A stretch of DNA of 64,000 nt, taken from positions 62,009,369-62,073,368 of the forward strand of contig OX442314.1 in the NCBI GenBank assembly GCA_949358305.1, read 5' to 3'. Both the position numbers and the translations under genes were made by a program. Of this stretch, positions 1 through 64,000 are shown piece after piece; the first letter of the stretch is position 1, and each line of letters opens with the position of its first letter. The DNA is from Strigamia acuminata. Lineage: Eukaryota > Arthropoda > Chilopoda > Geophilomorpha > Linotaeniidae. The notes beneath the pieces are model-generated. The model saw nothing but the letters and a program-made list of their open reading frames with translations, searched no databases and was not told the origin of the DNA.

Positions 1-1
1 A

Positions 2-1078
2 TCCCTTTACGGCCTCCACCAGTCGGGAAGACAATGGTTCGAAAAATTGGACGAAACGCTTCGAGACCTCGGATTCCGAAGAATGCCCGCGTGTAATTGT
101 GTTTACGTCTTCGGAAATTCCGCTATCATGTTAGTCTACGTGGACGATATTATTTTATTCTACGCATCCGACAGTGTTTTCGACCAATTGATCCGACTCA
201 TCAGTTCGAAATTCCAAATCGTCAATCTCGGTCCGATTACGAAATTGTTAGGTGTCGAGTTTATCCGTGATATGGGACGCACATTCATTTCCCAACGTGC
301 TTATATTGCGAAGATCATCAAAAAGTTCGGTACCTCGACCAACAAGCTCGTGAAAGTTCCCGTGACACCCGGGACGACACTCGTCAGAGGATCGACCGAG
401 AATTTGGAAGATTTTCCATACCGCTCGCTGATCGGATCGCTGTTATTTTTGGCTTCGAGGACACGCCCCGATATACTTTACTCCGTTATCCATTTATCGC
501 AATACAACACCTGCTATAATAAGACCCACATTCGAGCATTACTTCAGGTTCTACAGTACGTCGCTAACACCGCGCACTTTTGCATCGAATTATCCGGCTG
601 TACATCTTCACAATTGTGGGCTTACACCGACGCGTCGTGGGCATGCGATCCGGAGACATCATTAAGTTTCGGCGGCTATATTACTTTCATCGGCAACATT
701 CCAATCGGCTGGTCCTGTCGTAAACAGTCGACCGTGGCATGCTCAACAATGGAAGCAGAATTTATCGCCCTTGTTGAGTGTGTCAAGGAGCTTTACTGGT
801 TGGACCACGTTTATCTTCAGTTTCCGATCCTCAACCGATTATCGCGACCCGTCATTTATTCCGACGCTCTCTCGGCCATACAGTTTACTTCCAACGATGT
901 CGAAACTTCGAAAACTCGACATATTCGTGTACGTTATCATTGGCTCAGGGAGTGGTATACGGCGGGACGCTTTGAACTCCGAAAAGTGCCCGGCGACCTG
1001 AACGTCGCTGACATCTTCACGAAGTGGCTCGGATCGGAGCGTTTACAATCGTTGATTTCTCGGATTTTCCGATTGTGA
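2..1078 (+). CDS. Copia-type pol fragment: reverse transcriptase end plus RNase H
   Basis: The reading frame is open from base 2 to the TGA at 1076-1078, so it continues in from outside the window (359 codons here). It begins with the Copia signature SLYGLHQSGRQWF, followed by the RT catalytic motif YVDDIILF (near 150) and then the SLLFLASRTRPDILYSV segment typical of Ty1/Copia. RNase H follows, with acidic residues in YTDASWACDP, TMEAEFIAL and YSDALSAIQF and the terminal motif NVADIFTKWL. The fragment has no frameshift or stop, so it may be the 3' end of a fairly young element. Downstream there is an 'atcagaggga' stretch (1129-1138) that could be a polypurine tract. Host function none; this is retrotransposon DNA. 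Confidence 0.93.
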   Translation, partial: SLYGLHQSGRQWFEKLDETLRDLGFRRMPACNCVYVFGNSAIMLVYVDDIILFYASDSVFDQLIRLISSKFQIVNLGPITKLLGVEFIRDMGRTFISQRAYIAKIIKKFGTSTNKLVKVPVTPGTTLVRGSTENLEDFPYRSLIGSLLFLASRTRPDILYSVIHLSQYNTCYNKTHIRALLQVLQYVANTAHFCIELSGCTSSQLWAYTDASWACDPETSLSFGGYITFIGNIPIGWSCRKQSTVACSTMEAEFIALVECVKELYWLDHVYLQFPILNRLSRPVIYSDALSAIQFTSNDVETSKTRHIRVRYHWLREWYTAGRFELRKVPGDLNVADIFTKWLGSERLQSLISRIFRL

Positions 1079-1829
1079 CTTTATCGTGACATTCCTGTGT
1101 TAGTTTTTCCCGATTATGAGAGTCATCGAGATCAGAGGGAATAGTCGGGCTTCCGTAGAGTTTTACATTTATAGTACCCGGCTCGGTGATTCGACTTAAT
1201 GATTTTCATTTTGTTTAATGTTTACACTGTAATTCCAGTATGCGTTTATATTTCCCCTGAACATTTAAGATCGAAGGGGGGATTTGTTGGTCCTAAGACC
1301 AAATTTATTATCGATATCAAATGTTCATACTTTATATAATTCAATTTCAAATCAGTTATTTCGATGTTTGATGTCTTATTCGTTATATTTCGCTTTTGCA
1401 CACATTGTGTGCTGTCCCGTATGTAATTCCATACCTGCATAATGTTTTTCAGTATGATTTGTTCTTTTGTTTTGACATCTAATGTCAATTATTGCCACCA
1501 GAGTGTGTTCTCACTCTTCTTCTTTTTCCAACATGGCGCCATGCATGGGTTTTGCACAGCTTAGCCATGGTTTCACCACAAATGTAATGTATCATTTTCT
1601 TATTAAATTGTTTTATTGTTTTTACACATTGTCTTTGCATTAAAGCACATTCAGTGCTGTTTTTCACGCGCACATAAGCGTCCTTAAGACGCGCGCATTT
1701 GGTAAACGATACGGTGAACGTATCGACGACGTCGTGCACGAAGCACGACGCCATTTTGTTTTGGCTTATCATTTCACGCTTCTCGTCGGCATTTCGCCGA
1801 CCACTGCGCGCTCCTCTGCTACCAGTTAC
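1079..1829. other. Non-coding stretch between two Copia fragments, probable LTR debris
   Basis: No convincing gene is visible. The first 120 bp follow the RNase H stop and contain a purine-rich tract near 1129, so an LTR of the + strand Copia copy may start here, but no second copy is in the window to define it. The short minus-strand reading frames (1246-1488, 1485-1772) show no recognisable motif and lie downstream of the minus-strand Copia gag-protease, where its other pol parts are missing. Confidence 0.4.
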
Positions 1830-3038
1830 CTACATATTTAATCTTGTGGAATGTTGGCCATCATTTATGGTTAGTACGACATTTCTTACTGCCACAGTAT
1901 AAACTATTCTCCCTTCTGCTAATGTGACATTCTTGGCTTCTGTATTTCTGAGATGTTGGAATTTGTTAACATCACCCGTCATGTGTGACGTGGCCCCCGA
2001 ATCGAGGTGCCAAATATTTTCAGCATCATCATCCATTGTTGATGTCAAAGCTTGACAAATGTCGTCATCACTGACGCAACATGCATAATCTATTAGGGCG
2101 GAAGGGCTTGATCCTAATTCTGCGGCCACTATTGCTGCAGATCCAGATCCTCTTCGTGAATAATTACCCCGATTCACTCCTCCTCGGGTTTGCCTCTGTC
2201 TATATGGATTTCCATCTTGTGCAGTAGCACGTGGTGGATTATTAAAATTATTGCTTGATTGTGCGCCCTGCTGAATTTCTTGTTTTGGCAATCTGCATTC
2301 AAATTGGCGATGCCCTATCTTGTTACAATTCCAACATCTTGGTGGTGGTCTTGCGCCTCCTCGACCACGATAATTTCCACGTCTTCTGCCCATGAATGCT
2401 TGCGTAGTGGTCCACTTGGCTTCTTCAACTGTTGTTGCATCTGTGTCTGCTCGTCTTTGTTCCTTTGTGAGTAACAATGTCTTTATTGTGGACATCTTTA
2501 TGGTTGTGCCCAATGCTTCACAATTTCTGACTATATCCTCATAGGCAGCTGGTAAACCTCTCAATGCATATGCACACAATTGCTGTTCAGAAACCTTCTG
2601 TCCTATTGCTGCCAGCTGTTGTGAAATGCCTTTTACTCTTGATAAATAAGTTGCTGCCATCTCATTCCTTTTCATCTTCATTGCTGTCAATTTCATCATT
2701 AGTTGTACTGTCAGCGTGGTCACTTCACTTTGATTTTCTTCTTTTAGAATTTCCCATGCTTCCTTGGCAGTTGTTACGTTTATTATTTCTTGCATTTGTG
2801 ACTCATCCACCTATGTAAAAATAATATTGAGCACTCTAGACTGGTCCTTTTTCCATTTGTCCTGTCTTGTTTTTAATGCTTCTGGGGTTTCTCCAAGATT
2901 AGCGGTTGGAATATCTTCTGTTAAGATGTATTTCAACTCTTTAGCTTCTAAAAGTGTGTTTATCCTGACTGACCAATTTGTCCAATTTCGTCCATTCAAC
3001 TTGACAATCGCAGTCAAATTTCCATCATGTTCTTGCAT
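1830..3038 (-). pseudogene. Copia-type gag-protease relic with an in-frame stop
   Basis: Read on the minus strand, an N-terminal block from 3038 (start MQEHDGNLTAIVKLNGRNW, the usual Copia gag opening with a conserved NW) runs to a TAG at 2811-2813. The same frame then continues 2810-1830. The second part has the gag UBN2-type helical region, a zinc knuckle CWNCNKIGHRQFEC (CX2CX4HX4C, near 2330) and the start of the protease with WHLDSGATSHM (aspartyl DSGA, near 2010). It stops early, soon after the protease motif, and integrase and RT are absent. The single nonsense codon and the truncation mark it as a dead copy, distinct in sequence from the Copia pieces at 1-1078 and 47-51 kb. Confidence 0.9.
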
Positions 3039-4001
3039 ACCGTTATTTGCCTTTGAATGTTAAGCAGCGGTATTCACTTGTTCTCGACTGTAACTCATTC
3101 GAACGTGTGTCCTGGCAGTCGTGTGTGTATGACGGCAATCCCCGATTAAATTTTAATTTTTCGTGATATATTTGCAGTTACATGGCATTTGCCTCTTTTG
3201 CTGGGCCCATAACCTTTGATGGCTGGAGTTTTTGGGTTTGAGATGAGAGGACGGGCGACAACGATCGCCAGGGGGCGGGTGGACATACACAAATATGTTT
3301 TTGGGGAAGACAGCCAATTGGGGGCCGTTCCGTGTGGTCAGCCAATCAGAGCTGACCAATGCGATATTTAAAAAGGAATTGTTTTGTAATAAAATCACTT
3401 GAAGTTAACTAGAGCTTGTAGTCGTGTCTTGGTAATTTTGGGTCAGCTAGTCTCAGCTTTGAGATAGTTTACAATATTATGTGTTTAATTTAGACAATAA
3501 ATAACTATCAATTAGTGATCAATCATTTCATAATGTATAATACAAAGTATTGAATCCAACAGCCATCTTGGTTCTCCCAAACGACTTCCCTAGGAATGAT
3601 ACGCATAAATCGTGAGAAAAAATTAAAACCAACAAATTGGGAGACAAACCGAGGAATATTCCGTGATTAAACCTAACAATCCTGATCCTGTCAACGAGAA
3701 CGAACAAAATCGAACGACGGCATCCAAAATGACTCGCGATAGCATTTTCTCGAGAAGAATGGAGTGGTTCTGCGCATGCGCATTGCGCAAGCATATGGGA
3801 TCGTGAGTACACTCCTGCCATCTAGTAAGCAGAAAACAAACATCTAGTGCGGCTGTAATTACTTGTACAGTCAGTGTACGCATATAAAGTACTGTGCATT
3901 GAGCAACAACAGACAAAACCGGATTGAATTGATTGAATTGATTGATTGGCGGTACGTCATCGAACGTTCTCCACGTATTCGTCTCCCAGACGTTACTAAA
4001 C
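3039..4001. other. Intergenic stretch upstream of the Copia gag (its likely 5' LTR/leader side) and of the gene at 4060
   Basis: I see no supported gene. 3040-3530 lies just 5' of the minus-strand Copia gag and would be its leader and LTR. Several minus-strand frames (for example 3623-4057) are open but show no family motif and have unlikely composition. 3920-3950 has a short GATT(GAATT) microsatellite. Confidence 0.4.
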
Positions 4002-4006
4002 AAATA

Positions 4007-4016
4007 TATATAAAAG
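4007..4016 (+). promoter_or_regulatory. TATA box upstream of the ORF at 4060
   Basis: TATATAAAAG lies 44 bp before the ATG at 4060, which would give a leader of roughly 15-25 nt if transcription starts about 30 bp downstream. It is the only clear TATA element beside a host-like reading frame in this part of the window. Confidence 0.55.
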
Positions 4017-4059
4017 CAAAACTGCAGATCTCCGTAAATCAAAATCAAACCATTCAATC

Positions 4060-4281
4060 ATGAAGTTCATCTTGGACGTGCTGAGTTTCGAACACATTTC
4101 ACTCGCCAAAACCGCAGTTTCACTTTGGAAAAATCACTTCGATTTTCACCTTGATTGGGAGTTTAATTGCAGCTACATGAGTCGCTGGATCAAACTAGAA
4201 GACGATGTTTGCAAACAAGTGGATTCCTTGCCCATTCGATACTACTTAAAACCCATGTTACGCATATTGTTACGTGGCTAA
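4060..4281 (+). CDS. Hypothetical protein, N-terminal part of a probable arthropod orphan family
   Basis: The 73-codon frame starts at an ATG just downstream of a TATA box and begins MKFILDVLSFEHISLAKTAV. Composition is that of a soluble, helical, Trp-rich protein (SLWKNHFDFHLDWEF; PIRYYLKPMLRILLRG). The TAG-less reading ends at a TAA directly inside sequence that looks inserted or intronic. The style matches large unnamed arthropod families of N-terminal helical modules that I recall only vaguely, so no function is assigned. The frame at 4811-5587 on the same strand looks like its continuation. They could be two exons or one gene interrupted by an insertion. I could not find a clean splice pair joining them. 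Confidence 0.55.
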   Translation: MKFILDVLSFEHISLAKTAVSLWKNHFDFHLDWEFNCSYMSRWIKLEDDVCKQVDSLPIRYYLKPMLRILLRG

Positions 4282-4810
4282 ATGGGGATTGATTTAATCC
4301 TACGTGACATGAAGTTAATCAAGAATGACACAGGGTTTTATATGTAAAATGCCTGTTGGCTTTATTATTCAAAGTCGGACATTTACTAATGTAAATGTTC
4401 GGTCATCAGCTCTTATTACATTTGTTCATTTATTCTTAAAATATAAACCAATCATTAAATCAAATGAGTAAATAAGGATGATGCTGTTGTTATTTCAATT
4501 CAATTCAGGAAACCTAGTCCTGCCTGACCGTCAACCGGCTGGCAGTAGTAGGTGAAGGTAAAAGTTTGAGAATCAAAAGAGATCTGAGCTCTCTGGCTTA
4601 ATCAGCTCACTAAGTAAACTCCTATTCCCCCTATCAACTAAGTTGAACGGTCTGTGCATCTAATTAGGTGCACAGCGCCGTCTAGTGAGAATTCATTGCA
4701 TTAAATGCCTAAACAGAGCGAGCAGAGCCAGCCGATACACGGTACGGCTCTACCGCGTAACAATATTTGTCAGACGAGTTGGAAAACAATTATTCTAATG
4801 GATCGAATAC
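4282..4810. other. Intron or insertion separating the two halves of the orphan gene
   Basis: No coding potential was seen. It includes short imperfect dyads (for example around 4372-4425, 'catttactaatgtaaatg') and AT-rich filler. The motif 'gcgccgtctagtg' near 4675 resembles the GCGCCATCTA-type motif found near other LTR-like ends in this window (44625, 52490), so an LTR fragment is possible. Confidence 0.35.
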
Positions 4811-5587
4811 ATGTTTCTTCGCGTGTTTCAACAAATCGAGATGGAATTCGCGCAAGAAATCATCCACGCGTCGCGATGGACGGCACACGGCAAATTAAAC
4901 ACAACCGAATCAGCTCGCGCTCTGGTTCATTTAACACATTTGAATCTCTTAGACAGATTCGATATCGCCTGTATTTTCTGTGTAGAAGACGCAGTTGAGT
5001 ATCTTAGGTACAAATTCACCGACGATTTAATGCGAAAGGTTTTAATGGCGAGCTTGGCGAATAACGAGGCGAATTTACAAAGAGCGATGTTTAATTATTG
5101 GAAAAGGAATCTGTTTGATGCAGAATTAAGCCGAGAAAGCGAGAGAAGAGTCGAGATGTTTCTGGGGAGGATGAGATACCGAAACCAAAGCGCGATGCAA
5201 TATTTCTGGTCGATAATGAGCGAGGACGAACGACAAGAAGTCTTCGTCGATTGCATCCAAACAAACAGCGAATTTGATCATTTGATTAATGCAGTACTCG
5301 ATGATCACATCAAGTCCACTCGTGGTCGCTGTTTCGGGATAGACGTCGTGTATTTTCTGCTTTCGCAGTTGGACGAGCAGCAAGTAGACGCCATTTTCGA
5401 TTCGAAAATCGGAACAGACTTTTTTTTGGTTGTTTTATTTGATTTTTTGTACGTGGAGTGTTTTACGGCTAATTTAGGTCGGATTTACAACGGGCTTTCG
5501 GAGGTTGGTTTTCATCATTTCATTGTGTGGATTCAATCGACTTGCTTGGAAGACGTCGATCATCTGGCGAAGGTCAGGGTGTGGTGA
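4811..5587 (+). CDS. Hypothetical protein, C-terminal part of the orphan family
   Basis: This 258-codon frame starts MFLRVFQQIEMEFAQEII; the frame is open a few codons upstream (WIEY) to a TAA, so the true start may be a splice acceptor. It is rich in helix-forming residues with blocks such as FDIACIFCVEDAVEYLRYKF, YWKRNLFDAELS and FDHLINAVLDDHI. I recall only faintly that unnamed arthropod proteins carry an 'ACxxCxEDxxxxLW'-like block, so kinship is inference. The frame ends at a TGA (5585-5587) just before a 21-bp minisatellite begins, so the C-terminus may be truncated or overwritten by the array. The DNA is more GC-rich and codon-like than its surroundings, supporting a real gene. Confidence 0.6.
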   Translation: MFLRVFQQIEMEFAQEIIHASRWTAHGKLNTTESARALVHLTHLNLLDRFDIACIFCVEDAVEYLRYKFTDDLMRKVLMASLANNEANLQRAMFNYWKRNLFDAELSRESERRVEMFLGRMRYRNQSAMQYFWSIMSEDERQEVFVDCIQTNSEFDHLINAVLDDHIKSTRGRCFGIDVVYFLLSQLDEQQVDAIFDSKIGTDFFLVVLFDFLYVECFTANLGRIYNGLSEVGFHHFIVWIQSTCLEDVDHLAKVRVW

Positions 5588-5617
5588 CCCAGCGGGTGCT
5601 CATCCCTGTATGTCTCG

Positions 5618-6130
5618 TTAAATCTGACTTTGGTCATGTTAAATCTGACTTTGGTGATGTTAAATCTGACTTTGGTGATGTTAAATCTGACTTTGGTCAT
5701 GTTAAATCTGACTTTGGTGATGTTAGGTCCAGCTTGTGTGATCTTAAATCTGAGTTTGGTGATCTTAAATCTGACTTTGGTGATGTTAAATCTGACTTTG
5801 GTGATGTTAAATCTGACTTTGGTGATGTTAAATCTGAGTTTGGTGATGTTAAGTCTGGCTTTGGTGATGTTAGGTCCAGCTTGTGTCATGTTAAATCTGA
5901 CTTTGGTGATGTTAAGTCCAGCTTGTGTCATGTTAAATCTGACTTTGGTGATGTTAAGTCCAGCTTGTGTCATGTTAAATCTGACTTTGGTGATGTTAAA
6001 TCTGACTTTGGTGATGTTAAATCTGACTTTGGTGATGTTAAATCTGACTTTGGTGATGTTAAATCTGACTTTGGTGATGTTAAATCTGACTTTGGTGATG
6101 TTAAATCTGACTTTGGTGATGTTAAATCGA
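5618..6130. repeat. 21-bp minisatellite, about 24 units
   Basis: The unit is close to 'gttaaatctgactttggtgat' with diverged variants (for example 'gttaggtccagcttgtgtgat'). Because 21 is a multiple of 3, several frames stay open: a + strand VKSDFGD heptad and a minus-strand NITKVRF heptad. Variant units recur in a higher-order pattern (the 'aagtccagcttgtgtcat' unit alternates three times near 5870-5980). The long ORFs here are by-products of the repeat, not genes. Confidence 0.95.
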
Positions 6131-6145
6131 AATAGCAGAAATATA

Positions 6146-7356
6146 TTGGTTTCGTTATGCTCAGCGTGCAAGATTCGCAGAAGAACTGGACTGCGTACAG
6201 AGAGCAGTAAAATTAAGCAAGGAATCGACTCTGTCGCAAGTGGAACTAATCATCGACGAGAAGGAAGCATTGAGAATAAATTCTCAAATTCGCGACCACA
6301 TCGGAACGAAAAACTTCAATTATCCAGTCGTATTGGACGCGGACTTGTCGATGACCACGCTAATAATAAAAGATTTTCATAGACGTGCTCTACATGAAGG
6401 ACTGGAAGATACGTTATCCGAATTTCGCTCAAGATTTTGAACCCGAAGAGCCAGAAAAACGATTAAAAGTTACGTGTCCAAATGCATAACGTGCTGTCGC
6501 GTAAACTCGAAGCTGATGACACGAGCCATCGGGCTTCTCCCTTCTGACCGCATCAATCGTGCTGCCCCCTTCCAGATAATAGGCGTGGATTTCGCGGGCC
6601 CACTCTACATGCGAAGTGGCGAGAAATGTTACATCGCCTGCGCGGTAGTACGAGCCGTACACCTGGAATTGGTATCGGACCTGTCGACAGAGAAGTTTAT
6701 CCTGGCATTCAAACGCATGATATCACGACGAGGAATTCCGAGTGTCGTATATTCAGATAAAGCGAAAACATTCAAGCGAGCAGAAAAGGATTTGTCGTTA
6801 TTTATAAACGGATTCACCGGGGAAAAATTCCAGGAATTCTTATCTCACAACAAAATTCAATGGAAGTTTATAGTCGAACTCGCCCCATGGTGGGGGGGGG
6901 TTTTGGGAGCGCCTAGTTAAGTCGGTCAAATTGAGTCTGAAGAAAATACTAGGAAGATCGTCGTTGTGTTTTGAAGAACTGACAACTGTATTGTCCGGAG
7001 TCGAATCAATTATCAACTCGCGCCCAATTACGTACGTGACTGACAATCCAACCAAACCTGAGCCGTTGTCTCCATCTCACTTCCTGATCGGAGCTCGCCT
7101 TTCCAGTTTACCAGATGTATATGATCCAGATCATCGCTCAGATTTAAACAAAAGAACGGAACTCATCAAGCGATGGAAACTGCGCCAAAGAATTACGAGT
7201 TTATTGTGGCGCCGGTGGTCTCACGAGTATCTCGTCGAATTACGCGAGTTTCAAGATGGAAAAATTCGATCTTGCGAAATGCTGCTTCCAGGAAGGAAAA
7301 CGTTAAGAAGACCGTTGCAGAGACTTTGCTCGTTGGAAGTCGCCGACGACAATTGA
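6146..7356 (+). pseudogene. BEL/Pao-type retrotransposon integrase relic
   Basis: The frame beginning near 6146 carries the end of the Pao pol and the H2C2-like entry to integrase, then a TGA at 6438-6440 where the family has a tryptophan. It continues with YVSKCITCCRVNSK, the catalytic-core block IIGVDFAGPLYM, AVHLELVSDLSTEKF and SRRGIPSVVYSDKAKTF. A run of nine G after 'ccatggt' near 6891-6900 is one base too long for the frame. The protein resumes in another frame (6931-7356) with the BEL integrase tail VESIINSRPITYV, PLSPSHFLIGARLSSLPD and RWSHEYLVELREFQ, ending in TGA. The usual Asn of the second acidic motif is altered (SDKAKTF). The array at 5618-6130 abuts its 5' side, so RT and RNase H are missing. 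Confidence 0.9.
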
Positions 7357-7393
7357 TTTTGGGATTATCCTCCCCCCCTCCCCCCCCGGCAAT

Positions 7394-7779
7394 GTAAAAT
7401 CCAGAATTGGATTTAATATTTCAATTTAATGTTTTTATTAATGATTTCAATTTGTGTTTAATTTTTATTGTTTTTATTTCAAAAAGTGTTTCAATCTCAT
7501 TACAAGTGTTTTTTATCGAATATTGAATTGTATTGGTAATGTTTTAACAACAATAGTGTTTCTTTGATCGAGGGTCACCAAGAGTGCCCTCTGGTGTGTA
7601 ATTTGTGTTTTTGACCGGTCCTTGTTAACCGGAAGTTAACCCCGTTTTTTGGGGTTGACCACCATCTTTTTATATGTAAGAACTCGTGTTACCACGCGTT
7701 TTCTGCCTATGATAATTTCAACGATTAAAATCAGTTAGTTATTGTTAAATCTCGAATTGTTTATTTGTGCGTATCACAA
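7394..7779 (+). repeat. Possible 3' LTR of the BEL/Pao relic
   Basis: After the integrase stop there is a C-rich tract (7370-7389) and then a TG...CA-bounded segment beginning TGTAAAATCC and ending GCGTATCACA, with TGT/ACA termini typical of LTRs. No second copy lies in the window, so the limits rest only on the position behind integrase and on the termini. Confidence 0.35.
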
Positions 7780-7780
7780 T

Positions 7781-8436
7781 TGTGAGGTGATTCCCGGCAA
7801 TTCTGCAAACGAAATTAAATCAGATGTTGATTTAAACGGTGCGCGAAACCGACATACGTGCGCCATCTTTAATTTCGCGAAAACATAAGTGACGATACAC
7901 GGTTAGAGGCTATCTCGCACTCTATATCAATATAGGATAAATCATTGTTACATTTCCAATGATTTGTCCTTTACAATCACAAGTAAAAGCACCGACATTA
8001 ACAATCGATAAACAAAAGAGAATGATAAAACAGAACTCGCTTTTTCAAGCAGACGACATCAGGGACGTGTGCTGTAAAGAAGAAAATATTCAACCGCGGC
8101 ACGTAACTGTGAAGTCATTCCCGGCGATTCTTCAAACGAAAATAAATCCAAAGCTGATTTAAACGGTGCGCGAAACCGACAAGCGTGCGCCATCTTTAAT
8201 TCGTGAGAATTGTTAGCGACAGTACACGGTTGGAAGCTATTTGCCCTCCATATCAACATAGGATAAATCATTGTTACATTATCAATGATTTGTCCTTTAC
8301 ATTCAAAAGTAAATAAAACACCGGCATTTATAATCGATAAACAAGCGATAATGATAAAACGAGACTCACTCTTTCGAGCAGACGATATCGTGGCCGCATG
8401 CTATAAAGAATAAAGTATTCAACCGCGGTACGTAAC
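7781..8436. repeat. Tandem duplication, two ~327-bp diverged copies
   Basis: Copy one (7781-8107) and copy two (8108-8436) share 'ttaaacggtgcgcgaaaccg', 'ataggataaatcattgtt', 'aatgatttgtcctttaca' and the junction 'caaccgcggyacgtaac', with scattered substitutions. Nothing coding was recognised. The block lies just behind the putative BEL LTR and may be leader or satellite-like LTR sequence. Confidence 0.8.
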
Positions 8437-9010
8437 AAGCATTGATAAAAATCGGAATCGGTTGAAAAACAACATCGGGACATTACATTATAGCACGCTT
8501 GTTACACATATTCAGAAAGTGTGTAACTAATAGATCACGCAACACAGAAACAAATGTTTAGGCACCACAAAATGGGTTTGCAACCCAACAGTAACAAGCA
8601 TTAATAAAAATCGATATCGGTTGAAAACTGGATCGGGACATTAATTTACAACACACTTTGTGATGATTATAAACCCGTATTTATCAAATGTTCACAATAG
8701 ATAGCGTTGTTTAATAAACGCGCGTAATTCAAACTCGAGAAAGCCAAAAGTTGTGATAAATCATTACTTTGACACAGTAAATAAAATATAACTATTTTAT
8801 TGAATATAAATTAAGCATTACTTACTTAATGTTATTGATTCTATCGAATCAATATCAACGTTTACTTACCTTTCGAGGGGGACCAATCGGACCCTTCTTG
8901 ACCCAATTCCATATTAGGTCCGAACCCCTCTGTCTCTTTTAGGTCCGGACTAATGACCCACGAATCCGCCGATTCGTACACTGATTGGCTGTCGCCAATC
9001 TAGTAGTTCT
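8437..9010. other. Non-coding, repeat-derived sequence
   Basis: A second shorter duplication is present: 'aagcattgataaaaatcg' at 8437 and 'aagcattaataaaaatcg' at 8598, each followed by 'cggttgaaaa' and 'atcgggacattaa'. The block 'gttacacatattcagaaagtg' with 'aaatgggtttgcaaccca' recurs in diverged form at 10228-10315, so it is a dispersed repeat. No gene was seen. Confidence 0.5.
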
Positions 9011-9017
9011 CAAGAAC

Positions 9018-9044
9018 TATATAAACGCTGGTTTTCCACTCAGT
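9018..9044 (+). promoter_or_regulatory. TATA-Inr type core promoter, probably of an LTR
   Basis: TATATAAA (9018-9025) is followed 15 bp later by TCAGTG (9040-9045), an arthropod initiator-like motif. Spacing from the TATA start to the initiator A is 24 bp, slightly short. No host-like coding frame follows; the 84-aa frame from 8985 has no recognisable motif. An LTR promoter is the simplest reading. Confidence 0.35.
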
Positions 9045-10364
9045 GACCCCCCTGGCTTGATTCTGAATATGTCTATATTGTTTGTAGTTGATAAGTCGTT
9101 ATCGTTTGATCTCACTTTCTCTATCGACACATCAGGCCACCTCAGCTCTCCACAATTAGTATTAATACTATTTTGTTATTGCTGTTGTAGGGCTATTTCG
9201 GGAAGGCTAACTCCGGTAATAGACATGTTAACAACATGAAATGGCCCCGTAACGTTAGCTTGCTGTTCTAAGGGACAGTTAGAATTCGTACGGTGACATA
9301 GTGTGTCGTCCATGCACGGGATTGACTAACCCGTTAAATAAATGTCAAACTATATGATCGGTGATAGTCGCATCTATCTGAGCGATTCCTCGGTCATAGG
9401 TCAGATGCTCTGCCAAGAGTATGTGTGCGGGAAATCCCACCCAAACACGAAACAAAACACGGACAAATGTCCTCTCAGGGTGAATTGCTTAACATAGGTC
9501 CTTCCGTACTCTAGTGGTCGGTGAATGGTCTATTTACAGGCACACTACGCCGGGTTAGTAGCCCGTGAGTTTTATCCGTGAAGATATTATGCTAAACAAC
9601 CACTCAAGTATTGGTGATCCTGTCTTGCTAAACCCATAGTAATGTTCACCCGGTGGTTGGTACCACCGACAGCGACTCGTCGTGCACAAACAAATACTCG
9701 GCGCCTGATCACGAGATCTTGTCGTCGTAAGGCATGTTGGCGGATGGAGCCTCAACAACTCCCGCGACGGTCCTGTCGACTCTCGTGACTGTCCCCGCCC
9801 AATTAATATTTATATAACAATTCATTTGTTATATTTCACTAATCACTTTATATTTATTTGATTCGAAGGACTCTTCGTAATATTAGATGTTCGAGCCACG
9901 GACCAAATACGTCTCCGTAGCGTTATTTGTGACGATGCCGCAAGTCAGCCGTATTCCTCTGGCTTTGCCCGGATCCTCAACCAGTTGATGCCGCCCGTTT
10001 ACACGCTTCAAGAACCCAACTTTGTTATTATTATTCAGTAATAAATATGTTATATCACACAAAGCTGTAAGTTGTATTTCCATTTGATTATTCATTCATG
10101 TCACACTGAATTCCGTAGCTTATCTCGGTTAGGTTGTTGTTAGTCTTAACAACGTCTTGTTTAAATCGATTATTTATCTATCTTAACTGGCTAATAAATT
10201 AGCCTAAAAGTAGAATCGTCACAACTTGTTACACATACTCGGAAATTGTGTAACTGACAAAACATGAACAACTGGAACAAATGTTTAAACATTACAAAAT
10301 GGGTTTGCAACCCAATAACAATCGTGATAGGATTTATTTCGAAGTCTCGAAAATATTCGTACGG
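9045..10364. other. Non-coding repeat-derived stretch
   Basis: The region holds LTR-like text (GC-rich blocks near 9540-9800 such as 'ccaactcccgcgacggtcctg' and AT-rich palindromic 'ttatataacaattcatttgttatat' near 9812-9835) but no second copy, no PBS and no pol motif. Minus-strand frames at 9555-9758 and 9883-10095 have no family signal. Confidence 0.4.
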
Positions 10365-10545
10365 TAGCAAAGCCAAAATTAAAATGAAAATACCAACAGT
10401 TAATTTTTGTGAATATCAATTTGTTACCTGCTATTTTTTTTACCAAGATCCTTGAAGGTTTGGCGACGTAATGAACTTCTGATAAAAATCATCTGTATAA
10501 AATGTCAAATTTTATCAGTACACGGGCGCACTGCAAACCGCCAAA
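10365..10545. repeat. Dispersed ~180-bp direct repeat, copy 1
   Basis: This block and 11262-11430 share long stretches: 'gttaatttttgtgaatatca', 'ttacctgctattttttttac' and 'acacgggcgcactgcaaacc'. Both copies are in the same orientation, on either side of the SLC17-like exon. It is non-coding. Confidence 0.85.
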
Positions 10546-10932
10546 CATTCGCCAAACATTCGAATGCACGCTATTGTTGCTGATCTGCGTTCCAAACACG
10601 TGGGATCGATTCAATGTGTTGTAACACAGAGATAACTACGATTTTGATGACTCTATTGAATCGAAAATACGTTTAAGCTTTGCTACGAGGTCATTAAATT
10701 TCTCAGAAATTAATCGCTTTAACCTGGCAATTGTGGGCGATATGCGTGACCTGCGATATTTGAAATCTTCCATTGTTTTTGGGTTGTAACAAAATGGGAA
10801 ATTTTTTTTGGAATTTTTGATTAGTGGAAACGTGATCTCCTGGTCCCTCTCTACACCCCCTATTTCTGTGTAACATGAATTCTGATACACCCTGTATAAG
10901 GAGATATGAAAAAAAAATGTAGTTTTTATTAC

Positions 10933-11028
10933 TGACCATTGCGACACTTAAGTTGACCCTCATGCAATAGACGTTTACAAAACCTAAACATCCTAAAATT
11001 GCAAAGAGGTATCGTGCTGGTATAAATC
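10933..11028 (-). CDS. Isolated exon of an SLC17-type (sialin / phosphate cotransporter-like) transporter
   Basis: On the minus strand a 96-bp segment is bounded by an acceptor (tttttatttttag) and a donor (A/gtaata). With phase 1 at both ends it reads FIPARYLFAILGCLGFVNVY, then CMRVNLSVAMV. This is the conserved first membrane helix of the SLC17 organic-anion/phosphate cotransporter family (ARY.LAI.G..GF..VY..RVNLSVA). In a complete protein it would lie in the plasma or lysosomal membrane. No other exon of the family was found in the window. It may be an early exon of a gene with large introns, or an orphan piece copied with its flanking repeats. Confidence 0.7.
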
Positions 11029-11261
11029 CTAAAAATAAAAAATAAATTGGCATGTGTCTATCAAATGTTCAAGTGTTAAATCATAATTTTTTTTAGTAAT
11101 AATAACAGTATTCAATGTGTGATAAATTGCACTATCGACAGATTCAATAAAGTTTACAATAATAATAAAATTATTTACATATGGTAGTCCTATACTTGTG
11201 ATTGTTTCACGAAGTCACATGACAAGTACTGACTAACGAATGATATTCGTGACAAAAGCAA

Positions 11262-11430
11262 AATTAAAATAAAAATACCGGGAGTTAATTTTTGTGAATA
11301 TCAATTCGTTACCTGCTATTTTTTTTACCAAGATCCTTGAAGGTTTTGCGACGTAATGAACTTCTGATAGAAATCATCTGTGTAAAATGTCAAATTTTAT
11401 CCGTACACGGGCGCACTGCAAACCGCCAAT
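11262..11430. repeat. Dispersed ~180-bp direct repeat, copy 2
   Basis: Second copy of the block at 10365-10545, about 90 percent alike by eye. It is followed by unrelated AT-rich DNA. Confidence 0.85.
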
Positions 11431-12014
11431 GATGACTAACAACAATTACTTAATTTTCGCAGTTCAATTGAAATATAGTGAATGCAGCTATTCCAGAGAT
11501 GAAATTGCAGTAGCTAATTGATTTTTATCACTGTATTGTCCAAGGTTTTGTTGTTGACTCGGGACGTACACATTTATTGGTACTATCCAATAATAATAGT
11601 CACAATGAATTTTAAAAATTGCAAAGAAATTTAGACATATTTGACATACCAATTATATAGATGTAGCCACAGAAGTAAACCACCTGTCATTTGACATCAC
11701 TTAACCTGAGCTAAACACGAAAGTCTGGATCTAAAATTACTTCTGTTTCCGCTATGCTTACATCCTCGCTCGACCTTGGTTACATCTACTTCTCGCCTCA
11801 CCACCTCACTTAAGTACAGCTAACAAGAGGCGTCATTTAACGGTAGGTTTTTAAACGTATACACAGTAACTAGTAAAGAAACATCATGAGGTTTGCCAGC
11901 TCTAGCATAAAATGATAAAACTGTATTTTTTTAAATCAGGGACAAATCACTAAGCGACCGAGACACTGGGAGCGGACCTTAAAAACGGGACGATAATAAG
12001 TCTAGTCATTGGTC
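11431..12014. other. AT-rich intergenic DNA
   Basis: No gene, repeat pair or RNA gene was recognised; the sequence is AT-rich with no long frame. Confidence 0.5.
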
Positions 12015-12311
12015 ATGGAGAGCAGGACAGGGGGCGGGGACTTGAGTCCATTCACGAATAATGAGTTCCTTTCGCAAAGTTGGATGGTGCGACAACGGAC
12101 AGTTAGCAGCGACAGCAAAGACAAGAAACCAAAACCGAGTTTAACGTCAAGAGAAAAATTGATTGAGAGTAAGAAAAATCTTGATTTGTTTATTTCATGG
12201 ATTCATTGTGATTTTTATTTTTTTTTTATTTTAGGTGCAGTAGACATGTCACTCGTTAGTGAAAACGCGACAACTTGTCGGGGTTCCGAAACACCGAACG
12301 AATGGAGTTGA
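12015..12311 (+). CDS. Small hypothetical gene, exons 1-2
   Basis: An ATG at 12015 opens MESRTGGGDLSPFTNNEFLS, then QSWMVRQRTVSSDSKDKKPK. A donor (gagA/gtaaga after 12168) and an acceptor with a T-rich tract (ttattttag, ending 12234) define a 66-bp intron, typical of this genome. Splicing joins phase 1 to phase 1 and gives a 76-aa product ending ETPNEWS at the TGA. Because 66 is a multiple of 3 and lacks stops, the unspliced frame is also open, so intron retention would add 22 residues rather than truncate. Family unknown. Further exon-like sequence follows at 12321-12598, so the stop may not be the true end. Confidence 0.5.
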   Translation: MESRTGGGDLSPFTNNEFLSQSWMVRQRTVSSDSKDKKPKPSLTSREKLIESKKNLDLFISWIHCDFYFFFILGAVDMSLVSENATTCRGSETPNEWS

Positions 12312-12320
12312 AAAAAATAA

Positions 12321-12598
12321 TCGAATTACTTGACGGCGGCGTGTCGAAACGCTGCTTTCAATGGCACTTGCACTCATTTAATCGTTAATGAACCGTGTCA
12401 AAACGAGATCTGCTTAGCGAGTATCACTAGCGGTTTGTGGATGTTACACAGAAAGTACTTGGAGCGTTGGAGCGAAGAACACACGTAATTTTTAAATTGA
12501 AAAATATAATGGTTTTGTTTTAACAAATTTCTTTTCGTAGTTTCGTGGATGAAGTGTCGTTCGAGTGGGGCGGTGAGGAAATTAAAACAATTTTCTAA
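12321..12598 (+). CDS. Exon pair probably belonging to the small gene at 12015
   Basis: Open sequence from 12321 to a donor at 12484 (CAC AC/gtaatt) and from an acceptor at 12540 (ttttcgtag) to TAA 12596-12598 reads ...ITSGLWMLHRKYLERWSEEH, then TFVDEVSFEWGGEEIKTIF. The 56-bp intron and an AATAAA overlapping the stop (12598) support a real 3' end. Connection to the upstream exons is uncertain: direct reading meets TGA and TAA at 12309-12320. Use of a weak donor at 12306 and an acceptor near 12418 would restore the phase. The family is not recognised. Confidence 0.45.
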
Positions 12599-12603
12599 TA
12601 AAA

Positions 12604-13340
12604 ATGGGAAAAATCAGGGAGAAAGGCGCTAAATGCGCTCAAAATTTTAAAAACTTCTACTGTCTAAAGTCAGGACCGTGACAAATTTTTCTGTTCTGTT
12701 TTTCTTACAAATCAAAACTATTTTTAATTTAATTCTCAGAATTTTAATAATTTTTTTATTAAAAATAAAATGTATTTTGAACTTGTATAGTTTGTTTCAC
12801 AAATATGGTGGTAGTTTGGATTTACCAAGCTCAAAAGTTAGTCTATTTTTTTTAGTTAAAATATTTGGATTTTTCAATGACTCATTATTTGATACGGGTG
12901 GCTTCGCTGCGAAGCGCATGGTTCTTGGTTTTTACTTGCTAGGCAATGGAGCGGTAAATATTCCAACGAAAGATTTTGAACATAGCTTCGTGATTCTTTG
13001 TGGTAAAAAATATAAATTGTAGATTTTAATTATATTCTGTTAATGGTAAATAAACTTAAGGTATTTACTTATTTAATCCAGATTCAAATTTTTTATTTAT
13101 TTTCTAATAAATTCCAGTATAAGTAATTTATTTTTTGTAGTTTTAATGTTATTTTAATGTTATTTTTAATGTTATTTTACAATAAAACTGGAATCTGATT
13201 TCAAATACCAAGCAGTTTTAATAGAAAATTGTTTCTTTATTTCGTAAATATCTTCAGGAATTCCGTCCTTTTACTTTGGGAAATAAGGAAACAAACTTTC
13301 GTTTATGTTTGACATCGAAATATTCAAATTTCATAGAATA
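12604..13340. other. AT-rich intergenic DNA
   Basis: The 114-aa frame 12678-13022 is Phe/Leu/Ile-rich through base composition only. 13136-13180 has a short 'ttttaatgttat' tandem. No other structure was seen. Confidence 0.45.
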
Positions 13341-13661
13341 CCGTACTGCCTCGATTTAACGCCGGGGCGTTTATTCATTTTTTCTAGTTGACCCCCCCGG
13401 CGTTCATTCAAAGCCCGGCGATTATTCGCGCCGGGCGTCTAACCGAAAAAAAAAATTGGAAAGCCACTCATTGCTAGCTATTCTTCGATGTTTCGACCAA
13501 AAGACCTCTCAAAACGTTTAAAAAACGTTTCAACCCGGCGTTTAAACAAACCCGGCGTTCATTTAAGGCCGGCGTTTATTGCCATTTCGTCCTCAGTTTG
13601 CCCGGCGCTTAATCAGGAGCCGGCGCTTAGATACGACCGGCGTTAAATCGAGGCAGTACGG
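13341..13661. mobile_element. TIR miniature element flanked by TA
   Basis: The ends CCGTACTGCCTCGATTTAAC and the exact complement near 13640-13661 form a terminal inverted repeat of about 25 bp, each flanked by TA. That is consistent with a TA-target (Tc1/mariner-like) insertion or with TA as part of the terminus. The inside is a series of 'ccggcgttyattyaaggc' motifs in both orientations. The same GC-rich motif, 'ccccggcgtttattcgaggc', recurs many times in 57.7-62.7 kb, so they are one repeat family. It contains no coding sequence. Confidence 0.8.
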
Positions 13662-13930
13662 TATCACAATTTCATGAATAAATGGTACAATCATGTCTTG
13701 ATCAATAGTGTTCAACTTTCAAATCCAGATTGACACTTCTAATGTAAGAGTTAATTTCATTGTAAGCTGATGTGTCAATGTTCATACAATCATAGACATG
13801 CAACTCATTCAATAGATTTCGCATTTTTAAAATTTTCTTAACCACACATTGGTTAATTGAGTGACACCTTAAAAACGCTAAACGTGTTAGATTTTGAAGT
13901 GCATTCAATTCATCTAGTTCCGAAAATACG

Positions 13931-14263
13931 GGTCGGGTCATTTCCTCGAATCCCGTTTCATCAAATCCTGTTTTTTTTGCGTTTTTTGAAACGTGCGAAA
14001 ATGGGGGTCGTTTCATCGAATTCTAAATTAGGCGGTACGTTTCATCGAATTTTCGGCCATCATCGGGGATGTTATTCAAGTGGCTACGTGGTTAGGTTAG
14101 GTTGTGTGTTAGGTCAGGTTAGATCAGGTTAGGTTAGGTTAGGTCAGGTCAGGTTAGGTTAGGTTAGGTTAGGTTAGGTCAGGTCAGGTCAGGTCAGGTC
14201 AGGTCAGGTTGTTGGTTTTGATGTTTGTACCGTTTCATCGAATTTTGCGAAAAACGGTACGTT
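13931..14263. mobile_element. Inverted-repeat element with interstitial TTAGG/TCAGG pentamers, copy 1
   Basis: The left end 'gggtcatttcctcgaatccc' matches the complement of the right end of copy 2 (32615-32640). The body is shared almost base for base with 32265-32600, for example 'gtttcatcgaattctaaatt' and 'cgaattttcggccatcatcg'. Between about 14090 and 14213 lie about 24 pentamers mixing ggtta and ggtca. This copy lacks the right terminus; the other lacks the left one. It lies inside the LRR remnant. Confidence 0.75.
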
Positions 14264-14736
14264 TCAATGTTTGACAATATACAAAACCTAAACTGACTAA
14301 ATTTGGACTTTGTACAATCAACATTTTTAATTGAGTTTCAGTAAAGACTTGAATAGTATCATGTATGCATATTTTCTACAGGTTTTGGAATGAAATATGT
14401 TTAGTTAAATCGTGCACATCTTCAGTATCCAAAATACTACAACCCGCTAACTGTAACTGTTGCAATAATAATGAAGAAGCCTAAGATTTACTAATCTGAA
14501 ATTAGTGAGACGAAGTCAGGCCAATCGTTGTGTCCGCGCCAAGACAATATTCAAATCCAGACTAGTTGATGCTAATTGAAAAGTGCTAAGATTTGGAAAA
14601 ATAGTAGTTATAATAATTAAATCTTCCATATTGATTAAATCCGGATACTGTACAACGATGGAATAAGTATGCAATGTTTGCTCCGATTTGAATTGTTGTT
14701 TTAACAAATCAAATAAACCTTCCCAGCATTCATGAA

Positions 14737-15278
14737 TAGAGACCGGATAAATGCATAAATGCATGCAATATATTTTTATTGAATATAAAGCCAAAATCGG
14801 CTATAAATGCATATTTTCCGAAAATCGGAAATAAATGCATATTTTGCCGTTTTTCCGAAAAAAAAATGGCGATTTGTGTCACTCTTTTATGATACGTAAC
14901 GTGTACGTATCAATTTCTGCCTTTTTTAAGAAAATATTGCGTTTGTTTTGTGTACGTTTCATGTATTGTTGTATACGTATGGTTTGCGTTCGGAAGTGCG
15001 AACTTCGCCAAAAACAGAAACCAGGGAAAGTCACTAAATGTGTAAAATAAACAAATAAAAAAATAAAAAAAATAGAAAAGAATGAATTGTAATTACTAAT
15101 TATAATTCATTTACATCATGAACACTTGGAAATGGTATTAAGTTGTTATTTAACACCTGATTTTAATCATATAAATTATTTTATTTTGCATATTTTTATT
15201 TTTATTTTGCATAAAATGGAATTTTTAGTGCATATTTTATGCACATAAAACAAATTTTGCATAAATATCCGGTCTCTA
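14737..15278. mobile_element. Non-autonomous hAT element (542 bp) with perfect 8-bp target duplication
   Basis: The termini TAGAGACCGGATA / TATCCGGTCTCTA fit the hAT consensus (YARNG). The flanks are identical: TTCATGAA at 14729-14736 and at 15279-15286. The inside is AT-rich and has no transposase. It is inserted in coding sequence of the LRR gene: removing the element and one duplication joins LHE to CWEGL in frame. A related copy in the opposite orientation is at 26676-27377 in brm. Confidence 0.93.
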
Positions 15279-15764
15279 TTCATGAAGAAACCTTCTTAAA
15301 AGAGGAAGTTGTTTTAAAATGCATAAGCAGCCTTCGGGTGTGACGGTCGAATTGTCGTATAATTTCAAATACTCCAGTTTCTTGCAATTGATTAACGAGC
15401 ACAGCCCATCATCCGTAAAATTTTTGCACGAGTTTAAGTCTAGATGTCGTAGTTGTAGACAATATTTACCAATCGCAGCAACAACTTCATTCGAACATTC
15501 TTCTCTCTTAGAAAAGTCGAACCATTCAAGTTTTGGCAATTTCTGCAGCAGTTTGACCATCTATTCAGGTGGAATTTCCACATCGGAATCGGAGCTCAGA
15601 TCTAAGCGTACAAGGTTCCCACAAACTAGTCCTACTTTATCTAATAGACAAGGATACACGCATGTCAACCATATCGAAACAATGTAATGCTTTGGTGCCA
15701 GGATGAATGAAAACGTCGCAACCCACGCGTACTGGTGTACTAGTATTACGGCGAAATTTCTCAC

Positions 15765-16387
15765 TCAGACATTTATAAACGTTTGAAATAAATATCGGAA
15801 CGACGAGGACTATGCGTACAGAACGTAACCGAATCGATTCGAAACTGTAACGAGAACGTGCACTGGACGTTCACGCGATGAGAAGAGAAATGGTTGAAAT
15901 TTCTCAAATTAGGAAACAATTACAAAAAAAAGATTGCGCAGTCCAGTGCAAAGATCGACGTACCCGTGTACGAACGTACCGACGTACATATACGAGGATA
16001 TATATTATATATCCTCGTTCGACCTCAGAGCCTCCTAGCGACAAGAAAATAAACCATTAAGAAAAAAAACCGGCAACCACATGAAAGAATATTTAAAATT
16101 TAAAAGAAAAGAAAAATAATTTTTAAAAGCAAACAAAACGAATGACAGCAAGCGAGGAAATAAAAAAAAATAATTAAAAATAAAAAATCCGTTTCCGTGG
16201 CAAGAAGAAACAGTTCAGAGTTCAGACATATTGAATTTCATTTTGTATTGGGATGGGAACTGGGCAAAATATTTACGTATTACCGTTCTACGAAATATGG
16301 AATTAGAAATTAAACCGTTTATAAATGTATAACCAAATCAACCAGTGTATGTATCGCTAAGAAGAATAGTAATAACGAGTTCGCACG
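15765..16387. other. Intergenic and 5' flank of the CNBD gene
   Basis: Includes a perfect palindrome-like 'gaggatatatattatatatcctc' (15992-16014) and A-rich DNA. No gene was seen. The promoter of the gene at 16388 should be here, but no TATA box at a suitable distance stands out. Confidence 0.45.
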
Positions 16388-19300
16388 ATGTCGGTTACAT
16401 CCGGAGCCAAAGCAAACGTGCCCGAACACAACATCAGTTTGTCGAAAGTGCCGATAAATCCCAATCCTGACGCGATGTTGGATGAATTACAAACCGCACT
16501 CGACGACGATATGAAGGAGCAAGACAAGGAGGAGAGGAAACGACGGGCAACCAAGAAATTGATCACTCTGCTCTATCAGGGACTGGACGAAGAAGACTTG
16601 CATGACAAAATGAGACGGATAGTTAATAGCTTGACACGAATTAAAAGAAATAAATATTTTTAATAAAAATTCTTTTCTGTTGTAGTTGTTACGCATAAAG
16701 GCGCTATCCCGATTAGTAGTGAACCATTTGATAGCGCCGGAGTCTGATCAGATGGACGACCTGCTGGAACGAGGTGCGCAGAGCAGTTTGCCGATGTTCA
16801 ACGTAAACTCGTACAAAAGATCTCGGAAGACGGTTTTAATGTCGCAAGTGGTATGGAAATAACGTGAAATACCGTATTTTCTCGATTAAGAGTCGCCCTC
16901 GTTTTGTAGCCGCTCTCGAATTTCATTGAGAAATATAAAATTTTAATGAAAAAAGTGTAATTTTAATCCAAATAATGGAAATTTCAATAGAAAAAGGTGA
17001 ATTTTCAATAGAAAAGGTGAAATTTCTATAGAAAAAGGTGAAATTTCAATATAAAAAGGTGAAATTTTAATTAAAAAATTGAAATTTTAATTGAAAAATT
17101 GAAATTTTAATTAAAAAATTGAAATTTTAATTTAAAAATTGAAATTTTAATTAAAAAATTGAAATTTTAATTAAAAAATTGAAATTTTAATTAAAAAATT
17201 GAAATTTTAATTAAAAAATTGAAATTTTAATTAAAAAATTGAAATGTTAATTAAAAAATTGAAATTTTAATTAAAATATTGAAATGTTAATTAAAAAATT
17301 GAAATTTTAATTAAAAAATTGAAATTTTAATTAAAAAATTGAAATTTTAATTAAAAAATTGAAATTTTAATTAAAAAATTGAAATTTCAATCAAAAAAAT
17401 GGAAATTTTAATAGAAAAAGGTGAAATTTCAATAGAAAAGGAAGAAATTTTAATGAAAAAAATTAAATTTCTATCAAAAAACTTAAATTTCAATCAAAAA
17501 AATTGAAATTTTAATGAAAAAATTGAAATTTTAATGAAAAAATTGAAATTTTAATGAAAAAATTGAAAATTTAATGAAAAAATTGAAATTTTAATGAAAA
17601 TATTGAAATTGTATTGAAAAATTTTAAATTTTATTGAAAAAATTGAAATTTTAATGAGAACATTGAAATTTTAATGAAAAGATTGAAATTTTAGTGAAAA
17701 AATTGAAATTTTCATGAAAAAATTGAAATTTTCATGAAAAAATTGAAATTTTCATGAAAAAATTGAAATTTTCATGAAAAAATTGAAATTTTCATGAAAA
17801 AATTGAAATTTTCATGAAAAAATTGAAATTTTCATGAAAAAATTGAAATTTTAATGAAAAAATTGAAATTTTAATGAAAAAATTAAAATTTTAATGAAAA
17901 AATTGAAATTTTAATGAAAAAATTAAAATTTTAATGAAAAAATTGAAATTTTAATGAAAAATTCGAAAAATTACTCGAGAAAATACAGTAATATAAAGTA
18001 GCACAAAAATACTATAAACTAGAGAGTTGTTTCAAAATTATTTTGTTTGAATTTAGGTCAAAAAGATTTTATTGAAACCGGAGGAGTTTCGAAAGGACGA
18101 AGAATGCGAATACGTTTACAAAGCCATCTGCCTTTTGCCTATTTTCGAAAAGTACTCGCAGCAGACGTTGATGGAGATGTCGCGGGTGATCAATTATCAG
18201 TATTTGGAACCTGGTCGAGTGGTGGTGAGGCAGGGACAACTTCCGTTGTATTTTTACGTCGTTTTGTCGGGTCTGCTTGTATTGAGTATCGACGAAAAAG
18301 ACGAGACGACGGGCAAGATTGCGACTCGACTGACGGGCGAATTGAAAGCGGGGGATCCGTTTGGCCAGATGGCTTTAGTCAACAACACACCGAGAAGTAG
18401 CACCGTCATAACTAAATGTAAAGAGATCGGCACGAAAAATTGCAATAACCAGTTTTTGCCATGAAATTGCAGTTTTTACCATTTTTTGCCATGAAATTGC
18501 AGTTTTTACCATTTTTTGCCATGAAATTGCAGTTTTTACCATTTTTTGCCATGAAATTGCAGTTTTTACCATTTTTTGCCATGAAATTGCAGTTTTTACC
18601 ATTTTTTGCCATGAAATTGCAGTTGTTACCAATTTTTATCAAATTTTGCAGCTGAAAATTGAATTTTTCAGCTGAAAATTAAATTTTTCATTCAAAAAAT
18701 TAACTCTTTGCACAGAAAATTGCAGTTTAAACCAGTTTTTGCGCTGAAAAGTGCAGTTTAAACCAGTTTTTGCACAGAAAATTGCAGTTTAAACCGGTTT
18801 TTGCACAGAAAATTGCAGTTTAAACCGGTTTTTGCACGGAAAATTGCAGTTTAAACCAGTTTTTGCGCAGAAAAGTGCAGTTTAAACCAGTTTTTGCACG
18901 GAAAATTGCAGTTTAAACCAGTTTTTGCACGGAAAATTGCAGTTTAAACCAGTTTTTGCACGGAAAATTGCAGTTTAAACCAGTTTTTGCACAGAAAATT
19001 GCAGTTTAAACCAGTTTTTGCACAGAAAATTGCAGTTTAAACCAGTTTTTGCACGGAAAATTGCAGTTTAAACCAGTTTTTGCACAGAAAATTGCAGTTT
19101 AAACCAGTTTTTGCACAGAAAATCGCAGCTTTTACCAAATTTTACCAAATTTTGCAGCAAAAAATTGAATTTTTTTTTCTCAAAAATCAATTTTTAGTCT
19201 CTACGCATGAAATTGTAATTTTTACGTGAAAAAAGCGCAAACGACGTATTATTAAGATTTTTGTTCCCGCTTCAGATGAAAGCGAACTTTTGTGGATGTA

Positions 19301-20099
19301 CAGAGACGATTTCAATCGTTTGTTGCTTTCAAACACAGCCCACGAGTGGCAAAGTCGTTTCGACACCTTATTGGCCTGCAAATACTTCAAAAACTGGAGC
19401 GTGAACCAAATCAAAGAGTGCTGCAGCAACAGCAAATTAGTCAAACTGGACAACAATGCAGTAAAACAAAAATAACCCAAAAATTAAAGCCAAAAACCAA
19501 AAAAATGCAAACTTTAATGAAACGAATTTGTGCAGATCGTGTTGGGAAACGTGACTGAACGTCCCGACTTCCTCTACTTCATCTCGAACGGCAAAGTGCG
19601 AATAATCGAAGTCCTCCGCTTGATCACCGACACGTCGAAATCGCCGAAAAAATTCAATTTGCAAATGGCGTCCATGCACTTGACGTCGAAAGAACTGCTC
19701 AGATCGCTGATGCCGTGGCAGGCGGTCACGCGCAGGTTCCTGCACATAATGACGCTCGAAAAGGGCCAGTTTTTCGGCGCCGGCGAAGATTTGCACAGGC
19801 GTTACATCGTGGCTTTGGGGAAGACCGAATGCATTCAAATCTCGCACGCCTTCCTCAGCCGCAACGACCACATCGACTGGGTCGAGCTGCTGCAGGACAC
19901 GATTCAGGCCGCGCTGCCCTCGCACTATTATGTGTTTTCCGAATTCGTCCAGAGAGCGACCTGGCGCGCGTATAAGCGTCGGCTGCTGCAGGATCTGGTG
20001 GGGCGGTCAAAGAAAATCGTTCTTACGCAGCTGGAAGACGTTCCGCTGTCGATTCGACAAGCGGAGGAAAGGGAAAATTGGAGCACGGTTCAATCGTGA
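16388..20099 (+). CDS. Cyclic-nucleotide-binding domain protein (CNBD2-like), five exons, 502 aa
   Basis: Exons: 16388-16621, 16686-16850, 18057-18417, 19276-19460, 19536-20099; phases join as 0, 0, 1, 0 and all sites are GT-AG. The start is the first in-frame ATG (MSVTSGAKANVPEHNISLSK). Residues 150-255 form one cNMP-binding fold: CLLPIFEKYSQQTLMEMSRV, then INYQYLEPGRVVVRQGQLPL, then a phosphate-binding cassette FGQMALVNNTPRSSTV (235-250). Canonical cassettes read FGE.AL...PR.AT; here the ribose-contacting Glu is Gln, so cAMP/cGMP binding may be weak or lost. The C-terminal half (QFFGAGEDLHRRY, YYVFSEFVQRATWRAYKRRL) suggests a second degenerate cNMP region and a basic helix, as in CNBD2-type proteins. 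AATAAA near 20151 gives a 3' end. Introns 2 and 3 are filled by tandem arrays. Gene identity within the family is not certain. Confidence 0.85.
16921..17965. repeat. 20-bp A/T-tract tandem array in CNBD intron 2
   Basis: Two sub-arrays run almost perfectly at 20 bp: 'gaaattttaattaaaaaatt' (about 17080-17390) and 'aattgaaattttaatgaaaa' (about 17500-17955), with small variants. A and T runs alternate so that each unit places two A/T tracts about one helical turn apart. It makes up most of the 1206-bp intron 16851-18056. Confidence 0.95.
18440..19135. repeat. 30- and 31-bp tandem arrays in CNBD intron 3
   Basis: 18452-18640 has a 30-bp unit containing 'gccatgaaattgcagttttt'. 18715-19125 has a 31-bp unit containing 'gaaaattgcagtttaaacca'. 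Each unit carries 'ttgcag/t', a decoy 3' splice site, yet the reading frame uses the acceptor at 19275 (cgcttcag). The 64-85-aa ORFs reported here are products of periodicity. Confidence 0.95.
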
Positions 20100-21046
20100 C
20101 AGTTTCTTTGTACAAAGTCAAAATGTTCTGTAAATCGTCTTGTATTTATCAAATAAAATTTGTCAGATTTGTCAGGTTAACCTTAAAACCCGATCTGCAT
20201 CCAATCCGAACTCCGACGTAAACACAAGCGAACATTACCAAAATCAAAAACCATTTATTTCGAGTCAATAAATATAATTGAATATCTTCATGATACCCGT
20301 AAAATTAAATTAAACGATTGAGAAATCTTAATCCAAACAACCGTTCCGTTAATACGGCGCCATCTTCCGTTCGGGAAGTAGTGCTACCCACCGCACCAAT
20401 TCGACCCGACCCGCCAAAAACGTAAATTTAGCAATTACCAAACGCCTGACACCACTCCAAATTACTCACTACACCCATCAAACATCTCCGCAAGCCATAT
20501 TACATAAATTAATTGGCCAGAATCCAGTAAAAAATCCGTAAATACGAATTTTCGGGCGTGAAGCAAATGCATCCAGACCACCATGCCCTCTGGTGAGCCA
20601 TTCACACTTCGGAGTATGAAGCGATTGTATATATGTCGGTGACGATCAATGACGGATAGGTAGAATAAATTTGTACCAATTGTGCCAGTAAGTTGACAGA
20701 ATCTACGTAAACAACTAAAAACCAAGACTCCCACCGAAAATCCTTCTACTCCCTCGAAAGGAAGTTTAAAATTGCAATTTCACGTCCTCTCTTCGCTTAT
20801 TCCTGGTGGCCATTTTGTCGATGCGAGAAAACATTCCGAGTTGTTGTTTTCGCGTTTGTTTTTTCAGTATTTTACGAATTGTACGCACTAGGCACACATT
20901 TAATTACGAATTATTTTAATCTAATGAATTAAACTAAACTTTCCTCGTCCGCAAATTTAAAATAAATTAAAATAAATGCCATTTTTTAACGATTTTTTTT
21001 TGACTCGCAGGTGAGAAAAATTGGAAACTTGAAATTTGGAACCGAA
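20100..21046. other. Intergenic region and 5' leader of brm
   Basis: No other gene was seen. 'ttttttttgactcgcag' ending at 21010 looks like a 3' splice site, so a non-coding first exon probably lies upstream. The GC-richer stretch 'ccattttgtcgatgcgagaaaacattccg' (about 20810-20840) is a plausible start region. Only 36 nt separate the acceptor from the ATG. Confidence 0.45.
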
Positions 21047-38174
<17,128 letters not shown>

Positions 38175-38186
<12 letters not shown>

Positions 38187-39640
38187 AACACAAATTCGAT
38201 TGGTGTGTTCAAAGTTTGGTGCAATTGTTGTAGGTGTATCTGTAAAGACACGCATATTTATCAAATTGTCCACACCGTTTCGTCGACGACAAATTTTCAA
38301 GGGTTTCGGGGCAGTTTAGGCAGCATTTCCGTACAGAATGATTCAGGTTCGGTCTGCGGGGAGGAAAAAAAGAAGAGAAATTAGACATCAGGTTAAGACG
38401 AAATGGCCAAGTTGACAAAGCATCGACAGGGCCACCTCATGTCTAGGGCACCTCCTATAATCAAGTTCATATATAACTTGTAAATGTAAAAATGATTTTT
38501 TTAAATTACGACAAGGGACAAGGGGGCGCCTTTTCGTGTGGATATAGTTCGCTTTAGTAACGCCCGTTTTAGCGATGCCGTTTTTCAACCTAATTCTAGG
38601 TTCCCACTCGACTGAAACACGGCAGAAAGTCTAGTTTTCTGCTCAGTAAATTTTCTGCTATGACTTCACTTCCTCTTATTTGGGCAGAATGTAGGGAACA
38701 GAAAGAATAGACTCTGTGACCGGTGTGGTCTTACCCACGGTAGTCTGGGGATTGACTTCCACGTTGAGACAGGGACTCCAGATTGTTGGGTTTTGGCCTT
38801 TAATCATTGTCTAGGGGTCGGAATCTTCCATCTACCCATGTTTAGCAGTGCTGCTAGGCACGCTACACTAGCAACCCACCCCATGGGTGACGTGGCCGGT
38901 TACTGATGGACATTCTATCGTACTTACCCAGTATGATTCATGTGACCACTCGTGGAGGCTGTGACAGGCAACAAGCCATGTCACTGAGCGTCACAGTGGT
39001 GAATAGTGAGAGAGGCATAGTCAGCACCTTCGCACGTCTTCTATGCCAGGTCTGTCTACTAGACTCGCATGTCTGTCTTCGCTGGTCTCTCGGCTCCGTC
39101 TCTCTCTTACCACACCACTCCGCTTCCTCCTCCCCAGCTGGGCCAGTCCACCCTGCGAAGGGGCCTTAGGGCCACTGGGCGGTGCATGGAGTGACGCAGG
39201 TCACCGTGGGTGGCCAAGCGGTCACAACTCTATTCATATATTTTTCTATTTTTTCTGCCGAGTGACGTTATGCTGACCTTTGTTCACTTCTACGAATAAA
39301 GCAGTGTTTGCATTGTTGGCATCCATTTTTAAATGCTGTCAAATGAATTATGGGATATTTTCCTGTTTTGCCAGATGGGAACCAACAGAAGAAAAGATAA
39401 ATTTTCTGCCCAAAAAATTATCTGTCCAGAAACTTTTCTGCTGACTGAATTCAGTTGAGTAGGAACATAGCATAACCTAAACTAACCTAACCTAAAACGC
39501 TGAAACGGGCGTCGCTAAAGTGAACTAATCCGGAATTTTTTTTGTCGAGGGTGCTGAAAAGTGTTAGGAGGACCCTAAGTGTTGACGGAACGGCCGGAGT
39601 TCTCGGTGTTAGATTGAACACACCAATTGATCAATTGATT
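38175..39640. mobile_element. Long inverted-repeat (foldback) element at the brm 3' end, with a nested GC-rich insert
   Basis: A 14-bp perfect inverted repeat 'attggtgtgttcaa' (38199) / 'ttgaacacaccaat' (39613) is part of longer imperfect arms: 'cgctttagtaacgcccgttt' (38549) against 'aaacgggcgtcgctaaagtg' (39505), and 'ggttcccactcgactgaa' (38599) against 'ttcagttgagtaggaac'. The arms can be followed outwards to 'tcttttaaa' on both sides, which overlaps the brm stop codon. The GC-rich centre (about 38700-39300) is unlike the arms and may be a second insertion; no coding motif or clear LTR pair was seen. Confidence 0.75.
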
Positions 39641-39685
39641 TAAAAGAAAGAAATGATTGCAAAGAAATTTTATCTATCGTTGCAG

Positions 39686-39772
39686 ATGAATTCCGACATG
39701 AGTGAAAAGGCATCAAGTTACAGCTCGTCCCGAGTTATTTCACCTGGGCCTGGACATAGACGTCGTGTGTAG
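39686..39772 (+). CDS. brm: Probable alternative or ancestral last exon of brm
   Basis: An acceptor 'tatctatcgttgcag' ends at 39685 and is followed by an open frame of 28 codons to TAG: MNSDMSEKASSYSSSRVISP, then GPGHRRRV. If exon 17 is cut at GAA GAG/gttctc (38174/38175), phase 0 meets phase 0 and the tail becomes SDSDEE + MNSDMSEK, giving 1512 aa. The donor is weak. Without the foldback element the intron would be about 55 bp, matching the genome's minimal introns. AATAAA-type signals follow near 39971 and 40010. Confidence 0.55.
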   Translation: MNSDMSEKASSYSSSRVISPGPGHRRRV

Positions 39773-41640
39773 ATGTTATTAGTTATTAGGTTTCAATATG
39801 TGTGAAGCAATAGTTTAGATGCTAATTAGAAGCTCAGTGCATTGCATTTTAATCAATAATTTTTAATCGTGGGGGGATTTTATTTCTATTTCGGATTAAA
39901 TTATTAAATTTGAGTTTGGAATTACTACTGTATAATTAGATGAGTACATTTGTCTGAAATGGCAGTAGCAAATAAATATTTGGGTTAAATTCATTCTTTG
40001 CATTTGAATTAAATAAAAATAGTTTGTCAAAATGTACAATTGTTTCTGCTGTTATTATTCATTCATTACACGGAGTGTTAAAGATAGACATTATACAATT
40101 ACAAACAGTTTGGAGCATAATTTGTGGTGACCCGACTGGGGTGGGGCACGAAGAGTTTCTCTCGTGGCCTACATACGGGTAAAGAGGGGGAGTCGCACGC
40201 GCGCCTCCCTTCCCTCAGAGCATTGACATCCAGTCAATGGACGGGCGTCTGCCCTGGGGGAGTGGGGGAGATTCGTCTTCTCCACTATTGGGTGGCTTTA
40301 GTCACCTGTCACCCCCCGCTTTGTGCAAAGGAATTCGCCTTGCACTGAGCGGGCAGAACCAACACAAAAATCAACCAAGATACACGTAAAAGCCAAACGT
40401 CCTAAAACGATCAAGCCTAAGTACAAAGACTTCAGGAGTGACCTAGGACAAGGGACTTCCAACGTGAGTACGATTGATTTGTGTTAACCTCCGCAGAGTA
40501 ACCTGCGAAACAAGATTACCACACTATTTTAGCAAGCCAGCTAGAAATAGTAAACCTACTCCAATTTAGCGAGTTGTGCAGACAAACGGTCGCACAAGCC
40601 TAAATTGCAGTAACCACGACGAGCGTTCCCGCCGCTGTGTGTATCGCCGGGAACCACCAAGCGTCCGCCGCTGTGTGATCGCCGGACACCTAAACAAAAC
40701 CCTAAACCTAGACAACAGACCAGAAGTAAGACCTTTTAGGCATTCACTCGCGCCCGACCAGCGTGAGCCCGAAGGACCGAACGAGAAACGTGAGACGAGG
40801 ACGCCATTCATTGCCACGCCGGCCCAAGACGACACCACGTTGCCACGCGGACGCCATCTTGGATCCAGAGCGCCAACAAAGGACGACCTCGACCAGTTTC
40901 CCGCCAACTTCACACACCTTACCTTTTACCCTTATTCCTTTACATATTTTTATCCCTTTTACCTGTACATTCCCGTATAATAAATACATTTATTATATTT
41001 ACCATTTTACATTGTTTGCCGTTTCACATTATTTGGGTAACCGCTTGAGTAAAGCGGTATTGCGAGATTAGAGAGTGACTCATACCACGTATCAGCGACA
41101 GACCGAGTTGAGCGCGACAAATTCATTTAGTCTAAAAATGTTTGAACAATAATCTATTATGAGGAAATATTTTTTGAAGAATGTTTCCTCAGTCAATCAA
41201 AACTGTAGCTGTTGATTTAACGAACAGTGGACCCTACCAAACAATTGCAGTGTAATGAAAGATGGTGGTATCATGAACCGCTTGTTTTGGATGTAAATAA
41301 AACGCGTTTTGAATTTCGTGCGGGTACGAATGCACTCAGAGCTGGTACTGAGCACCTACCCGTCCGCCATAGGGTGGTGGCACAAACTCCAAGTGTTCGA
41401 CATGAAACGAATTAGTAGCACGGGTCTTCTTCAGTCTTGAAATGATGGGACAGTGAAGAAATACACCTGGATAAAGATGGGCAACACTGGGCAAATGCAC
41501 AAGCGTGTTGTCGTTCCGCTTCGCTTTCCCCCACTTTTCCACTTTTTTTTCCATATTATGCGCACGTTGGTACCGCTTTCCACCGGATTGCCCCTACTTT
41601 CCTCCGGATTGCTGCCGCTTTATTTTCTCACGAATTTTCA
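39773..41640. repeat. brm 3' flank, then LTR-like repeat
   Basis: 39773-40110 is AT-rich 3' UTR or flank. 40125-41100 is GC-richer with TGTGGTGACCCGAC at the start, 'gtataataaatacattt' at about 40975 as a possible polyadenylation signal, and three 'cgccgctgtgtgatcgccgg'-like repeats near 40630-40690. It reads like a solitary LTR, but no partner or duplication defines it. The 134-aa frame 40576-40980 has no family signature. No other gene was seen to 41640. Confidence 0.35.
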
Positions 41641-41800
41641 TAAAATTTTCATAAAATTTTCATCAGATTTCATTAAATTCCAGCATTTATCACATTTCAT
41701 ACATATCAAATTCCAGCATTTATCACATTTCATACATATCAAATTCCAGCATTTATCACATTTCATACATATCAAATTTCATAAAATTCCATCATATCTT
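41640..41800. repeat. 33-bp tandem repeat
   Basis: Three to four copies containing 'catttatcacatttcatac' and 'atatcaaattccag', in T-rich DNA. Confidence 0.85.
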
Positions 41801-42003
41801 CATCAAACTTTTCCCCAGATTGTCCTCACTTTCTTCCAGATTATCTACTCTCACTTTCTCTCAGATTGTCCCCACTTCCCCATATAGTCTCTACATTGGA
41901 TGTTGGTTGGCCGTGACATTGACGAAATAAAACGAAAAGGATTTGACTTTTGCAGAGAAGCCACAATTGGCGTCCGCCATCTTTTATTTTCGGTAAATCA
42001 GTA

Positions 42004-42161
42004 GGTGCATTCAATAAGTCTAAAACGTATGCAAAACTTGTTTCGTGTTTGCACGTGACGTCATTCCCATTCCCATTGAATAACATGTTATTCAATGGGA
42101 ATGACGTCACGTGCAAATACGAAACGAGTTTTGCATAAGTTTTAGACTTATTGAATGCACC
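42004..42161. mobile_element. Near-perfect hairpin miniature element (158 bp)
   Basis: The left half from GGTGCATTCAATAAGTCTAA is repeated in complement in the right half, ending TTAGACTTATTGAATGCACC, over almost the whole length. TA flanks both ends. Its terminus resembles those at 36738 (GGCGTGTTCAAT) and 38202 (GGTGTGTTCAA), suggesting related TIR families. RNA from it would fold into a hairpin of about 75 bp. Confidence 0.93.
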
Positions 42162-42163
42162 TA

Positions 42164-44911
42164 GTAAAACAGTATTGGGTTTGAGACCATTTAGTCTTCA
42201 CACCTTCCACGATATATGGTAGAACAAATCAGAAGCTAATTTGGATTGATTTGTTCTTTACAGTTCAAAAGTAAAAGTGTGACGATGACTACCCGGGATA
42301 GGAATTATTGCTAAAAGGACAAGTGAAACTGCAGAGTGTAGTAAAGTGCAAAATGAGGAGGCGTTTATGTTTATCAAAACATAGAACATTTATTAAGTCG
42401 GAATAAAGTTATATAATAACTATGGCCGACAAAAGGCCAGTAAAATACGAGTGTAACTAGCTATACAAACGAGTGGCTTAAAAGCCCTAAAATAACGTTA
42501 ACAGTTGTGTTCAGCCTTGAAATAAGAGTGTGTAAAGTTCTTATTTCGGGCGTAAAAGGTGTCGTCTGCTTCGGTTTGGTTCTGTGTAACTAAATTATCC
42601 GAGGAATGCGGTTGTCTTTGCTGCATCGTCACAACTTTGGGTGACCATTGGTTTAAATATCTATTTGTAGATATTTACCAATTGGTCTATTTATGGCTAT
42701 CAAAATAACCATAAATATAAGTTGCTCAAAGTTAGACTTCGAATGAATAAATTGCATACGGATAAATTGGTTTCCAACTTATCACGTACAGCAATTTGAC
42801 TTCTGGATCCGTGGAAATATTAACAGGTAACTTATCGAAATAAGTTACAAGAATATTCGACCTTGGCTAAAAACTCCTCAAAGTGACTTCGCAAATCATG
42901 ATGGAGTTACAAATAACTCCAATCATGCAAAGTTATGAATTGAATTATTAAATTACAAATAATCTAATAATCAAACATAACTAAAAACCTGTATAAATAA
43001 AACGATTATGAAAAGACCCTGTCGATTCTGTTGCACCAAAGTACAACCAGCCCAGAATTGAATCAATGGCGCTCACGTCAATCCAACACTAGGTTTGACC
43101 CTAATGTCTCGGCGGAAAAAGGAATTGAGCACGGCATAAAATGCACGTGCCCCTACAACGGAATGTTGGCATGTAGTCAGGTAAAGGGTTGAGCACGGAA
43201 TTTAATGCACGTGCCCCTACAACGGAATGTTGGCATGTAGAAGGGAAAAGGAATGAGCACGGAATTTAATGCACGTACTCCCACAACGGAATGTTGGCAT
43301 GAAGCGAAGCGAAGCGAAGCGTAGATTATGGGCTCAAGTAAGTATCAAATCAGAAAACAAAAACAAGAGCGAGCTATTTCCGGTTTACACCGGGTTATAT
43401 GCTCAGTGGAAACAATGAGTTGACCATTGCTCCAATAGGAACACTGGTCACCCAAAACTGCCCAATCCTAGTAACTAGGAAGTGGATACAGAGGACATAG
43501 TCTTCTACAAAGTCTGTCCCAGGAAGTGGATACAGAGGACACATTTGCAATTAAGGCTATTGTCTTAATTCAAAGTGTATCTTCAAACACTGTGGGTGGT
43601 GAGGGGTGACTTAATCCTTTTGCCCAGGTGTTGTTATAATTTGTCTAGATCATGACACAACTGGAGGAATAAAGACTGTCGCGTCCTACCTGGTGATAGG
43701 TTTAATGAGCTAACGTGTATTACTTTACCTGTGATCTTACTAAAATATGTAAATTACCCAAGTGAATACTAAGTATATGTAAATGAACAAATAGGTTTAT
43801 TCAATAGGCGTAAGCCTTAAAATACACTCAGTATAAAACTAGAGTCGACTTGGTCAGAGTCGAACAAAGGATTTCTCAAGATGGCGTCGTCGGTTCCGCG
43901 TGGTCGGCGGAACAAAGGCGGCGTCTCGAGTTGTCGTAAATTCGTCACGGATTCGTCGTTCACGGACGCGGTGGAATGCTCTTTCGAGTCTTCTATCCGT
44001 GCCTGTTGTCTAGGGGTTGGTTTTAGCGTCGCAAGGCTCCGTCCAGAAACGTGGAGTTTCTTACAGGGCACTCGGACACTTCGCAATGGAAATAATCGTG
44101 GGTCGATTATTTAGTGTGAATCCACAAGGGTTATTTTCCTGCTTTCGCGGGGAAATAACACACAGTGTAAATTCGTGAGAGTTACAGTTGCACTGGAATC
44201 AGCGGTCCTCTATCAATCCTAACTTTTGGTGGAGTTGGCCTGACGGTGAGGTAGTTGCTGTGTTCTTGGTGTCGTTTGTGTAAGTTCTGCTTGTAGGGCG
44301 CGAAACTCTACCTGATATAGGCCAGGGTGAGGGGCCTGGCTCGGCCAATGGGGGCCGGCCACGCGTCACCTCACCCCCTCGGGGCACGCGCTTCCCAGGG
44401 GGGGAAGGTGGAGCCAACGCGAGGGAACTGACCTTTCCTAGTGACTCATGCGGATGGCGTCCACTGGAGGGACGACCACCCGCAGGGTCACCACAAGACT
44501 CAAATATATCATACTAGTATGATATAATGTCTAGAAATACCGTGGATTTATATAAAATATTTAATTTTATATAAATATCACATAAATAACCTGTATATTC
44601 GAATTTCCCGCCGGAATGGGAAATAGCGCCATCTATCGGTGAACTTGGGACTAAATATGACGTCATGACCGTCACAAAAGAACGATTCCCTGATATAAAC
44701 AATAAAAGTCCACAGGATTAGCATAAGACAAAAGCAAAACCAAAATACATTTATGCACGAATTCACGCAATCATTCATGGTATTCACAACGACATTAATA
44801 TACGAAAAATAAACGAATCGCAGCAAATACAGAGAATAAACAATTAAGGCAAATCAACACTTGTCACGCTAATCCAGCAAATCGTGACAACATTGATAAA
44901 TGATTCAACAC
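42164..44911. repeat. LTR-type debris without coding sequence
   Basis: Several LTR-like features: 'tttgggtgacca' (42638) and 'tggtcacccaaa' (43447) in inverted orientation; three ~64-bp tandem units with 'gcacgtgcccctacaacgg' (43135-43310) and a 'gaagc' microsatellite (43300-43320); GC-rich blocks around 44290-44480; 'gcgccatctatcggtg' at 44629. 44190-44480 resembles 59330-59420 ('cggcctgaaaggtgaggt' against 'ggcctgacggtgaggtag'). No pol motif is present. Confidence 0.45.
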
Positions 44912-44914
44912 TTA

Positions 44915-45481
44915 GGGGCTGTACATAAATTACATAACGCCTGGAGGGGGGGGAGGGGGTTTCAAATTTTGTTACGGGTTGTTACGACGGGGAGGGGGGG
45001 GGGTTCTTAATAATGTTACGTAACAAATTTTTTTTTAACATTTTTGAAAATTTTTTTAAATTTTTGAAAATTTTTTTAAATTTTTGAAAATTTTTGAAAA
45101 TTTTTGAAAATTTTTGAAAATTTTTGAAAATTTTTGAAAATTTTTGAAAATTTTTGAAAATTTTAAAAAAATTTTGAAAATTTTTGAAATTTTTGAAAAT
45201 TTTTTGTAAAATTTTTGAAATTTTTGAAAACTTTTGAAAATTTTTGAAAATTTTTGAAAATTTTTGAAAATTTTTTGTAAAATTTTTGAAATTTTTGAAA
45301 ACTTTTGTATTTTCAGCTTGTATCAAATTTTTTTTTTTTGGGAGGGAGAGATGGTGAGTTTTGTTACGTAATATAATATTCTAGGGGGGGTTTGTGGATT
45401 TGTTACGAACTTGTTACAAGGGGGGGGGGGAGGGGGTCTAAAAATCGAAAAATCAGCGTTACTTAATTTATGGATGGCCCC
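44915..45481. mobile_element. TIR element with TTA target duplication and a 10-bp array core
   Basis: Ends GGGGCTGTACATAAATTACA / 'taatttatggatggcccc', flanked by TTA on both sides (44912-44914, 45482-45484). Same family as 29040-29838. Between 45030 and 45305 it is almost entirely the decamer 'atttttgaaa'. Long G runs occur near both ends. Confidence 0.88.
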
Positions 45482-45484
45482 TTA

Positions 45485-46038
45485 ACCAATACGGCTTTCC
45501 CGCTTAATCGTTTTCGTGATCGAATAAAGGTGAGTTGACATTAATTAATGTGTGGCACAAATCTAAACTCGGGTGCAAAAAAAATAACGAGAAGTGAAGT
45601 CTGACCAGTGACGAGTGAATAGTACATTGCATTCTCACATTTATAATTGCGTTATTCATATTTGATTCAGTTAGATTTAAGTTGCATTTATAGTGTATTA
45701 TTTGATATTTAGTTTATTCGATAATAAAGACGCATTTAACATTATCAAAGTACACAATGAGTCCTCTCTAGTTGTTACATTTCAATTAAGTATTTTCGTG
45801 GTCCAATAGCTGAAATTCTGTTCTCCATTGCTTACGGCAAACGCATCCGTGTCGGTACGACGCTCGTCCTCTAAACCACCGAAAACAGTCTTCCCCTGCG
45901 GGTCATGTTCACGCACCGCTTCCACCTTAAAGTCGACCTGTTAAATTCCACTTGTTTCAATCTATGCTCAAAATTCTGTTCAATTTCCTTCAAGTGTTCC
46001 CCCTCGTTTTCAATACTTTTACACTTATTAATGTCAAC
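45485..46038. other. Non-coding stretch
   Basis: AT-rich, with no recognised gene or repeat partner. It lies downstream of the minus-strand Copia integrase relic. Confidence 0.4.
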
Positions 46039-46323
46039 TCAATCATATGTTAACACTGGGAGAATTTGCATCATTTCTAATGATGAGCACACTTTAACCT
46101 TTGATGGAATTTCAACTTTCAAACTCTCAATGCAACTATCTATTTTGGCAAATTCAAGAGAGGGTTTCATTTCCCCCTCGTGCCAATAACTCCACTCATG
46201 TATTTTAATAGTATTCGTCTGAAACACTCTATTTCCCTTCGGGTCCCATACCCGATATTTCCTACCAAATTTTGAATATCCTACTAAGGCACATTTTTGT
46301 TGATGTGCAGTATACGATGTCAC
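46039..46323 (-). pseudogene. Copia-type integrase C-terminal fragment
   Basis: Minus-strand frame beginning MTSYTAHQQKCALVGYSKFG and then KYRVWDPKGNRVFQTNTIKI. This is the 'GYS....YRVWDP' block that follows the catalytic core in Copia integrases. The rest of pol is absent, so it is a relic. It is a different copy from the integrase tail in the LTR element at 47-51 kb. Confidence 0.75.
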
Positions 46324-46879
46324 TTGATCTAATATGGATCGTGCTATATTAAGTTATTAATGTATTTCCAATTATTCATTCTCGTATTGTTATCTTATGA
46401 TATTATTTCGTTATTAATCATGGATTTATTATATTTTGATATATTTTACAGTTTAGCAATGTTTAGATCAATTAATTACATTGAGATATCATGTTTTTGT
46501 TAATCCGTGTGTGACGGTGACGACCACAACTCCTATCGCATGATAGTACCGGGTATAAGTCGCGTGAAATAGTGAATAATACGAGATAAAATAAAGACAA
46601 CAAGTTTCTCAAAACACTACATTTATTGTTGTCAAACAATAGAATCAAATCTAAAAGTTATACAAATTCTAATGCCGACATTTGGCAAGTTAAATACAAG
46701 TTAAACTATACATGAAATTGGCTGTAAAACAGCCCTAAAAAGAATATGATTACGGTAATTGGTGATCCGGGGTTCGGGAACGGCAAAACGCCCGCTCGAC
46801 CGAGTATAGATGTCATCAGATAGCCGGGCTGGCTGTGTCCTCGCGGCTTCCGTCGGATTTTGGGACTTTGGGTTTTGGA
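46324..46879. other. Non-coding stretch with LTR-like debris
   Basis: Contains 'ctatcgcatgatagtaccg', an antisense-looking polyadenylation region (about 46590-46630) and, just before the LTR, short slipped repeats 'gggactttgggttttggatt' that blur the LTR's 5' edge. No gene was seen. Confidence 0.4.
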
Positions 46880-47330
46880 TTTTGGGATTTTGGATCCGTC
46901 ATATGGTGTGATACGTCGCACCTTTCCGAATTAGTGCGGCAATGGCGCGTTTCTGTTTAGCATTGTGTTATGTCTCGAGGTCGAGTGTTGATTGTCTTGC
47001 AAATTCAATCAACACATGTTTTACAGTGTTATCCAGACTGTCGTCTGCTTGGGTTTTTAGTTTATCTATTAGTTTGCCCCGGTTTTTATCCAGTGTGAAT
47101 ACTGGAATTGTATTTAGTTGATGTTTTGTTTGTAAAGAACAAATCAACCACTGTGTGGATGATTTGTTCTACTGTTAGTTGGTTGGCAGTTAGCCTCTAA
47201 CCCATGTATCACTTGATGACTTACTGTTTGGCAATAAAGATGGCGGCCTCCATGGTTAGATGGCTTTGCAGAAAGTAAAGATGCTGTTTTGCTTCCACAC
47301 ATGCACTCACCTACGGTTTATAGATTGACA
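46880..47330 (+). repeat. 5' LTR (451 bp)
   Basis: Begins TTTTGGGATTTTGG (the partner has TGTTGGGATTTTGG) and ends ...TATAGATTGACA. AATAAA at 47233-47238. It also contains 'gaacaaatcaaccactgtgt' and 'atggcggcctccatgg'. Confidence 0.93.
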
Positions 47331-47331
47331 T

Positions 47332-47347
47332 TGGTAGCAGAGGGTGG
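47332..47347 (+). other. Primer binding site for initiator methionine tRNA
   Basis: TGGTAGCAGAGGGTGG directly follows the LTR with one spacer base. The complement of animal initiator-Met tRNA 3' ends is TGGTAGCAGAGGATGG, one mismatch in 16. This is the full 3'-end type of priming, not the internal half-tRNA priming used by Drosophila copia. Confidence 0.85.
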
Positions 47348-48516
47348 TTTGGTGAGTGCAACGTTGTTTAAACGTTGATTTTCGGATTCGCGACGAAATT
47401 CTGGCCAGGAACGTCTTGTGCGCGTCGACGAGCGGTACCGGAGCGGCGGGCAGCACGAGAGCGACGACATTCCGACCAGACGAGCGAGTTTCGCGTGCTT
47501 CGTAAAGCAGCGAAGTCGACGAATTGCGACCCGAAGCAGCAAAGACGGATTTTGACGATTTCGGTGCCGAAACGGATCGAAATCATCGTAGAAGCAGTTG
47601 TATAGACTGCAGGAACACTGAGAAGTATTTTTCGAAATTATTTCGGCGTTTTATAAGCCATTTTTCTCATTTTGATTCGCATGATGACGCGTCATTCCAA
47701 AATGGCGGCGCCCAGTGCGACGAGTGTTTGAGGCCGTACTCGAGTTGTTTTCGAGCCAACGAGTGGATCCCGACGTTGGAATTGACGACGTGGGACCAGA
47801 ACCAGACCCCAGGAGTCGATTGGAAGTGGTTTCAAGTCGATTTGGACAGTTTTTGGGCGAAAACGAAGCGTTTTTCGTCGGCGGCGATCGAGACAGATTT
47901 CCGCAACGTATTGGAGACGTCGCTCGCCTATTCCGAGCTGGATACGAACGTCCAACGTTCGTACAACACGAAGAGAAGTCGTACGAGTCGATTAGGATCG
48001 ACATTGTCACGTTTTGGACGCGTTTCGTGCGACGAGCCGAAACGCATCGCGAATTTGCACGTGAAGTGTATTCGCGCATCGGAGGGACCGGTTAAGCCTC
48101 GTGCCAGGTGCACGAGTGAAGGACAACGGATTTCAGCAGTGAAGACAACACGGAAGTCATCTTCACAGCGATTATTGTGTTTGATAATTTATTTGGGTCG
48201 AAATTACCTTTGTATAGAATTTAAGGTTTTGTTTTGGGGTCATTTAGACTGTTTTCCGCCCTTTACGCAGTCGCGTAGCGGAATCCTATTTCCACACAGG
48301 CTATTTCTGGCCACCAAGTGTCCCGCGGGCCCAGGTGCACCGGTCGGAACTTGGGAAATACTGTGTCGGAGTTTTTCATCTCACTTAGTGAGATTAGCCC
48401 ACGGGTGGATTGTTATTGTTTCTCCTTCATTTTGGTTGGGGAAAATTGTGTTTTTGCCGAGTGAAACTGCTTATTTAGTGTGTTTGTGCTACGAATCAGT
48501 GCAATTTAGTTGCAAA
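47348..48516 (+). other. Long leader of the LTR element, open in the gag frame
   Basis: From 47524 to the ATG at 48517 there are 331 stop-free codons in phase with the ORF, but they have no recognisable domain and the first in-frame ATG with good context (aaaATGG) is at 48517. The stretch is GC-rich (cg-rich text such as 'gacgagcggtaccggagcgg'), so openness may be partly compositional. It could hold a packaging signal or a degraded gag start. Confidence 0.5.
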
Positions 48517-50688
48517 ATGGCGGATAGATTTGACAGAGCTAGACTGAGGCGAGAGTTTTTAGACCTCAAACGCAACGACAATGAGTCGATGTACTCATTT
48601 CTGGATCGAGTCGACCAGAAAGCAATCGAAGTTAATGCAGAGGGGCTGGGATTGCACGACATTGATGTGGCTTTCCAGTATATGGACTTCCTCGGACCGG
48701 AGTTCGAGGAATGTAAAGAAAGAATTGAGTCATGGCCAGTCGAAGATTTTATTCCCGAAAAGATCCGGGTTGAACTGTTAAGAGAGTGGGACAGGCTGCA
48801 CCCACCACGTGTCCAGGAGCCTATGGACATATCATCATCAGAAATGGACAGTTCAAGTGATGAAAAAGATGTTGACCGTGGTTTGGGTGCGTCCTGCGCA
48901 CAGGAGCCATCTGCACACGTTGCTCTAATGATTAGACAAGAGGAAACATTGAATTGCAACGTGGGAGACAGTCCCAAATTATTCTACGTGTCGATGGACG
49001 AAAGTCAAAGGCAAAATAATTTGCCATTACGCTCATACGTGACGAGCGGAGCGCCCGATCCCGCCTGGTATGTTGATACCGGGGCGACGGATCACTTTAC
49101 TTTCAGCAAAGATGGGCTCATCAATTATAGGCCTTTAACGAACATTAACGTTCATTTAGGGGAAGGGTCCTCTAAAATAGCAGGAGTGGGGGACTTAAGA
49201 TTAGATTCAGGTGAAAAAGTGCCTGGCGGGTTTGTTACATTGAAGAATGTATATTATGCCCTGAATTTTGTGAGGAATTTAATGAGTCTAGGCAGAATTG
49301 ATGAGGCCGGGTATGTAACCCGCATTGCTGAAGGAAAGTTGGTCTCCTTCAAAAACAGGATTACGCAGCCGATTTTACGAGCAACGCGGCAAAGCGACAG
49401 AATGTATAAAACTAATTGTAGAGTGATTTTACCAAATGTGAACGCAAGTGCAATTCCTGCGCAACAGGATGCGCTTGCGGCAGATAACCAGAGCACTGGT
49501 GGAAATGTACAGTTACTAACCCATACTAGTCATAAGACCACAGGTTACCGGATCTGGGACCATAAAAATAGGCGTGTCGTCAGTTCAAAACACGTCAAAA
49601 TTATTGAGGAAGAATATTGGAACGATAAAGTCTATAACGAGGAGGTGTTTAAGAAATCAGAGGGGGTAGGAACGGAATGGAATGGAGATTTCATATACAC
49701 CGCGCAAGACGGTTTTGAGTCGGACGAGGAGAGTGTGGTGGCGACACCACCTCCGTCACCCCCGAGGGCAGTTAAAGTGCCCCCACCAGCGGCTAAACTC
49801 GAGCCGGTGAAAGAAATGGTGCAACAGGCACCCAAAGTGGAACCTGCCCAGCAGGTAGCGCAAGAAATTGCGCAGCGAGCACCTGTTCAACAGGTAGAGA
49901 GAGAAGCCCCTATTGGAGGGGTCTTACCGACAAAACCGGCGAAACCGCCATTACCCACGACCCCCAAACCCACATTGAGGCCGAGAACGGCAGAAGCGCC
50001 TGCAGAGGAGAGCCCGACACAGTCGGAAGATGAAGAAGAGTATGAGCAGGCCGTACGGGTTACTAAGAACATTAGAGGGGGCCCGGGGGATGTTGGGGGA
50101 CAACAGCCGTTGCCCCTGAATATTGATGAGTGGCAAAGATTTGAGTATACGAGGAAGTCAGGTCGTGATAAAGGAAGACCTTGTACATCGTACGTGGCAC
50201 CAGACAAGACTAGATTAAGGAGTAGGATTGAAATCCTAGCTTGGTGCGAAAATAACGGTTTTGAGTACGATGCGAGCTTGTTTGAGTTTACGTCATTAAA
50301 GGACGAGCCTGAAAACCCATTCGCATTGTGTACATGTTCATGTTGCACTCCTTTCTCATTGTGCTGCATGATAAGGCCTGATACTGATAAGGATGTTGCA
50401 CAAGTTGAGAGAAGTAATGAATGGGAAGGGATAATGAAGAAAATCAAAGCGTTGACTGAAGAGGGAGTTCATTGTGGCAAAAGAAATGAATGGAAAAGAT
50501 TAATACGTTTACGAAAGGGAGCGTCCGTTATGCGGTCGGAGGAATGCCAGACCGCAGATTATTGGATTACAAATGGTGATATCAAACATGTTATGGGAGA
50601 GAATAACGTGGCGGACTTGCTGACCAAATGGCTGGCACGTCCACGTCTTGTGACCCTTGGCAATAGTATTTTCGGGGCGCGACGATAA
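48517..50688 (+). CDS. Single-frame Copia polyprotein derivative: gag part, protease, integrase tail, MBD-like domain, RT stub, RNase H end (723 aa)
   Basis: Start MADRFDRARLRREFLDLKRN in context aaaATGG. Residues 1-150 are gag-like without a CCHC knuckle. 184-193 is the protease site WYVDTGATDH. The GAG-pre-integrase segment (LKNVYYALNFVRNLMSLGRI) follows. From about residue 310 the integrase catalytic core is gone and the text jumps to the integrase tail YRIWDHKNRRVVSSKHVKII (about 343-362). 405-530 is a Pro/Glu/Gln-rich linker. 535-592 is an MBD-like domain. About 630-648 (VERSNEWEGIMKKIKAL) is the N-terminal edge of RT; the RT core and most of RNase H are missing, and 688 onward is the RNase H end (DIKHVMGENNVADLLTKWL). 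The deletions are all in frame and no stop interrupts 723 codons. Confidence 0.88.
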   Translation: MADRFDRARLRREFLDLKRNDNESMYSFLDRVDQKAIEVNAEGLGLHDIDVAFQYMDFLGPEFEECKERIESWPVEDFIPEKIRVELLREWDRLHPPRVQEPMDISSSEMDSSSDEKDVDRGLGASCAQEPSAHVALMIRQEETLNCNVGDSPKLFYVSMDESQRQNNLPLRSYVTSGAPDPAWYVDTGATDHFTFSKDGLINYRPLTNINVHLGEGSSKIAGVGDLRLDSGEKVPGGFVTLKNVYYALNFVRNLMSLGRIDEAGYVTRIAEGKLVSFKNRITQPILRATRQSDRMYKTNCRVILPNVNASAIPAQQDALAADNQSTGGNVQLLTHTSHKTTGYRIWDHKNRRVVSSKHVKIIEEEYWNDKVYNEEVFKKSEGVGTEWNGDFIYTAQDGFESDEESVVATPPPSPPRAVKVPPPAAKLEPVKEMVQQAPKVEPAQQVAQEIAQRAPVQQVEREAPIGGVLPTKPAKPPLPTTPKPTLRPRTAEAPAEESPTQSEDEEEYEQAVRVTKNIRGGPGDVGGQQPLPLNIDEWQRFEYTRKSGRDKGRPCTSYVAPDKTRLRSRIEILAWCENNGFEYDASLFEFTSLKDEPENPFALCTCSCCTPFSLCCMIRPDTDKDVAQVERSNEWEGIMKKIKALTEEGVHCGKRNEWKRLIRLRKGASVMRSEECQTADYWITNGDIKHVMGENNVADLLTKWLARPRLVTLGNSIFGARR
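50119..50292 (+). other. Methyl-CpG-binding (MBD)-like domain encoded in the Copia frame
   Basis: Residues 535-592 of the polyprotein. Compared from memory with human MeCP2, the block EWQRFEYTRKSGRDKGR aligns without gaps to the W.R....RKSGR..GK strand-loop. The next 16 residues reach LRSR, where MeCP2 has FRSK, and the end is EILAWCENNGFEYDASLFEF against the MBD helix and the D..DFDFT finish. Both arginine fingers are present (R546 and R568, equal to MeCP2 R111 and R133). The Asp and Tyr that recognise the methyl groups (D121, Y123) are C556 and S558. Binding to DNA is therefore likely, but methyl-specificity is open. Confidence 0.85.
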
Positions 50689-50752
50689 TGTCGTGCAGTG
50701 AGGGGGTCGTGAGCGTTACGGGTTGTTCTGTTATCCGTGTTAGCCCATATGC

Positions 50753-50765
50753 GGATCAGAGGGGG
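50753..50765 (+). other. Polypurine tract of the LTR element
   Basis: GGATCAGAGGGGG lies three bases before the 3' LTR (cat/TGTTGGG), the expected primer site for plus-strand synthesis. Confidence 0.75.
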
Positions 50766-50768
50766 CAT

Positions 50769-51219
50769 TGTTGGGATTTTGGATCCGTCATATGGTGTGA
50801 TACGTCGCACCTTTCCGAATTAGTGCGGCAATGGCGCGTTTCTGTTTAGCATTGTGTTATGTCTCGAGGTCGAGTGTTGATTGTCTTGCAAATTCAATCA
50901 ACACATGTTTTACAGTGTTATCCAGACTGTCGTCTGCTTGGGTTTTTAGTTTATCTATTAGTTTGCCCCGGTTTTTATCCAGTGTGAATACTGGAATTGT
51001 ATTTAGTTGATGTTTTGTTTGTAAAGAACAAATCAACCACTGTGTGGATGATTTGTTCTACTGTTAGTTGGTTGGCAGTTAGCCTCTAACCCATGTATCA
51101 CTTGATGACTTACTGTTTGGCAATAAAGATGGCGGCCTCCATGGTTAGATGGCTTTGCAGAAAGTAAAGATGCTGTTTTGCTTCCACACATGCACTCACC
51201 TACGGTTTATAGATTGACA
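50769..51219 (+). repeat. 3' LTR (451 bp)
   Basis: TGTTGGGATTTTGG...TAGATTGACA; same length and, by eye, the same sequence as the 5' LTR except the second base. AATAAA at 51122-51127. Confidence 0.94.
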
Positions 51220-52880
51220 CTTCGTAATCGTGGAACTGGTTCCTTCGTGCTCCTGGTTCGTATCTGGTGTAATGGTCCGGGTAATGCTTCGTGATTCGAT
51301 CCGAGAGGTGCGGTTGACTCATGTGCACCGCCACAACTAGGGTTGGAAATTGGTAATGAATAAATGAAGTCATTTATTCTTCAAGGTTCCACTTCTGAAT
51401 TATAATTAATTCGGGATGTTGTGAGTTTAATAAATTAACTCAATAAATTGTATTCAATTTATTGTTACGAATTTGATTCGTCATATGGTGAAACAAGTCT
51501 CGTGACTTGCTTCGATTGTTAACTTGTTGCCAAGTTTAAACAATTAATGTTTATTATCAACTACAAAATAAATTAGGGTTAAAACATCGCAACACACAAT
51601 TGCCGTCAAAGTTCGCCTTGCTGAGCAGAACAGTATCGCGCGTGCCCTAAATAACAGTGCGGTGAGAGACGGCACTGGTATTCAGGGGGATATAGCCCGC
51701 AGTTCTGCACAACAGAATTAATCACCCGAGATACTACTCATAAGTAGACTGCTTTGGCACCATCACCGAAGAGATATAACTTTCCCAAACACATAGTGCT
51801 ACTGGCGGTAACTGCATGTTTTTCATGCAGACTGCTTTGGCACCATCAGGTGATGGAGTCAATCTCTTGCAGTAACAGTGCTACTGACGGTTACTAAATA
51901 CTTTGGTATCACACGTGATTCTATTGTCCGACCACGAGGATACTTATGCGGGAGGCTTTCTCCTCGGCAAGACCGTTTGACGGAAACATGAACAGTCCGA
52001 ACTTCGCCTTCAGTTGACGGGGGTTGCATGGCTCAGCAGAGCCATGCTATGCATAGTCCGGTAGGACCATGCCCTGAGTAAGAAACAGTTATTTGACATG
52101 CGGAACATACCAAATAACCAGAAATCAAGAACTAACTTAACTTCCTGTTGTCAGGGAGTTTTATACTTGGTGGGATTAAGTTCCACCAATCTCGTACCGC
52201 AGGAAGTGGATACGGAGATGCAAATTGGGATTATGCTAATCTTTTAGCACAAACCGGAACTGGATACCGGGGGCAGGAAATGGATACACAGAACGGAAAT
52301 GCATTCTGAAAATGGGTTTCATGTCGCGTACCCGTGATAAAGCAAGAATACCTGCTTTGTCTAATTGAATATTGATAATATAACTTTATATTATCGATTT
52401 AAATTACATTTATTCGTAACAAACATAATAATATGTTTGTGAACTATTTCTACGCAAAATAGTAAGTTCGAGGTTGAATTTGCCGCTAGTACTAGTGGCG
52501 CCATCTATTGCTAATTTGTCACACATCCCCCTTAATAACTAAACATATACTTCTATATTTTATGTTATTCTTTAGGAATATCTTTTGTGTCAAATTCATC
52601 CACCTCATTAAATATTTTACTATTTAATTTCATAAAGTTCATGAGTGTTTTTAATAAACCTGTTCTCAACATTAGGATGCTCAAAAACTGTTTTATTTTC
52701 TCCTTACAGAGACGGTTATAAAAAAATAGTTTGGTTATTTAAAAAGATAAACATGAAGTCCTTTTCTTATATCGAAAAAGCACTTCTTACAAAAAAACTT
52801 AGTTAAAGTAATTTTCGGTTACATATTAAATTCTTTTATCACAGAACAAATAACTTAGTATTTTAAATTCGAAATTCCGC
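51220..52880 (-). repeat. Probable 3' LTR region of the minus-strand Ty3/Gypsy element
   Basis: On the minus strand 'aagggggatg' (a polypurine-like tract, 52526-52535) is followed by TGTGACAAATTAGC at 52525. Another pair of LTR-like ends is TGTTACGAAT (51465) / ATTCGTAACA (52422). The two candidate extents cannot be told apart here. 51750-51900 carries a tandem pair of about 95 bp with 'agactgctttggcaccatca'. 52536-52880 between the LTR and ORF is AT-rich and non-coding. Confidence 0.5.
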
Positions 52881-54491
52881 TTAATCTTGACTTTTTTCGA
52901 CCTCAGTGGAGAGCTTTTGCCTATCCTTCGAAGAGGAGCTTTTGCCACGTTTCTTGGCGGGAAGAGGTTGTTCCGGTTGCCGATCTATGAAGAATGCAGT
53001 GGTCGCGACAACTTCCGTGGTGATGGGAGTCTCGGGTGTTTTATCCCCTTCTTCAGGCTGATCAGTCGATCCGTCTTCTTCATTGATCATCTTTTTGAGA
53101 TCTTCGTAGATGTCAATCACCGGGGGCAAAACCAAAATCCAGCCTTCACATATTTGATTCTTCATCTCATCTGCGATTTTTCCCACAAGCAGATTCCAAA
53201 GGTGCTCCAAAATGTTGAAGCCTTCAACGCGACGTGGATTCAAGATCATTTGCATGATCCTGGTCACATATCCTACTGTTATTGGATCGGGAAGACCCGT
53301 AATCAATTGGCGCGAAATTATTATTGCAAGTCGAGCTACGATGGGGTAGTAGTATTCGACCTCCCAAACGAATAATTGTCCTATCTTGGTGTTCGGGGGA
53401 ACTTGGTAGGGTTCGATTAAGAATTCGTTTGAAATCCCTTGTTCCGCGATATTTGGCATGGGGACCAATACGGCTTCTTCCGTTTGGGTCGCATTATCTA
53501 CGCAGACAACACTTGGCATTTTTTCCAAACCCATTTGAAGGCCAAGGGGCGTTCTTCGCGAATTCATAAATTCGGGATCCTGGTATACAGCTTTGCCATC
53601 GTTAGATAATAAAGCTTTACAAAGGTGGCAGGTTGCCCATTTTCGGGGTTCTGGATCGAACAACCCTTTAATCACGAACGAAACAAACTTTGGGTTCCAG
53701 GGTTGGATTTTTAATCGTCGTTTCGATCCGAGACAATTACCGCACGATGCCAAATGGCATCCGGTCCCGGAGCCGGACATCCAGCCGACCCCGAAACAAA
53801 AAGGGCACGGTATTTCGCCCTTCGCGAGCTCCAAATTGTCGTGTGGAATTCCCAATTCCAGATCGCGATCGCAGGCGGCTTTTCGACGTAGTGCCTTTTC
53901 TTGCTTATTAGCTGCTCTTTGTTGAGCAGTCATCGGCTGCAGTTTGGGGGCTCTGGTGGACACAAACGTACGTTTCCCTCTAGCCGTATTATATCTAGGA
54001 GTATACACTACTTCGCGCGAAGTCGTGGGTGGCGGCGAGTCGTAATGAACGTATTCTCGCTGTTTACGTTTGTTGTCTTGATGGCGATTTCCCTCGGGAT
54101 TTCGATTCGCCTCTAATTGGACAATCTCGTCCAGACTTCTCTCATGAGAGGTTGACGAATCGTTCATTCGACTCGTACTTGGTTTATGGATCGGCTGTAA
54201 AGGATGGCTTTTGGAGAAACTGTCCTTTTTTGGTATAATGAAGGTTTCTTGGGTAACCTCCATCGCCGTTTTGGGTACAGCCGTTTTGGGGCGAATTTCC
54301 TTTGGGAGAGCATCTGGGTTGTTTCGGGCCCAAGTTAATATGTCCCATCCTTTTTGGTCGAGCACAATAGGAGTGTTTGGCGCTCCCGGGACCGTTACGA
54401 TGGTCGGGTTGACTGTTGGCGTATTGTCCTCCTCTGAAGAGCTCGACTGAATCACGATTCGCCGCTTTTTAATCGGTATCTTCTTGACCAT
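52881..54491 (-). CDS. Intact 536-aa ORF downstream of Gypsy pol, Cys-rich, function unknown
   Basis: Starts MVKKIPIKKRRIVIQSSSSE. Residues 1-210 are basic, Ser/Pro-rich and probably disordered, with an N-terminal nuclear-localisation-like KKRR. A Cys/His-rich region at 229-291 has CPFC (229-232), C245-H246, C250, C253 and CHLC (288-291), suggesting one or two zinc-binding modules. 370-470 is hydrophobic and helical (VARLAIIISRQLITGLPDPI). The tail is acidic then Lys/Ser-rich. No signal peptide, furin site or transmembrane anchor is evident, so this is not an ordinary Gypsy envelope. It follows, on the same strand, an integrase fragment (55085-55916), i.e. the position of a third ORF. A GTAAGT donor near 54651 and an acceptor 'tatatttgtag' at 54496 lie just upstream, so a spliced subgenomic RNA is possible. 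Confidence 0.7.
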   Translation of the reverse strand: MVKKIPIKKRRIVIQSSSSEEDNTPTVNPTIVTVPGAPNTPIVLDQKGWDILTWARNNPDALPKEIRPKTAVPKTAMEVTQETFIIPKKDSFSKSHPLQPIHKPSTSRMNDSSTSHERSLDEIVQLEANRNPEGNRHQDNKRKQREYVHYDSPPPTTSREVVYTPRYNTARGKRTFVSTRAPKLQPMTAQQRAANKQEKALRRKAACDRDLELGIPHDNLELAKGEIPCPFCFGVGWMSGSGTGCHLASCGNCLGSKRRLKIQPWNPKFVSFVIKGLFDPEPRKWATCHLCKALLSNDGKAVYQDPEFMNSRRTPLGLQMGLEKMPSVVCVDNATQTEEAVLVPMPNIAEQGISNEFLIEPYQVPPNTKIGQLFVWEVEYYYPIVARLAIIISRQLITGLPDPITVGYVTRIMQMILNPRRVEGFNILEHLWNLLVGKIADEMKNQICEGWILVLPPVIDIYEDLKKMINEEDGSTDQPEEGDKTPETPITTEVVATTAFFIDRQPEQPLPAKKRGKSSSSKDRQKLSTEVEKSQD

Positions 54492-55084
54492 AATTCTACA
54501 AATATAGAAAAACGTTTTAGTTTTATTTGCAATATTTTTATATGCGCGCGCCCTCTATTGAGAAACGCGTAACTGAATTTACGAATTTTATAATTATAAT
54601 TCGTTACAATTTTATATTTTCGTGTATTGATAATTTTATCGAACTTACGAGAATGTCCTGCTTCCTTTAGAAGCGTATCTTGTGGAATTATGAGTGTAGT
54701 CGCCTCGACGACAACTTGGAGTTTAGAGCACGTGGCTTTCAAATCCTCCGCCGCTAATAAACGAATTCCGCTGGTTCGTATTTCTTCGAATATTCAAAGA
54801 AATTTCATGATATATATATAACTTTATATGCATAATCATAATACCTGTATTCGTTGATTGATAGTTAACAATGCCAACGCGTTTGACCGTGATTTTTGTT
54901 GAACTTGACGAAGTTCTTCTTCTCTCACGTGTGTGTTAGAAGACTGAGTATAGAACGAATCTTTTACTCTCCACCCGGGGTCATAATTTATCAGGTGACT
55001 TCGCGAATTTCGATTTGAATATTCAATATCTGAATTAAATCAACATCTTTTTTAGAATATTCTTTTTAATATTTAGAATCTTTT
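54492..55084 (-). other. Spacer between Gypsy integrase and ORF3 with a candidate intron
   Basis: A minus-strand frame 54742-54452 starts MKATCSKLQVVVEATTLIIP and crosses a consensus donor (catTCTC/gtaagt). Splicing to the acceptor at 54496 would place the ORF3 ATG five bases after the junction, but in a different frame from this upstream peptide. No other coding sequence was seen. Confidence 0.4.
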
Positions 55085-55916
55085 TTAACGACGTTCTTGA
55101 ATCATCTGTACAAAATCCGTTGTATATTTCGGATTTGGCTTCGAAGTTCTTTTCGGTCTCGAGATTATTTCCGGAAGGTCAGCTGTTCGCTTCCGTTTAT
55201 TCGAGTTATTACTTCGTGAATCTGTAATGTCGTTTCCATTTTCATTTGAGGTAGGAATTATTATTTCTTCTTGTTCAAGATTTTCTTGAGGAAGTTCTTC
55301 CATATCTTGTTCAAGATTTTCACGCGAGATTTCTTCTGTATCTTGATTATCTAATTCTTGTGAATTAGATTCGTTAAATTCGGAATTTGATGACATCCAA
55401 TCAGGGTTTGGGTGATTTTCCAGTTTTCCTTTTTTCTGACCCAGAGTCCATGTCTCAATCGGGTATGAAGGGATATACGGGGTGAGATCATCCGTATTTA
55501 TTGATGGTTCAATTGAATCATCTAATAATTTTCGTAAGGCGTATGCACCTCCTGTTAATACGGCTGTGATTTCCCACGGTCCGTCTCGTTTTTCAGCAAA
55601 TCCTTTAATAATGCCTTTGTCTTGATTGGAGAGAATATGTGTATTCTTCCAGACTAAATCACCTACTTCATATTTGCAAATATGAAATTTATTACGGTGA
55701 ATTCTGTCGTGTTTCTCGTAATTTAGTTGGATCCTACGGTGCATTTCTTGGTGTGCTCTCCGTAAAATCCCGAGTAAATTAAACATGAATTCCTCAGGGT
55801 TATTTTTATCGAATTTATTCGCGTGTTGAATAATTCGCGGGTCGAAAGGTAGTGTTACTATTCTTCCCTTAACCTTATGGCGCGCATGCGGATTTCTCGG
55901 AGTGCGAAAGGGACCC
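55085..55916 (-). pseudogene. Ty3/Gypsy integrase C-terminal part
   Basis: The frame is open from about 55916 (GPFRTPRNPHARHKVKGRIV), through LPFDPRIIQHANKFDKNNPE and the first ATG (MFNLLGILRRAHQEMHRRIQ, 55786), to the stop at 55085. The block YEVGDLVWKNTHILSNQDKG, then GPWEITAVLTGGAYALRKLL and NTDDLTPYIP, is the GPY/F module and end of Gypsy integrases. A Glu/Asn-rich and basic tail follows. It is truncated at the 5' side by a TAG, so protease, RT and the integrase core are missing. Confidence 0.85.
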
Positions 55917-57000
55917 TATTTTTAACATTACGGCGGCCTATACCTTGACCCCCTGTTCGCAGTCTCATGGCTGATTTTGCGGATTTCACTTATTTGTATA
56001 TTCCGCACGATCGCGCGCGTTTTATCAACCTTGGGAAAGCCGCTTTCTCAAATTTGCAAATTCCACATTGTGTGAACATGCTACAACGCTTCTGTGCGCG
56101 TCAATAAAAAAAAAAACCGATTAGAAATGAAATTCAGGGTTTTGTTAAAATAAAAATTATACAATATAATCAGTCTATAATGCTTCTATAATGCTGTTGG
56201 TTTAATCAGCACATTGTAATCGTGTGAAAACACGCGCGCTCGCAATAATACATTACCCAATGTACTTGCACTGGCATGGACCCATCAGTGCGCACTTTCC
56301 CGTGCGTGCTGCTTGCACTATTTACATCAATTGTTGCTCCACAGGTTGCGCGACCTGCCGGGCAGTTAAGACGTACTAGAATAACCTCAGGATTTGATAA
56401 AACCTGATTTTTGGATGACACTAAGTAAATGGCAGTGAATGTGAGATGTGAGATACACGATGAATTTAATAAAATTTATATTTCCTAATCATGGGATTGG
56501 TTTCACGTTTCATAATCCAACAATTAAGTAGAATATCATTATTGCAATTGATTAAAACAAATTTTTTTTACAAATTCTTTGGTTTTACATTTTAAATTTA
56601 TTTTCCAATAGTTGGCACCATCGCAATTGCTGCGAGTTTAAAACACTGCATTCAGCAGAATTTACTGCACTTTCAAATCAAGGCCAGGCATACCTACTGC
56701 AAAGTAATGTATAAACCATAAAGAAGCCTTTGATTCGGAATTGCCTGTAGGTAATTCTGCGCTGGTCTCCAATGGAAATGTCCGCGCCGGTCTTCCGTGC
56801 ACGGGAAGTCCACAGAAAGTCCGTGCATTCCGTGCGCTGGGAGTCCGTGCGTCGTACCGCGTGATCTTGCATTGTTTTTTGTGGGCTTTTCCTGATTAGG
56901 ATTACTTCCTTTTTAACTCTTGAAGAATTAAGTTTGTTTTTTTTGCTCCAAAACGTCCCAAAACGCCTGAAAATCGCGCAACTCGAGGCAAAACATTACA
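55917..57000. other. Non-coding stretch
   Basis: No gene recognised. 56100-56130 is a poly-A-like run; 56750-56860 has repeated 'gtccgtgc' text. The right end carries the first partial copy of the foldback family described next. Confidence 0.4.
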
Positions 57001-58960
57001 GTGTGTATTCAAATCAAAACTAGCTACAAATACATGCTGAAATTAGCTAAATTTTCAAATTTTTTGGCTTTCAAGAAGTAATGGAAACATTTGACATAAC
57101 GTGGATCAGTTGCATTCAAAAACTAAAATATTTTGTGTTTTACTTCAATTTTAAACTAAAAATGATGTCATTTCCTGTTTAAACCCCTGTTAAAGCTTGA
57201 AATACATTTTAACTAAAAGAAATAAGTTTGTTTTTTTCTTCGGCAGTGACGTGTACACACGAGCACGCCTGAGAACGCCAAAAAATGCTAAAAAACGCTC
57301 AAAAACGCCTGAAAATCGCGCAACTCGAGGCAAAACATTAATTTTTCATCTTTATTTCAACTTTTGTGACGTTTAAAATTGTGTTCTCATGTTTTTTGCC
57401 TCAAGTTGCATTGTCATCTGGCGTTTTGGAGTGTTTTTATGTGTTCGCAGGCGTTCGCAGGCGTTTTTTGGCGTTGTCACTCACTCAAGTGGCCATTTTT
57501 AGCATTTTCCGTAGTAAAAATGGCCGTTTTTCGTCAAAATGGCCATTTTTAGCCATTTTTCAGAGTAAAAATGTTTTTTTTTCACCGTTTTTATAGTAAA
57601 ATGGCCATTTTTAGTCGTTTTTTTAATCAAAAATGGCCGTTTTTATCGTTGAAACGTTATTAAAATGTAACGTTTCAATGGCGTTTTGATCTCGCCTCAT
57701 TTCCGGTTTTGAAAATTAATAAACGCCCCGGCGTTTATTCGAGGCAATACCCAACTTGGGCTTTTATTCGCGTCGCACCGCATCATCATCTCACCTTGCC
57801 TCCCGTCTTGAAAATTTATAAACGCCCCGGCGTTTATTCAAGGCAAACCATTGTTTATGTAAGTTTTTCCTGATTAGGGTTACTTCCTTTAGAAGAAACA
57901 CGTTTATTTCTTCTCGCTTAATCTTGAGTCGTGATCTCGCCTCGTTTCTGGTCTTAAAAATTAATAAACACCCCGGCTTTTATTCAAGGCAATACGGTAC
58001 GTTTATGAAACCCAACTTGGGCTTTCATTTTAAAAAAAGCGCGTGTTCTTACGTCGAACTAAGAGATACAGGTGAATTAGCAACGCCTAATTTGATTTAA
58101 TAAATAAAGCAAACAACATCTCGCCTCACTTCTGGCGTTTGTTCGAGGCAAGCCATTGTTTTTGCATTTTTTTTCCTGATTAGGGTTACTTCCTTTTTAA
58201 CTCTTGAAGAAATAAGTATGTTTTTTTTACTCGGCAGTGACGTGTACGCGCGAGTACGCCTGAGAACGCCAAAAAATACTCCAAAACGCCTGAAAATCGT
58301 GCAACTCGAGGCAAAACATTAATTGTTTATTTTTGTTTCAACTTTTGTAACGTTTACAATTGTGTTCTCATGTTTTTTGCCTCAAGTTGCATTGTCATTT
58401 TGCGTTTTGGGGCGTTTTTAGGCATTTTTAGGCATTTGCGGGCGTTCTTGGGCGTTTTTTGGCGTTGTCATTCAATCAAATGGCCATTTTTAGCCATTTT
58501 TAGCCATTTTTCATAGAAAAATGGTTATTTTTAGCCGTTTTTCATCCAAAATGGCCGTTTTTCATCCAAAAGGGCCGTTTTTCATCCAAAATGGAATAAT
58601 TGTTGTGTCCGGATTTTATGTCATTTATTGTCTTAATTAAAGTTAACAAAGTGTCTTTAATTTTTGCTTTTCTTGAATTTCAGCTTTTTAGATATTTTTA
58701 CATATTAAACTTTCATTTTTTGTGATTTATTAAAAGTTACAGTGTTTTCATGAATTTTAGTGTCTATGATATTGATATTATCTTTATTCATTGCTATTTA
58801 AAGTTTTATTACTTCTCTGTGTCTTATTTCTTTAATTCTTGCTCATTTTGTGTGATTTTGGATGATTTTTAGTGCATTCGTCGATTTACAGATCACTTGC
58901 GTAAGACGCGTGACGTCATATTTCTTAATCTAATTCGGTTGTGTTCAAACTTCTAACCTT
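57001..58960. repeat. Foldback repeat cluster, part 1
   Basis: The family has an arm rich in 'cgcctgagaacgccaaaaaa' and 'gaaaatcgcgcaactcgagg', a short loop with 'aacttttgtgacgtttaaaa', and the complementary arm 'ttgcctcaagttgcattgtc' with 'ggcgttttttggcgttgtca'. It is followed by 'tggccatttttagccatttt' runs and a 'ccccggcgtttattcgaggc' end. Copies are at about 57240-57490 and 58240-58470, with end motifs at 57720, 57825 and 57970. No coding sequence. Confidence 0.8.
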
Positions 58961-58986
58961 TTGTTTGGACCTTATTCTTGTGTTAT

Positions 58987-59616
58987 TGTCGTGATTCGAC
59001 TTTGTGGTTAAAGATAATAAATAATAGTACTCGGGAAATACAATAAAAGATATAATACTGCTTTATTAAACACGCTTACTAATACAGTAAAGGTTAAGGT
59101 GATTCCAATGATGGTCCTCGGATTCTTCTGCGAATACGAGTCGCCGCTAAACAATGGTAGATCCTATTGTTTAGTCCTACGCGTGGTCTGTGTTGTTGTC
59201 TAGGGTTATTTCCACGTGTTATAACGAACACGCGAGAATTCGCTTTCTCGTGCGAATTAAACGAATATCGCTTGGATATTTATTCTAGCGTAGTTTGGCT
59301 ACGCTAAATAAATGTGGCTGTTGTACAGTTGAATGGTCAGCGGGCACCGGTCCTCGATCAATCCGTGAAACGGCCTGAAAGGTGAGGTGAATGGTGCTCT
59401 TGCTGAAATGTGGTAACTGTAGTATATTTCCGGTCAAGCGTTGGCGTTATATATTAGCCGGAAATGACGTCATATGCAAATCCTTCTGATTATGCAGGTT
59501 CGCAGAAACACGAGACTAGTCAGTCTAGTCGGTATTTCTAGCGCGCTCTAGTGGCGAGGATTAATAACATGATAATCGTCGCTAATTACTTCTTCAGGTG
59601 ATGCCGAATCACCACA
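58987..59616 (-). repeat. Solitary LTR (630 bp) with TTAT target duplication
   Basis: Ends TGTCGTGATTCG (plus strand, 58987) and CGAATCACCACA (59616) are near-perfect inverted termini; TTAT flanks both sides (58983-58986 and 59617-59620). GCTTTATTAAACACG near 59070 suggests a minus-strand polyadenylation region, hence the strand call. No internal pol. Related text occurs at 44190-44480. Confidence 0.8.
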
Positions 59617-59620
59617 TTAT

Positions 59621-62600
59621 GGATAGGTTTTAGAATTGATTTAGACTAATTTGGGGGTGATCTGTCGATTGGTTTGCTTTATTTTTGTCCCGGAACGGTC
59701 GTTTTGTCGTTTCGAGCGTTCGTTGTCGGTACGCACTTGTGCGCTGCTGACCGAGTTCATTCCGTTCGGCAAACGATTATTTTCAAGTGTTCTTTTAATA
59801 AATAGTGCTTTTGTTGTAGGAAATTACATTTCCTAATGTTATTTTATTCAATACAGTGTGTATTCTTGATTTTATTCTTGTGTTGAAATTCAAATGTCGT
59901 GTTTTGCCGCTCTAGCGGATTTGAAGTGGGCGCCATGTTGGATTTCCCCGCTAATTTCTTTATTTATCCATTTCATTTGTCTTTTTGAAAATGAATAAAC
60001 GCCCCGGCGTTTATGCGAGGCAAGCCATAGTTTTTGTAGGTTCTTTCCTGATTAGGGTTACTTGTGACGTGCACGCGCGAGCTCGCCCGAGGACGCCAAA
60101 AAAAGCTCAAAAACGCCCCAAAACGCCTGAAAATCGCGCAACTCGAAGCAAAAAATTACAGTTTGAATTCAAATCAAAACTAACCACAAATACATGCTAC
60201 AATTAGGTAAATTTTCAAATTTTTTATCAATAAATGATGACTTTCAAGAAGTATGACAACATTTGACAAAATTTAGACCAGTTGCATTTAAAAACTAAAA
60301 TATTTTGTGTTTTACTTCAATTTTAAACCAAAAATGACGTCATTTTTTGTTTAAACCGGCGTTTATTTGAGGCAAACACGCCGCTGAGAACGCCAAAAAA
60401 TGCTCAAAAACACTCCAAAAGGCCTGAAAATCGCGCAACTTGAGGCAAAAAATTAATTTTTCATCTTTGTTTCAACTTTTGTGACGTTTAAAATTGTGTT
60501 TTCAAGTTTTATGCCTCAAGTTGCATTGTCATCTGGCGTTTTGGGGCGTTTTGGGGCGTTCGCAGGCGTTTGCACGCGTTTTTTGGCGTTGTCACTCACT
60601 CAAGTGGCCATTTTTAGCCAATTTTCGAAGTAAAAATGGCCTTTTTTTATTAAAATGGCCATTTTCAGCCATTTGTCATAGTAAAAATGGCCATTTTCAG
60701 CCATTTTTTATAGTAAAAGTGGCCATTTTTCATCCAAAATGGCCGTTTTTCATCCAAAATGACCATTTTTATCATTGACACGCTATAAAAATGTAACGTT
60801 TCAATGGCGTTTTGACGAAACCGGTAAGTTTTGAAATTTCCCGTGTCCCGTTATTGTGACTCCTCGTCCGGTTTCTCAGAACCGAAACCCTAATACAGGT
60901 GAATTAGTGACGCCTAATTTGTTTTAACAAATAAAGCAAACAACATCTCGCCTCACTTCCAGTCTTGAAAATTAGTAAACGCCCCGGCGTTTATTCGAGG
61001 CAAGCCGTTGTTTTTACAGTAATTTCCTGGTTAGGGTTATTTTTTTTTTAACTCTTGAAGAAATAAGTTTGTTTTTTTCTCGCCTGCACGCGCGAGCTCG
61101 CATGAGAATGCTAAAAAATAAGCAAAAACGTTCTAAAACGCCCCAAAACGCTTCAAAATGCTCCAAAAAGCCTGAAAATCGTGCCACTCAAAGCAAAAAA
61201 TTATGTTTGCATGTTTTTTGCCTCAAGTTGCACGGTTATCTGGCGTTTTGGTGCGTTCTTGGGGCGTTTTGGTGCGTTCTTGGGGCGTTTTCGGGCGTTT
61301 TTTTGGCGTTGTCACTCACTCCCGCACTTTGCTGTCTTGTTTATTACAATTTGGTTTAGCTGTTGTATTTATTTTTATTTGTTTTATGGTTATTTAATGT
61401 GTTTTTGTAGCATTCAAAATGTTTTGTTGCCTAATTTCTCGTTTTGGCGCCAACTGTTTGTTTGACAACGCCGTGTCAGAATTTAGGGATGATTCTGCTT
61501 TGGTTTCTAATTAAAAAAAAAATGTTGTTTTAATTTCAATTGTAACTGCTTATTATAACGTTATTATTAGTATTTTGTAAAGGTTCATTCTTTTTCCATG
61601 TTAATAAAAAATGAAGTAACTTTCGGTGAAAAAAAAAACAGTTAAATGCGGATCAAAATTAAACACACACGAGAAGTTTAATAAACGTCCCGGCGTTTAT
61701 TCGAGGCAATACGGTACATTTGTGAAACCCAACTTGGAACCCGAAAATAACGTGGGGCCGTCTGAACACCTGGATTTGAATTTTCGTCTACGCGCGCGCC
61801 GACGCATGGGGAATGCGGGGTGGGGTTCCTTCCCAGTGTTCCGAACGAGTCAATTTCACCCCGAAAATATCCCGAAATTGCTGATACATGCATTTCGAGC
61901 CAGAAATATTGATCTTCATGTAAATTTTGATTGTTTAGCTTTTTTTTGAAATTTTACAAATTTTTCTCATCTCCTGCCTTCCTCGCTCATTTAACACCAA
62001 AATGGCCTGCATTGAGGATTTTTCCCATAATCCTTTTCACACGTATGGAGCGCAAACAGTCGCAATAAATGAAATCAGCGGAATTCGGCCTTGAGTTTGC
62101 GACGCCATCTTGAATACGAGTAACAGCACAGTATGGTGTCAATTATTCGAACTGATCGTAAGGCATGGGACAAAAATTGATTAAAAACGAACAAACATGA
62201 TTAAAAATCAACAAAAATCGACTGAAATCGGACAATAATCAATTCAGAATGACAAATAACGATTAAAATTGGCAAAAATTGTCACAAATAGAGAAAAACC
62301 GATTAAAAATCAGCAAGAAACCAATAGAAATTGATAAAATCAAATAAAAATTAACAAATATCCATTTTGTTTGCTTTTAAACAAATTAAGAACTTTGAAA
62401 ACACACGACAATTTTAAACAGTAAACACCGGGGTCAAATAAGCGCCGCTACTCGTTTAAACACCGGGGAGGTGTTAGTGAAGTGCCTCGAGTGGAGAAAT
62501 TAATAAACGCTCGAGGCACCACGGTAGGCTTATTAAACACAAAATATGAAACGCTCGATCTTCAACAGGCGCACACGCCCGAGAACACCTCGGCATGCCT

Positions 62601-62960
62601 CAGCACTCTCCAAGAAACGAGAAAAACCAAGGCAAAAAAAAAAAAATACACCAAAATTAGGACTAAAATCAAACACACATGGGGCCCGGAAGATTGATAA
62701 CATCCCGGCATATATTCAAGGCAGTACGCCATGTTTTTTCCACCATTTTGTAAGTTTATTTCAATATTCATAAAGTTTATTGCTTTTTGTATCATTAGTA
62801 GTATTCCCTTGTGTGATGTGGTTTTATAAATATCACACACAACTGCTTCTGCTGTTTTCTTCACGTTTATGCTTCGTGTATGCACGTGAAGCCCTCGCAC
62901 ATCTTTTGAGCACCTGTACACATTTGGACACGCTCAAGGTGCTACATCGCGCGCTCAAAC
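59621..62960. repeat. Foldback repeat cluster, part 2
   Basis: Further copies of the foldback family at about 60060-60180 (one arm), 60360-60600 and 61080-61320, and a fragment at 62560-62650. 'Ccccggcgtttat(t/g)cgaggcaa' ends lie at 60002, 60977 and 61689. 62160-62360 has degenerate 18-20-bp 'attaaaaatcaacaaaaatc' repeats. A short ORF set (61-107 aa) has no family signal; I see no gene. Confidence 0.7.
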
Positions 62961-63000
62961 GCACTAGATCGCGCGCGCAAACGCGCTACATCACGCATAT

Positions 63001-63392
63001 TAGGGATAAGAACGGACCGGGATAGGGACTGGACTGGTAATGTTTGCCCTATGCGGATACGGGACGGGACGGGATTACAGTTGCTAAATTCGTACTGCGA
63101 GGCGGAGACAATTTTCTAATTCCAGTTGTTATTTATCACTATTAAGCCTAATATTGAGCCTGATAATGCTAAAATAAAGTAAATAAACAACAACAACAAA
63201 CTCATTATTAAAAGTAAATTACACTGTATGACCAAAATATTGTTGTTTCTTTACTTTATTTTAGCATTATTAGGCCTAATATTAGGCTTAATACTGATTT
63301 ATTTCAATTATGCAATCATACGCGCGTATTACGCTAACGTAATGGACCCGGGACGGGTCGGGACCCGAAAATTGGTCCCGTTCTCATCCCTA
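63001..63392. mobile_element. hAT miniature element with long inverted arms and perfect 8-bp target duplication
   Basis: Termini TAGGGATAAGAACGGACCGG / 'ggtcccgttctcatccct' + A. ACGCATAT lies at 62993-63000 and again at 63393-63400. The inner arms 'aagcctaatattgagcctga' (about 63144) and 'taggcctaatattaggctta' (about 63272) make a long hairpin around 'aaacaacaacaacaaac'. It is non-coding. Confidence 0.93.
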
Positions 63393-63400
63393 ACGCATAT

Positions 63401-64000
63401 ATATCGCAGACATATCGCGCCCACGACAAAGCACAAACCCATGGCAGTCACCAAAGAATATTTACGCCGCTTCCACGCACGTTTTATTTTCTCACAGGCC
63501 TCTACACATTTAACTTGCGCGCGCACTTGCTACGTGCTCGTGTGGTCACAATAAATACCTAATTTTCATTAAAATAACGAATGAACGAAATCACTTCAAC
63601 CACACTTGCTACGGTCGACGCATCGACGGCGATTCGCATGCGTTACCCCAAATACCGATCAAAAATCGCAGAAAACACTAATCCCGACCCAAAAACCGCC
63701 AAAATTACCCTCAACACACCCCAACAACCTTCCACCACTTAAATTACACCGGAAAAAAAACAATTTCAAACCGAAAAATCAACAAAAAAGGCCAAAAAAA
63801 TATTGCAAACAAAGAGAAAAGATCAATTATCGAGGCAAATCCCCACCACAAAACAACGCATCGCCGGTAAACACTTAAGCGTACAGTGCACAACACTACT
63901 GTTTATTTTCAATGATCCAATAAATAAAATTTGAAACAAAGTTGAGTGGAATTGTACGTTTCTTGTATATTAAAGTTTTTATTTTGTTTGTTTACACTTA
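63401..64000. other. Right-hand edge, no gene seen
   Basis: Frames at 63606-63878 are Lys/Pro/Asn-rich by composition and start at an ATG with no family signal. 'ccaataaataaaatttg' near 63920 could be a polyadenylation signal of something upstream, but no coding exon supports it. Confidence 0.35.

What the first reader, a model, noticed from the sequence alone, without database searches (positions are those of the whole stretch)
50119..50292. Copia-derived frame encodes an MBD-like domain behind the integrase tail
Seen: a segment of about 58 residues matches the MBD fold pattern through the whole core, with both DNA-contacting arginines kept (R546, R568) and the same spacing from RKSGR to L/F-RS-R/K as MeCP2. 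It sits between the integrase tail and the RT stub, in a young element with near-identical LTRs. Known: chromoviruses (Ty3/Gypsy) carry a chromodomain at the integrase C-terminus that steers integration to heterochromatin. Inference: a Copia lineage may have captured a methyl-DNA reader for the same purpose, or to find or mask methylated copies. The Asp and Tyr that read the methyl groups are replaced (C556, S558), so it may read DNA without methyl preference. I do not know of a described Copia lineage with this domain.
Basis: partly seen in the sequence, partly recalled or inferred. Interest (0 to 1): 0.88.

Follow-up and report, generated by a model that had tools for sequence, protein, structure and literature searches.

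The report
Jumping gene with DNA-methylation-reader domain
A group of Copia jumping genes, seen here in one probable insect genome and in spiders, carries a domain related to the proteins that read DNA methylation, placed between its insertion enzyme and its copying enzyme, which suggests that these elements grip or sense CpG-containing host DNA, though that use is not yet shown.

Summary
Window residues 537-594 (50125-50298) are a methyl-CpG-binding domain (MBD): Pfam 30 bits, cut-off 21; predicted core pLDDT above 90; all 23 PDB matches at E<=0.001 are MBDs. The window copy is internally deleted. Fuller relatives have gag-protease-integrase-SH3-linker-MBD-RT, and 263 places in this genome match the segment (not checked singly). 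Divergent pairs show purifying selection. Copia proteins from spiders and unnamed sources carry it too; 27 of 39 aligned rows keep both methyl-reading residues, Asp and Tyr. On an RT tree of 61 chosen rows all MBD rows fall in one clade, 100/99, so one capture is likeliest. Window-type families lost Asp and Tyr but keep both DNA-gripping arginines. MBD copies concentrate at non-telomeric contig ends, unlike MBD-less Copia, but gypsy elements without a detected chromodomain are distributed the same way, so MBD-directed targeting is not demonstrated. Best reading: a CpG-DNA tether on the integration machinery, ancestrally methyl-reading and relaxed here. Seven paper searches showed no description, though public protein records already hold the architecture.

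The parts
46882..47330 (+). 5' LTR (identical part; the boundary is probably 46880, where it reads TT instead of TG)
   Evidence: 449-base exact repeat, (300-base core); boundary letters
47332..47343 (+). primer-binding site tggtagcagagg, matching the 3' end of initiator tRNA-Met (tRNA match recalled, not run)
   Evidence: letters after the LTR; the same site is seen beside the LTRs of the 12 other copies printed there (cut short in L038)
48517..50688 (+). open frame of the internally deleted Copia element (723 aa plus stop)
48535..48801 (+). C-terminal part of gag
   Evidence: tblastn match 45%; Retrotran_gag_2 E 0.023, below cut-off
49033..49413 (+). protease region (Pol_BBD)
   Evidence: Pfam PF22936 7e-15; tblastn 67%
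49528..49620 (+). last part of the integrase SH3-like domain; no integrase core before it
   Evidence: Pfam PF25597 3.9e-5, 23.9 bits (cut-off 27), positions 42-72 of 73; no rve match
49621..50124 (+). Pro/Glu-rich linker
   Evidence: translation; in relatives SH3+linker dN/dS 0.25-0.35 in the three informative divergent pairs
50125..50298 (+). methyl-CpG-binding-like domain (MBD), residues 537-594; R546 and R568 kept, Asp and Tyr replaced by C556 and S558
50578..50673 (+).
   Evidence: tblastn 72% to residues 464-495 of the RT-RNase H query
50771..51219 (+). 3' LTR (its TG starts at 50769)

Best explanation
The segment is a true MBD, probably captured once by the ancestor of a deep Copia clade and kept since between the integrase SH3 domain and reverse transcriptase. 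Most likely it stays on the C-terminal tail of integrase (or at the integrase-RT junction) and holds the pre-integration complex on CpG-containing host DNA through its two arginine fingers, biasing where copies insert. In the ancestral state (Asp and Tyr present, as in spider elements) it probably preferred methylated CpG. In the window's families the methyl-sensing Asp and Tyr are gone, so it probably binds CpG or DNA with little methyl preference. Shown: domain identity, predicted fold, position, purifying selection in divergent pairs, one RT clade in the sample, loss of methyl-reading residues within the host clade. Inferred: presence on mature integrase, DNA binding, effect on integration.
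For: MBD by profile and predicted fold. Order gag-PR-IN-SH3-MBD-RVT_2 in 8 of 10 frames scanned; the other 2 lack RVT_2 but keep IN and MBD. MBD end lies 31-89 residues before RT, median 46, in 50 rows. MBD dN/dS 0.07, 0.10, 0.07 and 0.17 in the four pairs with MBD dS 0.43-0.71; SH3+linker 0.32, 0.35, 0.25 in the first three. The 13 fetched close copies (L002-L014) differ from the window MBD by 19 synonymous and 2 non-synonymous codons, not independent. R111 and R133 equivalents in 11 of 11 host rows; in 39 outside rows R111 35, D121 28, Y123 31, R133 28, D and Y together 27. One RT clade 100/99 in 61 rows. Host has matches to the DNA methyltransferase family at five places. MBD copies are placed unlike MBD-less Copia. 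A nonautonomous family kept gag-PR-IN-MBD and lost RT.
Against: Gypsy elements show the same placement (same-label neighbours 0.551 against 0.535 shuffled, sd 0.032, p 0.33), and 0 of 150 have a chromodomain match within 6 kb, so this accumulation needs no reader domain that I could detect. Elements and 9 of 12 flanks show no CpG depletion (element o/e 1.03-1.12), so methylated CpG is probably scarce where these copies sit. In two closer pairs (L035/L036, L037/L038) MBD dN/dS is 0.27 and 0.23, nearer to the linker (0.33, 0.32) than to RT (0.03, 0.02). The window's family keeps the MBD without an integrase core. A degenerate subclade (P0012, P0013, P0014, P0016, P0019, P0023) has lost most contact residues yet keeps the segment, which fits a structural role as well.
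Confidence: 0.55

Rival explanations
1. The MBD is a non-specific DNA or cDNA grip: it stabilises the intasome or helps RT hold its template, without choosing target sites.
For: Arginine fingers kept in 11 of 11 host rows while the methyl-reading pair is lost in most of them; position shortly before RT; gypsy placement is the same without it.
Against: The RT-less family keeps it together with integrase; 27 of 39 outside rows keep both Asp and Tyr, unnecessary for a plain grip.
Confidence: 0.2
2. The MBD acts against host silencing: it competes with host MBD proteins for methylated element copies, or helps the element find or mask them.
For: Host has DNA methyltransferase family matches at five places (the family also covers DNMT2, not told apart); methyl-reading residues kept in many relatives.
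Against: Elements show no CpG depletion, so they are probably little methylated in the germ line; window-type families lost the methyl-reading pair.
Confidence: 0.12
3. The MBD is only a structural spacer between integrase and RT, its DNA contacts being leftovers.
For: In the P0012-P0023 subclade rows the segment survives with most contact residues changed; in two close pairs it is hardly more constrained than the linker.
Against: Both arginines are kept in 11 of 11 host rows, and R111 in 35 and R133 in 28 of 39 outside rows; the seven sampled control Copia families have no such domain there.
Confidence: 0.1
4. Chance read-through or annotation artefact.
For: The window copy is internally deleted.
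Against: 263 matching places, fuller relatives, selection, other hosts, fold.
Confidence: 0.01

Closest known systems
Metazoan MBD proteins (MBD1, MBD2, MBD4, MeCP2; Pfam PF01429)
   Different: Sits inside a retrotransposon polyprotein; the window family lacks the methyl-reading Asp and Tyr; a W-C pair is invariant in the 11 aligned element rows
Chromoviruses (Ty3/Gypsy with integrase C-terminal chromodomain; PMC3605345, start of abstract seen in the listings)
   Same: A chromatin- or DNA-reader domain behind integrase in an LTR retrotransposon
   Different: Copia, not Gypsy; MBD, not chromodomain; targeting effect not shown
Ty1/Copia elements in general
   Same: gag, protease, integrase, SH3, RVT_2 in Copia order
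   Different: Seven sampled MBD-less Copia families of the same genome have only a linker there
Retrotransposons with captured cytosine methyltransferases (PMC5890265; only passages found by term)
   Same: A DNA-methylation gene captured by retrotransposons
   Different: A writer in Gypsy and DIRS lineages (as stated in a passage of PMC6338049), not a reader in Copia

Membership tests
MBD family (PF01429) | Profile score over the curated cut-off | tested here: met
   Window 30.0 to 32.8 bits, depending on the piece, against 21. Of 10 relatives' whole frames, 5 are over it and 5 just under (19.2-20.8)
MBD family (PF01429) | MBD fold | tested here: met
MBD family (PF01429) | Two arginine fingers (MeCP2 R111, R133) | tested here: met
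   R546, R568 (numbering); 11 of 11 host rows
Methyl-specific MBD | Asp and Tyr that sense the methyl groups (MeCP2 D121, Y123; roles recalled) | tested here: not met
   C556, S558 in the window; both kept in 27 of 39 outside rows and in host rows L047 and L039x7159_9315p
Methyl-specific MBD | Binding preference for 5mCpG | not testable with these tools
   Needs a binding assay
Ty1/Copia LTR retrotransposon | LTRs, and integrase before RVT_2-type RT | tested here: met
   8 of 10 frames scanned; LTR pairs in 14 of 19 fetched loci. The window copy itself lacks integrase core and RT
Chromovirus | Ty3/Gypsy RT with integrase chromodomain | tested here: not met
   RVT_2 RT and MBD; no Chromo match at E<=1 in the 10 scanned frames

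The most novel reading that the evidence does not exclude
Probability: 0.3. Interest if true: 0.92.

Novelty: new variant of a known kind. Interest (0 to 1): 0.78.

Why it matters
Reader domains on retrotransposon integrases were, as far as I recall, chiefly chromodomains on Ty3/Gypsy. An MBD held by a Copia clade found in spiders and in this probable insect (horizontal transfer not excluded), with the methyl-reading residues intact in many members and lost in others, would be a natural series for testing whether mobile elements use host DNA methylation as an address. Young MBD-bearing, MBD-less and gypsy elements live in the same genome, so insertion patterns can be compared directly.

Tried and rejected
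Chance read-through: rejected. Clustering as proof of targeting: rejected after the gypsy control. A tidy stepwise loss of Tyr and then Asp: not borne out, because L040, which lacks both, branches before L044/L048, which keep Asp (85/88), so Asp was lost more than once or the tree is unresolved there. An extra gene in the long 5' leader: the open frames fall into groups that do not match across all families, so I treat them as leader sequence; L031 and L033/L034 do share one at 61-62%. Protein searches with the short piece (no candidate) and with L044 residues 880-1150 (1875 candidates, none at E<=0.001) failed; L033 residues 1000-1400 worked. Viral-contig scan: 29 pattern matches, no relative. 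Single-sequence fold: pLDDT 55, inconclusive, although Foldseek still ranked MBDs 1-31, with TM-scores near 0.3 and no match at E<=0.001. Gene-density map (PF00069): not completed. Host species not identified: TTAGG telomere repeats at two contig ends suggest an insect; Hymenoptera is a guess from general knowledge.

Full report
WHAT IS THERE. The frame 48517-50688 lies between two LTRs (449 identical bases) and holds a gag remnant, protease region, the end of the integrase SH3 domain, a linker, an MBD and the RNase H C-terminus. No integrase core or RVT_2 match is found in it, so this copy is an internally deleted Copia element. It is one of a family: one search lists 13 further copies at 92-99% identity over most or all of the 127-residue segment (L002-L014) and two partial ones (L016, L017). 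Two of the 13, refetched as L032 and L031, have integrase and RT.

IT IS PART OF FULLER ELEMENTS. Of 10 frames scanned, 8 have gag or part of it, protease, integrase, SH3, MBD and RVT_2 in that order; the other 2 (L041, L046) have no RVT_2. L041, L046 and L049 carry only the last 29 residues of RNase H after the MBD: a nonautonomous family that lost RT but kept gag, protease, integrase and MBD. LTR pairs were found in 14 of 19 fetched loci, 9 of them 100% identical over the aligned part, so these elements moved recently. Five-base target-site duplications are visible, for example in L034, L039, L040, L041 and L044, but not in the window copy. Two searches, scoring only 150 of 1255 and 150 of 1092 candidates, give 263 distinct places that match the segment or part of it: a lower bound, not checked one by one, which may include a few host genes.

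SELECTION. Of 19 pairs computed, four have MBD dS between 0.43 and 0.71: L034/L035 (dN/dS 0.07), L033/L038 (0.10), L044/L048 (0.07) and L040/L041 (0.17). SH3+linker gives 0.32, 0.35 and 0.25 in the first three and has only three changes in the fourth; RT gives 0.08 and 0.07 in the first two, is saturated in the third and absent from L041. At lower dS the MBD values scatter from 0 to 0.54 on zero to six non-synonymous changes; in L035/L036 and L037/L038 the MBD (0.27, 0.23) is nearer to the linker (0.33, 0.32) than to RT (0.03, 0.02). The most divergent pairs are saturated. Unequal dS along one pair (L034/L035: MBD 0.57, RT 0.15) hints at recombination between elements. The 13 close copies L002-L014 differ from the window MBD by 19 synonymous and 2 non-synonymous codons, not independent events.

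OTHER HOSTS AND ORIGIN. A search with MBD plus RT found 4098 proteins at E<=0.001, of which the best 120 are listed and were examined; 12 of these carry a precomputed Pfam MBD, four of them named as Araneus ventricosus. My profile finds the segment in 33 of 120 at domain E below 0.001, for a set of 120 proteins, including P0047 of the spider Stegodyphus mimosarum; the Trichonephila clavipes rows P0020, P0051 and P0086 are partial or degenerate. An RT tree holds 61 rows: 48 of the 120 proteins, chosen by me (72 dropped, mainly plants and algae), 11 MBD-bearing Copia rows from this genome and 2 MBD-less control families. The 50 rows with an MBD or a degenerate one fall in one clade, 100/99, stem 1.35; the one further row inside it, P0046, is nearly identical in RT to P0035 and lacks the segment. 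Caveats: the query contained the MBD, which favours MBD-bearing hits; labels were set by hand; the bootstrap had not fully settled; the chosen outgroup was not one side of a branch. One capture followed by losses is the simplest reading; horizontal transfer between hosts is not excluded.

METHYL-READING RESIDUES. In 39 outside rows the MeCP2 R111, D121, Y123 and R133 equivalents are kept in 35, 28, 31 and 28, D and Y together in 27 and all four in 25; in 11 host rows in 11, 5, 2 and 11. L047, which branches first within the main host clade (clade 100/99; the split that sets it apart 83/78), keeps both D and Y; L040 comes next and lacks both; L044 and L048 keep D only; L031 (window type) and its sisters lack both. 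So Asp was lost more than once, or the order is unresolved (85/88). Six rows (P0012, P0013, P0014, P0016, P0019, P0023) keep the segment with most contacts changed.

METHYLATION IN THE HOST. PF00145 matches lie at five places (11 matches), so methyltransferase-family genes are present; the family also covers DNMT2, and I did not tell the types apart. CpG o/e is 1.29 in the window, 1.03-1.12 in the elements, and over 1 in 9 of 12 flanks (0.62 beside L044; 0.85 and 0.96 in two others). That argues against heavy germ-line methylation of these copies.

WHERE THE COPIES SIT. MBD copies and the best-scoring RVT_2 copies (150 scored of 2633 candidates) number 136 and 143 after thinning. Seven of seven sampled families of the latter lack the domain, and none of the 150 has an MBD place within 3 kb. 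On ten large contigs (259 points) the two classes are segregated: same-label nearest neighbours 0.753 against 0.539 shuffled within contigs, sd 0.037, 0 of 5000 shuffles as high. On C1, whose start is a TTAGG telomere, 19 of 36 MBD places and 4 of 60 control places lie in the last tenth; on C8, whose end is telomeric, 10 of 15 and 0 of 6 lie in the first tenth (with the 263-place union 31 of 59 and 9 of 22). These look like pericentromeric ends, an inference. But the gypsy control (150 scored of 3461 candidates) has 12 of 24 there on C1 and 3 of 12 on C8, is mixed with MBD places (0.551 against 0.535, sd 0.032, p 0.33) and segregates from MBD-less Copia (0.681 against 0.551). None of 150 gypsy places has a Pfam chromodomain match within 6 kb or an MBD place within 3 kb. 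Placement therefore does not show that the MBD steers integration.

MECHANISM. The MBD follows the integrase SH3 domain and its tail and precedes RT by a median of 46 residues. In yeast Ty1 this stretch is the integrase C-terminal tail, which contacts the targeting partner (recalled, not looked up). I therefore think it most likely that the MBD tethers the integration complex to CpG-containing DNA; a plain DNA grip, a counter-silencing role and a spacer are rivals. Where the protein is cut is unknown.

NOVELTY. Seven answered paper searches combining MBD or methyl-CpG with Copia, retrotransposon or reverse-transcriptase terms showed no description. I judged from titles and abstract starts; two searches listed 20 of 65 and 12 of 37 papers, and the library lacks most subscription journals and bioRxiv. 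One search was on chromodomain targeting only. Two papers were opened by term search alone: PMC6338049 on accessory domains and PMC5890265 on captured methyltransferases, with no occurrence of MBD in either main text. The architecture does exist in public protein records with Pfam labels, so the sequences are not new, but I found no account of the clade, its apparent single origin or the residue series.

Noticed in passing
L041, L046, L049: A nonautonomous family keeps gag, protease, integrase and MBD and has lost nearly all of RT and RNase H; at least six further places have the same 1065 or 1125 aa frame length (not checked for RT).
   Followed up: partly
P0012, P0013, P0014, P0016, P0019, P0023: A Copia subclade from unnamed sources carries a strongly remodelled MBD-like segment at the same place, with most contact residues changed.
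   Followed up: partly
window 26173-38183: Exons of a brahma-like SNF2 chromatin remodeller (HSA, Helicase_C, SnAC, bromodomain) lie about 9 kb from the element.
   Followed up: no
window 46880 and 51220: The window copy has TT instead of TG at its 5' LTR start and no matching target-site duplication; it may be a product of recombination.
   Followed up: no
window 52881-54554 (-) and 55085-55915 (-): Open frames of 557 and 276 aa without Pfam match at E 0.01; the second looks to me like a gypsy integrase end.
   Followed up: no
G000:C13:319953 and C13:323412: The best Pfam MBD match of the genome (50 bits, 406 aa frame) lies 3.5 kb from a chromodomain match.
   Followed up: no
whole genome: Many partial chromodomain matches (positions 1-35 or 1-36) in repeated frames of about 320-330 aa, many of them on C1 and C13: an unidentified multicopy family.
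   Followed up: no
L033-L044 5' leaders: About 1 kb between the 5' LTR and the main frame with long open frames that are not one protein conserved in all families.
   Followed up: partly
L034 against L035: dS differs strongly along the frame (MBD 0.57, RT 0.15), which hints at recombination between element families.
   Followed up: no
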